A stretch of 64,000 bases of DNA from Parabacteroides gordonii MS-1 = DSM 23371 (GTDB taxonomy: Bacteria > Bacteroidota > Bacteroidia > Bacteroidales > Tannerellaceae), in the NCBI RefSeq assembly GCF_000969825.1, contig NZ_KQ033919.1, positions 1,526,173-1,590,172 of the forward strand, read 5' to 3'. Under the pieces are notes generated by a model. It was not told the origin of the DNA. It worked only from the letters and a program-made list of their open reading frames with translations, and searched no databases. Each line of letters opens with the position of its first letter. The first letter of the stretch is position 1. Position numbers and translations under genes: made by a program. Positions 1 through 64,000 of this stretch are shown in pieces.

Positions 1-104
1 GCCAGTTTGTTACATTGTTTTTTCACTTCCCGAAGTTCTCCTTCGAGCTGCTCGCAGTGGAGTCTCAACTCCTGTGCCGTCTCTGTCAGCAGAACGGCGT
101 CCAA
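1..104 (-). CDS. Partial coiled-coil-like protein, start unclear
   Basis: The minus frame is open from the left edge up to a TAA at 159-161 and encodes a charged heptad-like stretch (ELRLHCEQLEGELREV and following), so it reads like the N-terminal part of a coiled-coil protein that continues beyond the window. There is no in-frame ATG. The two ATGs nearby (at 124 and 115) lie one frame off, separated from the open frame by a run of eight A; nine would join them. I end the call at the TTG at 104, but an ATT near 137-140 or a phase-variable or mis-sequenced A tract are alternatives. Function unknown. Confidence 0.4.
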   Translation of the reverse strand, partial: MDAVLLTETAQELRLHCEQLEGELREVKKQCNKL

Positions 105-175
105 TTTTTTTTCATTGGGTTCATTTTTATTGTTAATAATAGGCCGATGGCCGTTGATTTAATCTTCTCTATAAA

Positions 176-216
176 AACGAAGCCCCGGAGAACGAATCCC
201 CCGGGGCTTGTTTTTG
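176..216. terminator. Bidirectional intrinsic terminator
   Basis: A 9-bp GC-rich stem (180-188 with 201-209, AAGCCCCGG/CCGGGGCTT) has a T-run on both strands. It lies about 160 bp after the stop of the S-layer-like gene and has a near copy after the second such gene. Confidence 0.85.
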
Positions 217-374
217 TCTGTTTTTGCTCTTCACAGAGATCGAACAGAAGAACTTTATTTCATTACTTTAGTATTAATATTGACCGCTTGTTCACCCTCA
301 CGGGGTACTTGATTGATTAAAATTACATAGAGAAAACAACCGCGCAGTCAAATTTATTGATTATAAATAGTTTC

Positions 375-3300
375 TTATTTTACGATTGCTTTTACAGCTG
401 CTTCACCTTCTACGGCTACCACTACTACACCTACAGGAGCAGAGATAGTGGCATTGTCAGAAGAAAGAACTGTGTTGGCGATTGTCTGACCAAGTACGTT
501 AGTGATAACGACTTTCTTACCGGCTGCACCGTTGATCGTTACAACACCGTTACCAGCGATAACTGATACAGAAGAAGCGTTGATATCTTCGTTAGCTGTC
601 GGAGTTTCTTCTGTCGGATTTACATTGAATATAGCAGCTTCGCTCAGTTCTGTTACCAGTACAGGTATACCATTATGGATACGAACATATTGAGCTTTCA
701 TTTCATCATCTACTTTTTTCGGTTCTGCTTCAATATAGAAGTCAGCGGCATTGCTATCATCAACCAGACGGAATGCGAATGTTGCAGCATTCATCTTGTT
801 TTCACCTTCCATAAGCAAGCTATCCTTATCAAGATTGTGCTTATCAGTAGTATAAATTGAATTGTTTATGATTAATGTGTCTGCAATATGTTTAGCCGGA
901 ACGAATGCCAGACGATCATTACCCTGGTACATAGCAGAAGTATTACCAGCAGCAACAGAGTCTGTCAAAGTCACCAAATAACGACCTTCCGTATAAGACG
1001 GAGTACCTGCAGTCCAGTGAGGACAATCTTCTGCATAACCATGAATAGGACAAGGAACAGAATCAGTACCTTCAGTAAACTGAACACCCAAAGCCAGCAT
1101 ATACAACGGTTTGTATGTTTCATTGCGAACATAAGCAGTATCAACAAAGATAGAAGCATTGCGTTTCATATCAGCCTTATTGTACATACCCAAGAAATTC
1201 AGGCTGTCTTTTGCAAATTCTGTACCATTGTTAGCAACAATGTTTGAAGAGTTTTCATACAAGAAACGAGTTGCTTCGTCTGCTTTGAAGAATTCTACAT
1301 AAGCAGTATCATTCTTAGCAATGGCATCTTCAATAGTTGCACCTAAGCGACGATAAAGAGGAGCCGGTTCACCTGTCAAAGCAAACATTGAAGTACGGTT
1401 TTCCGTTCCGGCAGCTTCCTGATACAAATGCAGGTCGTTGTCGTTTACACTAACTTTTTTGTCATCTGATGTAGTATACAGTACATAGAACGGAGTCTTG
1501 TCGTCACCTCTATGCATTGTTTCACGCAACCAGAAGCTTTTTGCATCAGTATCTGTTGCAGTCAGTACATAGCTTCCGTTCTTTTCGCCCACATACATCT
1601 TAACACCCTTAACAGTAGTTGTCAGTCTGTAAGCAACCATCTTCAGGTTAGTAGCGATATCTTTAGAACCAGATTCTACAACTGTAGTGTCTTTGTCTAA
1701 AATCTTAACTAATTCAGGAATGAAATCCAATGCTTCACCTTTTGTGTCAACAAACAGGACACCATCTTTATTTACATTTACTTTCTTTGTTGCATCCAGT
1801 TCGTTGAAATAAGTCAACTGATATTTCTTATACAGAGGAGCATCAAAGTAACCCAGTCTTTCACCACCGTCAGCGATCTTCGTCATTTTCAGCGTATCAC
1901 CACTTACAACGCCGTAAGCAAACACATTGTCACCGGCTTTGTATAACTGGATAGCTTTATCTGATCCTGTAAGATTTACTTTTGTTTCACGGTTCCAGAT
2001 TGTTACACGGCCATCGGCATCTTTCTTTGCAACCCACTGTGCAAACGGAAGTTTAGACCAAACATTTTCTGCATCTGCCATCCAAGCATTTGACTGATCA
2101 GTCTTAGCACCATAAATCTTACCATTATCGCCATTCTTTACACCTGAAACACATTCGATAACATAGATACCAGATTCGATAGTTGTAACAACTGCATCCG
2201 GAGTTCCACCCATACCGTTTGTTGAGATCTTCCACGGATCGATATCCAATGTATTGTCTGTAGCTTTATCAGCTGCAATTACAGTCATCTCAACAATGTT
2301 AGAGAAGTCTTTGAAAGATACAACCTGATTAGTGTTTGCAGCAATTGTAGTCTTACCATCAGCCCCTTTATCAAATACGAATGCCGGTTTAATAGAAACA
2401 GAGTCGTTTTCTACTGTATAATCCATAGTGAAAGAGTAAGAACCAGCAAAGTCTGTTGCAGGAGCATAGAATTTTTGGTCTGCACTACCTGTACCTCCTA
2501 TAACATCAGATACAGCATTCAACTTATTCAAAACCAGTTTGAAGTAAGTATCGTTTGTACCTGTTTCGTAAGTAGCAGGAAGAATTGTCAGATATTCGTT
2601 TTCGCCTTTTACTTTCAGCATGGCTACCTTTTGATAACTAGCAACAAGTTTTTTTGCAGCTGTTTTTTCAGCATCAGTCTTTACATCATCTGCATAAGTC
2701 TTACCAGATGTCTGCATTAAAAGGTTACGATATACCAACTGATATTCTTTATCTGCCAAAGGATTGCTCTGAACTTTCTTATCTTTCGGAGTTGTGAAAC
2801 CGAATTTTACTGATACGGTAGAACCGTCAGCTGCATCAGAGGCTTGTTTGAATTCTCTAACAAAAGAGGCAAGCAAAGCATCTTCTGTAGCCAAAGTAGT
2901 AGCAGCAACTTGCTCTGTTGCATCAGGTAATTCCAACTCACCAACGATAGCCGGAGCGAATGCCAAAGCGGTTGCAGTAACAACTTTTGTTCCTTTCAGA
3001 TAATTCTTACCACCAGCAGGAGCTACAGTTTTATCGCTTGCAATAATACCACCCAAATTACCATCTTTATCGATAGTTACATCACCGAATTCAGAGGTGT
3101 AGTTTTCTAGTGCTGTTAAAGCTGTTCCTAAACCCGAAAAAGAAGTAGACACATTAGTAGTGGTAGTCACACCTTCAAGACCTGCAATCATGCCATTGAA
3201 TGAACTATTTATAACACCTGCATTAGCATCTTTCAATACTTTTGTTGCTGCTTTAACAGCAGTTACTTCTTCTGCAGTAAGAGATGTTTTAGATGTTACT

Positions 3301-3869
3301 TTGTTCAATTCCGCAATAGCCTTAGCAAACGCAGTTTCCTTGCCACCCAAAACAACTTCGATAATACCACCAGTTGTAGGATCAGGAGCAGTACTCCCTT
3401 CAGCTGCCAATGTAGCAACCGTATACAATTTGTAATCACCGTTAGCAAGAGCTTCATCCCCACCAGGTGTAGCTGTATCCAACCAAACGAACTCGCCCAA
3501 GCCTTCAGCCACATGAGCAGTAGCAGCACCAGATTTAGGTAATACCAAAGTCTGGCCTGTTGACTCATTTACAAATGTAAAAGTGTAAGCCTTGTGAGCA
3601 TCTTGTGTATAAGATACTTTCCATAATGCTTTTGCACGGTTAACTTTAGAAGCAGTTTTTACATCAGCTTTAGGCAACAAAGCTAATTCGCCCTTGTCAT
3701 TAATGGTCAACACATTGTCGGCTTCATTACCTGCGGCCCATGAACCACCGGCTCCTAATAAAAACGTAGAGCCACTAGCGATCTCTGTATCTACATACGT
3801 TTGTGCAGAAGCGCCAAAACAAGTAGCAAACAGTAAGCTAGCTACAAGCGTAGAAAACTTTTTGTTCAT
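375..3869 (-). CDS. Large S-layer-like surface protein with DUF6383-type C-terminus (locus 1)
   Basis: Predicted 1164-residue exported protein. I chose the ATG at 3869 because it opens a clean signal peptide (MNKKFSTLVASLLFATCFGASAQ) shared with the paralogue at 29037-32414; a longer frame reaches 3959 but its extra 30 residues would overlap the recombination site. The body is acidic, Thr/Ala/Val-rich and shows no enzyme motif. The last ~70 residues (GKKVVITNVLGQ, ending VKAIVK) form a beta domain that resembles type IX secretion sorting domains; from memory this is DUF6383. The C-terminal third matches the paralogue while the N-terminal part diverges, as expected for an antigenically variable coat. 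Large Parabacteroides proteins of this kind include phase-variable S-layer glycoproteins; S-layer assignment here is inference. Its promoter lies in an invertible segment that now points away from the gene. Confidence 0.85.
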   Translation of the reverse strand: MNKKFSTLVASLLFATCFGASAQTYVDTEIASGSTFLLGAGGSWAAGNEADNVLTINDKGELALLPKADVKTASKVNRAKALWKVSYTQDAHKAYTFTFVNESTGQTLVLPKSGAATAHVAEGLGEFVWLDTATPGGDEALANGDYKLYTVATLAAEGSTAPDPTTGGIIEVVLGGKETAFAKAIAELNKVTSKTSLTAEEVTAVKAATKVLKDANAGVINSSFNGMIAGLEGVTTTTNVSTSFSGLGTALTALENYTSEFGDVTIDKDGNLGGIIASDKTVAPAGGKNYLKGTKVVTATALAFAPAIVGELELPDATEQVAATTLATEDALLASFVREFKQASDAADGSTVSVKFGFTTPKDKKVQSNPLADKEYQLVYRNLLMQTSGKTYADDVKTDAEKTAAKKLVASYQKVAMLKVKGENEYLTILPATYETGTNDTYFKLVLNKLNAVSDVIGGTGSADQKFYAPATDFAGSYSFTMDYTVENDSVSIKPAFVFDKGADGKTTIAANTNQVVSFKDFSNIVEMTVIAADKATDNTLDIDPWKISTNGMGGTPDAVVTTIESGIYVIECVSGVKNGDNGKIYGAKTDQSNAWMADAENVWSKLPFAQWVAKKDADGRVTIWNRETKVNLTGSDKAIQLYKAGDNVFAYGVVSGDTLKMTKIADGGERLGYFDAPLYKKYQLTYFNELDATKKVNVNKDGVLFVDTKGEALDFIPELVKILDKDTTVVESGSKDIATNLKMVAYRLTTTVKGVKMYVGEKNGSYVLTATDTDAKSFWLRETMHRGDDKTPFYVLYTTSDDKKVSVNDNDLHLYQEAAGTENRTSMFALTGEPAPLYRRLGATIEDAIAKNDTAYVEFFKADEATRFLYENSSNIVANNGTEFAKDSLNFLGMYNKADMKRNASIFVDTAYVRNETYKPLYMLALGVQFTEGTDSVPCPIHGYAEDCPHWTAGTPSYTEGRYLVTLTDSVAAGNTSAMYQGNDRLAFVPAKHIADTLIINNSIYTTDKHNLDKDSLLMEGENKMNAATFAFRLVDDSNAADFYIEAEPKKVDDEMKAQYVRIHNGIPVLVTELSEAAIFNVNPTEETPTANEDINASSVSVIAGNGVVTINGAAGKKVVITNVLGQTIANTVLSSDNATISAPVGVVVVAVEGEAAVKAIVK

Positions 3870-3949
3870 AAATTTAAATTTTAATATTAATAATAGTGTT
3901 CCTAAAAGTTCTTTAATCTTAGATTCGATACGTTTGGCAATTGTTAAAT

Positions 3950-3979
3950 GACTAGCCAAAACGTTCCTTTTTTCTAGTC
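3950..3979 (+). repeat. Inverton 1, left recombination site
   Basis: A 30-bp imperfect palindrome with layout GACTAG-N6-CGTTCC-N6-CTAGTC. It matches the reverse complement of 4124-4153 at 27 of 30 positions; all three mismatches are in the outer arm, and the inner arm plus core are identical (identity runs two bases further, 20 bp in all). The 12-6-12 layout fits a tyrosine recombinase site with a 6-bp core. Confidence 0.85.
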
Positions 3980-4089
3980 ATTTTTTTGAGGGACAATTGC
4001 TTTCGTGTAAAAAAGAGGGAATTTTATACTAACTTTGCTATCCGGTTGATAAGAAAGCACATAGATTAGGTAAAATAATTTGGAAAAGG

Positions 4090-4120
4090 ATTGCAGATTC
4101 AAAATTAAGCAATACCTTTG
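4090..4120 (+). promoter_or_regulatory. Invertible promoter, facing right (OFF for the S-layer-like gene)
   Basis: ATTG at 4090-4093, a 19-bp spacer, then TACCTTTG at 4113-4120 fit the Bacteroidales promoter (-33/-7). The -7 box ends 3 bp before the right site, so the transcript should start inside the site. It points away from the minus-strand gene at 375-3869 and toward the TonB receptor at 4501. Inversion would place it about 95 nt upstream of the S-layer-like start codon. Confidence 0.75.
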
Positions 4121-4123
4121 CAT

Positions 4124-4153
4124 GACTAGAAAAAAGGAACGATTTATCTAGTC
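4124..4153 (-). repeat. Inverton 1, right recombination site
   Basis: Inverted partner of 3950-3979: GACTAG-A6-GGAACG-N6-CTAGTC. The core GGAACG is the complement of the left core, so recombination between the two gives inversion of the roughly 144-bp segment between them. Confidence 0.85.
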
Positions 4154-4500
4154 AGTCTTTTTTGGGCATCTATCCTTTATTATTCAATAGACTATATATC
4201 ACATTCACTACCCCCTATTTATATAGATATGTACTCGCGCGCGTTTCATAATAGTCTGTGTATCAATACCCGTTTTTTCAGATTTTCACGAACAATTGTT
4301 AAACGGGAATATTTTGCCAGTAAATTGCGCCATTTGTGCTCCCGAAAAGACCATCGAAATACTATTTAAACGGCAATACCTATATATTGCTATTTTCCCC
4401 TTCCTTCCCTCTCTGTTTTTTACCTACAATCGGTGATTGATGCGCTTTTCTTTTCAACCGACCTTTGCAACAATTAATAAATGGTAAAAAGATTAAGACA
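4154..4500. other. Intergenic leader between inverton 1 and the siderophore operon
   Basis: No gene seen. It holds a perfect 6-bp-arm inverted repeat GCATAT-like element at 4373-4390 (GCAATA-CCTATA-TATTGC), a weak stem CCCGTTT/AAACGGG (4269-4275 with 4301-4307) without a following T-run, and a likely promoter for the TonB gene near 4437-4467 (ATTG, 20-bp spacer, GACCTTTG). Confidence 0.5.
4372..4390 (+). promoter_or_regulatory. Candidate iron-responsive operator
   Basis: GGCAATACCTATATAT at 4372-4387 is repeated exactly at 21377-21392, upstream of the flavodoxin gene. Both genes are of types usually induced by iron starvation. The copy here is a perfect inverted repeat (GCAATA, 6-bp gap, TATTGC). 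Binding by a Fur-like repressor is inference. Confidence 0.45.
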
Positions 4501-6879
4501 TTGAAAGCGATATTTAACACACTTATGTTTGTATTACTCCTTGTATTTCTTTCGGTCGCGGCAAAAGCACAAAGCGGTACGATGATCTCAGGGAAAATAG
4601 TATCTACGGAAAAAGAGATCGTCGATTTTGCAACGGTCTATCTGAAAGGTACAAATTATGGGGGAACGACTAACGAAGAAGGTATCTATCATCTGAAAGC
4701 TCCTGCAGGAAATTATACACTGGTCGTATCCGCCATCGGTTACAAGACAGTAGAAAAACAGGTCAAACTGATCGACGGGCAACGTGTAAAACAAAATATC
4801 ACCATCACTCCACAAGCGGAAGAGCTCGACGAAGTGGTAGTTGTCTCCAACGGAGTCAGCCGCCTGAAACGCTCGGCATTCAACGCCATCGCGGTAGATA
4901 CGAAGGAACTGCAAAACTCCACCAAGAACCTGAGCGATGCACTGGGGAAAGCTCCGGGGATGAAGCTCCGTGAGTCGGGCGGCGTAGGATCAGACATGCA
5001 GCTGATGCTAGACGGTTTCAGCGGAAAGCATGTGAAGGTGTTTATCGACGGGGTACCGCAGGAAGGGGTGGGAAGTTCTTTCGCACTGAACAATATCCCC
5101 GTCAACTTTGCCGACCGTATCGAAGTGTATAAAGGGGTAGTCCCCGTTGGCTTCGGGACGGATGCGATCGGCGGGGTCGTTAATATCGTGACCAACAAGA
5201 AACGCCGCAACTGGTTCCTGGATGCTTCCTATTCATACGGATCTTTCAATACACATAAATCGTATGTGAATTTCGGACAGACCTTCAACAATGGTTTTGC
5301 CTACGAGATCAATGCTTTCCAGAACTATTCGGACAACGACTATTATGTAGATGCCCCGGTGAAGGATTTCGAAACCGGTAGCCTGGATACAGAGAACAAA
5401 GAACGTGTGAAACGTTTCAACGATACTTATCACAACGAGGCGGTAGTCGGTAAACTGGGTCTGGTGGATAAGAAATGGGCAGACCGCCTGATGTTCGGCT
5501 TCACTTACTCGAATATGTATCAGGAGATACAGACAGGGGTACGCCAGAAAACCGTATACGGCCAGAAGCACCGCAAAGGCCATTCGCTGATGCCGTCGCT
5601 CGAATACAACAAACGCAACCTGTTCGATAGCGGAGTAGACGTGGCGCTGACCGTCAACTACAACAAGAACCAGACAACGAACGTGGACACTTCCGCCTAC
5701 GAATATAACTGGCGCGGCGAAAAGCACCTGATGAATTCGCGCGGCGAACAATCCTACCAGCATACCCGTTCGGACAACAATAACTGGAACGGTACACTGA
5801 CGGCCAATTACCGGATCGGCAAAGCGCATATGTTCACCTTCAACCATGTGTTGAACACCTTCAGCCGCTCCAACACCTCGCTGCTGACCAACGAGGAAAT
5901 GACGGATGCCATCAACAAGGAGACACGGAAGAATATCTCCGGCCTCTCCTACCGCCTGATGCCGTCGGAACACTGGAACCTCTCCGTGTTCGGTAAATAC
6001 TACAACCAGTTTGTAGCAGGCCCGATGGCGACCAGTTCCACACAGGACGAGTATGTGCGTACCACCCGCAGCGTCAACTCGATGGGATACGGGGCAGCAG
6101 GTACGTATTTCGTTCTGCCCGGCTTACAGGCCAAGCTGTCTTACGAGAAAGCATACCGCCTGCCTACGATCGAGGAAATGTTCGGTAACGAAGACCTCGA
6201 AATGGGCGACCTCAGCATCAAACCGGAGAATAGCGACAACATCAACCTGAATATCAGTTACAACCGGACATTCGGCAAACATACCATCTATACGGAAGGC
6301 GGCGTGATCTATCGCAATACACGCGACTATATCCAACGTAATATTACCGACCTGAGTGGCGGTAAAGAAGCTGCGACTTATATCAACTACGGTAAAGTAC
6401 TGACGAAAGGGTATAACATCTCCGCCCGTTACGGTTTCGGCAACTGGCTAAGTATCGGCGGTAACTTTACGCAGATGAACGTACGCGACAACCAAAAGAC
6501 GGCTATCGGTAGCGGAGCGAACAACATCGCCTACAAACAGCGTATGCCGAACCTGCCCTACCGCTTTGCCGACTCGGACGTGACGTTCTACTGGCGCAAC
6601 TTGTTTGAGAAAGGCAATACACTGACCGTATCGTACGACAATCAGTATCTGCATGAGTTCACCTATTATTCATCCATCATCGGATCGAATAAAGGGGAAT
6701 ACCTCGTACCGAGCCAGTTCTCACACAACCTGTCTCTGTCTTACACCCTGAAGAACGGACGTTACAACATCTCTTTCGAGTGCCGTAACTTCACGGATGA
6801 GAAGCTGTATGACAACTTCAGCCTGCAACGAGCAGGACGGGCTTTCTACGGAAAGGTTCGTGTCTACTTAGGAAATTAA
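4501..6879 (+). CDS. TonB-dependent receptor, XusA-like (siderophore uptake)
   Basis: Outer-membrane active transporter of about 792 residues. I prefer the TTG at 4501, which opens a good signal peptide (KAIFNTLMFVLLLVFLSVAAKAQ); the TTG at 4465 lies within a likely -7 box, and the ATG at 4481 is out of frame. Order: signal peptide, carboxypeptidase-regulatory-like beta domain (about residues 30-105), plug domain (VVVVSNGVSRL onward, with DGVPQEGVGSS and GGVVNIVTNK), then a 22-strand-type barrel to the C-terminus (RVYLGN). The next genes encode a DUF4374 lipoprotein, an esterase and a PepSY membrane protein, the set known as XusA/XusB/XusC in Bacteroides thetaiotaomicron xenosiderophore uptake. 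The substrate is therefore probably a catecholate siderophore such as enterobactin; this is inference from context. Confidence 0.85.
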   Translation: MKAIFNTLMFVLLLVFLSVAAKAQSGTMISGKIVSTEKEIVDFATVYLKGTNYGGTTNEEGIYHLKAPAGNYTLVVSAIGYKTVEKQVKLIDGQRVKQNITITPQAEELDEVVVVSNGVSRLKRSAFNAIAVDTKELQNSTKNLSDALGKAPGMKLRESGGVGSDMQLMLDGFSGKHVKVFIDGVPQEGVGSSFALNNIPVNFADRIEVYKGVVPVGFGTDAIGGVVNIVTNKKRRNWFLDASYSYGSFNTHKSYVNFGQTFNNGFAYEINAFQNYSDNDYYVDAPVKDFETGSLDTENKERVKRFNDTYHNEAVVGKLGLVDKKWADRLMFGFTYSNMYQEIQTGVRQKTVYGQKHRKGHSLMPSLEYNKRNLFDSGVDVALTVNYNKNQTTNVDTSAYEYNWRGEKHLMNSRGEQSYQHTRSDNNNWNGTLTANYRIGKAHMFTFNHVLNTFSRSNTSLLTNEEMTDAINKETRKNISGLSYRLMPSEHWNLSVFGKYYNQFVAGPMATSSTQDEYVRTTRSVNSMGYGAAGTYFVLPGLQAKLSYEKAYRLPTIEEMFGNEDLEMGDLSIKPENSDNINLNISYNRTFGKHTIYTEGGVIYRNTRDYIQRNITDLSGGKEAATYINYGKVLTKGYNISARYGFGNWLSIGGNFTQMNVRDNQKTAIGSGANNIAYKQRMPNLPYRFADSDVTFYWRNLFEKGNTLTVSYDNQYLHEFTYYSSIIGSNKGEYLVPSQFSHNLSLSYTLKNGRYNISFECRNFTDEKLYDNFSLQRAGRAFYGKVRVYLGN

Positions 6880-6915
6880 TCCCAATATAATAAATAGTAA
6901 TAAATTCAATATTAA

Positions 6916-8343
<1,428 letters not shown>

Positions 8344-8361
8344 GCCGCAAACGACTGAAAA

Positions 8362-9192
8362 ATGAATTGGATCAAGATCCTTCTTATATTCCTCCTGCTC
8401 CCGCTAATCCTGCGGAGCCAGGAGGATATTTATATAGGTAAGAAACAGTCCCTTTACTCTACCGCCTTGCAGGAGAACAGAAACTACTGGATACACCTGC
8501 CCGAGAACTACGGACAGGATACAACGCAAACCTATCCGGTGATTTATCTGCTCGACGGTGACTCGTTCTTTCATTCGTTAGTGGGTATCAGCAAGACATT
8601 CTCCACGGTGAGAGGGAAGTTCCTCCCGCAAAGTATCATCATCGGTGTGCTGAATGTAGACCGTACACGCGACCTGACGCCTACCGCCTCAGCCGCCGGA
8701 CGTGACGGAAAGATCGCTCCCGGTGCCATCCCGCAAGGAGGTGGAAGCGAAACGTTCAGCCGCTTCCTGACCGGAGAGCTTCGCGCCGTTATCGACAGCA
8801 CCTACCGTACCAACGGGAAGAATATGCTGATCGGACATTCCTATGCCGGACTGTTCACGCTCAACACCTTCCTACGCCATACGGAACGGTTCGACACGTA
8901 TCTGGCCGTCGACCCTAGCCTGTGGTGGGATCAGGGCAAACTGGCGGAAGAAGCAGGTGCATTGATCGAAGGGAAAGACTTCGCAGGGAAAAGCCTGTAT
9001 ATCGGTGTCGCCTCTAAAAAGCGTACCGACCGGGTGGATATCCACCTCAACAAAGTAAACCATCTCCTCACGGAGGTACTGCCGCAGGCGGAGAACCTGC
9101 GCTTCTTTAGTAAATCATTCCCCGAAGAGAACCACGGAACAGTCGCTATTCCGGGAATATACAACGGGATCAAACAATTATTCGGAAAATGA
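8362..9192 (+). CDS. Secreted alpha/beta-hydrolase esterase (Fes/IroE-like)
   Basis: A 276-residue protein with an N-terminal hydrophobic signal (first 18 residues) and an esterase-D/enterochelin-esterase fold: YPVIYLLDGDSFFH near residue 59, the nucleophile elbow GHSYAG with Ser160, and a C-terminal ENHGTV motif carrying the likely catalytic His. Its stop overlaps the start of the PepSY gene by 4 bp, so the two are translationally coupled. In this operon the natural substrate would be the trilactone of an imported catecholate siderophore, hydrolysed in the periplasm to release iron, as IroE does. Substrate is inferred; the family also contains feruloyl and S-formylglutathione esterases. Confidence 0.8.
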   Translation: MNWIKILLIFLLLPLILRSQEDIYIGKKQSLYSTALQENRNYWIHLPENYGQDTTQTYPVIYLLDGDSFFHSLVGISKTFSTVRGKFLPQSIIIGVLNVDRTRDLTPTASAAGRDGKIAPGAIPQGGGSETFSRFLTGELRAVIDSTYRTNGKNMLIGHSYAGLFTLNTFLRHTERFDTYLAVDPSLWWDQGKLAEEAGALIEGKDFAGKSLYIGVASKKRTDRVDIHLNKVNHLLTEVLPQAENLRFFSKSFPEENHGTVAIPGIYNGIKQLFGK

Positions 9193-10385
9193 GAAAATTA
9201 TTTGCTCAACTGCATTTATGGTTATCCATACCTTTCGGTATCATCATTGCGATCGTCTGCCTGACGGGAGCCATACTGGTATTTGAATCGGAGATACAGG
9301 AACTTTGCCATCCTTCCCACTACTTTGTCAAGGAAGTAAAAGGGGAACCGCTGCCCCCTGCCGCCCTGATCAAAGCGGCACGCCAGCAACTGCCCGACTC
9401 GGTCAAGATCAACGGTATCCGTGTCTCCTCCGACCCGAAACGTACCTGGCAACTGGTATTGCCAGGCAAGAAAGCAGCCGCTTTCATCAACCCTTATACC
9501 GCCGAAGTAACCGGGATAGCCGACGGACAGGGCTTCTTCATGCAGATGATGCGCCTGCACCGCTGGTTGCTCGACTCTTACAAACGCGACGGTAGCTTCT
9601 CGCTGGGTAAGGCCGTTGTTGGATATGCTACACTGGCTCTCGCCATCATCCTGATAAGCGGGCTGGTGATCTGGTACCCCCGCAACAGGAAAGTACTGAA
9701 AAACCGCCTGAAGATAAAAACGAAAGCCGGCTGGTATCGTTTCTTCTACGACCTGCATGTATCGGGTGGGTTCTATGCGACATTGCTTCTGTTAGTCCTG
9801 ACACTAACCGGGCTTACCTGGTCGTTCGGCTGGTATCGTGACGCTTTCTATACTGTATTCGGTGTCGAAACGACCCAAACGCAGGCACATGCACCGGCTG
9901 CCACTCCCGCTCCTTCCGCACAGGAAGCTCCCTCCCGCGAAAGAGGGTCGGGCAACCGGGAAGGAAATCGGGATGGTAACCGCGAAAGAGGTTCCGGTGA
10001 AGGAAGGGAGCGTTCGCAAAAGCGGACGGATTACAGGCAATGGGCAGAAGTATTGTCTACCCTGCAAAGCCAGTATAAAGAATATAACTCGATCACTATC
10101 CAGGATGGCTCGGCAACCGTTTCTACCGCCAGGTACGGAAATACGAGGGGTAGCGACCGCTACACTTTCAACCCGGCAACCGGAGAGATCACGGAAGTCC
10201 AGTTATATAAAGACCTTCCGAAGTCCGGCAAGATACGGGGTTGGATCTATTCTGTACATGCCGGAACCTGGGGTGGTATGACGACCAAGATATTAAGTTG
10301 TCTGGTATCCTTCCTCGGCGCCGTATTTGCCATCACAGGATATTATTTCTGGATCAAAAAGAAACTGAGAAAAAGAAAGAAATAA
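9189..10385 (+). CDS. PepSY-domain inner-membrane protein, XusC-like
   Basis: A 398-residue membrane protein with TM segments near residues 12-33, 140-163, 190-215 and the C-terminus, and PepSY-type periplasmic regions; HRWLLDS and DLHVSGG carry the conserved His residues seen in PepSY reductase-like proteins. Members next to siderophore receptors are thought to reduce or release ferric iron at the inner membrane. Residues about 231-280 are an odd low-complexity insert: first Ala/Pro-rich, then Arg/Gly/Asn/Glu repeats (e.g. RERGSGNREGNRDGNRER). It overlaps the esterase gene by 4 bp and closes the uptake operon. Confidence 0.82.
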   Translation: MRKLFAQLHLWLSIPFGIIIAIVCLTGAILVFESEIQELCHPSHYFVKEVKGEPLPPAALIKAARQQLPDSVKINGIRVSSDPKRTWQLVLPGKKAAAFINPYTAEVTGIADGQGFFMQMMRLHRWLLDSYKRDGSFSLGKAVVGYATLALAIILISGLVIWYPRNRKVLKNRLKIKTKAGWYRFFYDLHVSGGFYATLLLLVLTLTGLTWSFGWYRDAFYTVFGVETTQTQAHAPAATPAPSAQEAPSRERGSGNREGNRDGNRERGSGEGRERSQKRTDYRQWAEVLSTLQSQYKEYNSITIQDGSATVSTARYGNTRGSDRYTFNPATGEITEVQLYKDLPKSGKIRGWIYSVHAGTWGGMTTKILSCLVSFLGAVFAITGYYFWIKKKLRKRKK

Positions 10386-10436
10386 CGGTAGTCTGGCTTT
10401 TAAATGATATATTTGCTTTCATAAAGCATTAATCAG

Positions 10437-13046
10437 ATGAAAACGAGCCTGTTGATCTTTCTATATATATTATTTACGCTGCCTCTGTCCGGCCAGACCC
10501 TGACGGGACGGATCGCAGACAAATCAGGAGAACCGATACCCAATGCAACGCTCTATATCCGTGAGATTGCATTGGGTATCACTGCTGATGAGAACGGCGA
10601 ATTCCGTACCACCCTCCAGAAAGGTTCCTATACCTGCGATTTCAGTTCCCTGGGATATGAAAGGAAAACAGTTCCGGTGCGCATCCCTGAAGATACCCAT
10701 CTTGTCGTGGAAATGGAGAAGAAGGTATACACCCTTCAGGAAGTGATCATTTCCGCCAACCGGGAAGACCCGGCCTATGCCATCATGCGGAAAGCGATCG
10801 CAATGGCACCTTTCTATCTCCACCAGATAAAAAGCTATGAGTCGACAATGTACGTGAAAGGAACGGTCAAGATCGACAAAATACCCCGCCTGATGACATT
10901 GGGCGCGGATGGTAAAAAGCTGAAGAACCTGGCAAACAAGCTGTTCCTGATCGAGTCGCAGAACGAGATCACTTTTACAGCCCCCAATAAGTATGAGCAG
11001 AAAGTCCTGGCCTTCTCCTCCACGGTTCCGGTCAACCTCGATGCCAGCCAGGCTATGACCGTTATGACGGCCAATATCTATGACCCGGATGCTTTCGGAA
11101 GGATCTCCCCGCTTGCTCCGGGAGCTTTCACCTACTACAAATTCTCACTCGAAGGTGTATCGATGGATGGAGACCATATGGTCAATAAGATACGGGTACA
11201 GCCAAAAAAGAAAAACCCTAAGCTGGTGACCGGCTGGCTCTATATCATCGAGAACAGCTGGAATGTTCAAAGTGCCGACCTGAGTGCCACGGAGCTAGGC
11301 GTAACAGTCCGTTTCACGGCTACTTATAATGAAGTCAAGCCGTACGCTTACCTTCCTACCTCCTATGATATCGACATGGATATAGATGCGATGGGCGCAA
11401 AGGCGACCGGTAAGTATTACTCATCCATCCAGTATAAAACGGTCGAACTCAATGAAGCCCAGGGCGTTATCCGTCCGAAGGAAAAGCAGTCCCCTACCCA
11501 ACCTGCCCGGCAAGCGGTCTCTCCCAAACAGGAGAAGGCCAGGAAGCAACTGGATGCCCTGATCTCCAAAGAAGAACTAAGCAACCGGGAAGCCTACAAA
11601 ATGGCCCGGTTAGTGAAAGAGGCAACCGAACCGGAAGAGAAAAAGAAAGAACGGGAGTCGCTGGAGATTACTCCGGGCGATGCCAATGTACGGGTAACGG
11701 TAGATACATTGGCTACTACCCGCGACACCTCATACTGGCAGACTATCCGCAATCTGCCCTTGCAAAAAGATGAAGTTGTAAGCTACCAGATCAGAGATAG
11801 TATCAAGCATACGATCGACTCGCTGCGCAGCAAAGACTCCCTCCAGAACCGGACATCCGGCTACTGGATCGGGAAATTGATCAGCGGCGAAGAGATCGCC
11901 TTAAGCAAAAAGATCAAGGTAGGTTACAGTGGATTACTCAGGGCCTGCCCGCAATACGACTTTGTAAACGGTTTCTGGCTGGGGCAACAATTCTCGTTCC
12001 GCACCGACTTTACCAAAACGAGGTCGTTGCTTATCTCGCCTTCCGTTTATTACACGACAGCGCGTAAAGCAATAAACTGGCAGGTCGACGGCAGTTACAG
12101 TTATGCACCGGAGAAAAGCGGGAAACTGTCTCTCGCCGGGGGAGAAACGACTGCTGACTATAACAACGAAACAGGCACGATGTTACTGATTAACTCCCTG
12201 TCGTCCTTATTCTTCGGCAAGAACCCGGTAAAGTTCTATCAAAGGAAGTTCATCGATCTTTCCCATTCAATCGAACTGGCCAACGGGCTGCCTTTAAAGA
12301 CCGGTCTCAGCTATGAAAAGCGCCATGCGCCGGAAAACAGCCAGTCGTACAACTTCGCCGGAAATACCCCGTCTTCCAACCTGCCGCATGGAAGGACGGG
12401 ATATATGCCTGACAACACAGCCTTAAAAGCGGGTATACAGATTTCGTACACTCCCCGGTATCATTACTGGAAACATCGTGGAAAGAAGATATACGCCTAC
12501 TCCCATTACCCGACTTTCTCGCTGGAATATGAAGCCGGGATACCGACAGGTTCTTCCACCTCCGCCTCATTCAGCCGGTTGGAAGGGAGCATTCATCAAA
12601 CGATAAAGATAAACGAGTTCGACAAGATCGGTTACTATATCAACGGCGGTAAGTTTCTATCTTCCCGGCGGGTGTTTTTCCCGGACTTCAAGCATTTCGA
12701 GACAAACGAGTTATTCCTGACGGGAAGTTCGCTGAATAACAGCTTCAGCCTGATAGACAACTATGCCTGTTCGACTGACAGGCAATGGTTGCAGGTACAC
12801 CTCAACTATACATCCGACTATCTTCTGTTCAAACGGCTGCCGTTCCTGCAAAGTACGCTCTTTAATGAGGCGCTCCATGCCCGTAACGTATGGATACCCG
12901 GCAGGAACTATGCCGAGTTCGGATATTCCGCCGGCTTCAGCGACATTGCAAGGGTAGGTGTTTTCGTCGGCCTGTCCGGGGGACGATACGATGCGGTAGG
13001 CTTCACGATCAGCCTGCCGGTGCTTAAATCGATGAGGTTCAAATAA
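10437..13046 (+). CDS. DUF5686 outer-membrane protein with carboxypeptidase-like domain
   Basis: An 869-residue protein with signal peptide (to LSGQ, about residue 19), a carboxypeptidase-regulatory-like beta domain (about 20-100, ending LQEVIISANR) and a long DUF5686 region that ends in aromatic-rich beta strands typical of an outer-membrane barrel. DUF5686 proteins are common near nutrient receptors in Bacteroidetes but have no settled function. It follows the siderophore operon by 51 bp, where a -7-like TATATTTG (10408-10415) could give it its own promoter, so membership in that operon is uncertain. The C-terminal residue is Lys after FK, not a typical barrel aromatic end. Confidence 0.8.
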   Translation: MKTSLLIFLYILFTLPLSGQTLTGRIADKSGEPIPNATLYIREIALGITADENGEFRTTLQKGSYTCDFSSLGYERKTVPVRIPEDTHLVVEMEKKVYTLQEVIISANREDPAYAIMRKAIAMAPFYLHQIKSYESTMYVKGTVKIDKIPRLMTLGADGKKLKNLANKLFLIESQNEITFTAPNKYEQKVLAFSSTVPVNLDASQAMTVMTANIYDPDAFGRISPLAPGAFTYYKFSLEGVSMDGDHMVNKIRVQPKKKNPKLVTGWLYIIENSWNVQSADLSATELGVTVRFTATYNEVKPYAYLPTSYDIDMDIDAMGAKATGKYYSSIQYKTVELNEAQGVIRPKEKQSPTQPARQAVSPKQEKARKQLDALISKEELSNREAYKMARLVKEATEPEEKKKERESLEITPGDANVRVTVDTLATTRDTSYWQTIRNLPLQKDEVVSYQIRDSIKHTIDSLRSKDSLQNRTSGYWIGKLISGEEIALSKKIKVGYSGLLRACPQYDFVNGFWLGQQFSFRTDFTKTRSLLISPSVYYTTARKAINWQVDGSYSYAPEKSGKLSLAGGETTADYNNETGTMLLINSLSSLFFGKNPVKFYQRKFIDLSHSIELANGLPLKTGLSYEKRHAPENSQSYNFAGNTPSSNLPHGRTGYMPDNTALKAGIQISYTPRYHYWKHRGKKIYAYSHYPTFSLEYEAGIPTGSSTSASFSRLEGSIHQTIKINEFDKIGYYINGGKFLSSRRVFFPDFKHFETNELFLTGSSLNNSFSLIDNYACSTDRQWLQVHLNYTSDYLLFKRLPFLQSTLFNEALHARNVWIPGRNYAEFGYSAGFSDIARVGVFVGLSGGRYDAVGFTISLPVLKSMRFK

Positions 13047-13051
13047 AAGGC

Positions 13052-13111
13052 TCAGGCTTTCAACCGGTATTCCGAAGGGGATAGATTGAACTTTCGCTTG
13101 AAAGCCGTACA
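13052..13111 (-). pseudogene. Remnant of an AraC-family regulator C-terminus
   Basis: On the minus strand, 19 codons before a TGA read TAFKRKFNLSPSEYRLKA, which is the typical last helix-turn-helix segment of an AraC-family regulator (FKRKFG-SPSEYR). No start or upstream part of such a gene exists here: the fragment begins directly after the stop of the DUF6599-like gene. It is best read as a scar of a deletion that removed an araC-type gene between the DUF5686 and DUF6599-like genes. Confidence 0.6.
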
Positions 13112-13113
13112 GG

Positions 13114-13878
13114 TTAAAATCCGAACCCACCGTGATCGTCCTCTTCAGCTTCCTTTTCTTTCCCTGTGAGATAGACAAAATCGTCGCCGCTTTGAATAAT
13201 ATCGGTGGCAGGAATTTTCTTTTTTAAGGCTTCCGCATCGCCCTTTTCCCGTAGACAGACCAGGGCACGGTAACTTTTCGAAGGTTTATCGGCGATGAAC
13301 CACACACCCGTATAGGAGATACCTTCCAGATAATGCATCAACGAAGTGCTCACACCGGATATACCTATCGGGCCACGCAGGAATTTCAGCTTGCCGGAAT
13401 AAGGGGAAAGGGAAGCCAACGGCTCCGGTATCTGCGGGTTATCGTTCCCATCCATCGGCAGATAGTAGCGGATCAGCTCGTCCACCCGGCTCCGGGCGGC
13501 CGCTGAACCAGAAGGGAAGACCACCGACACATATTTATTTCCGGCCACAGCCTGCAACTGGTAGGGCGACAGGCAATCGATGCATCCCAGGGTATCCGCC
13601 CGCTGACAGCGGAACACGTGAAGGGAATAGATACCGAACGCGTCTTCGGGCGTGGGCATATCGTAGATTTCGATGGTATATTCCTGCCCTTCGTAGACGA
13701 CATCGCGGGCAACCAACCGGCTGACACCGTATTCGAGGAACTGCTCCGCGCCCCCATTCATAAAACCGTAGAGGCCGGAACCGGTAAACGTGCGTTCGCG
13801 CTTTACTTCCACTTCCTGCGCCGCGAGCAGAGCCGGGACAAGGAGCAGGAAGATGAGCCATTGTGTGATGTGTTTCAT
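13114..13878 (-). CDS. DUF6599-like secreted protein
   Basis: A 254-residue protein with a signal peptide (first ~20 residues, ending LLAAQE). It contains GLYGFMNGGAEQFLEYGV and EIYDMPTPEDAFGIYSLH, which I recall as hallmarks of the DUF6599 family; function unknown. Its start overlaps the stop of the upstream DUF362 gene by 4 bp, so the two are coupled, and the pair may act together at the cell envelope. A C-terminal run of Glu/Asp and Gly-Phe ends the protein. The family name is from memory and moderately sure. Confidence 0.65.
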   Translation of the reverse strand: MKHITQWLIFLLLVPALLAAQEVEVKRERTFTGSGLYGFMNGGAEQFLEYGVSRLVARDVVYEGQEYTIEIYDMPTPEDAFGIYSLHVFRCQRADTLGCIDCLSPYQLQAVAGNKYVSVVFPSGSAAARSRVDELIRYYLPMDGNDNPQIPEPLASLSPYSGKLKFLRGPIGISGVSTSLMHYLEGISYTGVWFIADKPSKSYRALVCLREKGDAEALKKKIPATDIIQSGDDFVYLTGKEKEAEEDDHGGFGF

Positions 13879-15029
13879 GCCTGCGGGTCTATTTCGATTA
13901 GTTCGATACGGTCTTTGTCGGCGATGCCGAGTTGGAACTCCTGCGCCATATCCATGAAGGTGCGTGCGCCGGCTTTCTCTTCTTCCTGCACGCCTTCTTC
14001 GATGCGTTTGGCGATCACCATGTCATAGCCGATACGGTCGACGGCCACCGGGTCGGTACCGACAAGGAGCGTATTATAATGGCAGATGAACTGCGGGTTG
14101 GCAGCGGGGCCACCGTCGAAACAGCCGATCATGCCGTCGGTGATATTCAGTACCACCTTGTCGCGCAAGGGTGGGAAGGCGCAAACGGAAGCACAGGTGT
14201 CGTGCCACATCGGGCCGTGCAGTCGGGCGGTATTGGTGATGGAACCGAAAGCGAGGTTCTTCATGCAGGAAGTGATGGTCGTCCCGGCATTTTTCAGGAT
14301 GGGGACGTTGATGATCTTGGTGACCATTTCGGTGCATATCCGGGTGAAGTAGGAATGTTTGCCGCCGTTGATCATAAAGGGCATGGTGTAGGCGTCATAT
14401 TCGCCTTCGAGGTCAACGAAGAAGAATTGGTCTTTGTCGATGCGTTCTTCGCCGTAGAAGCGGCCTTCGGCGTTGATGTAGCTGCCGTTCTCGTCCTGAT
14501 ACTCAGTGCCGATGATCCGGATTCCGGGATAGTTTTCGGGGGTGAAGCCCGATTCTTTGAGGTCGGCTTCGCGGCGATCCCAGATGATGATATGGTCGCG
14601 TGAAATGCCGGCTTCCTCAAGCTGGTTGATGATGGATTGCGTGAGGGCGTGTGAAGTGGACAGCAGTTTACCGGCAATGGGGTTGACTTTCAGTCCGATC
14701 ACATCGTCGGGGGTGACGAATTGCAGCCAGGCTTCCCGCAGGTTATCCTGTCCGGTGAGCTGCTGCATACATTTCTTCAGCATCCCGTAAGTGATTTCTT
14801 CGGATGGCTGGCCGTCGACGATGCAGCCGGGATGGGTCGCACGGGCTACTTTGCCGGGGTAACGACCGGGCATGGAGTGCTGGTTACGGGGGATGGCGAG
14901 GGCATCCTTTACGTTGGTTGCGGGCTTCTCCTTGGCGGTATGTGCCAGAGGTGCGGCCTTGACGATGGGGGAAAGAGCTGCGCTCACTCCACCGAGGGCT
15001 ATCGAACGGAAAAAGTTTCTTCTTTGCAT
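13875..15029 (-). CDS. DUF362 domain protein with Tat-like signal
   Basis: A 384-residue protein that begins RRNFFRSIALGG, a twin-arginine-like export signal, followed by a DUF362 region (VIGLKVNPIAG, IIIWDRREADL, TGSITNTARLHG-type motifs, and VDRIGYDMVIAKRIEE near the C-terminus). DUF362 proteins are often ferredoxin-associated; no Cys cluster for a 4Fe-4S centre is obvious here. First gene of a two-gene unit with the DUF6599-like protein. Function unknown; a periplasmic redox or metal-related role would fit Tat export but is a guess. Confidence 0.78.
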   Translation of the reverse strand: MQRRNFFRSIALGGVSAALSPIVKAAPLAHTAKEKPATNVKDALAIPRNQHSMPGRYPGKVARATHPGCIVDGQPSEEITYGMLKKCMQQLTGQDNLREAWLQFVTPDDVIGLKVNPIAGKLLSTSHALTQSIINQLEEAGISRDHIIIWDRREADLKESGFTPENYPGIRIIGTEYQDENGSYINAEGRFYGEERIDKDQFFFVDLEGEYDAYTMPFMINGGKHSYFTRICTEMVTKIINVPILKNAGTTITSCMKNLAFGSITNTARLHGPMWHDTCASVCAFPPLRDKVVLNITDGMIGCFDGGPAANPQFICHYNTLLVGTDPVAVDRIGYDMVIAKRIEEGVQEEEKAGARTFMDMAQEFQLGIADKDRIELIEIDPQA

Positions 15030-15124
15030 GGTATTGAGTTATTAAGTTATTTGGATGCTAAGGTATTGATTTCAATTTATAAAACCTTTACTTTTGCCCT
15101 ATCATAAATATAACCCAACACAAA

Positions 15125-15502
15125 ATGTTAGAAAAAGGATTACAATTCATCAGTCATGAAACAGTACGGACTGAAAACTATGCAAAGACAATGGGATCGG
15201 GCGATCTGGAAGTTTTTGCAACTCCGTCGATGGTTGCACTGATGGAAAATGCCGCCATGTATGCCGTTGCCAACGAGCTGCCTGCCGGATCGACTACCGT
15301 CGGTGCCCTCATCAACGTGACGCACACCAAACCATCCGCCCCGGGCGAAACAATCACCGCCTGTGCCACCCTGCAGGAAGTGGACGGTAGAAAGCTTACT
15401 TTCTCCGTTACAGCCAGTGATAGCCAGGGGGTGATCGGCGAAGGTACTCACGTCCGTTATATCGTCGACCGGGAGAAGTTCCTGGCGAAGCTGAAGCGGT
15501 AA
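15125..15502 (+). CDS. Hot-dog thioesterase, FlK-like
   Basis: A 125-residue single hot-dog domain enzyme. Thr33, Glu41 (TPSMVALMENAA) and His67 (NVTHTKPS) keep exactly the spacing of the catalytic Thr42/Glu50/His76 of fluoroacetyl-CoA thioesterase FlK. FlK itself is a Streptomyces specialist, so the substrate here is more likely a small acyl-CoA produced in normal metabolism. It is a single gene between a divergent DUF362 gene and enolase, with no visible pathway partner. Cytoplasmic, no signal peptide. Confidence 0.8.
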   Translation: MLEKGLQFISHETVRTENYAKTMGSGDLEVFATPSMVALMENAAMYAVANELPAGSTTVGALINVTHTKPSAPGETITACATLQEVDGRKLTFSVTASDSQGVIGEGTHVRYIVDREKFLAKLKR

Positions 15503-16906
<1,404 letters not shown>

Positions 16907-16956
16907 TTAAACAAATATCATAATCGCTAATTTGCAAGCTAAAGCTAATTTTTAGA

Positions 16957-16993
16957 TAAAAGCTTCTCCGTGAGGAGAGGCTTTTACCTTTTT
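16957..16993 (+). terminator. Enolase terminator
   Basis: TAAAAGC (16957-16963) pairs with GCTTTTA (16980-16986), with an inner CTCC/GGAG stem, followed by a T-rich tail. Confidence 0.75.
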
Positions 16994-17099
16994 ATAGGTA
17001 ATGGGAACAGGTGATTTTACCTTCTTATGGCGATTGTGCATTTCCCGGAGAATGAAGACCTTTGGAGATAGAATAAACAGTATATCCCAACTATTCATT

Positions 17100-17429
17100 A
17101 TGACAATTATAAATAAGACATTCAACGGCCAGCTTACCTTCTGCAAATGTTGCAATACGTATAGCCTGGAATTCGGTAACTTCTTCTTTTGCTTCACGGA
17201 AGCGGGCTTCCACAGCTTCAGGAATTACGTGAACAGTATCGATGGCGACTTGTCCGAACAGCGTAACCAGCATTTCGCTTCCAACCGGAAGATCTGTATA
17301 AAGGTACAATCCGAAAGCATCTATTTCTGCCTTAACAAGATGGAACTGGCGGAACTGAAAGAACTTCTCTCTGCCAAACGAAACGGGAAGAAAAGCCCTT
17401 ATCTGGCACAGAACTATTCCTTGAATTAA
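17100..17429 (+). CDS. Small DUF6686-like protein
   Basis: About 109 residues from the ATG at 17100. The pattern CKCCNTYSLEFGNFFFCFTE, then NYVNSID and RKICIKV, ending in a short helix ELAELKELLS, matches a small Bacteroidetes family I recall as DUF6686, of unknown function. The paired cysteines could bind a metal. The opposite strand also has an open frame over 17091-17309 but its content mirrors this gene. No signal peptide. Confidence is limited by the small size and by recognition from memory. Confidence 0.55.
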   Translation: MTIINKTFNGQLTFCKCCNTYSLEFGNFFFCFTEAGFHSFRNYVNSIDGDLSEQRNQHFASNRKICIKVQSESIYFCLNKMELAELKELLSAKRNGKKSPYLAQNYSLN

Positions 17430-17450
17430 TGGGTCTTAACAACCTTCCAT

Positions 17451-17481
17451 ATTGCCCCTTTCAATAATATACCTACCTTTG
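17451..17481 (+). promoter_or_regulatory. Promoter of the His-rich membrane protein
   Basis: ATTG (17451-17454), a 19-bp spacer and TACCTTTG (17474-17481) match the Bacteroidales promoter exactly; the start codon follows 11 bp after the -7 box, so the leader is very short. Confidence 0.7.
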
Positions 17482-17491
17482 CAACAAGGTG

Positions 17492-17842
17492 ATGGAGAAG
17501 TATAGGAAATATTTGCGGATTGCACTCCCGGCGTTGTTTATCGCATACCTGGGATGTTTGATAGCTTTTACCCACGTTCATATCGTCAACGGGGTAACGA
17601 TTGTCCATTCGCACCCCTATCATAAAACCGACGACGGACGCCCCGACCATGAACATGGTTATGCGGAATTCCAGTTGCTTCACCAACTATCGACTATCCA
17701 AATTAGCGGAGCTGCCTTTGTAGCCTTACTACTGGCAGCTTTCCTGACAGCATTATTCAAAGTATCCTGCCATCCGGTCTATCCGGATTATCTGGTTCCC
17801 ATACAAGGGAAACCGTCTCTTCGTGCTCCGCCTGTAGCCTGA
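17492..17842 (+). CDS. His-rich small membrane protein
   Basis: A 116-residue protein with a TM segment near residues 9-27, a His-rich loop (THVHIVNGVTIVHSHPYHK and HEH, about 28-57) and a second TM segment (about 68-92). The loop would lie in the periplasm and looks like a transition-metal site. The next gene is a TonB receptor, so a role in metal uptake or sensing is plausible; no family is recognised with certainty. Start is the ATG at 17492 rather than the GTG one codon earlier. A weak terminator follows, which would separate it from the receptor. Confidence 0.7.
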   Translation: MEKYRKYLRIALPALFIAYLGCLIAFTHVHIVNGVTIVHSHPYHKTDDGRPDHEHGYAEFQLLHQLSTIQISGAAFVALLLAAFLTALFKVSCHPVYPDYLVPIQGKPSLRAPPVA

Positions 17843-17863
17843 TAAATAAAGACTTTTATTACA

Positions 17864-17900
17864 AGGATGCCTATCGACTAATAGGAACATCCCTTATTTT
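17864..17900 (+). terminator. Probable terminator or attenuator before the second TonB receptor
   Basis: GGATG-CCTAT (17864-17873) pairs with ATAGG and CATCC (17880-17891, with a two-base bulge), followed by a T-rich tract. It lies between the His-rich protein and the receptor. Confidence 0.5.
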
Positions 17901-17936
17901 TATATTTTTGACCTGGGTCGGAAATATAGAACATCG

Positions 17937-17959
17937 GGTACTTTATATTTGAAAGTACC
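17937..17959 (+). promoter_or_regulatory. Promoter -7 box inside an inverted repeat
   Basis: The -7 box TATATTTG (17944-17951) sits in a perfect 8-bp inverted repeat GGTACTTT (17937-17944) / AAAGTACC (17952-17959). This is where a repressor would block the promoter of the TonB receptor at 18004. No clear -33 element is seen. Confidence 0.5.
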
Positions 17960-18003
17960 TGACCATCAGTCATTATATTACCTATTTATCAGAACAAATC
18001 AAT

Positions 18004-20313
18004 ATGAATAAGATTATAACACTTATACTATGCCTATGCTGTGCCGTTACGACTACATGGGCCACAGAAGAAGAGAAAATGAACGCATCGGATGCTAACG
18101 TATTCGGGCATGTATTGGACAAGGAAACCGGTGAACATCTCCCCTTTATTACCGTTATGCTGAAAGGGACAACCATCGGAACGACTACCGACAACTCCGG
18201 CCATTATTTTCTGAAGAACCTGCCGGAAGGCAAGTTCACCCTCGAGTTCAAGTACCTGGGATACAAGACAGTCACCCGGGAAGTCAAACTGGAGAAAGGA
18301 AAAACGCAGGAGATCAATGTCGAGATGGAAGAAGACCGCATCGCACTGGACGGGGTGGTCGTTTCGGCCAACCGGAGTGAGACGTCGCGCCGCCTGGCTC
18401 CTACACTGGTAAATGTCATCGACTCCAAAGTATTTAATACGACCAGTTCGGTTAATCTGGCGCAGGGTCTGAACTTCCAGCCCGGTGTGCGGGTGGAGAC
18501 AAACTGCCAGAATTGCGGTTTCCAGCAGGTGCGTATCAATGGGCTCGACGGGCCTTATACGCAGATACTGATCGACTCGCGTCCTATCTTCAGCGCACTG
18601 TCGGGCGTGTACGGACTGGAACAGATCCCTGCCAACATGATTGAGCGGGTGGAAGTGATGCGTGGTGGCGGTTCGGCCTTGTTCGGTTCGTCTGCTATTG
18701 CCGGGACAATCAATATTATCACAAAGGAACCGCTCCGTAACTCGGGCGAACTGACACATACGCTTTCTTCGATCGGGGGAAGCGATGCTTTCGACAATAA
18801 TACGACACTGAATGCTTCACTGGTTACGGAAAACGGGAAGGCCGGAATGTATATCTTCGGCCAGAACCGCCACCGCTCCGGTTACGATCATGATGGGGAC
18901 GGTTATACGGAATTACCGAAACTGAAGAACCAGACAGTCGGCTTCCGTTCTTATGTCAAGACCGGCACATACAGCAAACTGACTTTCGAATATCACCACA
19001 TGAACGAATACCGCCGTGGCGGAAACATGCTCGACCGTCCGCCCCATGAAGCGGATATTGCCGAACAACTGGAACACTCCATCGATGGTGGCGGCCTGAA
19101 ATTCGACCTTTTCTCAACCGACTACAAACACCGCCTCAGCGTATTCACCTCCGCCCAGAATACCGACCGCGACAGCTATTATGGCACAGGTAAAGACCCG
19201 AACGCCTATGGCAAGACAACCGACCTGACCTGGATGACCGGAACCCAATATGCCTACAGCTTCGATAAGTTCCTTTTCATGCCGTCAGACCTGACCGCCG
19301 GCCTGGAATATAACTTCGACCATCTGAAAGATGAAATGGTAGGTTACAACCGTTTCACCAACCAGAAGGTACATATCGAAAGTGCTTTCCTGCAAAATGA
19401 ATGGAAGAATGCCCGGTGGAGCTTCCTGATCGGCGGCCGCCTGGATAAACATAATATGATCGATCATGTGATATTCAGTCCGCGTGCCAACGTACGGTTC
19501 AACCCGACGGAGAATATCAATATACGCGCCAGTTATTCGAGCGGTTTCCGTGCCCCGCAAGCGTTCGATGAAGACATGCATATCTCCGCCGTAGGTGGTG
19601 AGGTTGCCATGATACAACGGGCGAAGGACCTTTCGGAAGAAAAGTCGCAGAGTTACAGCACATCCGTCGACTTCTATCACCGTTTCAAAAACGGCATCCA
19701 GGTAAACTTCCTGGCCGAAGGTTTCTACACTAACCTGAGCGATGTATTCGTGTTGGAAGATATAGGGAAAGACGAACAGGAAAACCTGATCAAAGAACGG
19801 CGCAACGGCTCGGGAGCCAAAGTGATGGGACTGACCTTTGAAGGGAAAGCAGTGCTCACCTCTTGGCTATCCCTGCAGGCCGGAGTCACATTGCAACGAA
19901 GCCATTATAAGGAAGCGGAGAAATGGAGCCAGGATGAAAACATCCCTGCCGAAAAGAAAATGTTCCGTACGCCTAATACCTACGGATATTTCACCTCCAC
20001 AGTAACGCCGGTCAAACGTTTCACGGCCTCCCTGTCAGGAACCTATACCGGCAGTATGCTCGTACAGCATTTAGCAGGATATATTCCGGCAGACAAGGCC
20101 TTCAAAACACCCGATTTCTTTGATATGAACATAAAGCTGGCTTACGAAATCCCCCTGTACAAAGAAATGAAGCTGGAAGTAAATGCCGGCGTGCAGAATA
20201 TCTTCGAAGCTTACCAGTCCGACTTCGACCAGGGGCCGAACCGTGATTCCTCTTATATCTACGGCCCGGCTACACCCAGAAGTTACTTCGCCGGGATCAA
20301 GATCAGTTACTAA
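18004..20313 (+). CDS. TonB-dependent receptor, probable metal or haem receptor
   Basis: A 769-residue outer-membrane receptor: signal peptide (to TWA, about residue 20), carboxypeptidase-regulatory-like domain (about 32-110), plug domain (VVVSANRSETSRRLAPT, then NCQNCGFQQVRINGLDG and GGSALFGSSAIAGTINIITK) and barrel to the C-terminus, ending with the usual GIKISY. The barrel has FRAPQAF, similar to the FRAP box of haem/haemophore receptors. With the His-rich protein just upstream, a metal or metal-complex substrate is likely; which metal cannot be read from the sequence. Probably controlled by the operator-like palindrome over its promoter. Confidence 0.85.
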   Translation: MNKIITLILCLCCAVTTTWATEEEKMNASDANVFGHVLDKETGEHLPFITVMLKGTTIGTTTDNSGHYFLKNLPEGKFTLEFKYLGYKTVTREVKLEKGKTQEINVEMEEDRIALDGVVVSANRSETSRRLAPTLVNVIDSKVFNTTSSVNLAQGLNFQPGVRVETNCQNCGFQQVRINGLDGPYTQILIDSRPIFSALSGVYGLEQIPANMIERVEVMRGGGSALFGSSAIAGTINIITKEPLRNSGELTHTLSSIGGSDAFDNNTTLNASLVTENGKAGMYIFGQNRHRSGYDHDGDGYTELPKLKNQTVGFRSYVKTGTYSKLTFEYHHMNEYRRGGNMLDRPPHEADIAEQLEHSIDGGGLKFDLFSTDYKHRLSVFTSAQNTDRDSYYGTGKDPNAYGKTTDLTWMTGTQYAYSFDKFLFMPSDLTAGLEYNFDHLKDEMVGYNRFTNQKVHIESAFLQNEWKNARWSFLIGGRLDKHNMIDHVIFSPRANVRFNPTENINIRASYSSGFRAPQAFDEDMHISAVGGEVAMIQRAKDLSEEKSQSYSTSVDFYHRFKNGIQVNFLAEGFYTNLSDVFVLEDIGKDEQENLIKERRNGSGAKVMGLTFEGKAVLTSWLSLQAGVTLQRSHYKEAEKWSQDENIPAEKKMFRTPNTYGYFTSTVTPVKRFTASLSGTYTGSMLVQHLAGYIPADKAFKTPDFFDMNIKLAYEIPLYKEMKLEVNAGVQNIFEAYQSDFDQGPNRDSSYIYGPATPRSYFAGIKISY

Positions 20314-20320
20314 ATAAAAA

Positions 20321-20375
20321 GAGAGAGAAACCGGAAGTCCTTACAGGATCTTTAGTTTCTCTCTCAATAAACAAT
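20321..20375 (+). terminator. Terminator after the second TonB receptor
   Basis: AGAGAGAAAC near 20322-20331 pairs with GTTTCTCTCT (20355-20364) around a long loop. The following sequence is A/T-rich; efficiency may be modest. Confidence 0.55.
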
Positions 20376-20404
20376 TTTAGGGAAAACTTAAAACAACCAT
20401 ATCA

Positions 20405-20770
20405 TCAGGCAGATGTCAACCGCTGCTTTTTCCTTGTACAGAAACGTTCGCATTGCATGCAAATATCATATCCAAGTAAGGCTCCCAGAATGAAATCCTC
20501 CTCCGGGGTAAGCAAATTCAACGGACGGGTCACCAATAAGCGGATGGCTTCTATGCATTCAGGTCTTCCGAAATAAATATTGACACTTCTCTCTCCTGCG
20601 TCCTGTTTTACATAACAAATCTGTTGACTTTCCAAACGGTCGGTAACAACTTGCTCATACGATTTATTGATTGTACACAACACCATGCTCCGTATGCCTT
20701 TCTTATATTCATAGATATGATTAAGAAAAACTTTCACCTCTCCGGGTACTCTGTTTCTGGCTGTTACCAT
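20405..20770 (-). CDS. DUF2023 family protein
   Basis: A 121-residue cytoplasmic protein with the DUF2023 pattern: FLNHIYEYKKGIRSMVL, VNIYFGRPECIEAIR, LTPEEDFILGALLGYD and a C-terminal Cys pair (CMQCERFC). It lies 43 bp downstream of flavodoxin on the same strand; that gene pair is common in Bacteroidetes, which suggests a role linked to flavodoxin or iron limitation. Biochemical function unknown. The four cysteines near the C-terminus could hold a metal. Confidence 0.78.
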   Translation of the reverse strand: MVTARNRVPGEVKVFLNHIYEYKKGIRSMVLCTINKSYEQVVTDRLESQQICYVKQDAGERSVNIYFGRPECIEAIRLLVTRPLNLLTPEEDFILGALLGYDICMQCERFCTRKKQRLTSA

Positions 20771-20813
20771 CTTGCCTGCTGATATTATCTTAAAAACTAC
20801 AATTCGGGGATAA

Positions 20814-21323
20814 TTATTCCAACCCTTCTTTCTTTAAAGAGTCGATCCACTGGTCGAGACGCGCGTTGGTCTGATCGTCTTCATTCAGTTCATCCAAAGG
20901 AAGTCCGACGAACTGGCCATCGATAACGGCTGTAGAGTCATCGTAGGTGTAGCCGTCTGTCGGCACGGATCCGATAAAGCGGCATCCTGTTCCCTGAAGG
21001 TCTGTATAGATTATACCGATCGCGTCACAGAATGTGTCGGCGAAAGAGGAAGAATCGCCGCAACCGAAAATAGCGACTGTCTTACCTGTCAGATCCAGTT
21101 TCTTGATCTTTGCCAGGAAATCGTACCAGTCGTCCTGCAAGTCGCCTGCTCCCCAGGTAGAGCTACCCAGTATCAGCACTTCATAAGAAGCCATATCCGC
21201 AGGGGAAGCCTTGGCCACATCATACAGATGAGCGTCTTCCACACCTAGTTTCTGAGCGATACGTTTTGCTACACTTTCAGTTGTGCCGGTTGAAGAACCG
21301 TAAAAGATACCTATTGTCTTCAT
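20814..21323 (-). CDS. fldA: Flavodoxin (long-chain type)
   Basis: A 169-residue FMN electron carrier that replaces ferredoxin when iron is scarce. Visible are the phosphate-binding loop GIFYGSSTGTTESVA at the N-terminus, the aromatic FMN-stacking loop around STWGAGDLQDDW and GCGDSSSFADTFCDAIG; length fits the long-chain class. First gene of a unit with DUF2023. Upstream, GGCAATACCTATATAT is identical to a stretch upstream of the siderophore operon, consistent with shared iron control. Confidence 0.95.
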   Translation of the reverse strand: MKTIGIFYGSSTGTTESVAKRIAQKLGVEDAHLYDVAKASPADMASYEVLILGSSTWGAGDLQDDWYDFLAKIKKLDLTGKTVAIFGCGDSSSFADTFCDAIGIIYTDLQGTGCRFIGSVPTDGYTYDDSTAVIDGQFVGLPLDELNEDDQTNARLDQWIDSLKKEGLE

Positions 21324-21376
21324 TTCTTTTTTTATTTAAATTGATGAAGACAAAGGTCTGATATCCCGGCTACAAA

Positions 21377-21403
21377 GGCAATACCTATATATATGTATTT
21401 TGC
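21377..21403. promoter_or_regulatory. Candidate iron-responsive operator upstream of flavodoxin
   Basis: Contains GGCAATACCTATATAT (21377-21392), identical to 4372-4387, extended here into AATAC-N10-GTATT symmetry. It lies about 55-80 bp before the flavodoxin start, where the promoter is expected. Confidence 0.45.
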
Positions 21404-21423
21404 AGGCTGAAAATACCTACTGA

Positions 21424-23703
21424 CTAATCGGCTACACGTCCTACCGACTTAATATTCTTGTTTTTAGAAAGCGTCACGCACATCTTCTGAATGTCTTCCA
21501 CATCATGTACTTTCATCTTGATCTTCCCTTCGAACACTCCGTCTTTGGCTTCGATAAGGAGACGCATAATGTTGACATTGAATTCGTCGGCAATCGTCTT
21601 GGTGATCGTGGTCAGTACACCGATCGAGTCGATACCTTTCACCTCGAGGGTTGCTTCGAAAGAAGCATTTTTATGGCTACTCCATTCCGTATTCAGAATA
21701 CGCTCGCCAAAGCTGCTCTTCAGACGCATGGCGATCGGGCAGGAACGTTTATGCACAACGACATTGCCGTCGTCGTTGATAAAGCCCAACGCATCGTCAC
21801 CCGGAATTGGCTTGCAGCATTCGGCAATCACATAGTTACGCTCGAAAGCCTCTTCACGCAGGATATACGGTTTCGACTTATCATATTTGACTTTACCTTT
21901 TTCCTCCGGCTTTTCTTCTTCCTGCTTCTTGGAGCCGACGCCCAATGCCTGTTTTACATATTTGAACAGGACGTTATCGGTCTTTTCCTTCAGCAACTTC
22001 TTAATGTTTTCAGGCAGAACGACATCCCCTTTCTCCACAGCATAATAGAACTCTTCCCGTTTGGAAAAGCCGAAATAGATACACAGTTTATCCAGGTTGG
22101 AAGTACTAGCTTCCATATCCGACCGCTTGAAAGCAGCGATCACCTTCTCCTCTCCCAGCTTAGCCGCATCCTTACGGGCACGCTTCAACACGGCATCGAT
22201 CTTGGCCCGCGCCTTTGCTGTCGTAACAAAGTTAAGCCATTCCGGTTGCGGTTCCTGCGAGCGGGAAGTCAGTATCTCAACCTGGTCGCCACTTGCCAGC
22301 GGATGACTAAGCGGTACCAGACGGTGGTTGACTTTCGCTCCGATACATTTATTTCCTATATTGGTATGCAGGGCATAGGCAAAGTCGAGTGCTGTCGCGC
22401 CCTGCGGAAGTGTCTTGATATCCCCTTTCGGTGTAAAGACGAAGATTTCCGAAGTAAACAGGTTCAGTTTGATCGTATCCAGGAAGTCCAGAGCATTCGG
22501 ATCAGGGCTTTCGAGGATTTCCGTAATAGTCTGAAGCCATTTATCCAGCTCGGTATCTTCTTCTACGCTATGCTCCTTGTATTTCCAATGAGCGGCAAAA
22601 CCTTTCTCGGCTATATCGTCCATACGGCGGCTGCGAATCTGTATTTCCACCCATTGCCCGTCAGGCCCCATGACAGTAAGATGCAATGCCTGATAACCAT
22701 TGGCTTTCGGACGGCTTACCCAGTCGCGGATACGATCCGGACGGATACGGTAAATATCCGTTATGGCTGAATAGATATCCCAACACATATTCTTCTCATC
22801 CACACCCGGCAGCGGGTCGAAGATGATACGGACAGCATATAGGTCATAGATGTCTTCGAAAGTAATCCCTTTACTTTCCATCTTGTTCCAGATAGAGTAA
22901 GCAGACTTTACACGGGCTTTCATTTCATAATGCAAGCCCATTTCCTTCAGCTTCTTATCAACGGGGACAGCAAAATGGTCGAACAACTTGTTGCGGTTTT
23001 CTTCCGTTGCCTGCAACTTTTGCTCGATAAATTCGTATTCATGGGGATGTTCATATTTGAAGCTCAGGTCTTCCAGTTCCGTCTTGATCGTGAAAAGACC
23101 CAGACGATGTGCCAGCGGGGCATAAAGATAGAGAGTTTCACCGGCAATCTTGAACTGCTTGGCTGGAAGCATGGAGCCTAAAGTACGCATATTATGCAGA
23201 CGGTCGGCTATCTTGATCAGGATCACCCGGATATCATCACTCATGGTGAGCAATAACTTACGGAAGTTTTCTGCCTGCGCAGATGCCTGTTCCCCGAATA
23301 TTCCTCCGGAAATCTTGGTAAGCCCGTCTACGATCTGAGCGATCTTCGGGCCGAACATATCGCTGATATCCTGTACGGTATATTCGGTATCTTCCACAAC
23401 GTCATGAAGGAGTGCGGAACAGATAGAGGTCGACCCCAGTCCCATTTCACGGCAAACGATCCGTGCCACTGCAATAGGATGCATGATATAGGGTTCGCCG
23501 GAACGGCGTTTTACTCCCGCATGAGCCTGGTTGGCGAAGTTGAACGCTTTGGTGATACGCTCGATCTTTCGTCGATGGTTTGAATTCAGGTAATCCTGCA
23601 ACAGTTCATTAAACCCATCCTGGATCATTTTCTCATCTGCCGACATAGCCGGTAACATGTCACCGGCTTCCTTTGTGTCTTTTGTGTCTATCGTATCGTT
23701 CAT
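21424..23703 (-). CDS. Rsh-type (p)ppGpp synthetase/hydrolase
   Basis: A 759-residue long RelA/SpoT homologue that makes and degrades (p)ppGpp, the stringent-response alarmone. Order: N-terminal HD hydrolase domain with intact HPIAVARIV and HDVVEDTEYT, synthetase domain (YSIWNKMESKG, GYQALHLTV), TGS domain (IFVFTPKGDIKTLP) and a C-terminal ACT domain (IDSIGVLTTITKTI). The intact HD residues mean hydrolase activity is likely retained, so it should be bifunctional. Last gene of the parA-parB-DUF5683-transglycosylase run, with a 92-bp gap to the previous gene. Confidence 0.95.
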   Translation of the reverse strand: MNDTIDTKDTKEAGDMLPAMSADEKMIQDGFNELLQDYLNSNHRRKIERITKAFNFANQAHAGVKRRSGEPYIMHPIAVARIVCREMGLGSTSICSALLHDVVEDTEYTVQDISDMFGPKIAQIVDGLTKISGGIFGEQASAQAENFRKLLLTMSDDIRVILIKIADRLHNMRTLGSMLPAKQFKIAGETLYLYAPLAHRLGLFTIKTELEDLSFKYEHPHEYEFIEQKLQATEENRNKLFDHFAVPVDKKLKEMGLHYEMKARVKSAYSIWNKMESKGITFEDIYDLYAVRIIFDPLPGVDEKNMCWDIYSAITDIYRIRPDRIRDWVSRPKANGYQALHLTVMGPDGQWVEIQIRSRRMDDIAEKGFAAHWKYKEHSVEEDTELDKWLQTITEILESPDPNALDFLDTIKLNLFTSEIFVFTPKGDIKTLPQGATALDFAYALHTNIGNKCIGAKVNHRLVPLSHPLASGDQVEILTSRSQEPQPEWLNFVTTAKARAKIDAVLKRARKDAAKLGEEKVIAAFKRSDMEASTSNLDKLCIYFGFSKREEFYYAVEKGDVVLPENIKKLLKEKTDNVLFKYVKQALGVGSKKQEEEKPEEKGKVKYDKSKPYILREEAFERNYVIAECCKPIPGDDALGFINDDGNVVVHKRSCPIAMRLKSSFGERILNTEWSSHKNASFEATLEVKGIDSIGVLTTITKTIADEFNVNIMRLLIEAKDGVFEGKIKMKVHDVEDIQKMCVTLSKNKNIKSVGRVAD

Positions 23704-23795
23704 GGTTACAACCTCTTCTTTTTATACAACGTCTGTAACCACAAATATACAAATATTCGTCAAAAATCAACAAGGAAGCCAGGAAAATAGCAAGT

Positions 23796-25322
23796 TTATC
23801 CTACAGGAATCTTTAAAACCTGTCCCGGACGGATATTTGCGTTGGGCAATCCATTCGCCTTCTGGATCAATGTGGCCGTCACTCCCGGATACTTTTTGGA
23901 TATGGTATACAGGGAATCTCCCGACTTCACGCGATAAGAGATAAAGCCATTGCTCTGCTTTTCAACGATTTCGGATGAAGATGTCGTCTTTGCAACCGTT
24001 TTCGATTTTGTAGCGGAAGCAAAAGTAACCCCGCCGTTATCCACATACAGGGTCAACCGTCGTCCACTGGCCAGTTTATTTGATCTCAGACCGTTCCAGG
24101 AACGAACTTCTTTCGGTGTCACTCCATAGCGGTCGGAAATGGTATAGATATTCTCACCCGAAGCTACACGATGCGTAATCTTTTCACGGTTGGAAGAACT
24201 TCCTTTATCCGTATCAGTCGTATTATACGCCAGGCAACCGGACAGAAGATCTTCAGCACGATGGGTATATATCGTATCTTCCTTGTCTATGAAAGCATAC
24301 GTCTGATTAACCGGAAGTTTTAGTACGGAAGGTTCCGCATTTCCGGGAATGATATCGCGTTTGTATTGCGGGTTCAGGGCGCGTACCTGTTCAATATCCA
24401 TTTGAAGCACTTCAGCCACTTGCTCCAGATGCAATGCTTTTGTTACCACCACCGTATCCGTAGCCAACGGCATGCTGGTTTGCATCGGGCAGATATTATG
24501 ATCGCAATAATAATTCATAATGTAATTGGCTGCGATAAAAAGAGGCACATACGAACGGGTTTCCTTCGGGAGATAAGGGAAGATATCCCAGAAATCAGTT
24601 TTTCCACCCGAACGGCGTATTGCTTTATTCACATTACCCGGGCCACAATTGTAGGAAGCCAGCACCAGGTTCCAGTCGCCATAAATGGCATACATATCTT
24701 TAAAGTAACGGCAGGCAGCATGGGTCGCCTTCACCGGATCACGGCGTTCGTCGACCAGGCTGTTGATCTCCAGTCCGTAAATCTTTCCGGTCGGAAGCAT
24801 GAACTGCCACAGGCCGCAGGCACCGACACGCGAGAGAGCGACCGGATTAAGGGCACTTTCCACAATGGCCAGATACTTTAGTTCGATAGGCAGATCGTGT
24901 TCATCGAGCACCTGCTCGATGATCGGGAAATAAAAATCCGCCATACCCAGCATATATCGTACGAGGTTACGGCGGCGGTCGGCATATAAATCGATACAAT
25001 CGCGTACTACCTTATTATAAGGTAAAGAAATAACGCGCGGCAATCTTTCCAGACGTTCCCGGTAGACAGAGTCGGGGAAGTATACATTAGCATCATCGTC
25101 ATGGCAATATTCGTCTCTCTTGGAGAAATATTGAACGTGCCACGAGCGAAGCAGGCTGTCGACATCAGCATCCAGACTTTCAGGGATCAGGCCCACATCG
25201 ACCGATAATGAGTCGGCAGAAAGGTTCGAATACTGAGGTTCTTCATTGTCAGTCAATGTTTCCTGTGCACGGGCAACAGTAAAAAGACAACAGAGACAGA
25301 GTAATGTTAGTAAGTATTTCAT
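23796..25322 (-). CDS. LysM lytic transglycosylase (MltD-like)
   Basis: A 508-residue exported peptidoglycan-cleaving enzyme. Signal peptide at residues 1-19 (ARAQE), SLT domain with the catalytic region AIVESALNPVALSRVGACGLWQF and YNCGPGNVNKA, then two clear LysM domains near the C-terminus (HRVASGENIYTISDRYGV and YRVKSGDSLYTISKKYPG), plus a possible degenerate one between. It lies 6 bp after the DUF5683 gene. Role in cell-wall turnover alongside chromosome segregation genes is the common Bacteroidetes arrangement. Confidence 0.92.
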   Translation of the reverse strand: MKYLLTLLCLCCLFTVARAQETLTDNEEPQYSNLSADSLSVDVGLIPESLDADVDSLLRSWHVQYFSKRDEYCHDDDANVYFPDSVYRERLERLPRVISLPYNKVVRDCIDLYADRRRNLVRYMLGMADFYFPIIEQVLDEHDLPIELKYLAIVESALNPVALSRVGACGLWQFMLPTGKIYGLEINSLVDERRDPVKATHAACRYFKDMYAIYGDWNLVLASYNCGPGNVNKAIRRSGGKTDFWDIFPYLPKETRSYVPLFIAANYIMNYYCDHNICPMQTSMPLATDTVVVTKALHLEQVAEVLQMDIEQVRALNPQYKRDIIPGNAEPSVLKLPVNQTYAFIDKEDTIYTHRAEDLLSGCLAYNTTDTDKGSSSNREKITHRVASGENIYTISDRYGVTPKEVRSWNGLRSNKLASGRRLTLYVDNGGVTFASATKSKTVAKTTSSSEIVEKQSNGFISYRVKSGDSLYTISKKYPGVTATLIQKANGLPNANIRPGQVLKIPVG

Positions 25323-25328
25323 GTGTTA

Positions 25329-26051
25329 TCAGAATTTTATACTGCAATTCAGGCCATACGACCGTTCGCTGAAACTGGTCTTCGGGGTTACCGCAGGCTC
25401 TATCCGCATACTCAGGTCGGGAGAGATATCAAAATCGAACAACTGTGCATCCACATACGCATCGATCATACAGATAGCATAAACGCCAGCTGTAATAATG
25501 ATACTCAAATCCCTGTACCGACGGAAATAGTCCTTACGGCTCTTTATATTATCCTGCAACCGTGTATTGGTTATAAACTCCGACGGCTCACGCCCGTTCT
25601 TCTTGGCAATATCCACCCACGACTTACTCCAGGCATCCGGATTGTCCTTGTTATGATCCACATCATACATCAAATCCAGATAAGCTGTCGAATAATCCTT
25701 ATAGTTACGATTGTTCCAGGTCACCGCATAGATACATCCCATAAAACCGCCATACACGATCGGCAACTTCCAGTATGCCCTGTTGTAGATCTGTCCCAAG
25801 CCCGGCAGGATGGCAGAAAAAAGAACTGCCTTTGTCGGATTCGGTTTGAACGGCTTCATGTCTATCTCCTTGAACTTGGGTTGCGGCACCGAGTCGGCAG
25901 CCTGAAGCACAGCCTGCACTGTCGAATCGGGTGGTGCCACCACTACCGTATCAGCATCGAGTATTACTGCCTGCCCCTGTGCTTTCGTATACAAGGATAT
26001 CCCGGCAAGTATTACCAGAAGGCATAGTATCCTGCTTATTTTTAATCTCAT
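25329..26051 (-). CDS. DUF5683 membrane-associated protein
   Basis: About 240 residues from the ATG at 26051, which opens a signal peptide (MRLKISRILCLLVILAGISLYTKAQ); a longer frame starts at 26072 directly after the parB stop but adds only seven residues before the signal. DUF5683 core: PTKAVLFSAILPGLGQIYN, then WKLPIVYGGFMG and later a TM segment. Function unknown, but the gene is often found between parB and a transglycosylase in Bacteroidetes, as here. Confidence 0.82.
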   Translation of the reverse strand: MRLKISRILCLLVILAGISLYTKAQGQAVILDADTVVVAPPDSTVQAVLQAADSVPQPKFKEIDMKPFKPNPTKAVLFSAILPGLGQIYNRAYWKLPIVYGGFMGCIYAVTWNNRNYKDYSTAYLDLMYDVDHNKDNPDAWSKSWVDIAKKNGREPSEFITNTRLQDNIKSRKDYFRRYRDLSIIITAGVYAICMIDAYVDAQLFDFDISPDLSMRIEPAVTPKTSFSERSYGLNCSIKF

Positions 26052-26072
26052 CCTCACGAATCTACCGTCCAC

Positions 26073-26957
26073 TTATTTCAACTTATCCAACAGGCCGATC
26101 AGCCTTTCCAGTTCTTCTTCCGAGGTAAAAGGGATCGTGATACGTCCTTTTCCCTTCTCGTTGCATGCCAATTGTACCTTTGTATTGAAAAAGCGGGACA
26201 AATGATCCTTCAGCAGATTAAATTCCTGGGGAAGCATCGGTTGGCGTCCGGCTGTTTTCTCTTTCTTCTCCGGTGCAACAGCTTCCGCCCCGTTTCGTAC
26301 GATCTCTTCCACATTCCGTACGGAGAGGCCTTCCGCCAGTATCTGTTCATACAAGGCCAACTGCACTTCCGGATCTTCTACCGGCAGCAGGGCACGTGCA
26401 TGTCCCATATCGATCTTTTTATCTTTCAAACCCATCTGTATCTCTGCCGGAAGTTTCAACAGGCGGAGATAGTTGGCGATAGTAGCGCGTTTCTTCCCCA
26501 CCCGTTCGCTGAGCTTTTCCTGGGTCAGGCCGTAGCTGTCTATCAACTTCTGATAAGCCAATGCAATTTCTATCGAGTTAAGGTCTTCGCGCTGTATATT
26601 CTCGATCAGCGCCATTTCGACTACATTCTCGTCGGCCGCCGTCTTGATATAGGCAGGAATCTGCTCCAAACCGGCCATCAGGGAAGCCCGGTAACGGCGT
26701 TCACCGGAGATGATCATATACTTCTCCGTACCGATCTCTTTCAGGGTTATCGGTTGGATAACACCCAGGGAGCGGATAGAAGTAGCCAGTTCTTCCAGTG
26801 CTTCTTCCTCAAATATAGAACGGGGTTGATCAGGGTTGGGCTGAATCTTGCTCAATGCTATCTCACTGATAGAAGACGAACCTCCGGTTTTAAGGTCGTC
26901 CATCGTGATCAAAGCATCCAATCCACGGCCAAGTGCCGATCTTTTCATTACTGCCAT
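26073..26957 (-). CDS. parB: Chromosome partitioning protein ParB
   Basis: A 294-residue CTP-dependent DNA-binding clamp that loads at parS and works with ParA in chromosome segregation. It has the N-terminal ParB/Srx fold with Box II ISGERRYRASLMAG, the HTH region (LSERVGKKRATIANYLRLL) and a C-terminal dimerisation domain. It starts 8 bp after parA. The usual parS consensus was not found by eye in the window. Confidence 0.96.
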   Translation of the reverse strand: MAVMKRSALGRGLDALITMDDLKTGGSSSISEIALSKIQPNPDQPRSIFEEEALEELATSIRSLGVIQPITLKEIGTEKYMIISGERRYRASLMAGLEQIPAYIKTAADENVVEMALIENIQREDLNSIEIALAYQKLIDSYGLTQEKLSERVGKKRATIANYLRLLKLPAEIQMGLKDKKIDMGHARALLPVEDPEVQLALYEQILAEGLSVRNVEEIVRNGAEAVAPEKKEKTAGRQPMLPQEFNLLKDHLSRFFNTKVQLACNEKGKGRITIPFTSEEELERLIGLLDKLK

Positions 26958-26965
26958 AATTGTTA

Positions 26966-27730
26966 TTATTTATTTTTGTCTATCAGCTCTTGCGCAAGCT
27001 GCATGTGATTTAGTGCTCCTTTCGACTCGGCATCGTAAAGTATTACGGGTTTGCCGTAGCTGGAAGCTTCGCTCAATTTCACATTACGCTGAATAACGGT
27101 CGTGAAAACAAGGTCGCGGAACGGTCGTTTCACTTCTTCGTAAATCTGGTTAGCCAGTCGGAGACGCGAATCGTACATCGTCAGCAGGAATCCTTCGATT
27201 TCCAGGGCCGGGTTCAGCTTCGATTTAATAATCTTTATCGTATTCAACAGTTTACTGATACCTTCCAGTGCAAAATACTCGCATTGAACAGGGATCATTA
27301 CCGAATCGGCTGCGGTCAGTGCGTTAACTGTGATCAGCCCCAAGGAAGGAGAACAGTCGATGAGGATAAAATCATACATATCCTTCAGGGGAACAAGCAT
27401 CTGTTTGAGTATCTGCTCCCGGTTCTCCATGTTCAGCATTTCAATTTCCGCTCCTACCAGGTCGATATGTGACGGGATAATATCCAGCCCTTCCACCTCG
27501 GTCGGGATAATGGCTCCTTTCGGATCGTCTCCGTTCACCAGACATTCGTAGATGGATAGTTCGACACTCCGAATATCCACGCCCAGTCCGGAAGAGGCAT
27601 TTGCCTGCGGATCTGCATCAACAACCAGCACTTTCTTCTCAAGGGCAGCGAGGGATGCAGCCAGATTTATCGTGGTTGTTGTTTTACCAACTCCACCTTT
27701 CTGATTTGCTAAAGCGATAATCTTTCCCAT
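26966..27730 (-). CDS. parA: Chromosome partitioning ATPase ParA
   Basis: A 254-residue Soj/ParA-type ATPase with the deviant Walker A motif KGGVGKTTT, switch DADPQANAS and VDADPQ-type Walker A' region, and ILIDCSPSLG as Walker B. It makes the DNA-bound gradient that moves ParB-parS complexes. First gene of the minus-strand run; a -7-like TATATTTG on the minus strand (27842-27849) lies about 110 bp upstream of its start. Confidence 0.96.
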   Translation of the reverse strand: MGKIIALANQKGGVGKTTTTINLAASLAALEKKVLVVDADPQANASSGLGVDIRSVELSIYECLVNGDDPKGAIIPTEVEGLDIIPSHIDLVGAEIEMLNMENREQILKQMLVPLKDMYDFILIDCSPSLGLITVNALTAADSVMIPVQCEYFALEGISKLLNTIKIIKSKLNPALEIEGFLLTMYDSRLRLANQIYEEVKRPFRDLVFTTVIQRNVKLSEASSYGKPVILYDAESKGALNHMQLAQELIDKNK

Positions 27731-28083
27731 ACTTCGTCTTTTAATTCAGTGGCAAAACTAAACATTAAAAACCTAACGAAATCAGGTTTAAGCAAAACAA
27801 TGCTCGTTTTGTTGAAAAGTCGCCCTAACTGTTGATAACTTGCAAATATAAACAGAATATTTAATAACTTGTTTCAAATGAGGAGTATGTGATAGTTTTT
27901 TGGTAAATTATAACATCCTTATAAAAGTATTAAAGTCAAGGATAATGGTGTGATTGCGGATTTTGTGGTGCATAACTTCAGGCATATGGTCGTCTACTTT
28001 ATGGTCTTAGATACACAGTGGTCTTTTATGATCTTAACAAAGCCAATACACCTTGTCTTTTAGAACTTTAGATATATAGCACT
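27731..28083. other. Intergenic region upstream of parA
   Basis: No gene seen. It holds the likely parA promoter (minus strand -7 box at 27842-27849), one DnaA-box-like TGTTGATAA (27830-27838), and toward its right end several degenerate copies of a TTTATGGTCTTAGATA-like phrase (about 27995-28090) that lead into the REP palindrome of the transposase. Confidence 0.45.
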
Positions 28084-28132
28084 CTTTATGGCTTCAGCCT
28101 GATTTCAATTGCCGTCGGTTTTAACCGACGGT
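28084..28132 (+). repeat. REP-like inverted element, left copy
   Basis: 49 bp that match the reverse complement of 28707-28755 with only a few mismatches. It contains the strong palindrome GCCGTCGGTTTTAACCGACGG and a GGCT-AGCC stem. A smaller palindrome TTGGCTTTAGCCAA follows at about 28151-28164. Confidence 0.8.
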
Positions 28133-28155
28133 CCACAAAAACTCTCAAATTGGCT

Positions 28156-28599
28156 TTAGCCAAATTTCTCTTTATCTTTTCCCTGAAAATTATATTTCAC
28201 CATAAATTCCTTATACTCAACATCAAAACTCTTCCTTTTATGATGTTCTTCCTGATTATGTATATATCTCCTAACAATATCAACCTGACTTTCACCAATC
28301 GATACAGCAAAATAATCATCTTGCCATTGTAAAGTATTCCAGCCTTTCTTATTAAACCAAAAAGAAGATTCTCCTTTTATCAACTGAATTATTTTCGCTA
28401 TATTTTGCATTCCACCTAAAGAGATCAAACAATGAACATGTTCTTTATCTCCTCCGATTGTGTCAATATAGATTCCTTTATTATAAGAGTGTATTCTGAT
28501 GTGTTCGAATAATTGAATTCGATAATCTTTGTTTACTAATTGAGGCTCACGATTCTTCGTGCTCCACACACAATGGATCATCATTCTAATATATGTCAT
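28156..28599 (-). CDS. REP-associated tyrosine transposase (IS200/IS605 TnpA-like, RAYT)
   Basis: A 147-residue Y1 single-strand transposase. The HUH pair is His54-Val-His56 (DKEHVHCLIS) and the catalytic Tyr is likely Tyr112 (VRRYIHNQEEHH). It is framed by inverted copies of a 49-bp palindromic element, the arrangement of RAYT genes that mobilise REP hairpins, rather than a classical IS with its own subterminal hairpins and tnpB. The reading frame appears intact. The C-terminal end overlaps the small palindrome of the left element. Confidence 0.88.
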   Translation of the reverse strand: MTYIRMMIHCVWSTKNREPQLVNKDYRIQLFEHIRIHSYNKGIYIDTIGGDKEHVHCLISLGGMQNIAKIIQLIKGESSFWFNKKGWNTLQWQDDYFAVSIGESQVDIVRRYIHNQEEHHKRKSFDVEYKEFMVKYNFQGKDKEKFG

Positions 28600-28706
28600 A
28601 GTCTTATGGTGTTAGTTATTCTTACAAAGATCATCAATTAATATATTATAAACAATAATTTATCTAGAAAACTTTGGCTAAAGCCACTGCACATACATCA
28701 AACTAA

Positions 28707-28755
28707 CCGTCGGTTAAAACCGACGGCAATTGAGATCAGGCTAAAGCCATAAAGA
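28707..28755 (-). repeat. REP-like inverted element, right copy
   Basis: Inverted partner of 28084-28132, with the same core CCGTCGGTTAAAACCGACGG. Together the two bracket the transposase. Confidence 0.8.
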
Positions 28756-28821
28756 TTGCCATATATCTAAAGCCATAAAATACAATGCCTATAAAGATTA
28801 TTATAAAAACATCCAAACTAA

Positions 28822-28865
28822 CGAAGCCCCGAAAAGATAATCCTTCCGGGGCTTGTTTTTTTTAT
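28822..28865. terminator. Terminator of the second S-layer-like gene
   Basis: AAGCCCCG (28824-28831) pairs with CGGGGCTT (28847-28854), with T-rich sequence on both sides. It is a close copy of the terminator at 176-216, in the same place relative to the paralogous gene. Confidence 0.8.
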
Positions 28866-29036
28866 CTGCTTTCCTCCTTCGCAGGGGTACTCGACAGATG
28901 AACTTTATTTTATTACTTAATATTTTGTCATTTCACCTGTTCACCTGTCGCAGGTTACTTAATGGCTCTCCCGAAGGAGAACCATTGCATGAAAGACTAT
29001 TTTTGATTATAAATTTCTTTTATAAATAAGTCGTTA

Positions 29037-32000
29037 TTACTTAACGATTGCTTTAACAGCAGCTTCACCTTCTACAGCTACAACAACTACACCAGCAGGA
29101 GCAGCGATTTCAGCCTTATCAGAAGAGATTACTGTGTTAGCAACTGTCTGACCAAGAACGTTACTGATAGTAACTTTCTTACCCTGTGCACCAGAGATGA
29201 TTACTGCACCGTCTTTAGCGATTACAGATACTTCAGAAGCAGTTACACCTTCGTTAGCAGTCGGAGTACGAGTTTCGTCTTCGTTCATGTTGAATACTTC
29301 AGCCTGTTCGATATCACTAACAACAACAACCAAACCGTTCAACCATTTCAGATAACCTGTACCGACTTCTTCAGCATAGTCACCATTTTCATTGTAAGCC
29401 TTGCGACCAGTTTCAATAACATATGAACCAGCTTCCTGATCTACATAGCGGAATGCAAACTTAGCAATGCTGTGAGAATAGTCGCTACGATCCATCGGTA
29501 ACACATTGTATGTTCCGTTCGGACGTTTCAGATACAAAGTGTCGTGTGTATGGTAGCCTTCTACAAAGCCTAACTTAGCCCATTGTTCACCATCTTCTTC
29601 ATTGATGAATTTGTTATCATGCAAATGAGTTTCAGCATAAACATTAGCAGAGTCCATCAAGTTAACCAGGAAGCGACCAGTTGTTGTGTCAGCTTTGTGT
29701 ACTGGATGATCTTCAATTTCACATTTGATTTCAGAATCCCAATGTTTAGCTTCTACAGCTAACAGATATTCCCAACGGTTGTTGTTACCACGGTTTACAT
29801 AAGCAGTATCTACATACAAAGCAGGATTGATTGTCGGGAACTGAACGGCATTTGCAATACTCAGGAATTCACCCTTTTCAAACAGAACCTGTGCTTCGTT
29901 TACACTTGATTCACGATAAATCTTGATAGTGTCAGCCATAGCTACCTTACGGTATTCAGGAGCATCTTTCTTAACGATAGTGAATAAGTCGTTTTCTGTC
30001 TGGTTGTACATATCTGTATTGTTCAGGATACCTTTTGTAGCACCATCACCGCTGTACATTTTTTCTACAGAAACATTTTCCCAATCAATAGCATCTGCTG
30101 TATTTGTATTCACTGCAGTTTCGTCTTTCAACGGAATCAGATTATACAAATCTTCTCCTACCACTTTAACAGCAAAGATATTTGCGTCTGCTGGATCCAG
30201 ATTTCCTTGTTTTACACCAAATTCACCTGTTGCATAACGATTAGAAGGAGCAGCTTCATAGTTCATATATTCTTTATTTGCAGCATTCTGGAAAGAATAT
30301 GCTAACATTTTCAAGATTACTGTACCTTCATCATCAGCATCTTTTGTTTCTTTGTAATCATCACCATCATAGTAACCTAAGATACTCTTAACCTGAATTG
30401 TATCAGGACGATATTCAACTCTGTCACCCAGGTTGTTCAAACCTTCATACATATAAGTTGCAACATTCCATTCTGTAGCTTTATCTTTCTTTGTATCCAA
30501 ACCAATCTGATGATTATCGTTATGGTTTTCTACGAAGTAAGCAACATTATCGAATACAGAAGAGGCAGCGCCCAGATAATATTTCTGATCTCTCAAGTCA
30601 TCAGCATTCAATCTCAAATAACCATCAGCTTCTGTGTAAGAAGTTGTAGCTTTGAATTCGATTGTATCATTTTTAGCAGAACCATCAAGAACAGCAAATA
30701 CATTTGCTTTGCTAGTAGTATATAACTGTGCAACCGGATATGATTTTGTAATAGACGGTCTTTCACGGTTTGTTAAAATCAGATTACCACCAGTATATGT
30801 GATAGCCCACTGAGTTTCAGGATAACCAACCAAAGCTTCAGATGCTTTTACATATTCTGCAGCAGGAGTTTCATCCAAGCCAAGAACTGTCTTATAGTTG
30901 TCAGAATAAGCAGCTTTTGTATTCTTATTTGTCACTGTGAAGAATGACGGAGTGCTTGTTAATAACTTCTTAACGTCGATAGTATTGAATTTACCAATCT
31001 TGATTGTGATAGCATTCAAGAACGCATCAGTAGAAGCCTCTGCAGACAGTGTAGGAACACCTTTCAAATCAACAGAACCTAATTTATAAGAAGCAGCATT
31101 ACCTTTAGTTGCAGCACTAATTGAAGCGACCGGTTGATTTACACCCGGAACAAAGTCATCAGATGCATTAATAGTAAAGTTATATGCATATCTGCCTGAG
31201 ATTTCAGCTTTAGCATCATTCAATGCATTAGCTAAAACTTTAGGAGCAATAGCTTTTACAGCATATTTTGTTTCAGTACCAGCAGCATATTTATCATTCA
31301 GGTCAATAACGATAATGTTTCCATCTTCGTTCTGAAGCATAAATGGGGTACCATTTTCAGCTTTAACAGTTGCTAAAACTTTACCAGCAGTACCATCGTT
31401 AAATGTAACAGTCTTCAACAATCCATCAAACGGATTATTTGCCAATGCTTTATCCTTTTTGTCACCATCAACAAATTTCTTAATGCTAGCTTCAAAACCT
31501 GCACCAGTGATAGATGTTAATTGCTCGCCTGTTAAAGATTGACCGGCAGCACGAACAGCACCAAGGCTAACAGCATTAATACCAGTTACTGCAGCACTCA
31601 AATCTACATCTTCAAAGTCATCTACTTTCCAAGGACTATTTTTATCAGTTCTATTTACATCTATTGTAATAAAAGCAGCACCTGCTGAAGGAATCAAATA
31701 TTTACCAGTAGCCTTGTTTTTTAGCTTTGCTGTACCTGTATTATCACCATTGTCAATAATATCTAAACTCCAAAACATATCCTGCTCAGCTGTATAAGTT
31801 TCAGATGTTGCAGTTCCATCAGCAGCGCCAGTCAAAACATTTCCACTTGCCGGATCCATCAATACATAAAAAGAAGAAGAAAGATCTGTTGCTACATCTA
31901 AAGGCCTATAAACTTTCAACGTATTTACAGCAACAAGTTTAGCTCCTGCAATCTTTCCATTTACATCTGCCTGAACAGAAAATACATTCGAAGCATAGTT

Positions 32001-32414
32001 TACAGAACCAGCAGAAGCATTTTTAATTGAAACTTCTTCTCCTGATGAAGCTATAGTAAAAGCTTCAATAGCACTACTTGTACCAAAAGCAACAAATGCA
32101 TCATTTGTCGAAGCAAAAGCCAGCTTATTAGCACCCGAAGCAATTCCATATGTGCCAGATCCAGTAAGAGTAACCTTATTAGCAGGGGTTGCATCGGCTA
32201 AAGATGTACGAACCAACCCCGTAGCACCTGCACCAACAGAAATAACATAACCATCAGATGTTACAATGTAAAAATCAGTTGCAGATGGAGACGCCTCCGC
32301 TGCAGCACTGTAGTCTCCGGTAACATACACCAACTTCGCAAACAAGTCCGTAGGAGTAATCAGAGCACCGGCTAGCAGGGCGCCGGCCACAAGTGTAGAA
32401 AACTTTTTGTTCAT
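29037..32414 (-). CDS. Large S-layer-like surface protein with DUF6383-type C-terminus (locus 2)
   Basis: Predicted 1125-residue exported protein, paralogue of 375-3869. It starts with the same MNKKFSTLVA signal peptide and ends with the same sorting-like beta domain (GKKVTISNVLGQTVANT and VKAIVK). Resemblance extends through the last third (a TAYV.. segment, a His/Cys-containing stretch, GRFLV.LMDS, FAFR), while the N-terminal two-thirds diverge. No enzyme motif seen. A surface coat role and glycosylation are inferred from known Parabacteroides S-layer families. Expression should depend on the invertible segment at 32498-32690, which in this sequence has its promoter facing away. Confidence 0.85.
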   Translation of the reverse strand: MNKKFSTLVAGALLAGALITPTDLFAKLVYVTGDYSAAAEASPSATDFYIVTSDGYVISVGAGATGLVRTSLADATPANKVTLTGSGTYGIASGANKLAFASTNDAFVAFGTSSAIEAFTIASSGEEVSIKNASAGSVNYASNVFSVQADVNGKIAGAKLVAVNTLKVYRPLDVATDLSSSFYVLMDPASGNVLTGAADGTATSETYTAEQDMFWSLDIIDNGDNTGTAKLKNKATGKYLIPSAGAAFITIDVNRTDKNSPWKVDDFEDVDLSAAVTGINAVSLGAVRAAGQSLTGEQLTSITGAGFEASIKKFVDGDKKDKALANNPFDGLLKTVTFNDGTAGKVLATVKAENGTPFMLQNEDGNIIVIDLNDKYAAGTETKYAVKAIAPKVLANALNDAKAEISGRYAYNFTINASDDFVPGVNQPVASISAATKGNAASYKLGSVDLKGVPTLSAEASTDAFLNAITIKIGKFNTIDVKKLLTSTPSFFTVTNKNTKAAYSDNYKTVLGLDETPAAEYVKASEALVGYPETQWAITYTGGNLILTNRERPSITKSYPVAQLYTTSKANVFAVLDGSAKNDTIEFKATTSYTEADGYLRLNADDLRDQKYYLGAASSVFDNVAYFVENHNDNHQIGLDTKKDKATEWNVATYMYEGLNNLGDRVEYRPDTIQVKSILGYYDGDDYKETKDADDEGTVILKMLAYSFQNAANKEYMNYEAAPSNRYATGEFGVKQGNLDPADANIFAVKVVGEDLYNLIPLKDETAVNTNTADAIDWENVSVEKMYSGDGATKGILNNTDMYNQTENDLFTIVKKDAPEYRKVAMADTIKIYRESSVNEAQVLFEKGEFLSIANAVQFPTINPALYVDTAYVNRGNNNRWEYLLAVEAKHWDSEIKCEIEDHPVHKADTTTGRFLVNLMDSANVYAETHLHDNKFINEEDGEQWAKLGFVEGYHTHDTLYLKRPNGTYNVLPMDRSDYSHSIAKFAFRYVDQEAGSYVIETGRKAYNENGDYAEEVGTGYLKWLNGLVVVVSDIEQAEVFNMNEDETRTPTANEGVTASEVSVIAKDGAVIISGAQGKKVTISNVLGQTVANTVISSDKAEIAAPAGVVVVAVEGEAAVKAIVK

Positions 32415-32497
32415 AATTCTAAAATTTAATATTAATACTAAAGTGTAATAAGTTCTTATTCAATACGATCGCTCATTTATGTACTTTTATTCCCTCT

Positions 32498-32527
32498 GAC
32501 TAGCGAAAACGATCGTTTAATCTCGTC
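32498..32527 (+). repeat. Inverton 2, left recombination site
   Basis: A 30-bp imperfect palindrome, GACTAG-N6-CGATCG-N6-CTCGTC. It matches the reverse complement of 32661-32690 at 26 of 30 positions. The layout is the same as inverton 1, but the 6-bp core is CGATCG, which is self-complementary. Confidence 0.82.
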
Positions 32528-32627
32528 ACTGGTTTACCGTTCGTCCTCTAAAAATGCGTTTTCATACAAACTATGCTATTCAATTGATAAGAAAGCAGAT
32601 ACCAATGAAAAAAAAGAAGTGAAAAGA

Positions 32628-32658
32628 ATTGCGGAAATGAAACAAATGCGTACTTTTG
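32628..32658 (+). promoter_or_regulatory. Invertible promoter, facing right (OFF for the S-layer-like gene)
   Basis: ATTG (32628-32631), 19-bp spacer, TACTTTTG (32651-32658), ending 2 bp before the right site. This is the same geometry as in inverton 1. It points away from the gene at 29037-32414. Confidence 0.75.
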
Positions 32659-32660
32659 TA

Positions 32661-32690
32661 GACGAGAATAAACGATCGTTTTTTCTCGTC
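32661..32690 (-). repeat. Inverton 2, right recombination site
   Basis: Inverted partner of 32498-32527: GACGAG-N6-CGATCG-T6-CTCGTC. The segment between the sites is 133 bp. Confidence 0.82.
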
Positions 32691-32934
32691 ATCCCCCTGC
32701 TCCTCCTCATTCACATTCAACAAACAAATCTTCGGATAAAACAACATTATATATATTATGTACGCGTGTACATTAATATAAGGCATCATATACACCCCGA
32801 ATTACGGTTTCTTATGCGTCACCTTCAGCTCTGCTTTCCCCTCCTTTTTCCCCTTAAATACCTAAGTTCTTACATTAGGAAAGCTAAAACCGAAACACCT
32901 TACAATTTAGGGTCATCTTCATAACTTTTATAAA

Positions 32935-32980
32935 AGAAAGGCATAGATTACATATACGTAAGGCATGCCTTTCTTTTTTG
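32935..32980 (+). terminator. Rightward terminator-like hairpin after inverton 2
   Basis: AGAAAGGCAT (32935-32944) can pair with ATGCCTTTCT (about 32965-32974), followed by TTTTTG. It would stop a transcript from the OFF-facing promoter after about 310 nt. Confidence 0.55.
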
Positions 32981-33015
32981 TAATAATAGCCTTACATATA
33001 TGTAATCTATACCTT
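32938..33015. repeat. 27-bp inverted repeat overlapping the terminator
   Basis: 32938-32964 and 32989-33015 are reverse complements at 25 of 27 positions (AAGGCATAGATTACAT on the left arm). Pairing of these arms excludes the terminator hairpin, so two alternative folds exist. Confidence 0.7.
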
Positions 33016-33196
33016 ACTAATTTCAATCTACTGACCTTTCCACTTAATTATCCTATGCTTTGACCTTAGATATACTGACGAAAGACCTTAAACAAGCAGA
33101 CCTAAGCACCGATGGAACGGAGATAAATTTAGTTCACTAGAACAAGGCCGGAACCAGCAATACTTATCATATATGTTTTGATGAAAAGGCAGCACA

Positions 33197-33290
33197 CTAT
33201 CACTAATTTATTCAACACTATTATATTCAAAGCATATAGCAGTGATAGTTGCCGTTTTTAACTATCACTCATCTATCACATAACTATCAC
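33197..33290 (+). repeat. CTATCAC iteron-like array
   Basis: CTATCAC occurs at 33197, 33262, 33273 and 33284 and inverted (GTGATAG) at 33242. The last three direct copies are exactly 11 bp apart, one helical turn. Such arrays are typical of replication initiator or regulator binding sites. Confidence 0.55.
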
Positions 33291-33760
33291 TATCTTATTC
33301 CGAAAGTCACTAGATGCTTACTTCTTTCCACAAAGTATACTATTAATTATCAGACACATACAGATAAATATCCTTTGAGATCCGGATCTCGATGCCCCCG
33401 ACACCCGGATCATCGCATCGTCAACATGGGGGTGTAAAACAAGTCAAAACAGGGGTGTCGGCAACAAAAAGCAAGTAATCCGATGAAAAAAGCCTATATA
33501 TTTGGCGTAAATATCTAAGGAGAAATAAATATATAGGTAAACAATCGCCCTTTGGGGCTTATTTGTGGGGCATAAAACAACCCTATATAGGATTTAATTA
33601 ATACACAGTCAACCAAAATCAGGACGAGACACACCCACTAATTCACAACTCTATTCACAAAAGGCAGACAAGCATACCGAACGTTAGAATAAATTAAAAG
33701 CATCCGCCATCAAAAGATTATCGTTACATTTGTGGAAGTAATTATAAAAATAAGTACGCG

Positions 33761-34525
33761 ATGAACGAGAGACCGCTTATCCTGATTACAAACGATGACG
33801 GCGTAAACGCCAAAGGAATTAAAGAGTTAATAGAATGCCTGCGCGACCTGGGAGATTTGATTGTTATGGCTCCTGATGGCCCCCGTTCGGGAATGAGCAG
33901 CGCTATCACGGCAGAGAATCCGCTCCGCTATTCATTAGTAAAGAAAGAAAAAGGACTGACTGTATACAAATGTACCGGCACTCCGGTCGACTGCGTGAAA
34001 CTGGCTATCAACGAAGTACTCGACCGTAAGCCCGACCTGCTGGTTTCGGGTATCAACCACGGCGGAAATATGGCGATCAGCGTCCTTTATTCAGGGACGA
34101 TGGGAGCGGCGGCCGAAGGTTGCGTGTTCGGTGTCCCTTCCCTGGGCGTCTCTTTGCTCGACCATCATGCGGATGCCGACTTTACGGAATGTTGCCGGTT
34201 GGGACGTATGGTAGCCCGCCGCGTGCTGAAAGAAGGATTGCCTACCGGTACTTATCTGAATCTGAATGTACCAAAGACAGATGCCGTAAAGGGAATGAAG
34301 ATCTGCCGCCAGGCTGCCGGAAAATGGATCAAGGAATTCAAACGCTCGGAGAATGGAAGCGGACACCCTGTGTTCTGGTTGACAGGCTCTTTCGAGAATG
34401 CCAAACCGATTCATCCGGACAACGACACTCTGGCACTCGACAGCGGATACGCTTCGCTGGTTCCCTGCAAACTGGATGTGACAGATTACGATTGGATGAA
34501 CAAATATAACGACTGGGGAGTATGA
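33761..34525 (+). CDS. surE: 5'/3'-nucleotidase SurE
   Basis: A 254-residue metal-dependent nucleoside monophosphate phosphatase. It opens with [15 protein letters not shown], holding the metal-binding Asp12-Asp13, then [15 protein letters not shown] and [10 protein letters not shown] (metal-binding Asn). Length is normal. Its stop overlaps the lpxB start by 4 bp, a common pairing in Bacteroidetes. Cytoplasmic housekeeping enzyme. Confidence 0.96.
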
Positions 34526-35655
34526 AATATTTTCTGATCGCAGGCGAAGCCTCCGGCGACCTACACGCGTCGAACCTGATGGCAGCATTAAAAGAGAAAG
34601 ACCCGGAAGCGGATTTCCGCTTCTTCGGGGGCGACCTGATGCAAGCCGTAGGGGGCACCCTGGTAAAGCATTACAGGGAGATGGCCTTTATGGGCTTTAT
34701 TCCGGTGCTGCTCAACCTGCGTACAATCCTGAATAATATGAAGACTTGCGAGGAAGATATCCGCAGATATCAGCCCGACGTAGTCATACTGATCGATTAT
34801 CCGGGATTTAATCTGAAAATAGCCAAATTCGTAAAGACGGTGCTCCATCTGCCAGTCTACTATTATATCTCACCGAAGATATGGGCCTGGAAACAGTACC
34901 GTATCAAGGACTTCCGCCGTTACGTAGACCGTATGTTCTGCATCCTGCCTTTCGAGACAGAGTTTTTCCATAAGCTGAACTATTCGGTGGATTATGTGGG
35001 AAACCCTTCGGTAGACTCGGTTGCCCAGTATAAAGAAAAGCAAGCCGCCCTACCCGATACGTTTATGGCGGATGAAGGATTGCCGGACAAGCCTATCCTG
35101 GCCCTTCTTGCCGGAAGCCGCCGGCAGGAGATCAAAGACAATCTCCCGACCATGCTCGAAGTGGCCGCCTCTTATCCGGATTACCAGCCGGTTATTGCCG
35201 GAGCTCCGGGACTTGAACCAGCCTATTACAAACAGTATATCGGTAACCATCCCGCCCGTATCGTCTTTGGGAAAACTTACGACCTGTTGCAGCACAGCCG
35301 GGCTGCGTTGGTTACTTCCGGGACGGCAACGCTCGAAACCTCCCTGTTCCGTGTGCCGCAGGTGGTTTGCTATTACACGCCTGCCGGACGGCTGGCCAGC
35401 TTCATCTTCCGTAATTTCTTCCACACCAAATATATTTCGCTGGTCAACCTGATTGCCGGCCGCGAAGTCGTGCAGGAACTATTCGGTGCCCGCTTCTCCA
35501 CCCGTCAAATACATGATGAACTGGGCAGGATACTGAACGATCCGGCTTATCGCAACCAGATGCTTTCCGGTTACGATGAAGTGATCCGCCTGCTCGGAAA
35601 ACCGGGGGCTTCCCGCCGTACCGCCGAACTTATCTTCCAATCACTGAGACATTAA
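34522..35655 (+). CDS. lpxB: Lipid-A-disaccharide synthase
   Basis: A 377-residue GT19 glycosyltransferase that joins UDP-2,3-diacylglucosamine and lipid X in lipid A synthesis. Signature parts: [18 protein letters not shown] at the N-terminus, [24 protein letters not shown] (nucleotide binding) and SGTATLE near residue 270. Coupled to surE by a 4-bp overlap. Peripheral inner-membrane enzyme. Confidence 0.97.
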
Positions 35656-35735
35656 CATCTTTTACCATACGTCTTTGCAGCATTTCCTGAAATTTCTCCA
35701 TCTAGCTTATTAGTATGGGAATTAACAATTGTGAT

Positions 35736-36479
35736 ATGAAAGCTATGAAGACGTTGAAGACATTTTTATTGGTATTAGGTACGATATTGGTATCTTCTAC
35801 TTTATATTCTTGCCTGGATGATGACGGCTACTCTCTTGATAAATTTAGTGCAGGTGTAGCAACAGTCAAACCGCTCGGTAATAATTCGTTTTATCTCCAG
35901 TGGGACGACTCTACTTCATTTTGGCCGGCAGCAGGTGTTACCACACCTGATTTCGATGTAAGTAAGGAAAGAAGAGCATTTATAAACTTTACCTTACTCG
36001 GGCCGGGCAAGGATATGAATATCGAACAGGATTACGTGATCCGCCTGAACAGGATAGATACTGTCCTTACCAAGTCGATCGCAGAAGACCTGGGAGACAG
36101 GAACGATGAATATTACGGGAAAGATCCGGTAACGATGAAATCTGTATGGATTGAAGACGGATACATCAATTTCCAGTTTGCCACTTATTTCGAATACGGA
36201 AGCAAACATTTTATGAATCTCGTAAAGATGAATGACTCCGGGCCTTACGAACTGGAATTCCGACATAATGCGAACGGTAGTACTTCCGGAGCAGAAGGTT
36301 GGGGACTGGCATCGTTCAGACTGAACAGTCTGCCGAGTACCGGTGGCGAGACAGTAACGATGAAGATCAAGTATAAAACATCCAGTGGTGATGAAACGAT
36401 CGAACTGAAATATAAATCAGGTGAAGCAGCGGGGAGAGCTCCGGTGATGGGATCTGAGAATTTTCAAACGACAAATTAA
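35736..36479 (+). CDS. NigD-like lipoprotein
   Basis: About 247 residues from the ATG at 35736 (MKAMKTLKTFLLV); an ATG seven codons earlier is possible. The lipobox (TLYSC) is followed by LDDDGY, an acidic surface-export signal. Two-domain beta protein with the NigD pattern (WDDSTSFWPA, YEL(E)FRHN), a family named from Bacteroides bacteriocin gene neighbourhoods but mostly of unknown function. Single-gene unit with a strong terminator. Confidence 0.75.
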   Translation: MKAMKTLKTFLLVLGTILVSSTLYSCLDDDGYSLDKFSAGVATVKPLGNNSFYLQWDDSTSFWPAAGVTTPDFDVSKERRAFINFTLLGPGKDMNIEQDYVIRLNRIDTVLTKSIAEDLGDRNDEYYGKDPVTMKSVWIEDGYINFQFATYFEYGSKHFMNLVKMNDSGPYELEFRHNANGSTSGAEGWGLASFRLNSLPSTGGETVTMKIKYKTSSGDETIELKYKSGEAAGRAPVMGSENFQTTN

Positions 36480-36520
36480 ACCTTCCCACATAACTTTTAT
36501 TTTTATCATTTAGTTCAGGG

Positions 36521-36555
36521 AGAAAGACATCGTGATGATGTCTTTCTTTTTTTGT
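36521..36555 (+). terminator. Terminator of the NigD-like gene
   Basis: A perfect 11-bp stem, AGAAAGACATC (36521-36531) with GATGTCTTTCT (36537-36547), followed by seven T. Confidence 0.9.
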
Positions 36556-36610
36556 ATAATTTCGTACCGGAGATGCAACGTTCGCCGTTTGCTCTCGTTT
36601 ATATAAACAA

Positions 36611-37141
36611 ATGAACGAAACTACAGAACAACTGATCGAGGGTTGCCGCAGAGGAAAGCGAAACGCGCAACTGGCCTTGTACAAACAATTCGCACAGCGA
36701 TTGTACATTGCCTGCCTGCGTATCGTGGGCAACACGTCAGATGCGGAAGAGGCCATGCAGGATTCGTTCCTGAAGATTTTTACCCGTATCGACCAGTATA
36801 AAGACAATCTGTGTTTCGAAGCGTGGATGCACCGGATAGCGGTTCATACGGCTATCGATTATGTACGTCGCCAGACCCCGGAGTGGGACGAGTTGTCGGA
36901 CAACTATGCCGATCCCGGATCGGACGAACCCAGCGAGGACGACATACAGTATTCGGTGAAGCAGGTGAAAGAAGCGACTGCCAAGCTACCGGCCGGTTAC
37001 CGTGTGATCCTCTCTCTTTACCTCTTTGAGGGGTACGATATGGAAGAGATTGCCTCTATCCTGAATATTCAGCCGCCAAGCGTACGCAGCCAGTATCTGC
37101 GGGCAAAGCGCAAATTGTTAGAAATTATATCAGCAAACTGA
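36611..37141 (+). CDS. ECF-type RNA polymerase sigma factor
   Basis: A 176-residue sigma-70-family factor with region 2 (DAEEAMQDSFLKIFTRIDQY) and region 4 (LPAGYRVILSLYLFEGYDMEEIASILNI). No region 3, as in ECF factors. The next gene, one base later, encodes a small single-TM protein that may be its anti-sigma partner, and the third is a secreted repeat protein that could be the target or sensor output. Regulon unknown. Confidence 0.92.
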   Translation: MNETTEQLIEGCRRGKRNAQLALYKQFAQRLYIACLRIVGNTSDAEEAMQDSFLKIFTRIDQYKDNLCFEAWMHRIAVHTAIDYVRRQTPEWDELSDNYADPGSDEPSEDDIQYSVKQVKEATAKLPAGYRVILSLYLFEGYDMEEIASILNIQPPSVRSQYLRAKRKLLEIISAN

Positions 37142-37142
37142 G

Positions 37143-37688
37143 ATGGACAAATTAAAGAATTTCATAGACACCAATAAAGAAGCCTTTGAAGATGACCTTC
37201 TTCCGGAAGGTCACTTCGAGCGCTTCGAAAAGAAACTGCCACCGGCTCGCAGGAACCGTTTCGGGCTGTACAGCCTGTGCGCTTTTGCTGCCGCAGCTTC
37301 CATCGCTCTGCTCTTTCTGTTCCGGTTGCCGGGTGGAACGCCTGCTCCTCTCAATCAGCAGACCACTGTACAGAAAACTTGCCAGGCGAAAACGGAAATC
37401 GACGAACTGCGCGTCTATTATAACATGCAGATGGACGATATACTGGCGAAGATGGAGACTTTATACAAGCAGGAACAGGCACCGGGTGCTGCCGGTCTTT
37501 TGCAGGAAAGCCGGAAGATACTCAAAGACAATTATATGTTTGAAGAGACGATCCTTCCTACCCTGCCCTGCTCTAATGACGCTTTATTCGCCATGAACCA
37601 GCATTACAGCACGAGTATCGAAACGCTGAACTTCATGCTGGAACAGATGGAAAGGGTGACAACAGATAATGAGAATGAGAACAAATAA
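37143..37688 (+). CDS. Single-TM protein, putative anti-sigma factor
   Basis: A 181-residue protein with a cytoplasmic N-terminal part (about 1-38), one TM helix (about 44-61, FGLYSLCAFAAAASIALLFLF) and a helical, Gln/Glu-rich periplasmic part with coiled-coil character. No known domain recognised. It starts 1 bp after the sigma gene, and that placement is the main reason to propose sigma-factor control. Six cysteines are not present, so a zinc-type anti-sigma domain is unlikely. Confidence 0.7.
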   Translation: MDKLKNFIDTNKEAFEDDLLPEGHFERFEKKLPPARRNRFGLYSLCAFAAAASIALLFLFRLPGGTPAPLNQQTTVQKTCQAKTEIDELRVYYNMQMDDILAKMETLYKQEQAPGAAGLLQESRKILKDNYMFEETILPTLPCSNDALFAMNQHYSTSIETLNFMLEQMERVTTDNENENK

Positions 37689-37701
37689 ATAAGAATATAT
37701 C

Positions 37702-38781
37702 ATGAATACAAAACAAACAAAGAGCCGTTCGATGCTGCTTCTGGCCATGTTGCTTATCGTCAGCACCGTTTACAGCTGGGCCGGGAAACCGGATAGGATT
37801 AAGAAGAAAGAGTACAGCCAGTCATTCAGCGTCAGCCTGAGCGACCAGTTACTGATCGACAACCGCTACGGCAACACTACCATAACTCACTGGAATAAGA
37901 ATGAAGCACTTATCCGTGTCGAAATTGAAGCGAAAGCGGAAACTGAAGAGGCTGCACAAGCTACTTTGGATCGCGTACAGATCGAACTGAAGAAAAGCGG
38001 GAATACTGTTTCCGGCATCACCTCGCTTAAAGAGCAGAGATGGAGCAACAATAGCAACGAGCGTTTCACGATCAATTATTATATCAGCATTCCTTCCAAG
38101 CTGGCAATCAATCTGTCGCAGAAATATGGAAACATCAATCTGCCGGACAACAACGAGGGCAGAAGCACGATACAGGTGAAATACGGCAACCTGAATGCCG
38201 GAAGTTTCACGGAACATTTGCATGTAGAAGCTAAATACGGCAATGTAGATATTAATAATGTAGTGAATGTCGGACTTAATCTTGGTTACTGCGGAAACGT
38301 TTCGATCGGCAATGCGAAGCTCATCAATGCGGAGAACAAGTATTCGAATATGAATGTCAAGAAGTGCACGCAGATCAATGTCGAGAACAAATATGGCAAC
38401 CTGAAAATAGAGAGCGCCGACAAGGCTCAGATGGATATTAAGTATAGCGAAGTTTCCTTCGGAGCTATAAACGGTGAGTTACTGGTCGGTGAACTGGCTT
38501 ACAGCACATTGACAGTCAAGGAGCTATCGGCCAACTTCAAACAGGTGAAAGTGGATGCCCGCTACGGTAATCTGAACCTGAGCATACCTTCCGGCGCCTC
38601 CTTCAAGGTTTCCGCCGAGAATATGAAATATAGCAACCACAATGTAAGCGGATTCAATGTCACTAACAAATCGACAGAGGATAAAGTAAACCATTACTAC
38701 GAAATCAATGGTGGCAAGAAAGGAACAATCTATTTTGACGGGAATAATTATAGCAATATAAATGTGAAGGCGTTAAAATAG
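37702..38781 (+). CDS. Secreted repeat protein with KYGN/KYSN motifs (DUF4097/GIN-like)
   Basis: A 359-residue protein with signal peptide (about 1-27) followed by a beta-solenoid-like body. A motif K/RYGNxxI or KYSNxxV recurs about every 20 residues: near RYGNTTI, KYGNINL, KYGNLNA, KYGNVDI, KYSNMNV, KYGNLKI, KYSEVSF, RYGNLNL, KYSNHNV and NYSNINV. This resembles the DUF4097/head-GIN type of extracellular beta-helix. It is the third gene of the sigma unit, so it may be the target of the sigma/anti-sigma pair. Exact family uncertain. Confidence 0.75.
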   Translation: MNTKQTKSRSMLLLAMLLIVSTVYSWAGKPDRIKKKEYSQSFSVSLSDQLLIDNRYGNTTITHWNKNEALIRVEIEAKAETEEAAQATLDRVQIELKKSGNTVSGITSLKEQRWSNNSNERFTINYYISIPSKLAINLSQKYGNINLPDNNEGRSTIQVKYGNLNAGSFTEHLHVEAKYGNVDINNVVNVGLNLGYCGNVSIGNAKLINAENKYSNMNVKKCTQINVENKYGNLKIESADKAQMDIKYSEVSFGAINGELLVGELAYSTLTVKELSANFKQVKVDARYGNLNLSIPSGASFKVSAENMKYSNHNVSGFNVTNKSTEDKVNHYYEINGGKKGTIYFDGNNYSNINVKALK

Positions 38782-38796
38782 AAATAGTAAACAAAA

Positions 38797-38817
38797 GGGC
38801 GGGTTCCAAACCCGCCC
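38797..38817. terminator. Terminator between convergent sigma modules
   Basis: A 9-bp GC-rich stem GGGCGGGTT/AACCCGCCC with a 3-nt loop. No good T-run on either side, so it may act as a barrier only. Confidence 0.5.
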
Positions 38818-38852
38818 GATATCAGCAATATCAATAGTCATTTAGGTTCGAT

Positions 38853-39227
38853 TTAAAACCGCAATGCCAATATCTTATCCAAGGTCGAATAAAATATCAA
38901 CGATCCGGCAATGGCGGCAACCATCCCGATAAACGGTAATTTATCTTTAATGCTGTCCAGTATATGGCTAACGTTTCCTGTGGACTGCTGACCGAAAAGC
39001 ATCAACAGTCCGGCAAAGGCTATCAGATATACAACGATTATACCAACAATCATAAAAGGCGGCATTCCCGATTTCATCTTTGCTTTCTTCACTTCCGGAA
39101 CTTCCAGCGGGGCTTCCTGCATGATACGATCCATAATCAACCTGCTCAGATCCGGAGACGGTTCTGTCATTCCTTCTTTCAACAGGTTTTTCGTCAAACG
39201 GTTTATATCTCTATCCGATGTTTTCAT
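38853..39227 (-). CDS. Two-TM protein, putative anti-sigma partner
   Basis: A 124-residue protein: a basic cytoplasmic N-terminal half (about 1-50), then two TM helices (about 55-79 and 97-115). It overlaps the stop of the sigma gene by 4 bp. No recognised domain; its place after an ECF sigma gene suggests it holds the sigma factor at the membrane. The C-terminal end KILALRF is short and cytoplasmic. Confidence 0.68.
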   Translation of the reverse strand: MKTSDRDINRLTKNLLKEGMTEPSPDLSRLIMDRIMQEAPLEVPEVKKAKMKSGMPPFMIVGIIVVYLIAFAGLLMLFGQQSTGNVSHILDSIKDKLPFIGMVAAIAGSLIFYSTLDKILALRF

Positions 39228-39790
39228 AATACACTTACTGTTTCTTTCTTCATCATGAGCTGCAATGTTTCGTAGAAATGCTTACGTCCGCGAAACAGTT
39301 TCACTTTAATATTGGAAGCCGTCAGTTCCGTGATCTGACTGATGTCAGCAATGGAACATTCTTCCAGGTAAAAGAGATTAAGCAACAGGCTTTCGTCGGC
39401 CGGAAGCTTCTTTAATACACGGGCAATTATCTCCTTACGGTCTTCCCGTTCCAGAATAGCGGTCGCACTATCCACCTCATTCGTTGTAAGATCGGTAGCA
39501 ATAGCGTCGTCGTAACTTTCAAATATAGATTGTTTCCTATGTGCCGTAATAGCCGTATTATAGACAATCTTGTAAAACCAGGTGGAGAACTTACTGCCGA
39601 ACTGGAAAGATGGAAGGGCACGATACATCTTCACAAAAGCATCCTGCACGACTTCTTCTGCCTCCTCGCGATTCTCCAGTATGCGGAAAGCAATATTGAA
39701 TGCCATCTGCTGATACTTCGCGACGAGGCAGGAGAAACTTTGGGTATCTCCTGCCAAAATGCTTTTTATCCACTTTTGTTCGTCCATCAA
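39224..39790 (-). CDS. ECF-type RNA polymerase sigma factor
   Basis: A 188-residue sigma-70-family factor with region 2 (EEAEEVVQDAFVKMYRALPSF) and region 4 (LPADESLLLNLFYLEECSIADISQIT). It lies 7 bp after a DUF6249 membrane protein and overlaps a two-TM protein, forming a three-gene membrane-linked unit. It converges on the other ECF unit at 36611-38781. Regulon unknown. Confidence 0.92.
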   Translation of the reverse strand: MMDEQKWIKSILAGDTQSFSCLVAKYQQMAFNIAFRILENREEAEEVVQDAFVKMYRALPSFQFGSKFSTWFYKIVYNTAITAHRKQSIFESYDDAIATDLTTNEVDSATAILEREDRKEIIARVLKKLPADESLLLNLFYLEECSIADISQITELTASNIKVKLFRGRKHFYETLQLMMKKETVSVL

Positions 39791-39797
39791 TCCTGTT

Positions 39798-40172
39798 TTA
39801 TTGTTCTTTTTCCTTTTCCATCATCTTCAGGACGATGAAGAAGTAGATCAGATAAGCTATACCGCCACCCAGAACAGTGAAGATAACGACAGAAAAACCT
39901 TCCCAGTCATTTGAAGCTGCAGACAAGCTACTGTCGAAAAAGATACCGACCATAGCGCCCAATGCCAATCCGATCATCAGTAGACCGTTGCGAAGGGCAT
40001 TGAACTTATTCGTCTTTCTCTCAGGCTCTTCCAACACTATACCTTTCTCGATCATTGCCATACGCTCTTCGTGTTTTGTCCGGGTCGTTCTGATAACCAG
40101 AATCATAAGCAATAATACAGGCAGACCTACCGCACAAATAATCGCAACTAAAGGGATCAACCAATCTTCCAT
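39798..40172 (-). CDS. DUF6249 membrane protein
   Basis: A 124-residue protein with three TM segments (about 5-27, 65-83, 97-117) and a charged cytoplasmic loop with HEERMAMIEKGI, the feature I associate with DUF6249. First gene of the unit with an ECF sigma factor and a two-TM protein, which suggests membrane-stress sensing, but function is unknown. Confidence 0.75.
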   Translation of the reverse strand: MEDWLIPLVAIICAVGLPVLLLMILVIRTTRTKHEERMAMIEKGIVLEEPERKTNKFNALRNGLLMIGLALGAMVGIFFDSSLSAASNDWEGFSVVIFTVLGGGIAYLIYFFIVLKMMEKEKEQ

Positions 40173-40268
40173 AATCTATTCATTTAAATGTTTCTAATTG
40201 TTTCGTTTAAGATAAGACTAACCTCCGGAAAGAAAGGTTACAGGAAAAAGAAACTTTTTTAGAAAAAA

Positions 40269-40305
40269 ATACCCGGAAGTCGGACAAATGCCGATTCCGG
40301 GTATT
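40269..40305 (-). terminator. Terminator of the DUF1080/oxidoreductase unit
   Basis: AATACCCGGAA pairs with TTCCGGGTATT, with an inner GTCGG/CCGAT stem, followed by seven T on the minus strand. Confidence 0.88.
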
Positions 40306-40333
40306 ATAAGTTAGTTATCCGTAGATTACAAAA

Positions 40334-41188
40334 TTAGTCCAATACTTTGATCTTGATGTTACGGAACCAAACGTCATCGCCATGATCCTGCAAACCGATG
40401 AAACCTTCTTTGTTAGCTCCACCACAGTTCAACAGCAGTTCGTAAGCCAACGGCCATTTGTCTTTGCTGAATTTGCTCTTGTCCAGCATTTCTTTCCACT
40501 GCTGTGTCCACAAGTGATATTCAACAACCGGTTCGTCATTCTGATAGTGAACAACAGTACCTTTGTAACACATGATCTTCGATTTGTTCCATTCGCCGAA
40601 CGGTTTAGAGTTCTGCGGTTTAGCCGGGATCATATCATACAGGGAAGCAGACATACGGTTGCCGTCTTTACCCAGTTTAGCATCCGGATGGTTTGCGTTA
40701 TCCAATACCTGGAACTCAGGAGCAGAGATGTAAGAAGGTTGTCCTTCCACTTCCTGTATCATGATAAATACACCAGAGTTTGCACCCTTAGCCACTTTCC
40801 ATTCCCATTCCAATTCGAAGTTTTTAAACTTATGAGCAAAGATCAGGTCACCACCGTCTTTTGCACCGGCTTCACCAGCTCCGGAACCTTTGATATGGAT
40901 TGCGCCGTCGTTTACTTCCCATGCATTGGGAACATCTTCGCGGTCATATCCTCTCCATCCGTTCATTGTTTTACCATCAAACATAGTAATCCAACCATCG
41001 GCATCTTTCGGGAATGTAGATAAATCTACAGTCGGTAAATCCAATAATTTATATTCAGGCACAGCAGCTTCTGTCTGTGCTTCGGCTGATGCATCGGCAG
41101 CAGCGTCTTCTGTTTTCTTTCCACCGCCACAAGATGTGAAATAACACATCATCAGCGCGGCACTAGCAAATAATACTGACTTCTTCAT
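40334..41188 (-). CDS. DUF1080 lipoprotein, 3-keto-glycoside hydrolase/lyase family
   Basis: A 284-residue lipoprotein: lipobox Cys (YFTSC) near residue 20, Ala/Glu-rich linker, then one DUF1080 concanavalin-like beta-sandwich (WITMFDGKTMNGWRGYD to the C-terminal VWFRNIKIKVLD). DUF1080 enzymes act on 3-keto-glycosides made by Gfo/Idh-type dehydrogenases; such an oxidoreductase gene is directly upstream (21 bp). Together they likely cleave a glycoside after C3 oxidation. The glycoside is unknown. Confidence 0.88.
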   Translation of the reverse strand: MKKSVLFASAALMMCYFTSCGGGKKTEDAAADASAEAQTEAAVPEYKLLDLPTVDLSTFPKDADGWITMFDGKTMNGWRGYDREDVPNAWEVNDGAIHIKGSGAGEAGAKDGGDLIFAHKFKNFELEWEWKVAKGANSGVFIMIQEVEGQPSYISAPEFQVLDNANHPDAKLGKDGNRMSASLYDMIPAKPQNSKPFGEWNKSKIMCYKGTVVHYQNDEPVVEYHLWTQQWKEMLDKSKFSKDKWPLAYELLLNCGGANKEGFIGLQDHGDDVWFRNIKIKVLD

Positions 41189-41209
41189 TTTTTATGTAGT
41201 TTAAAACTG

Positions 41210-42700
41210 TTATCTAGGCATATCAGGCAACTTCCAACCTGCACGATAGTTGTGCTTGATCAGTTCGTTTGCAAATTGTTTTGCATTGATAGGATCAGTC
41301 CAGATCTTGTTGAATTTCGGGTCACCGTCAACAATCTTGAAGTCGTCCTTGATCAGGATCTTGATCATTTCGTCATCCTTGATGTTTGTGAACTGCATGT
41401 TAGGGCCATCCCACAGCAACTCTTTGTTCAATGTTTGCAGACGGATAGCCAATACACCCATCACAACCATTTCATTGAACGGACCTGCTTCCGAGAAATC
41501 AGATTTAGTCTTCACACGGCTGGAAGCACTTTCCTTACAAGCACGGATCCAGTCTTGTTCGTGACCACCGTTCATTGCATTCGGAACGCGACGGCATACT
41601 TTCGGAGCTGAAGCAGGAACACGTCCAGACAACAACCACGGCTGTTGACCGTAGCAACCGCAAATCAACGTATCTTTTGTACCGTGGAAAATACACAGAC
41701 CACCACCAGGGCCCATCAATTGTTTTCCATCAGGGAAACCAGCAGGACGATCCGGCATCATACCGCCATCATACCAGTGAATTTCAACTTCCGGCAAGCC
41801 CAGTTTAGGCATATTGTCGCGAGCAGGGAAAGTCAGTTTTACATGCTGAGCAGTAGGAGCACAATCCTGAAGCAACAGCGTAGAAGAACCCTGTACTTTT
41901 GTAGGATAACCCAGTTTCAACGCTTTGAACGGCTGGTGAAGGATATGACAAGCCATATCGCCTAACGCACCTGTACCGTAAGCCCACCATCCGCGCCAGT
42001 TCCACGGGTGATAAATCTTATTGAAAGGACGCACTTCTGCAGGCCCTGAGAACAAATCCCAATTCAATGTAGAAGGAATTTTATCTACTTTTTCAGGAGC
42101 ATTCAAACCTTGCGGCCAGATAGGACGGTCGGTAGCACATTCCACTTTTGTCACTTCTCCGATTTCACCATTCCAGATCCATTCGCAAACCAAGTCTGTA
42201 CCTTCGTCTGAAGAACCCTGGTTACCCATCTGTGTTGCCACGTTATGTTCGGCAGCCAGTTTGGTAAGTAAGCGAGATTCATAAACAGAGTGAGTCAGCG
42301 GTTTCTGGCAATATACATGTTTACCCATGCTTAATGCTTCAGCCGAAATAATTGCGTGAGTATGGTCGGCGGTTGCTACCAATACAGCATCGATAGATTT
42401 ACCCATTTCGTCGTACATCTTACGATAATCCCAATACTTCTTAGCATTAGGCAAACGATCGAATACAGGTTTAGCATACTTCCAATCCACGTCACAGAGA
42501 GCAACGATATTATCCGTTTTCTCCATGTTCTTCAGGTTAGCATTACCCATACCGCCGATACCTACACCGGCAATATTCAATTTATCTGTTGGAGCAACAT
42601 GTCCATGACTTTTTCCTAGAACGGAACCCGGAACAATGGTCAACGCTGCAGCAGCGGCTGCGCCTCTTTGAAGAAATGATCTTCTAGTGATGTTTGACAT
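41210..42700 (-). CDS. Gfo/Idh/MocA-family oxidoreductase with Tat signal
   Basis: A 496-residue exported oxidoreductase. Tat signal RRSFLQRGAAAAAALT, Rossmann start NIAGVGIGGMGNANL, then VATADHTHAIISAEALSMGKHVYCQKPL with the conserved EKP-type (here QKP) region, and GPGGG and WRGWWAYGTGALGDMACH in the substrate domain. NAD(P)-dependent oxidation of a sugar, possibly at C3, is the expected reaction. First gene of a two-gene unit with the DUF1080 lipoprotein; both act outside the cytoplasm. Confidence 0.9.
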   Translation of the reverse strand: MSNITRRSFLQRGAAAAAALTIVPGSVLGKSHGHVAPTDKLNIAGVGIGGMGNANLKNMEKTDNIVALCDVDWKYAKPVFDRLPNAKKYWDYRKMYDEMGKSIDAVLVATADHTHAIISAEALSMGKHVYCQKPLTHSVYESRLLTKLAAEHNVATQMGNQGSSDEGTDLVCEWIWNGEIGEVTKVECATDRPIWPQGLNAPEKVDKIPSTLNWDLFSGPAEVRPFNKIYHPWNWRGWWAYGTGALGDMACHILHQPFKALKLGYPTKVQGSSTLLLQDCAPTAQHVKLTFPARDNMPKLGLPEVEIHWYDGGMMPDRPAGFPDGKQLMGPGGGLCIFHGTKDTLICGCYGQQPWLLSGRVPASAPKVCRRVPNAMNGGHEQDWIRACKESASSRVKTKSDFSEAGPFNEMVVMGVLAIRLQTLNKELLWDGPNMQFTNIKDDEMIKILIKDDFKIVDGDPKFNKIWTDPINAKQFANELIKHNYRAGWKLPDMPR

Positions 42701-42907
42701 AGTAATAATTTTTTATAGATTAGCACTTAATAATAATATTTCAATTCAAATGTCACGTCTTAAAAACACAAACTGTCGCAAATATAGCCAATGCGAAAAT
42801 AACAACAAGCCGTGATTCGGGCTTTCTTTTTCAAAATAGTTTTTTTTAACAGTGCTTATAGACAATGTCTATTTTTTCATAAATATTATCTATCCGGTTA
42901 GGGGCGC

Positions 42908-42934
42908 AGAAAGTCGTCCTTTCTGTTATATTTG
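42908..42934 (+). promoter_or_regulatory. Probable promoter of the cytochrome bd genes
   Basis: TATATTTG (42927-42934) is a -7 box 54 bp before the DUF4492 start. Just upstream lies an inverted repeat CAGAAAG/CTTTCTG (about 42907-42925), a possible operator. Confidence 0.5.
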
Positions 42935-42987
42935 TCTAGCAGAAAACATATTTACCTTATATCTGTTATATAAATGAAGACATAAGC

Positions 42988-43215
42988 ATGAAAAAGGAAC
43001 CAATATTCATTCGAATTTACCACTTTTACCTGGAAGGATTCCGATCTATGAAGCTAGGTAAAACGCTATGGCTGATTATATTGGTCAAGCTCTTCATCAT
43101 GTTTTTTATATTAAAACTGTTTTTCTTTCCTAATTATCTGGGGAAGTTCGACAGCGATTCCGAGAAACAGGAACACGTATCAGGTGAATTGATCCAACGA
43201 GCAATTACTCCTTAA
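42988..43215 (+). CDS. DUF4492 small membrane protein linked to cytochrome bd
   Basis: A 75-residue protein with one TM helix (about 25-47) and a conserved N-terminal FIRIYHFYLEGFRSM stretch. It sits 11 bp before cydA. DUF4492 genes are usually found before cydAB in Bacteroidetes, which suggests a small accessory or assembly subunit comparable in role to CydX, though the sequence is unrelated. Function has not been shown as far as I know. Confidence 0.85.
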   Translation: MKKEPIFIRIYHFYLEGFRSMKLGKTLWLIILVKLFIMFFILKLFFFPNYLGKFDSDSEKQEHVSGELIQRAITP

Positions 43216-43226
43216 TTAATATAGTT

Positions 43227-44792
43227 ATGATCGAAAGCATTGACACTTCTTTGATTGACTGGTCGAGGGCACAGTTCGCTCTCACGGCCATGTATCACTG
43301 GCTTTTTGTACCCCTGACTTTAGGGCTTGGCGTGATCCAGGCAATACTGGAAACGATTTATTACAAAACAGGTGACGAATTCTGGAAAAAGACAGCTCAG
43401 TTCTGGATGAAGCTGTTTGGTATTAACTTCGCGATCGGTGTAGCCACCGGCCTTATACTCGAATTTGAGTTCGGAACGAACTGGTCGAATTACAGCTGGT
43501 TCGTCGGTGATATTTTCGGAGCGCCACTGGCCATCGAAGGTATCCTTGCTTTCTTTATGGAAGCGACTTTTATCGCAGTCATGTTTTTCGGTTGGGATAA
43601 AGTGAGCAAACGCTTCCACCTGGCTTCTACCTGGCTGACCATCGTCGGGGCCACCTTGTCCGCTCTCTGGATCCTGATTGCCAATGCATGGATGCAGTAT
43701 CCGGTGGGCATGGAGTTCAATCCGGATACCGTTCGCAACGAGATGTTCGACTTCTGGGCCGTTGCCTTATCGCCGGTAGCCATCAACAAATTCTTCCATA
43801 CCGTGTTATCCGGCTGGATCGTAGGTGCATTGTTCGTAATAGGTATCAGCAGCTGGTATCTGTTGAAAAAGCGGGAAACACGTTTTGCGCTGGAAAGCAT
43901 TAAGATCGGAGCCATCTTCGGACTGGTCGCTTCCCTGCTGATCCTTTGGACGGGTGACGGTTCCGCTTACCAGGTTGCTCAGAAACAACCGATGAAACTT
44001 GCCGCGATGGAAGGGCTTTATGAAGGAGGAAACGGTGTCGGGCTGGTCGGTATCGGCATGTTGAACCCGGCAAAGACCAGCTATAACGATAATGTAGAAC
44101 CATTCATCTTCAACATACAGATCCCGAAGATGCTGTCGCTGCTGGCTGAACGCAAAGTGGACGGCTATGTACCGGGTATCACGAACCTGATCGAAGGCGG
44201 TTATACTACCGCAGACGGTACGCCTGCCCTATCGGCAGCCGAAAAGATCGCCAAAGGCCAACTGGCTATCCAGTCACTGGCGAACTACCGCAAGGCAGTG
44301 AAAGAAAAAGACGAAGTTGCCGCCAAACAATACCGGGCGACGCTCGACGAAAACTTCCCTTACTTCGGTTACGGATACATAAAAGATCCGGGCGAACTGG
44401 TTCCCCACGTAGGAATGACATTTTACTCGTTCCGTATTATGGTTATCCTGGGCGGATACTTTATCCTGCTCTTTATCGTTGCCCTTATCTGGAGCAAAAA
44501 AGATAAGTTCAAAGATACCCGCTGGCTCCAATGGGTTTGTCTCTGGTCGATACCGCTCGGTTATATAGCCGGACAAGCGGGATGGGTGGTTGCCGAAGTA
44601 GGCCGTCAGCCCTGGGCCATACAAGACATACTCCCGACCAGTGCTTCTATCTCGAAGCTGGCTACCTCGTCGGTTCAGACGACGTTCTTCCTCTTCCTGA
44701 TCCTCTTCACGGTCTTGCTGATCGCTGAAGTCGGGATTATGGTGAAAGCGATCAAGAAAGGCCCTGCCGTATCTACTAACAATGATAACTAA
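43227..44792 (+). CDS. cydA: Cytochrome bd ubiquinol oxidase subunit I
   Basis: A 521-residue multi-TM haem protein that oxidises quinol and reduces oxygen. Visible: N-terminal RAQFALTAMYHWLFVPLTLGL with the haem-ligand His, the Q-loop region around residues 255-400 with a short Q loop, and the conserved GRQPWAIQDILPTS near the C-terminus. Co-transcribed with DUF4492 and cydB. In gut anaerobes it consumes traces of oxygen. Confidence 0.97.
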   Translation: MIESIDTSLIDWSRAQFALTAMYHWLFVPLTLGLGVIQAILETIYYKTGDEFWKKTAQFWMKLFGINFAIGVATGLILEFEFGTNWSNYSWFVGDIFGAPLAIEGILAFFMEATFIAVMFFGWDKVSKRFHLASTWLTIVGATLSALWILIANAWMQYPVGMEFNPDTVRNEMFDFWAVALSPVAINKFFHTVLSGWIVGALFVIGISSWYLLKKRETRFALESIKIGAIFGLVASLLILWTGDGSAYQVAQKQPMKLAAMEGLYEGGNGVGLVGIGMLNPAKTSYNDNVEPFIFNIQIPKMLSLLAERKVDGYVPGITNLIEGGYTTADGTPALSAAEKIAKGQLAIQSLANYRKAVKEKDEVAAKQYRATLDENFPYFGYGYIKDPGELVPHVGMTFYSFRIMVILGGYFILLFIVALIWSKKDKFKDTRWLQWVCLWSIPLGYIAGQAGWVVAEVGRQPWAIQDILPTSASISKLATSSVQTTFFLFLILFTVLLIAEVGIMVKAIKKGPAVSTNNDN

Positions 44793-44803
44793 AAATATAC
44801 ACC

Positions 44804-45958
44804 ATGGACAGTACATATATATTATTACAACATTACTGGTGGTTCCTCGTTTCCCTGCTGGGAGCACTGTTAGTATTCCTGCTTTTCGTTCAGGGAGGAC
44901 AGTCGTTGCTTTTCTCGATCGGGAAAACGGAACTCGAACAAAAGATGCTGCTCAACTCCACAGGGCGTAAATGGGAGTTCACCTTTACGACACTGGTTAC
45001 TTTCGGTGGTGCGTTCTTCGCCTCTTTCCCCCTGTTCTATTCCACCAGCTTCGGCGGTGCCTACTGGGTGTGGATGCTGATCCTGCTTTGCTTCGTTATC
45101 CAGGCCGTATCGTACGAATATCAGGCAAAGAAAGGGAACCTGCTGGGAAAAAAGACGTATCAGGTATTCCTGATCATTAACGGTGTGTTAGGCCCGATCC
45201 TGTTGGGTACGGCTGTTGCCACCTTCTTCAACGGAGCTGAATTCTCTGTCAACAAAGGACAGATGACAGACATTGCCATGCCGGTTATCTCCACCTGGAA
45301 CAATTCGCTGCACGGACTGGAAGCCGCCTTTGTGATCTGGAACGTTTGCCTCGGACTGGCTGTGTTCTTCCTGGCACGCGTACAGGCTTTGCTTTATTTT
45401 ATCAACAACATCGATAATAAGGATATAGTAAGCCGCTGCCGGAAACGTCTGATTCCGGAAACCGCTTTATTCCTGGTGTTCTTCCTGATATTTCTCGTAC
45501 GTTTACTGCTGGTGGACGGTTTCGCGGTCAATCCGGAGACGCAGGAAGTATTTATGCAACCGTACAAATACTTCATCAACCTGATCCAGATGCCGGCCGT
45601 ACTGGTCGTTTTGCTGGCTGGCGTTGTACTCGTATTGTTCGGTATTATCAAAACAATCCTGTCGCAGACATGGCGGAAAGGCATCTGGTTTGCCGGAACA
45701 GGAACAGTCTTGACCGTACTCGCCCTGCTGCTTTGCGCCGGATGGAACAACACGGCTTATTATCCGTCCATCACCGACCTGCAGAGTTCGCTGACAATCC
45801 AGAACAGTTGTTCAAGTCAATTTACATTGAAAGTGATGAGCTACGTATCTATCCTGGTGCCTTTCGTTCTGGCGTATATCTTTTATGCCTGGCGTGCACT
45901 CGACCTGCATAAGATCGATGCGGAAGAAATGGAGCAGAAAGACGGGCACACTTACTAA
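44804..45958 (+). CDS. cydB: Cytochrome bd ubiquinol oxidase subunit II
   Basis: A 384-residue multi-TM subunit that completes the bd oxidase with CydA. It starts 11 bp after cydA with a TM-rich N-terminus and carries GVLGPILLGTAVATFFNGAEF and WRKGIWFAGTGTVLTVLALLLCAGWNN-type helices (residue runs shortened here). Normal length for the family. The GC-rich terminator follows 20 bp downstream. Confidence 0.96.
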   Translation: MDSTYILLQHYWWFLVSLLGALLVFLLFVQGGQSLLFSIGKTELEQKMLLNSTGRKWEFTFTTLVTFGGAFFASFPLFYSTSFGGAYWVWMLILLCFVIQAVSYEYQAKKGNLLGKKTYQVFLIINGVLGPILLGTAVATFFNGAEFSVNKGQMTDIAMPVISTWNNSLHGLEAAFVIWNVCLGLAVFFLARVQALLYFINNIDNKDIVSRCRKRLIPETALFLVFFLIFLVRLLLVDGFAVNPETQEVFMQPYKYFINLIQMPAVLVVLLAGVVLVLFGIIKTILSQTWRKGIWFAGTGTVLTVLALLLCAGWNNTAYYPSITDLQSSLTIQNSCSSQFTLKVMSYVSILVPFVLAYIFYAWRALDLHKIDAEEMEQKDGHTY

Positions 45959-45976
45959 AGAACATGGCGTCCGTAC

Positions 45977-45996
45977 GGGCGGTTCGCGAACCGCCC
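45977..45996 (+). terminator. cydAB terminator hairpin
   Basis: GGGCGGTTCG CGAACCGCCC is a perfect 20-bp palindrome followed by TTTG. A second hairpin, GAAACGGC/GCCGTTTC, follows at about 46027-46056. Confidence 0.7.
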
Positions 45997-46277
45997 TTTG
46001 CAAGAAACAGACCCTATAAAACAAAGGAAACGGCGAAGCTCACGCTTGGCCGTTTCTACATTTAACCGTTTTAAACAAAAAGAAAAAGTTAGTTAAGGCT
46101 TAGAATAAAATATCTTAAGTCTTTTCACTTACAATATTTTGCTTCCATAAGGACAGCAAACAAATATATGTAATCCAACTCATCCTACGAACAATCGAGC
46201 TGCATTTTTTGCTATTTTTCACAGAACACAGATGCTTTTGTATTATCTTTGCAAACAAATATCCTAGGTATTCCTTT

Positions 46278-47192
46278 ATGGCTGATTTTAACTTAAACAT
46301 TTTGGGATGTGGTTCGGCGTTACCGACCACGCGGCATCTGGCAACTTCCCAGGTCGTAGATTTAAGAGATAAATTATATATGATAGACTGTGGTGAAGGC
46401 ACTCAGGTGCAGATGCGTAACATGCGTATCAAATTCAGCCGGCTGAACCATATATTCATCTCCCACCTGCATGGCGACCACTGTTTCGGCTTGCCCGGCC
46501 TGCTCTCTACACTCGGTATGCTGGGTCGTACCGGCGATCTGGTCATTCACGCCCCGAAGGAGATCGAGAACTATATGCGCCCCGTGCTCGACACCTTTTG
46601 CAAAGGGATGCCTTACGAAGTTCGTTTCAATCATATAGATACCCGCAGCCATTCGCTGATCATGGAAGACCGCTCCCTGTCGGTCTACTCCATCCCGTTG
46701 AAGCACCGTATCCCGACCTGCGGCTTCCTGTTTGCCGAGAAACCCAAAGAAGCGCATATCATCCGCGAAATGACAGACTTCTACCAGGTGCCCGTCAAAT
46801 GGATGAAGGATATCAAGCAGGGAAAAGATTACATCACGCCGGAAGGCGAAGTCATTCCCAACGCACGCCTGACACGCCCTTCCGCACCCGCCAAACGGTA
46901 CGCCTATTGCTCGGACACTGCCTATTCCCCTTCCATTATCCCTATTATAGAGGGGGTAGACCTGCTTTACCATGAAGCGACGTTTATGGAAAGCGACAAG
47001 GCACGCGCCAAAGAAACCTTCCACTCCACTGCCCGTCAGGCCGCAGAGATCGCTCGCCAGGCAAATGTGAAGCGGTTGGTGATCGGGCATTATTCCGCCC
47101 GCTACGAAGAGCTATCGGAACTCCACAAGGAAGCACAGGAAGTATTTCCCGGCACCATTCTGGGTAACGAAGGCATGGTTCTTCCCATCTGA
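46278..47192 (+). CDS. rnz: Ribonuclease Z
   Basis: A 304-residue metallo-beta-lactamase-fold tRNA 3'-processing endonuclease. I start at the ATG at 46278 (MADFNLNILGCGSALPTTRH), the canonical N-terminus. The metal-binding motif is HLHGDHCFG, with later CSDTAYSPS and GHYSARY. A -7 box TATCTTTG (46244-46251) lies 26 bp before the start. Single-gene unit. Confidence 0.96.
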   Translation: MADFNLNILGCGSALPTTRHLATSQVVDLRDKLYMIDCGEGTQVQMRNMRIKFSRLNHIFISHLHGDHCFGLPGLLSTLGMLGRTGDLVIHAPKEIENYMRPVLDTFCKGMPYEVRFNHIDTRSHSLIMEDRSLSVYSIPLKHRIPTCGFLFAEKPKEAHIIREMTDFYQVPVKWMKDIKQGKDYITPEGEVIPNARLTRPSAPAKRYAYCSDTAYSPSIIPIIEGVDLLYHEATFMESDKARAKETFHSTARQAAEIARQANVKRLVIGHYSARYEELSELHKEAQEVFPGTILGNEGMVLPI

Positions 47193-47279
47193 TGAAGCGG
47201 CTTTTCTCAAATAATAACAGCTAAATACCGCCCATATTCAAAATTATTCATACATTTGTACGAATTTAGGGTTTTGAAT

Positions 47280-47621
47280 ATGAGAATATTATTTTCCATC
47301 ATTCTACTGATCAGCGTTTACGTTGGTAACTCGCTCACTGTGAAGGCACAGCAGGCGGCTGACTCGACGCGCGTTGTAGCGACAGCCCAACCTGTTACAA
47401 CACAAGTAAAACCCGACTCCGTTTCAATCAGCGCCTACGATAATAAGATCGTTGTAAAGAATGCTCCGATCGGAAGCAAACTCGAAATATACAGCGTCGT
47501 TGGTATCCGCGTAAAAGAATTTGAAATGAAACAACCGGACGGCGAATATACCGTAAATATTGCCAAAGGTTACTACATCATCCGCATCGGCGATACAGTC
47601 CGCAAGGTAGCTATCCGTTAA
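47280..47621 (+). CDS. Tiny secreted protein, mostly a sorting-like beta domain
   Basis: A 113-residue protein: signal peptide (to VKAQQ, about residue 22), a Ser/Thr/Val linker, and a beta domain (SISAYDNKIVVKNAPIGSK, IYSVVGIRVKEF, ending RKVAIR) that looks like a type IX secretion sorting domain with nothing in front of it. I start at the ATG at 47280 because it opens a good signal peptide. The same kind of C-terminal domain ends the two giant S-layer-like proteins. Function unknown; it could be a surface-anchored peptide or a decoy substrate. Confidence 0.7.
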   Translation: MRILFSIILLISVYVGNSLTVKAQQAADSTRVVATAQPVTTQVKPDSVSISAYDNKIVVKNAPIGSKLEIYSVVGIRVKEFEMKQPDGEYTVNIAKGYYIIRIGDTVRKVAIR

Positions 47622-47659
47622 ACAACAACTCCTATTCCCTGCATGCTATTCCGGTAGCC

Positions 47660-47788
47660 TATATTAGGCTATTTCATTGTCCTATATTATGCTACTCCTG
47701 TGCCATATATTGTGATACTGCATTCTCATATATTATGACACTGGAATACCATATATTATGACAATCCAGTATCATAATATATGAGAAT
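47660..47788. repeat. AT-rich tandem repeats ending in a long hairpin
   Basis: Five to six imperfect copies of a 22-24-bp unit with core CATATATTATGACAC run from about 47660 to 47788. The arms 47722-47745 and 47765-47788 are reverse complements at 23 of 24 positions and form a long hairpin with a 19-nt loop. Confidence 0.7.
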
Positions 47789-47815
47789 TCAACCACCTGC
47801 CGGACAGGTAAAAAG

Positions 47816-47850
47816 AAAGGGGGCTTGCCAAGAAAGCAAGTCCCCTTTGT
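47816..47850 (-). terminator. Terminator of the FadL-type gene
   Basis: AAAGGGG-CTTGC pairs with GCAAG-CCCCTTT around a 7-nt loop, with T-rich sequence on the minus strand after it. Confidence 0.75.
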
Positions 47851-47875
47851 CTGATTTATTATATATATGTATAGG

Positions 47876-49258
47876 TTAAAAAGCGTAATCCAGACTTAAA
47901 CCAAATACTTTATTGGTTCGGCTATATACATTCGTTCCGGGAAGACCCGTGCCACAGTAGTCATCCGATTTCTTTGTATAATCATGGTAGGTTGTCCACA
48001 TATACCCTACGTTCAATGCCATCTTTTCGCTCAACATCACCTTAGCTCCGAAGCCCAATGAGTAAGAGTCGCAGGAGAAACTGGTATCGCTCTGATACTT
48101 GTCCGACAAACCATAATCCGTAATCTGGGCACCACCGCTAATAGTCAATCTCTTGATAACATCCCACTCGATACCCAGCAAATACTCGTTGGTACCTCTT
48201 TCGAGCTCTTTCTGTTTTCCACCGGCCATTCCCGCTTTCTTATCATCGAAAAAGTGATACTCAACAGAAGCTTTCAACATGGGCAAAAACTGATAAGAAG
48301 CAGCCACGGAAAGCATGGAAGGAATATCGTTCGGCGTATTCACACCATGCTTGTAAGCACCCACCAGATCTTCCGCACTTTCAGGATAATCCAACTTCTT
48401 TGTATCGTTTTCGATGTTCAGGTTCGTCTTGAACTCATATTTGGCACCGAAATTGAATTTGCCATGTTTGATGTCGACTCCAAGAACCGGCGTTAATCCC
48501 CAACCTGTCTGGTCACAATCCAAAGCCAGCGCCATCAATTCTGATCCGCCTAAATTTTGTTTTAGCTTCGCATTCAGATAACCGTCGTAGTTCCCTGAAA
48601 AATAATTCATCCGACCACCGGCAAAGGCTGAAAGCCAGTCCGTGATTTTGTATCCCAAACCAAGTTGTAGAGAATAAATAAACTGTTTACCGTCCATCGC
48701 ACTGTTAATAGTATACATTTCCGGAGTGACGATGGGACTTTGACCGCCTGTCTTTATATAGTTTGTCAAACTTTCCTTGAATATACCGGCCATAGCAGCC
48801 GATTCGAACATAGGCAAACCGTCGTTAAACGAAGCCTTACCTCCTCCGCCTGTGATGGCAAAGAATCCGGAAATAGTCCAGTCGCCTTTTTTGTAAGCTG
48901 CGAAAACACTCGGAATCACAGGGGCTGCTGCTTTCCCTTTGTAATACTTTTTGTAGGGAGTCTCTGCCATTGTCGGCTTCTGATTGACCGGATCGAAACC
49001 ATTATATGTACCGAAAGAAGCATCGATATTTCTAGTTTGAAAAGCACTCTGGATACTCACGCCTACGCGGAAACCGTCTGTCGGCAAGAAAGAAAGGCCC
49101 GCAGGGTTAGACAAAGCACCATCTATATCGATTGCAGCACCTCGCGAAAGTGATCTTAAAAAGGCTGCATGCTGATTGGTATTCGTCAAATATCCACCAG
49201 CGAAAGAGAACAGTGGCAACATCGCCAATGCCGCACCTAATAATACTTTTTTCTTCAT
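47876..49258 (-). CDS. FadL/TodX-family outer-membrane transport protein
   Basis: A 460-residue outer-membrane channel for hydrophobic molecules. Signal peptide at 1-20 (LLPLFSFAG-like), then the family hallmark HAAFLRSLSRGAAIDIDGALSNPAGLSFLPTDG near residues 30-60, which forms the N-terminal hatch. The rest is barrel strands ending with GLSLDYAF. Long-chain fatty acids or similar compounds are likely substrates. Single gene, divergent from queC. Confidence 0.9.
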   Translation of the reverse strand: MKKKVLLGAALAMLPLFSFAGGYLTNTNQHAAFLRSLSRGAAIDIDGALSNPAGLSFLPTDGFRVGVSIQSAFQTRNIDASFGTYNGFDPVNQKPTMAETPYKKYYKGKAAAPVIPSVFAAYKKGDWTISGFFAITGGGGKASFNDGLPMFESAAMAGIFKESLTNYIKTGGQSPIVTPEMYTINSAMDGKQFIYSLQLGLGYKITDWLSAFAGGRMNYFSGNYDGYLNAKLKQNLGGSELMALALDCDQTGWGLTPVLGVDIKHGKFNFGAKYEFKTNLNIENDTKKLDYPESAEDLVGAYKHGVNTPNDIPSMLSVAASYQFLPMLKASVEYHFFDDKKAGMAGGKQKELERGTNEYLLGIEWDVIKRLTISGGAQITDYGLSDKYQSDTSFSCDSYSLGFGAKVMLSEKMALNVGYMWTTYHDYTKKSDDYCGTGLPGTNVYSRTNKVFGLSLDYAF

Positions 49259-49470
49259 GTTTTACTTTTCTTTATTACAAAAACGGCAGCAAAGATAAAT
49301 ACTTTTCCTTAATATTGCACACTTTTAACCAGAATGTGCCGCACATTTTCATTATTAGTGTGCAATCCGCCATCAAATCAAATAATTCGGAAAATCTATT
49401 TATCTTTGCAGCGCAAAGGAATGTCTCCCTTGCCGTGTGCTTGCTAAACCACGTATAAAACAAGAAAAGT

Positions 49471-50145
49471 ATGAAACATCAAGAAGCCGCTCTGGTATGC
49501 TTCTCCGGTGGACAAGACTCCACGACCTGCCTTTTCTGGGCAAAGAAGCATTTTAAACGTGTAGAAGCCGTATGTTTTACTTACGGCCAGAAACATTCTC
49601 TCGAAATTGATATTGCACGCAAGATCGCTGCAGACGCCCATGTCCCGTTCCAGCTGCTGGACGTTTCCCTGATCAGCCAACTGGCTCCCAACTCGCTGAC
49701 GGACACTTCGATCACGATGGACGAAGATAAGCCGGCCGACAGTTATCCGAACACATTCGTTCCGGGCAGAAACATGGTGTTCCTCACCTTCGCCGCCATT
49801 ATGGCACGGAGCAAAGGCATCTTCCACCTGGTGACGGGCGTATCGGAAGCCGATTTCAGCGGATATCCGGATTGCCGGGACACTTTCGTCCGTTCGCTCA
49901 ACGTGACGCTGAACCTGGCGATGGACGAACAGTTCGTCATCCACACCCCGCTGATGGATCGCGATAAGAGCGAAGTATGGCAGCTTTCCGACGAACTGGG
50001 CGTATTCGACCTGGTACGCACGCAAACGCTGACCTGCTACAACGGCGTCCCTGCCGACGGTTGCGGCCATTGCCCGGCCTGCAAGTTGCGCAAGGAAGGA
50101 TTAGAGAAATATCTTAAGAAGAAATCGACAGTAGACAAACAATAA
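49471..50145 (+). CDS. queC: 7-cyano-7-deazaguanine synthase
   Basis: A 224-residue ATP-dependent enzyme that converts carboxy-deazaguanine to preQ0 for queuosine. PP-loop motif [15 protein letters not shown] near residue 10, and the zinc-binding Cys cluster [17 protein letters not shown] at the end. queF follows 1 bp after its stop, so the two form a preQ1 pathway unit. The rest of the pathway (queD, queE) is not in this window. Confidence 0.96.
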
Positions 50146-50146
50146 A

Positions 50147-50611
50147 ATGGATACAAGAAAAGACGAAAACGAACTGCATCTGTTAGGCGGTTCCACCGAA
50201 TACAAACAGGATTATGCGCCGGAAGTACTGGAAGCATTTACCAACAAACATCCTGACAACGATTACTGGGTACGTTTCAACTGCCCGGAGTTCACCAGCC
50301 TCTGCCCGATCACCGGACAGCCGGACTTTGCCACAATCCACATCGACTACATTCCCGATGTGAAGATGGTGGAAAGCAAGAGCCTGAAGTTATACCTGTT
50401 CAGCTTCCGCAGTCACGGCGCCTTCCATGAAGACTGTGTAAACATCATCATGAAAGACCTCATCCGCCTGATGGATCCGAAATACATCGAAGTAACAGGT
50501 ATTTTCACCCCAAGGGGCGGCATCAGCATCTATCCGTACTGCAACTACGGACGACCGGGAACGAAGTACGAAGCACTGGCAGAAAAACGCCTTTTCAGCC
50601 ATAACCCGTAA
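50147..50611 (+). CDS. queF: NADPH-dependent 7-cyano-7-deazaguanine reductase
   Basis: A 154-residue type I (single-domain) QueF that reduces preQ0 to preQ1. The catalytic region is [18 protein letters not shown] with the nucleophilic Cys, followed by [13 protein letters not shown] and the FHEDCVN active-site motif. Coupled with queC. Normal length for the unimodular type. Confidence 0.96.
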
Positions 50612-50708
50612 CACTTCTTTCAGATTTTTGGGCAATACGATGACAACGTGACAAATAATTACGTAGATTTGCAATTACTTAATTGTAAACCTAAAATTAT
50701 TTAGACCC

Positions 50709-51494
50709 ATGAGGAAGAAAGACATTACTATCAAAGCTGTACTGGCTGCTATGGCTTGTACAGCTTGTATTAATCTCAGTGCACAGCAAAAAGAATATCC
50801 GAAACCCGAGCAGATGACTCCGGGCATGTCGGAATATTGGACTCCCCAACCTAAGATCGTAACGCCGGGTGACATCAAAACCAATTCGGCTCCTTCGGAT
50901 GCTATCGTCCTGTTCGACGGCAAAGATCTGTCTGCCTGGGAAAACACCAAAGGCGAACCGGCTCAATGGACTGTCCACGACGGCGTATTCACTGTAAACA
51001 AAAAGACGGGCGATATCCAGACCAAGCAGAAATTCGACAGCTACCAGCTGCATATCGAATGGTGCGTTCCCGAAAACATCACCGGAACAAGCCAGGCACG
51101 CGGCAACAGCGGAATCTTCATGCAAGGCATGTACGAAGTGCAGGTACTCGACTGCTACAATAACGAAACATACGTGAACGGACAGACCGGAAGTATCTAC
51201 AAACAGACTCCACCGCTGGCAAACGCCATGCGTAAACCGGGCGAATGGAACGTTTACGATATTATCTACAACGCTCCTGTATTCAAAGAAGACGGAACCT
51301 ACCGCGTACCGCCGCGCATCACGGTTATTCAGAACGGTATCGTGCTACAGAACAACACGACCATCCTCGGTACAACCGAATATATCGGCTTCCCGAAAGT
51401 GATACCGCACGGAGCAGGCCCGATCGTGCTGCAGAGCCACGGCGATCCGAGCGAACCGATCAGTTTCCGGAATATCTGGTTGAGAGAATTATAA
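50709..51494 (+). CDS. DUF1080 protein, 3-keto-glycoside hydrolase/lyase family
   Basis: A 261-residue exported protein: signal peptide (to NLSAQQ), then a DUF1080 beta-sandwich from AIVLFDGKDLSAWENTKG to the C-terminal FRNIWLREL. Residues RGNSGIFMQGMYEVQVLDCY are typical of the family active-site face. Unlike the copy at 40334 it has no adjacent oxidoreductase, so it may work with the distant one or cleave another keto-glycoside. A -7-like TAGATTTG lies at 50664-50671. Confidence 0.88.
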   Translation: MRKKDITIKAVLAAMACTACINLSAQQKEYPKPEQMTPGMSEYWTPQPKIVTPGDIKTNSAPSDAIVLFDGKDLSAWENTKGEPAQWTVHDGVFTVNKKTGDIQTKQKFDSYQLHIEWCVPENITGTSQARGNSGIFMQGMYEVQVLDCYNNETYVNGQTGSIYKQTPPLANAMRKPGEWNVYDIIYNAPVFKEDGTYRVPPRITVIQNGIVLQNNTTILGTTEYIGFPKVIPHGAGPIVLQSHGDPSEPISFRNIWLREL

Positions 51495-51522
51495 GAATCA
51501 ATAAGTAAAGTGTTTATATACG

Positions 51523-52149
51523 ATGAAAACAAATAATCTATTTGGTATATGGTTGCTGTTCCTTTGTGCGACCGTCCTTTCCGGCTGCAACAACTATTTA
51601 TTAAACGGCAAAGACGGAGATGAGGAAGAAGACAACGAAGAAGTATGGTATAACAATATACCGGAGGGAAACTTCTTTTCAAGAGGAAACACTTTACGAT
51701 TCTATTATATAGATGAAAAGGGAAACGACCTCATCAACCCGAGCGACTTGAAAACCTTCCCTGTCTCGTGGAACGAAGAGCTGGACAATCCGCTCGAACG
51801 CACCTACGACAACATCCGCGATGTCGAAAGCAACACCATCCGCTACAACGGCAATCACAACTGGATACTTTATGATTCGGAAGAACAGCTCCATTACTGT
51901 ACGGTGAGCGCTTACGGAGATGAAAGACAAAGTACTTATACGTTCCCTATCTATGTAAACGGCGATACCGATAAAATGGAAATCACCTATAAATACACAG
52001 ACAAGGGCGTTGTCGGAGGAAAGTACTGGGGGAAAATCGTTTCCTGGAAATACAACGGCACACATATCTATTCGGATGATGATGAGTACGACAAGAAGAT
52101 ATTCATCCGGAAAGCGAACGGAAACACAACCGTTTCTTTCACCCGGTAA
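51523..52149 (+). CDS. Unknown lipoprotein
   Basis: A 208-residue lipoprotein: lipobox Cys22 (VLSGC), then NNYLLNGKDG and a very acidic stretch (EEEDNEE) and a beta-rich body rich in Tyr, Asp and Asn. No family recognised. It lies 28 bp after the DUF1080 gene and ends with a clear terminator, so it may be co-transcribed with it. The acidic start suggests surface display. Confidence 0.75.
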   Translation: MKTNNLFGIWLLFLCATVLSGCNNYLLNGKDGDEEEDNEEVWYNNIPEGNFFSRGNTLRFYYIDEKGNDLINPSDLKTFPVSWNEELDNPLERTYDNIRDVESNTIRYNGNHNWILYDSEEQLHYCTVSAYGDERQSTYTFPIYVNGDTDKMEITYKYTDKGVVGGKYWGKIVSWKYNGTHIYSDDDEYDKKIFIRKANGNTTVSFTR

Positions 52150-52174
52150 AAGGAGTTTTCAATCATAACAGACT

Positions 52175-52205
52175 AAAGGCAGGTCGTTTGACTTGCCTTT
52201 TTTCA
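52175..52205 (+). terminator. Terminator after the unknown lipoprotein
   Basis: AAAGGCAGGT (52175-52184) pairs with ACTTGCCTTT (52191-52200) with one mismatch, followed by T. Confidence 0.75.
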
Positions 52206-52268
52206 TATACCTGTTTATCGGCAAAATCCTTCTATTGGTCGACGAACCTTCGCTCTATTTCTATTCTA

Positions 52269-52300
52269 ATTGTACAGTTTTTTAATGTAAAGTAGTTTTG
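52269..52300 (+). promoter_or_regulatory. Promoter of the TolC-MacAB operon
   Basis: ATTG (52269-52272), 20-bp spacer, TAGTTTTG (52293-52300) fit the Bacteroidales promoter; the TolC gene starts 50 bp later. Confidence 0.7.
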
Positions 52301-52349
52301 CTTCCGTAACAAGGTAAAAAGATTGTTTAGGTCGCAAAACGAAAGCATT

Positions 52350-53705
52350 ATGAAACAAGTATCTCTAATAATCCTCTCCTGCCTGCTTCTTCTGCCTGCC
52401 GGAATGAAAGCAGAGGACGACATGCCGAAGCAATGGACGCTTCGTAATTGTATCGATTATGCACTGGAGCATAATATCACTATCCGGCGCAACCGTATCA
52501 GCGTCGAAAGCACCCAGGAAGATGTAAAGACGGCAAAAGCCGATTTCCTCCCCTCACTGAGCGGTAATATCAGCCAGCGTATCGTAAACCGTCCGAACAA
52601 CACCAGCGGAACCATCATCAGCGGCGACAACATCACCACCAGTGAAAGCAAGACATCGTACAACGGCAGCTACGGCATCGACGCCAGTTGGACTGTCTAC
52701 AACGGAAGCAAGCGCGTGAACACCGTCAAACAGCAACAGCTGAACAGCCGCATGGCTGAACTCACCGTCGACCAGAGCGAAAACTCCATCGAGGAAAACA
52801 TCACCCAGCTGTACGTACAAATACTCTACTCGGCCGAAGCCGTGAAGGTGAACGAGTCGACACTGGAAGTCAGCCGCAAAGAGTTCGAACGCGGACAACA
52901 ACTGTTCGACGCCGGAAGCATCGCCTCCAGCGACCTGGCCCAACTGGAAGCACAGGTAAGCAATGACAACTACCAACTGGTCACTGCACAAACCACCCTC
53001 CAGAACTACAAACTGCAACTGAAGCAACTCCTCGAACTGGACGGCGACTTTGAAATGGATCTTTTCCTGCCGCAACTGGATGACAGCAGCGTACTGATCC
53101 CGCTCCCTACCAAAGACGATGTTTATCAGACTGCTCTCAACCTGCGTCCCGAAATCGAATCAGGAAAATTGAATATCGAAGCTTCGGATATGAACATCAA
53201 GATAGCCCGTGCCGGTTACATCCCGACCTTAAGCCTGAGCGCAGGGATCGGAACAACGAATGCCAACGGCAACGACTTCAGCTTCAGCGAACAGGTCAAA
53301 CAGAACTGGAACAACTCGATAGGGTTGACCCTGAGCATTCCCATCTTCGACAAACGGCAGACCAAAAGCACAATCAACAAGGCCAAGCTACAGATGCAAA
53401 CCAGCCAACTGGATCTGATGGACGAGCAGAAGACGCTCTACAAAACCATCGAAAGCCTCTGGCTGAGTGCCAACAGCGCCCAACAGCAATACGTAGCCGC
53501 CACCCAAAAGCTGAAAAGTACACAGGCCAGCTACGCCCTCGTCAGCGAACAGTTCAACCTGGGTATGAAGAATACCGTGGAACTGCTCACCGAAAAGAAC
53601 AACCTGCTGAGCGCACAGCAGGAAACGCTTCAGGCCAAATACACAGCCATACTCAATGCCGGCCTGCTGCGCTTCTATCAGGGAGAAGAAATCAATCTGC
53701 TCTAA
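52350..53705 (+). CDS. TolC-family outer-membrane efflux protein
   Basis: About 451 residues from the ATG at 52350 (MKQVSLIILSCLLLLPAGMKAED), which opens the signal peptide. Typical OEP repeats follow: LRNCIDYALEHNITIRRNRI, long alpha-helical coiled stretches rich in Gln and Glu (e.g. GQQLFDAGSIASSDLAQLEAQV), and the second repeat near residue 270. It forms the outer channel for the MacA/MacB exporter encoded next. A 35-bp gap separates it from the adaptor gene. Confidence 0.92.
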   Translation: MKQVSLIILSCLLLLPAGMKAEDDMPKQWTLRNCIDYALEHNITIRRNRISVESTQEDVKTAKADFLPSLSGNISQRIVNRPNNTSGTIISGDNITTSESKTSYNGSYGIDASWTVYNGSKRVNTVKQQQLNSRMAELTVDQSENSIEENITQLYVQILYSAEAVKVNESTLEVSRKEFERGQQLFDAGSIASSDLAQLEAQVSNDNYQLVTAQTTLQNYKLQLKQLLELDGDFEMDLFLPQLDDSSVLIPLPTKDDVYQTALNLRPEIESGKLNIEASDMNIKIARAGYIPTLSLSAGIGTTNANGNDFSFSEQVKQNWNNSIGLTLSIPIFDKRQTKSTINKAKLQMQTSQLDLMDEQKTLYKTIESLWLSANSAQQQYVAATQKLKSTQASYALVSEQFNLGMKNTVELLTEKNNLLSAQQETLQAKYTAILNAGLLRFYQGEEINLL

Positions 53706-53740
53706 GTCACCAGTAAAGAAAAAATAAAACAGGAAAACAT

Positions 53741-54952
53741 ATGAACAAGAAAGTTATTATCGGAATAGCAGCCGTTGTGCTCGTAGCCGGAGGCGTCTGG
53801 TTCTTCACAGGCAAATCGGCTAAAGGTGGCATCCGGCTCGAAACTGCCAAAGTAGGCCGCAGCTCCATCTCCAACACAGTGACGGCAACCGGAACGGTCG
53901 AGCCGGTAACGGAAGTCGAAGTCGGTACCCAGGTATCCGGCATCATCGACAAGCTGTATGCCGACTACAACGACGTGGTGAAAGCAGGACAACTGATTGC
54001 AGAAATGGATAAAGTGAACCTGAAAGCCGAACTCGCTTCCGCCCAGGCACAACTGGCCAGCAGCAAGAGTGAATACGAATACCAGCAAAAGAATTATGCA
54101 CGCAGCAAAGTTCTTTTCGACAAGAAACTGATAAGCGACTCCGATTACGAAACGGCGACTTACAATTATGAGAAGTCGAAAGCCGCTTACGAACAGAGCC
54201 AGGCCTCGATGGTGAAAGTAAACCGCAACCTGGAATACGCCACCATCACCAGCCCGATCGACGGCGTTGTCATCAACCGTGCCGTTGAAGAAGGACAGAC
54301 GGTAGCCGCCGGCTTCGAAACCCCGACCCTGTTCACCATCGCCGCCGACCTGACGAAGATGCAGGTGATTGCCGATGTGGATGAAGCCGATATAGGTAAT
54401 GTAGAAGACGGACAGCGCGTCAGCTTCACCGTAGATGCTTACCCGAACGATGTGTTCGAAGGGACAGTCAAACAGATACGCCTGGGCGACAGCAGTAGCA
54501 GCAGCAGTTCATCTACCTCTACTTCCACCGTCGTGACGTACGAAGTGGTTATCACTGCCGACAATCCCGATCTGAAATTGAAACCGCGTCTGACGGCCAA
54601 CGTGACGATCTACACGCTTGAACGCGATAATGTGCTGACCGTACCGACCAAATCACTCCGCTTCGTCCCGGAAGAAGAATTACTGTTGGGAACCGGACTC
54701 ACGGCTGAGAACAGCGCACAGGAAGCACCCGCCGGCAAACGCCTTATCTGGGTAAAACAAGGACAGCAACTGCTTCCGAAAGTGATCACCGTAGGTTCCA
54801 CCAGCGGCAACATGATCGAAGTAACCGACGGACTGACCGAAGGCGAAGAGATCGCAGTGGATATGGCTTCCAACGGAGCAGCCCCGGTAGCCGCCGCTAC
54901 GGAAAAGAGCCCGTTCATGCCAGGCCCTCCGGGAGGAAACAAGAAGAAATAA
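53741..54952 (+). CDS. MacA-like periplasmic adaptor
   Basis: A 403-residue RND/MFP-type adaptor. N-terminal membrane anchor (about 4-24), lipoyl half-motif VEVGTQVSGIIDKLYADYNDVVKAGQ, a coiled-coil hairpin (about 85-150), ASPIDGVVINRAVEEGQTV as the second lipoyl half (here TSPIDG), and a beta-barrel domain with a Ser/Thr-rich insert (SSSSSSSTSTST, about 246-258). It links MacB in the inner membrane to TolC. C-terminus is Pro/Gly/Lys-rich. Confidence 0.92.
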   Translation: MNKKVIIGIAAVVLVAGGVWFFTGKSAKGGIRLETAKVGRSSISNTVTATGTVEPVTEVEVGTQVSGIIDKLYADYNDVVKAGQLIAEMDKVNLKAELASAQAQLASSKSEYEYQQKNYARSKVLFDKKLISDSDYETATYNYEKSKAAYEQSQASMVKVNRNLEYATITSPIDGVVINRAVEEGQTVAAGFETPTLFTIAADLTKMQVIADVDEADIGNVEDGQRVSFTVDAYPNDVFEGTVKQIRLGDSSSSSSSSTSTSTVVTYEVVITADNPDLKLKPRLTANVTIYTLERDNVLTVPTKSLRFVPEEELLLGTGLTAENSAQEAPAGKRLIWVKQGQQLLPKVITVGSTSGNMIEVTDGLTEGEEIAVDMASNGAAPVAAATEKSPFMPGPPGGNKKK

Positions 54953-54995
54953 AAACAGTTGACAAGTGACAGTTGACAGTTAAATAAGCAGAACA

Positions 54996-55736
54996 ATGAA
55001 AGAGATCATCAAACTAGATAATATCAAGCGCGATTTCCAGGTCGGCGACGAAACCGTCCATGCCTTGCGTGGCGTAAGCTTCACGATATACGAAGGCGAA
55101 TTCGTCACCATCATGGGAACCTCCGGATCGGGGAAAAGTACGCTGCTGAATACGTTGGGATGTCTCGACACACCGACCAAAGGCGAGTATTACCTCGACG
55201 GCGTATCCGTCCGTACGATGGGAAAGAACGCCCGTGCCACGCTGCGCAACCGTAAGATCGGCTTCGTGTTCCAGAGCTACAACCTGTTACCCAAGACAAC
55301 AGCCGTTGAGAACGTGGAACTCCCGCTGATGTATAACCCCAACTACAGCGCCTCGGCCCGCCACGAGAAAGCCGTACAGGCACTCATCGCCGTAGGGCTG
55401 GGCGACCGCTTGATGCACAAAAGCAACCAGATGTCGGGCGGACAGATGCAACGTGTAGCCATCGCCCGCGCCCTGGTGAACGACCCGGCCGTGATCCTGG
55501 CCGACGAAGCGACCGGTAACCTGGATACGCGCACCTCGTTCGAGATCCTGGTACTTTTCCAGAAGCTCCATGCCGAAGGACGTACGATCATCTTCGTGAC
55601 CCATAATCCGGAGATCGCCCAATACAGCAGTCGCAACATCACCCTGCGCGACGGCCATGTGACATCGGATACGGTGAATACCAACATACAGAATGCGGCA
55701 GAGGCGTTAGCCAAACTGCCGAAAAACGACGACTAA
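54996..55736 (+). CDS. MacB-type ABC transporter ATPase
   Basis: A 246-residue ABC ATPase of the LolD/MacB branch. Walker A MGTSGSGKSTLLNTLG, Q-loop VFQSYNLLP, signature MSGGQMQRVAIARALV, Walker B VILADEATGNLD and the switch His in FVTHNPEIA. It is split from the permease, which is a separate gene 2 bp later. The intergenic stretch before it contains a short AGTTGACA repeat. Confidence 0.95.
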   Translation: MKEIIKLDNIKRDFQVGDETVHALRGVSFTIYEGEFVTIMGTSGSGKSTLLNTLGCLDTPTKGEYYLDGVSVRTMGKNARATLRNRKIGFVFQSYNLLPKTTAVENVELPLMYNPNYSASARHEKAVQALIAVGLGDRLMHKSNQMSGGQMQRVAIARALVNDPAVILADEATGNLDTRTSFEILVLFQKLHAEGRTIIFVTHNPEIAQYSSRNITLRDGHVTSDTVNTNIQNAAEALAKLPKNDD

Positions 55737-55738
55737 CA

Positions 55739-56959
55739 ATGAACGGAACAAACCTCATAAAAATAGCTCTCCGCGCCCTCGCCAACAACAAGTTGCGCGG
55801 TTTCCTGACGATGCTAGGCATCATCATCGGCGTAGCCTCGGTGATCACGATGCTGGCCATCGGTCAGGGATCGAAGCGGAGCATACAAGCCCAGATCAGC
55901 GAGATGGGTTCCAACATGATCATGATACACCCCGGCGCCGATACGCGAGGTGGCGTACGTCAGGATGCATCCGCCATGGAAACGCTGAAGCTGGAGGACT
56001 ATCAGAACATTGTCGACGAAACGCGCTATGTGTCTGCCGTCTCCCCTTCGGTGAACAGCAGCGGACAGGCGATCTATGGCGCCAACAACACACCGACAAC
56101 GGTCTACGGCATCAGCCCCGACTATCTGGAAATACGCCGCTACAAAGTGGGCGACGGTGAAATGTTCACCGAACAGGACATCCAGACCGCCGCCAAAGTA
56201 TGCGTAGTCGGTAAAACCGTAGTCGACAACCTTTTCACAGGCGGCGAAAGCCCCGTAGGAAAAGTCATACGTTTTCAGAAATTACCTTTCCGCATCGTAG
56301 GCGTGCTGGAAAGCAAAGGATACAACAGCATGGGAATGGACCAGGACGACCTAATCTTAGCTCCATACACAACTATTCAGAAAAAAGTCCTGGCCATCAC
56401 CCATCTGCAAGGCATTACCTGTTCGGCACTCAAAGAGGAATACACCGACCAGGCCATTGATGAGATAACAGAAATACTGCGCCGCAACCATAAGTTGAAG
56501 GAAAGTGACGATGATGATTTTACCATCCGTAGTCAGCAGGAGTTGAGCACGATGTTGACAAGCACTACGGACATGATGACCGTGCTGTTGGCGGCTGTGG
56601 CCGGTATTTCGTTACTCGTTGGTGGTATCGGTATTATGAACATCATGTACGTCAGCGTTACGGAACGTACCCGCGAGATCGGTCTCCGTATGAGTATCGG
56701 AGCCAAAGGGATCGACATCCTGGCGCAGTTCCTGATCGAGTCTATCCTGATCAGCGTAACGGGCGGACTGATAGGAGTGGTGCTGGGCGTAGGAGCCGCC
56801 CTGATCGTGAATGTGGTAGCCCACTTCCCGATCTATATACAACCGTGGAGCGTGATGCTGTCGTTCGCCGTCTGTACCGTCACGGGAGTATTCTTCGGAT
56901 GGTATCCGGCTAAGAAAGCGGCACAGCTCGACCCGATCGAAGCGATACGTTACGAATAA
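55739..56959 (+). CDS. MacB-type ABC transporter permease (FtsX fold)
   Basis: A 406-residue inner-membrane protein: N-terminal TM helix (NKLRGFLTMLGIIIGVASVI), a periplasmic MacB core domain (about 45-245), then three TM helices of the FtsX domain (about 285-400, with GGIGIMNIMYVSVTERTREIGLRM (motif shortened)). It completes the tripartite exporter. Substrate unknown; family members export macrolides, peptides or lipoproteins. A two-component pair follows directly. Confidence 0.94.
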   Translation: MNGTNLIKIALRALANNKLRGFLTMLGIIIGVASVITMLAIGQGSKRSIQAQISEMGSNMIMIHPGADTRGGVRQDASAMETLKLEDYQNIVDETRYVSAVSPSVNSSGQAIYGANNTPTTVYGISPDYLEIRRYKVGDGEMFTEQDIQTAAKVCVVGKTVVDNLFTGGESPVGKVIRFQKLPFRIVGVLESKGYNSMGMDQDDLILAPYTTIQKKVLAITHLQGITCSALKEEYTDQAIDEITEILRRNHKLKESDDDDFTIRSQQELSTMLTSTTDMMTVLLAAVAGISLLVGGIGIMNIMYVSVTERTREIGLRMSIGAKGIDILAQFLIESILISVTGGLIGVVLGVGAALIVNVVAHFPIYIQPWSVMLSFAVCTVTGVFFGWYPAKKAAQLDPIEAIRYE

Positions 56960-56977
56960 ATTAATATCTTTGTGAGT

Positions 56978-58072
56978 ATGAATACAGAAGGAACAACACA
57001 GACACATGTATCCCCCCCGATAAAAGGAATGGGCAGCATCATCCATATGGCTGCCTGGGGGATCCTGATCGGCCTGCCCTTTTTCTTTACGGGCAGGGAG
57101 ACACAGGAAGTTACTGTTCAGAGTTATATACGGTTCGTTATCGTTCCGCTCTCCTTCATGCTGGTGTTCTATGTGAACTACTTCCTTCTGGTGAAACAAT
57201 TCCTGTTTTCCAAGCACGGTTGGAAGTTCTTTCTCAGCAATGTACTACTGATCGCAGCGACAATCGTGTTGGTACACCTCCTGATGCATATGTTGCCCCC
57301 TCCGGAGTTCCATCACCCGCGTCAGGAGAAGGAATTGAAAGAGATCATCGGCTTTTTCTTCGGCAATGCCATGCTTTACGGCCTGGTAGCAGGTCTTAGC
57401 GTAGCCATCAAAATGACGAGCGGCTGGTATCAGGTGGAGTCGGAACGCCGCGAACTGGAAAAGAGCCGCGCCGAAGCCGAATTGCAAAACCTGAAAAGCC
57501 AGCTGAACCCGCACTTCCTGTTCAACACGCTGAATAACATCTACAGCCTGATTGCCTTCAGTCCCGAACGGGCACAGGAAGCCGTGCACGACCTGAGTCG
57601 CCTGCTCCGTTACGTGCTTTACGAAAGCAGCCAGCAACTTGTTCTCCTGGAAAAGGAACTCGACTTTATCCGCAATTATGTGGAACTGATGCGTATCCGC
57701 CTGCCGGAAAATGTAGAACTGAAAACCGAGATATCATCCCTCAGACCGGATGCGGAAATCGCCCCGCTCCTGTTCATTTCGCTTATCGAGAATGCCTTCA
57801 AGCACGGGGTAAGCAACAACAAACCGTCGTACATCCATCTGGATATCCACCAGAACGGCGACTTGGTTGTCTGTTACCTGCGCAATAGCTATTTCCCGAA
57901 AAATGCAGAACAGGACAAAAGCGGCTCGGGCATCGGCATCCGCAACCTGAAGAAACGCTTGGCCCTGCTCTATCCCAACCGGCATATTTTCTCGTGCGGA
58001 GTAGACGGCGACAGCTATTACTGTATGTTGGAGTTACAACTCGGAAACGAACCAAAAGACGAAAGCGTATGA
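56978..58072 (+). CDS. LytS/YpdA-type sensor histidine kinase
   Basis: About 364 residues from the ATG at 56978. Four TM segments in the N-terminal half (about 20-140), then the kinase start LKSQLNPHFLFNTLNNIYSL with the phospho-acceptor His, and an HATPase region with FISLIENAFKHGVSNN. No extracytoplasmic sensing domain. Coupled to the response regulator by a 4-bp overlap and placed right after the exporter, so it may control it. A -7 box (TATCTTTG) ends 6 bp before the start codon. Confidence 0.92.
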   Translation: MNTEGTTQTHVSPPIKGMGSIIHMAAWGILIGLPFFFTGRETQEVTVQSYIRFVIVPLSFMLVFYVNYFLLVKQFLFSKHGWKFFLSNVLLIAATIVLVHLLMHMLPPPEFHHPRQEKELKEIIGFFFGNAMLYGLVAGLSVAIKMTSGWYQVESERRELEKSRAEAELQNLKSQLNPHFLFNTLNNIYSLIAFSPERAQEAVHDLSRLLRYVLYESSQQLVLLEKELDFIRNYVELMRIRLPENVELKTEISSLRPDAEIAPLLFISLIENAFKHGVSNNKPSYIHLDIHQNGDLVVCYLRNSYFPKNAEQDKSGSGIGIRNLKKRLALLYPNRHIFSCGVDGDSYYCMLELQLGNEPKDESV

Positions 58073-58827
58073 AACTGACATGTGCCATCATCGACGACGA
58101 ACCGCTGGCTATCAGCCTGCTGGAAAGTTATGTGAATAAGACGCCGTTCCTCGGCCTGGCGGGAAAATACAACAGTGCCGTCAACGCGCTCCCCATCCTC
58201 AGCAAAGAGCCCGTCGACCTGCTTTTCCTCGACATCCAGATGCCGGAGCTCAACGGGATGGAGTTCTCCCGTATCCTCGAAGGTGACACACGTATTATCT
58301 TTACCACCGCTTTCAGCCAGTACGCGCTCGACAGCTACAAAGTGAATGCACTCGACTACCTGCTAAAACCGATCAGCTATCCCGATTTCCTGAAATCGGC
58401 CAACAAAGCCCTGCAATGGTACGAACTGCTGCGCGAAGGCCAATCCCATCCGGAGACAACCGCCCCGGGTACGGACAGTCCGCGAACTGCCCACACAATC
58501 GAAAGCATCTTCATCAAAACAGAATACAAACTGATGCAGATCGAACTCCGTAAGATCTTATATATCGAAGGATTGAAGGATTACGTCAAAATATATGTGG
58601 AAGACGAGCCCCGCCCGATCCTTTCACTGATGAGCATGAAAAGCCTGGAAGATATGCTGCCGACCGACCGTTTCATCCGTGTGCACCGCTCCTTCATCGT
58701 GCAACCCGAAAAGATCAAAGTGATCGAACGCAACCGCATCGTATTCGGCAAAGAATATATCCCGATCTCCGACAACTACAAACAGAAGTTCATGGAGTTC
58801 CTGGCACAAAGGGCATTACTGCCCTAA
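58069..58827 (+). CDS. LytTR-family response regulator
   Basis: A 252-residue regulator starting at the ATG at 58069, which overlaps the kinase stop. The receiver domain has AIIDDEPLAISLL and the phospho-acceptor in LLFLDIQMPELNG; the C-terminal LytTR DNA-binding domain runs from about residue 145 (SIFIKTEYKLMQIE) to RVHRSFIVQ and SDNYKQKFMEFL. Expected to regulate the exporter operon upstream or itself. Confidence 0.93.
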   Translation: MKLTCAIIDDEPLAISLLESYVNKTPFLGLAGKYNSAVNALPILSKEPVDLLFLDIQMPELNGMEFSRILEGDTRIIFTTAFSQYALDSYKVNALDYLLKPISYPDFLKSANKALQWYELLREGQSHPETTAPGTDSPRTAHTIESIFIKTEYKLMQIELRKILYIEGLKDYVKIYVEDEPRPILSLMSMKSLEDMLPTDRFIRVHRSFIVQPEKIKVIERNRIVFGKEYIPISDNYKQKFMEFLAQRALLP

Positions 58828-58859
58828 GAAGTTGACAAGGGGCAGTAGACAACTGTCAA

Positions 58860-60347
58860 CTAGAAAAGCTGCAACAACAACTTTTCGAGCCCTTTCGTCA
58901 TTTCGCCCATGCTACAGGAATAGTTGTTGGAGAAAACGGCAACGGCATACTGCTTGCCGTCTTTTGTTATATATCCGGCATAACTTCTCACCCCGGTGAT
59001 GCCACCGCTTTTCAGCCGTGCTTTTCCCTGAAGCTTACTTCCTTTCAACAGGTTGCGTACCGAACCTTCGACGCCTGCCTGCGGCAATGAAGCGATAAAA
59101 GCATCCGATGCATCCGACTTCGTAGCCATATAAACCAGCATATCGGCGATAAAGCCGGCCGAAACCTTATCAGCCGGAGCCAGTCCGCTACCGTCATTCA
59201 TCCGCAGCGGGAAGATATCCAGCCCTTTCTTCTTCCAATGGTCTGCAACCACCTTCACCCCCCGTCCGAAAGAAGAGATCACTTCATTCTTCCGTGGCTG
59301 ATATTGCAATCCAACGGTCTTAACCAATGCATCCGCAAACAAGTTATGGCTGACATGGTTGGTGACGCTCGCAATCTCCTTCAAAGTAGGAGAATAGGTG
59401 GTGACGACCGTTTTCCTGTTACCCTCCTTCCATCTACCCGCTTCCGACTCGATCCGGTAGCAGGTCGGTTCTCCCGTCACCTCGATACCTGCGCGTTCCA
59501 GCCCTGTAGTCACGTAACCTGCCAGGAACAAGGCCGGATCGGGAATATCCCCTTTCAGTATATACCCGTCGCGGTTGGCAGGAAGGACACCGTATAAATA
59601 ACGCTCGCCGGCCAACGGCGCACCGATAATATAAGCACTGTCGGAAGCCACCGGAGCCGTTTCCAGATAATTGATAAAACGGACGGATGGCAAGGCGGGA
59701 TCAGTCCCCTTTACTACCGGACGGCTACCGGGAACACCCGTTTTCAGGGAGAGTTTATACATATTGTCGAACACCGAAAGGCCATAGCTTCCCGGCGCAT
59801 AATAATTCCCCATATCCTCACGCAGCCATTTGATAGACGATCCTTCAGTATCGAAAATACTTTCGTCGGACACAACCGCCCCGTTTATCTTCCGGATACC
59901 GGCTTTCTTCAGCGCCGCGATCCATTCGGGCATAAACTTGTTCTTTGCCGGCGTATAAGTACCCCTGTCGGGTGCAAAGTGGGACGAGCCCAACGACGGG
60001 TCGCCGCTGCCTTTTATATAAAGGTTACCGTTCAACACCCCTTCCCTGATCGTTCCGTCATACTCCAGCGTCGTCTCAAAACGATAATCTTCGCCCAGTA
60101 TTTCCAGAGCCGTTGCAGTTGCCACCGTCTTCAGTACCGAAGCGGGCGACACCAGGCGGTCTGTGTCGTAACTATACAAGGTCTTTCCATCCTGCAGGTC
60201 TTTTACCACGATCGAAAAAGTGGCCCCTTTCATGTAAGGGGCATTCAGCAACTGCTTTACAGGCTGGGGAGTCTGTGTTTGCGCCTGTGCCTGTGGCAGG
60301 TAAGAACAGCACAGTATCAGGGCGGTACATAATATTTTCTTTATCAT
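58860..60347 (-). CDS. dacB: D-alanyl-D-alanine carboxypeptidase/endopeptidase (PBP4, DacB-like)
   Basis: A 495-residue exported penicillin-binding protein of class C. Signal peptide to about residue 22 (QAQAQ). Active-site SxxK is SVLK (VSPASVLKTVATA), SxN is SHN (NHVSHNLFADAL), and the KTG box appears as KSGG (ARLKSGGITGV). It cleaves D-Ala-D-Ala stems and cross-links in the periplasm. Single gene, divergent from the AI-2E transporter. Confidence 0.94.
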   Translation of the reverse strand: MIKKILCTALILCCSYLPQAQAQTQTPQPVKQLLNAPYMKGATFSIVVKDLQDGKTLYSYDTDRLVSPASVLKTVATATALEILGEDYRFETTLEYDGTIREGVLNGNLYIKGSGDPSLGSSHFAPDRGTYTPAKNKFMPEWIAALKKAGIRKINGAVVSDESIFDTEGSSIKWLREDMGNYYAPGSYGLSVFDNMYKLSLKTGVPGSRPVVKGTDPALPSVRFINYLETAPVASDSAYIIGAPLAGERYLYGVLPANRDGYILKGDIPDPALFLAGYVTTGLERAGIEVTGEPTCYRIESEAGRWKEGNRKTVVTTYSPTLKEIASVTNHVSHNLFADALVKTVGLQYQPRKNEVISSFGRGVKVVADHWKKKGLDIFPLRMNDGSGLAPADKVSAGFIADMLVYMATKSDASDAFIASLPQAGVEGSVRNLLKGSKLQGKARLKSGGITGVRSYAGYITKDGKQYAVAVFSNNYSCSMGEMTKGLEKLLLQLF

Positions 60348-60348
60348 C

Positions 60349-60380
60349 TTGTTATCCTATTCTACTTTATTCTATCTTTG
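60349..60380 (+). promoter_or_regulatory. Promoter of the AI-2E-family transporter
   Basis: TTG (60349-60351), 21-bp spacer, TATCTTTG (60373-60380), 26 bp before the start codon. Confidence 0.55.
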
Positions 60381-60406
60381 TTGCAGGCAAAGATAAAAAT
60401 TATAAT

Positions 60407-61537
60407 ATGAACTCATTGTTTCAACGACCATTTACATTCGACCGGGTGGCCCGTATTGTTTTCAGCATAGTGATCATCGGTGGATTGCTCTATCTGGTCA
60501 CAGTCTTACGGAATGCGCTGCTTCCTTTCCTGATCGCCTGGCTGCTGGCCTATATGATGCAACCTTTCGTAAAGTTTTTCCAATACAAGCTCAAACTGAA
60601 AAGCCGTATCCTGGCGATCATTGCGGTTATCATTTCCGCTTCGCTGGTGATCGGTCTGGCTGCTGCCCTGGTCGTACCGTCCGTCGCCCAGGAAGCCGAC
60701 AGGACACTGAGCCTGATGCGCACGCATAACCCGGGTGCCGGTCATGTCCCGCTTATTCCCGAGTCGTGGATCGAATATCTTGAAACGAATGTCGATATCA
60801 ACCAGTTGATGGAGCTGCTCAGCCGCGAAAACATACAGAATGCGATCAAACAGCTGGCGCCGAAGGTGTGGAGCATCCTGTCGAACACCTTCTCCATCCT
60901 GTTCAGCATCACGATCATCTTCGTTATATTATTGTATTTCATATTTATCCTGCTCGATTACGAAAAGATCGCCAACGGCTGGATCGAACTGATCCCCGCC
61001 CGCCAGCGCACCTTTGTGAAAGGGCTGGCCGATGATGTGGAGATGAGTATGAACCGTTATTTCCGTGGGCAGTCGCTGATTGCTTTATGTGTCGGTGTCT
61101 TGCTGGCTATCGGCTTCAAGATCGTAGGGTTCCCGTTGGCCGTTACGCTGGGGCTGTTCATCGGCGTTCTGAATCTGATCCCCTATTTGCAGGCTATCGG
61201 CATTATCCCGATGATTATCCTCAGCCTGCTTAAATCGGCGGAGACAGGGCAAAACTTCTGGATCATCTTCGGACTGGGTCTGCTGGTGCTCGGGATCGTG
61301 CAGTGCATACAGGATTTATACCTCACCCCGCGCATCATGGGAAAGGCGATGGGATTAAATCCGGCCATTATCCTTCTTTCGCTCTCCATCTGGGGAACTT
61401 TACTGGGATTTATCGGACTGATCATCGCTCTACCGCTCACGACACTCTGTCTGTCTTATTATAAGCGTTTTATCTTGCTGGAAGAGGATATCATCCCTCC
61501 TTCCCCAGCCGATAATCAACCGCCGGAAGAAAAATAA
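60407..61537 (+). CDS. AI-2E family transporter
   Basis: A 376-residue membrane protein starting at the ATG at 60407 (MNSLFQRPFTFDRVAR); the frame upstream of it is not coding. It has about seven TM segments and the family pattern VGFPLAVTLGLFIGVLNLIPYLQAIG plus a late DLYLTPRIMGKAMGLNPAI (runs shortened). Family members are proposed exporters of AI-2, sodium or other small ions; the substrate here is unknown. Confidence 0.9.
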   Translation: MNSLFQRPFTFDRVARIVFSIVIIGGLLYLVTVLRNALLPFLIAWLLAYMMQPFVKFFQYKLKLKSRILAIIAVIISASLVIGLAAALVVPSVAQEADRTLSLMRTHNPGAGHVPLIPESWIEYLETNVDINQLMELLSRENIQNAIKQLAPKVWSILSNTFSILFSITIIFVILLYFIFILLDYEKIANGWIELIPARQRTFVKGLADDVEMSMNRYFRGQSLIALCVGVLLAIGFKIVGFPLAVTLGLFIGVLNLIPYLQAIGIIPMIILSLLKSAETGQNFWIIFGLGLLVLGIVQCIQDLYLTPRIMGKAMGLNPAIILLSLSIWGTLLGFIGLIIALPLTTLCLSYYKRFILLEEDIIPPSPADNQPPEEK

Positions 61538-61569
61538 TTGCACTTTTTTTGAAAATATTCGCCCTTGCT

Positions 61570-61600
61570 ATTGCAAATTCAAAAATAAACCCTACCTTTG
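61570..61600 (+). promoter_or_regulatory. tRNA-Lys promoter
   Basis: ATTG (61570-61573), 19-bp spacer, TACCTTTG (61593-61600), followed by the tRNA 52 bp later. It has the same boxes and spacing as the two invertible promoters. Confidence 0.7.
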
Positions 61601-61651
61601 CACCCGCAATACAGAAGTAAAGCACACCGCAATACAGAGTATGCAAATGAT

Positions 61652-61727
61652 GATTCGCTAGCTCAGCTGGTAGAGCACATCCCTTTTAAGGATGGGGTCC
61701 TGGGTTCGAACCCCAGGCGGATCACCA
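61652..61727 (+). tRNA. tRNA-Lys (UUU anticodon)
   Basis: Acceptor arms GATTCGC and GCGGATC pair over 7 bp, the D arm is GCTCAGCTGGTAGAGC, the anticodon stem CATCC/GGATG encloses loop CTTTTAA (anticodon TTT), and the T arm contains GGTTCGAACCCC. CCA is encoded at 61725-61727. Confidence 0.98.
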
Positions 61728-61731
61728 AGAA

Positions 61732-61768
61732 AACAGCTTCAGATTTATTCTGAAGCTGTTTTTCTTTT
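61732..61768 (+). terminator. tRNA terminator
   Basis: AACAGCTTCAGA pairs with TCTGAAGCTGTT around a short loop, followed by a T-run. Confidence 0.92.
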
Positions 61769-61782
61769 ATAACCTGCCAAAG

Positions 61783-61892
61783 TTATTCACAACTAGATTA
61801 CCCGCTATTGTTTACAACTATCACACAAAATAATCAACCAAAAGATTATTAGCTAATTAACCTGTTGATAACTCTGTTGATAAACCTGTTAA
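61783..61892. repeat. DnaA-box-like repeats
   Basis: TTATTCACA (61783-61791) and two TGTTGATAA (61863-61871 and 61875-61883, 12 bp apart), each one mismatch from the DnaA box TTATCCACA or its complement; a degenerate third copy follows. One CTATCAC heptamer is also present. Confidence 0.4.
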
Positions 61893-61917
61893 GAAGGGGA
61901 AATACAACCTATCCCCA

Positions 61918-62004
61918 TCATCCCCCTTTCCTTTTCTTCCCGAAATCCAACAAGAACCCCAGCAACGCCATAATAAACTCAAAAATAGACTTCAACTTAC
62001 TCAT
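61918..62004 (-). CDS. Small membrane peptide (smalltalk-like)
   Basis: A 28-residue frame, MSKLKSIFEF then a hydrophobic helix and a basic tail GKKRKGG. The position after an HU-like gene and a wall hydrolase, and the MSKLKSI start, recall the 'smalltalk' peptides annotated in Bacteroides at the same place. It could be a holin-like or signalling peptide. Confidence is limited by its length; the C-terminus differs from the usual family as I remember it. Confidence 0.5.
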   Translation of the reverse strand: MSKLKSIFEFIMALLGFLLDFGKKRKGG

Positions 62005-62056
62005 ACTGATTGATTTTAAATGATTAATAAAAAATGTTCGAACCTTACCACCCTCC

Positions 62057-62527
62057 TTACAACTCCTCCTGCCGCAACAACCCGTCGACCAGCGGAGCGA
62101 TCTGCCGTGCAATCCGGGTAAGCATTTCCTCATAAGCAGCCCTGTTGTCACCGTTCACTTCACTGATGTAGCGGCTGTAAGCGATCTCACGGGCATAGGC
62201 TGCAGGGAAGTTGCTTACGGTGGCGGCCGGGCGGTAGGCCGTGGATATGAGGCGGGCGAAATCGAGAAAGCTGTTTTCAGCGGTATCATAGCGGCGAAAT
62301 AAAAGGCCGTTTTTCCCCTGGTCGGTCTTGCCGCCATGCCAGTAGGCGTTGACGACACCGTAACCCGTCAGTCCGAAAAAGTTATTATACTCCTGCGCCA
62401 GCGTGCTCTCACCCCAGCCGCTCTCGATGGCCGACTGTGCGAGGATGACGACCGGATTGATCCGGTACAGATTCCCCGCCATACGTGCGGCGGGGAAATA
62501 AAATTCTACAAATCTCTGTTTGTCCAT
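62057..62527 (-). CDS. Glucosaminidase-domain peptidoglycan hydrolase
   Basis: A 156-residue protein with a single FlgJ/Auto-type N-acetylglucosaminidase domain: VVILAQSAIESGWGEST with the catalytic Glu, NNFFGLTGYG, and FRRYDTAENSFLDFARLIS. No signal peptide is visible, so export would need another route (phage-like lysis). Located between an HU-like gene and a small membrane peptide on one strand, a lysis-like trio. Confidence 0.82.
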   Translation of the reverse strand: MDKQRFVEFYFPAARMAGNLYRINPVVILAQSAIESGWGESTLAQEYNNFFGLTGYGVVNAYWHGGKTDQGKNGLLFRRYDTAENSFLDFARLISTAYRPAATVSNFPAAYAREIAYSRYISEVNGDNRAAYEEMLTRIARQIAPLVDGLLRQEEL

Positions 62528-62549
62528 TGGTAAATAGGGTTAGCGGTTA

Positions 62550-62999
62550 TTATTCGATTACAGGACGATCGTCTTCCCCACCACCGGCGGGCGGAGTGGT
62601 AGGCGTGAGGGTCGTACGTTCCCCTTTGACCGTTTGCGTCATGTTACGCAAGAGGGAGCCGGGCCGGAAACGCAGGCGGGGCTTCTTTAGTAATGTGGAT
62701 GAAAAATCATCTTCAGTGACACTCCCTTTGCTGCCGAGCAGTAACTGGAAGTTGCCGAGTTCCCCAAATTGCACCATCTCCCCGCGCCCGAGCGCCTTTG
62801 CCGCAAACAGGTTCATACGGTCGAGAACCAGTTTGACATCGCCACTCGAAGCCGTGGAACTCTCTGCGATCAGTTCACATAACTCTTCAAACGAACAGGT
62901 ACGGGTTGCCCGCGTCTGCGCATAATAGAGTTTCTCTTTTCCTGCTTCTACATTCTTACTCATGTTCTTTCTCAGAACCAAATGATACTTTACTGCCAT
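62550..62999 (-). CDS. HU-family DNA-binding protein (Bacteroidales long form)
   Basis: A 149-residue HU-like protein: VKYHLVLRKNMSK, a helical segment SFEELCELIAESST, and the beta-arm stem GRGEMVQFGELGNFQLLLGS with KKPRLRFRPGSLLR. The C-terminal tail is Thr/Pro-rich and disordered. Such long HU homologues accompany wall hydrolases and VapE/DUF4248 genes in Bacteroides. A 16-bp perfect palindrome lies upstream. Confidence 0.85.
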   Translation of the reverse strand: MAVKYHLVLRKNMSKNVEAGKEKLYYAQTRATRTCSFEELCELIAESSTASSGDVKLVLDRMNLFAAKALGRGEMVQFGELGNFQLLLGSKGSVTEDDFSSTLLKKPRLRFRPGSLLRNMTQTVKGERTTLTPTTPPAGGGEDDRPVIE

Positions 63000-63032
63000 A
63001 ACGTGATTGTTTTTAATGATTAATGAATTGTG

Positions 63033-63048
63033 TTGTAATTAATTACAA
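63033..63048. promoter_or_regulatory. Perfect 16-bp palindrome upstream of the HU-like gene
   Basis: TTGTAATTAATTACAA, 34 bp before the HU-like start on the minus strand, next to a TATCTTTA -7-like box. A candidate operator. Confidence 0.45.
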
Positions 63049-63193
63049 TATAAAGATACGACAACCGGGCACCCCTGCTGATGCCCAATGTGACCGAACG
63101 TGACAAGACAGCACTTTATTTCGTTTAAATCCATTCAAAGCCTTGTTATTCTTATCTTTAATGCGTATATTTATAGAAACAAACAACGATATC

Positions 63194-63418
63194 ATGGAAC
63201 AAAAAGCATTCGTCATCCGCGCCTACGGTGTCGGCGAACTGGCCGGACTATACAACCCCCATCTTTCCCATCGCGGAGCCGTCATGCAACTCCGCCGCTG
63301 GATCAACCATCATGGCATCCTCAAAGAAAAGCTAGCCGCCCTGGGCTACCATCCCGGCATACGTTGCTTCACCCCGAAACAGGTGGCCTGTATCGTAGAA
63401 CATTTAGGGGAACCTTGA
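63194..63418 (+). CDS. DUF4248 family protein
   Basis: A 74-residue basic protein from the ATG at 63194 (MEQKAFVIRAYGVGELAGLYNP). The pattern GELA-LYNP, RRWI and FTPKQVACIVEHLG is the DUF4248 signature; it looks like a small DNA-binding or regulatory protein. It is read away from the HU-like gene and converges on the VapE-like gene, the usual order of this Bacteroides module. Function unknown. Confidence 0.85.
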   Translation: MEQKAFVIRAYGVGELAGLYNPHLSHRGAVMQLRRWINHHGILKEKLAALGYHPGIRCFTPKQVACIVEHLGEP

Positions 63419-63650
63419 ACACGAACTAGAAAATAGGGGTCGGGAGCTATTTTATTTCGGACGGGGGCGGAAGCAGGCAGGACGGGAGCTATGGCGAGGG
63501 TGGACGTGGTGAAGGTTGGGGGATGGGTTCCCGTGACTTCTGTATGGTAGCGGGAGCTTTTATAACGTGGGATAACGGGAATTATGGATAGTCCACATAC
63601 AGAAGTTTACGGAAAAGCGATCTTTCCTCCACCACCTCCACCCCGTCGGT
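63419..63650. other. G-rich convergent spacer
   Basis: No gene seen. It carries three GGGAGCT phrases (about 63442, 63484 and 63552) on a G-rich strand and a perfect 11-bp inverted repeat ACTTCTGTATG (63536-63546) / CATACAGAAGT (63596-63606). It separates the ends of the DUF4248 and VapE-like genes. Confidence 0.4.
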
Positions 63651-64000
63651 TCAGAAAGGAAGAGAAGGGTCGGGAGATTTGGTGTCATCGCGGGGATTTT
63701 GCGGGGTGCTATCCGGCTGGTTTTCCGGCGTTTGTTCATTGTTGTTTTCGTAGGAAGTTATTCCCAGCTGCACGGACTTTACTTCGTCGAAGGTTAGCTC
63801 TATCACGGAAAAAAGACGGGTACCGCGACGGATTGTATATTCAAACTCCGCCCTTTTCAGCATCTTACCCAGGTTATTCACATTGATCGGCGTGATAGGC
63901 AAACGCGTCTTTTCGGCTATCTTGGCGATAATCTCGCTGCTGGAAAGCAGTTGCGGATGCTCAAAACGAACCGGTTTACGGAAGAAAGTGTAAAATAACT
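63651..64000 (-). CDS. C-terminus of a VapE-like (virulence-associated E) protein, partial
   Basis: The minus frame is open to the right edge, so only the last ~115 residues are present: YTFFRKPVRFEHPQLL, SSEIIAKIAEKTRLPI, NVNNLGKMLKRAEFE, then a polar Asn/Gln/Pro-rich tail. This fits the end of the VapE-type SF3 helicase/primase proteins that neighbour DUF4248 and HU-like genes in Bacteroides. Family name from gene order and memory; the helicase motifs lie outside the window. Confidence 0.6.
   Translation of the reverse strand, partial: LFYTFFRKPVRFEHPQLLSSSEIIAKIAEKTRLPITPINVNNLGKMLKRAEFEYTIRRGTRLFSVIELTFDEVKSVQLGITSYENNNEQTPENQPDSTPQNPRDDTKSPDPSLPF

Follow-up and report, generated by a model that had tools for sequence, protein, structure and literature searches.

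Does the 204-bp segment in front of the large surface protein gene at the left end of this stretch of Parabacteroides gordonii MS-1 DNA act as an invertible promoter and, if so, which enzyme turns it and what does it control? The 64 000-nucleotide stretch analysed here (hereafter, the window) corresponds to positions 1526173-1590172 of contig C1 in the 6.79-Mb genome (G000) of this near relative of P. goldsteinii, and the segment occupies positions 3950-4153 of the window. We consider it very probable that the segment is an invertible promoter of the Mpi type. The broader reading, to which we assign a probability of about 0.88, is that it represents a phase-variation switch of this type, which is OFF in the present assembly and is one of at least 25 such switches under a single enzyme. 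The locus comprises the following features:

375-3869, minus strand: surface protein gene 1, an ORF of 1164 aa, presently OFF, with ATG at 3869 and DUF6383 at residues 1090-1163
378-767, minus strand: last 130 residues of gene 1, DUF6383, a predicted beta-sandwich similar to the C-terminal domains of type IX secretion system (T9SS) cargo
3870-3949, minus strand: 80-nt leader from the switch to the ATG of gene 1
3950-3979: gene-proximal 30-bp recombination site, GACTAGCCAAAA-CGTTCC-TTTTTTCTAGTC, from site comparison
3980-4123: invertible interior, 144 bp, from sequence reading
4047-4057, plus strand: conserved element TGATAAGAAAG upstream of the -33 box, the strand of which reports orientation, from sequence and pattern search
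4091-4120, plus strand: promoter TTG-N19-TACCTTTG, directed away from gene 1, from sequence reading
4124-4153: gene-distal 30-bp recombination site, an inverted copy of the first, from site comparison

The layout given in the preliminary description, with two 30-bp inverted sites that are identical at 27 of 30 positions, differ only in the outer arms and enclose 144 bp, was borne out base for base. All three mismatches fall in the outer arm and none in the inner one, and each site is itself a dyad consisting of GAC[T/G]AG-NN-AAAA, a six-base core and a mirror arm. The best score among 20 first-order Markov controls of 631 bp each was 22/30, and the half-site CGTTCCTTTTTTCTAGTC, with up to three mismatches allowed, has three matches in the window, namely, the locus 1 pair and one site of a second switch, against 0.07 expected. 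The textbook promoter said to end 3 bp before the right site is present as well: TTG at 4091-4093 is followed, after 19 bases, by TACCTTTG at 4113-4120, then by CAT and by the site itself. Judging by the consensus, we take this to be the Bacteroidetes form of promoter. It points rightward, that is, opposite to the minus-strand gene, so that the orientation claimed earlier, with the gene OFF in this assembly, holds for the sequence. No TTG-N18-21-TAnnTTTG promoter facing gene 1 was found inside the segment, where only a solitary TAATTTTG box, lacking TTG, faces the gene, and scans for sigma-70 promoters and terminators over 3700-4700 gave scores not above those of shuffled sequences. The segment has close relatives in the same genome, being 92-96% identical to those at loci L048, L053 and L061; the leader is 99% identical to that of L048 and 69-71% identical to those of L053 and L061.

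Across the genome, the DUF6383 model (PF19910) has 38 matches, 27 of them above 100 bits, and a site pair precedes 20 of the 27 strong loci, hereafter the coat-gene switches. The remaining seven (L046, L050, L060, L062, L068, L069 and L070) have no such pair, nor do the three loci (L071-L073) that were fetched out of the 11 weaker hits. Five additional pairs precede other genes, encoding a Listeria-Bacteroides-repeat protein (L074), DUF6261 proteins (L075 and L076), a polysaccharide synthesis protein (L077) and an HU-like protein (L078), bringing the set to at least 25, which is a lower bound because the sites were sought with a consensus of our own making. The L076 switch (L076:5151-5356) separates two divergent units: DUF6261 and Ig/InlB-repeat genes lie to one side of it and a MarR-family operon to the other. 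Its promoter now faces this operon, which encodes a MarR-family regulator, an efflux protein of the outer membrane, an HlyD-like protein and an MFS transporter. Searches for the switch sequence in phage records and for the sites in viral contigs yielded no matches.

At all 20 coat-gene switches, the promoter is directed away from its gene, in 19 of them with both TTG and TAnnTTTG and in L052 with the -7 box TAnnTTTG alone, and likewise points away from the gene that we assigned to each of the other five. Under free orientation, 25 away-facing promoters out of 25 would have a probability of 3e-8, although the assembly displays the majority orientation only. An OFF state at every one of the 20 coat-gene switches differs from the 50:50 distribution of free flipping, implying that inversion is rare or biased, or that some of the pairs may be dead. 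Within the 25 pairs, mismatches number 84 in the outer half-sites and 38 in the inner halves, a likeness of the inner halves that inversion alone would not maintain.

The window contains a second switch of this type, located between a ParA-family gene and surE:

29037-32414, minus strand: second DUF6383 gene, an ORF of 1125 aa
32498-32527: gene-proximal site of switch 2, core CGATCG, from site search
32629-32658, plus strand: switch 2 promoter TTG-N19-TACTTTTG, directed away from gene 2, from sequence reading
32661-32690: gene-distal site of switch 2, from site search

An IS200-like (Y1) transposase gene (28156-28599) separates the second coat gene from the ParA-family gene. The orthologue of switch 2 (32498-32690) was compared in P. 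goldsteinii 1001217B_150727_C5 (G012), a genome identified by the identity of five of its stretches to named contigs, and in the sister genome G037; among alignments of at least 600 bases, the two are 96.6% identical over 3356 bases at this locus. Both neighbours, the ParA-family gene and surE, are also present in G037; in G012, the surE side aligns too and the contig ends on the other side. The promoter is directed away from the gene in G012 and toward it in G037. The 133-bp interiors are identical at 127 positions (95.5%) once one of them is reversed, compared to 85/156 unreversed, whereas the flanks align in the same direction (138/151 and 82/84 identical). This comparison shows a recent inversion between the two genomes, and the preliminary reading of the segment as an invertible promoter is strengthened accordingly for this type of switch; locus 1 itself was not seen reversed, and we infer from its relatives that it inverts. 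No reversed copy of locus 1 or of core class CGTTCC was found, and a search of 123 genomes of the family for fully formed ON switches recovered the CGATCG locus of G037 alone. A gap in a P. goldsteinii switch (L248:7641-7740) was considered as a further sign of inversion and rejected, given that 77 bp of overlap on both of its sides point to an assembly that broke within sequence common to several loci.

Orientation could also be related to the repeats across the 38 genomes of the genus. Using exact patterns, which miss departing loci and recovered 17 of the 20 coat-gene switches known in G000, we identified 78 OFF occurrences in 21 genomes and 16 ON occurrences, the latter spread over 14 genomes, of which 12 have a single one and two have a pair. 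Flanking repeats were then scored independently of the site consensus at 46 loci (L080-L125), comprising all 16 ON and 30 of the 78 OFF occurrences, with each locus judged against its own three shuffles, the best of which scored 18 at any locus. Twelve ON loci lack repeats (14-15/24 bases, within the shuffle range) and four have them (22-23/24), whereas 29 of the 30 OFF loci score above their own shuffles (18-24/24); two OFF loci, L114 and L115, reach only 18/24, which equals the best shuffle of any locus. Thus, 29 of 33 repeat-flanked promoters point away from the gene and 12 of 13 repeat-free promoters point toward it (Fisher p 5e-7, or 1.5e-5 if the two weak OFF loci are counted as repeat-free). 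The 12 repeat-free ON loci are not independent, as their promoter sequences and neighbours place them in about three orthologous groups; with the groups collapsed, p rises to 0.016, or 0.07 with the two weak loci counted as repeat-free. With this reserve for kinship, the pattern supports the direction assigned to the ON state as well as the part ascribed to the repeats. The own genome, too, has a fixed, repeat-free locus with a gene-facing promoter, L060.

That promoters lacking repeats mostly retain the gene-facing direction also bears on the possibility that the outward promoter is itself productive. At locus 1, it would drive a TonB-dependent receptor gene (about 4501-6879, with an uncertain start codon) that begins about 350 bp past the switch, the segment then selecting between two products, and the divergent MarR/efflux operon on the outward side of L076 would fit such a two-way arrangement. 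The outward neighbour varies, however, being surE, about 1 kb away, at switch 2, and the receptor gene is immediately preceded by a promoter-like sequence of its own, TTG-N20-GACCTTTG (4437-4467), as read by eye. We therefore regard a two-way switch as unlikely and favour an ON/OFF switch of the surface protein gene.

The sites carry information on the enzyme that would turn the segment. The central two bases are equal within all 25 pairs, though TT, AT and AC/GT all occur among loci, whereas seven pairs differ at position 13, which lies two bases off the centre, and one of these also at position 18. Serine recombinases exchange strands over a two-base overlap, and tyrosine enzymes require identity over 6-8 bp, so that the invariant dinucleotide next to a variable position 13 fits a serine recombinase better. 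There are four matches to the serine recombinase model PF00239 in the genome (L156-L159), three of which (L156-L158) were scanned against NCBIfam. L156 passes the 'master DNA invertase Mpi family' model with 322.8 bits against a cut-off of 272, whereas L157 and L158 match it below the cut-off; the Mpi-family gene lies around C1:4436536-4436961. By coordinates, neither PF00239 nor PF00589 (tyrosine recombinase) matches lie in the window or in the fetched switch loci of the own genome, indicating that the enzyme acts in trans. Of the 38 genomes of the genus, 35 encode PF00239 proteins, with or without detected switches, and hence their presence or absence is not decisive.

Action of a tyrosine recombinase on the sites, in place of Mpi, appears improbable, if somewhat less so than a two-way switch. 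Other invertible promoters in Bacteroidales are under tyrosine recombinases, and any of the 66 PF00589 matches in this genome might be the enzyme. Yet indirect evidence points the other way: the differences at positions 13 and 18, together with the constancy of the centre, are at odds with the overlap length on record for such enzymes, and the genome encodes an equivalog of the Mpi family; furthermore, a site pair with the CGTTCC core also occurs in a record named Phocaeicola massiliensis, from another family (L278:3001-3200), as expected for a widely held enzyme.

With Mpi as the favoured candidate, a serine recombinase supplied in trans, most likely the Mpi-family DNA invertase of this genome, would pair the two 30-bp inverted sites, exchange them at the central dinucleotide and thereby turn the 144-bp interior. 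In the present orientation, the promoter would fire away from the 1164-aa gene, leaving it OFF. Once the interior is turned, transcripts would begin within or close to the inner arm of the gene-proximal site and extend through the 80-nt leader, and gene 1 would be expressed, its expression presumably following the orientation of the segment. The same enzyme would serve all of the at least 25 switches, most of which precede genes for surface proteins resembling T9SS cargo.

Conserved switches can precede dissimilar coding bodies. Among G000, G012 and G037, the promoter and leader of the locked-ON locus are 93-98% identical and the two neighbours 98-99% and 91-98%, but just 34-46% of the aligned residues of the proteins are equal. 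In a second group (G001, G011, G013 and G014), one neighbour is 93-97% and the leaders 88-99% identical, with bodies at 44-53%, except that G013 and G014 share 87%; in a third (G004, G005, G017 and G023), for which there is no neighbour control, leaders are 80-88% and bodies 49-63% identical. At the switch 2 locus, the G000 and G012 proteins are equal at 398 of 969 aligned residues, and the neighbours, compared between G000 and G037, are nearly invariant (SurE 245/254, ParA 253/254). The G012 and G037 proteins, equal at 779 of 1008 residues, show an abrupt step, with 45-81% identity per 100 residues over the first 700 and 99-100% thereafter. Residues 31-630 of the locked-ON protein of G000 are 71% identical to the protein behind an OFF switch of G014 (L124), compared to 38-39% for the syntenic G012 protein. 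Divergence of bodies under conserved promoters, leaders and neighbours is observed at L060, L164, L171 and 29037-32414 of the window. Within the own genome, the locus 1 body is only 28-34% identical to those of L048, L053 and L061, over 224-512 residues, despite switches that are 92-96% identical; in the pairs L056-L057 and L054-L063, similar switches accompany related bodies, and some body match is found in 141 of 190 pairs. We take replacement of bodies by recombination to be the simplest reading of these alignments, and fast divergence may instead account for bodies for which no donor was found.

The same observations raise the question of whether the sites are relics that no longer invert, the genes serving as a silent store that is recombined into expressed loci. 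Such a scenario would accommodate both the OFF state of all 20 coat-gene switches and the strong differences between bodies at orthologous loci with conserved leaders and neighbours. We hold it to be the least likely of the alternatives, considering that the sites are well kept, each pair having 0-7 mismatches in the outer arms and 0-6 in the inner ones (3 and 0 at locus 1), and that inversion occurred recently in one orthologous genome pair. One may tentatively envisage coat variation in two layers, with one gene locked ON through site loss, up to some twenty siblings kept OFF by Mpi-type switches, bodies exchanged among loci and species beneath promoters and leaders that stay conserved, the ON position receiving new coats and a palindrome, described below and nearly confined to these loci, marking or serving them; we consider this reading possible rather than probable.

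In the protein encoded by gene 1, residues 31-630 match, besides themselves, only a 76-residue stretch (E 9.7e-4) among the 38 genomes of the genus; no PDB chain was found by sequence at E 0.01, and the first contig scan with the protein as query confirmed no relative. In the predicted structure, the C-terminal domain has a fold similar to that of T9SS cargo domains. The gene 1 tail scores 10.9 bits with TIGR04183, missing the cut-off of 23 bits, and weak matches to this model are present in seven of the eight DUF6383 members scanned (best E 0.0096). DUF6383 has the look of a signal for type IX secretion, and T9SS-type export is a likely role for this domain. Three DUF6383 genes without switches, L046, L050 and L062, have in common a different leader of ~400 nt behind a TACCTTTG box, as judged by eye, for which RNA-level control is possible.

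Systems of this type are already known. Phase-variable S-layer-like glycoprotein loci have reportedly been described in Parabacteroides distasonis, where an invertible promoter lies ahead of members of a surface protein family. Among alignments of at least 250 bases, the scope also used for the Phocaeicola massiliensis record, two loci in records named P. distasonis have the same type of site, the same orientation of the segment and the palindrome, ahead of genes with a DUF6383 annotation. The same family of genes is thus found behind the same kind of switch, which, together with the T9SS-like tail, lends indirect support to the 'S-layer-like' label of the preliminary description; the present system differs in belonging to another species and in having 20 switched members, all OFF in the assembly. 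In Bacteroides fragilis, one master serine invertase, Mpi, acts on many capsule promoters flanked by inverted repeats. One of the five other switches here (L077) similarly precedes a polysaccharide synthesis gene, but the chief targets are DUF6383 proteins. Bacteroides thetaiotaomicron has a phase-variable surface layer with an invertible promoter before an S-layer-like gene, and the arrangement before the coat genes resembles it as generally described. The points worth following are the scale, the OFF bias, the exchange of bodies and the palindrome: what began as a single suspected switch is now a set of at least 25 across the genome, with an inversion visible between sister genomes, a candidate enzyme and an OFF bias that calls for explanation, and the diversification of surface coats in a gut commensal can be put to the test here.

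The palindrome is found outside the gene-distal sites of both switches in the window:

4229-4244: degenerate palindrome, three mismatches, beside switch 1, from motif search
32758-32773: palindrome ATGTACGCGTGTACAT, 67 bp outside switch 2, from motif search

In the form ATGTAC-N4-GTACAT, with a CG-rich centre and up to three mismatches, it lies 61-97 bp beyond the gene-distal site at 14 of the 20 coat-gene switches. Versions with other spacing were recognized by eye at L049, L056, L057 and L067, and the element is absent at L054 and L063; overall, it takes the form ATGTAC-N2/4/6-GTACAT, with L047, L051, L052, L064 and L066 among the carriers. In the whole genome, with at most one mismatch, it occurs at seven places, six of them beside coat-gene switches, compared to none for the reversed control. 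Downstream of the 20 genes, no palindrome with fewer than four mismatches was found within 400 bases (374 for gene 1). We surveyed 66 loci across the genus, counting 64, as L175 and L184 duplicate L105 and L116; the palindrome lies within 400 bp at 29 of these (10/16 ON and 19/48 OFF), with only 162 and 137 searchable bases at L090 and L103, respectively, versus two occurrences in 143 kb of background. A function as a general recombinase enhancer was considered and rejected, since matches at the five other-gene switches are near background (4-6 mismatches) and the palindrome is present at repeat-free loci. The spacing varies by steps of two while the palindrome is kept, which suggests a hairpin or some other structure rather than a dimer site of fixed spacing.
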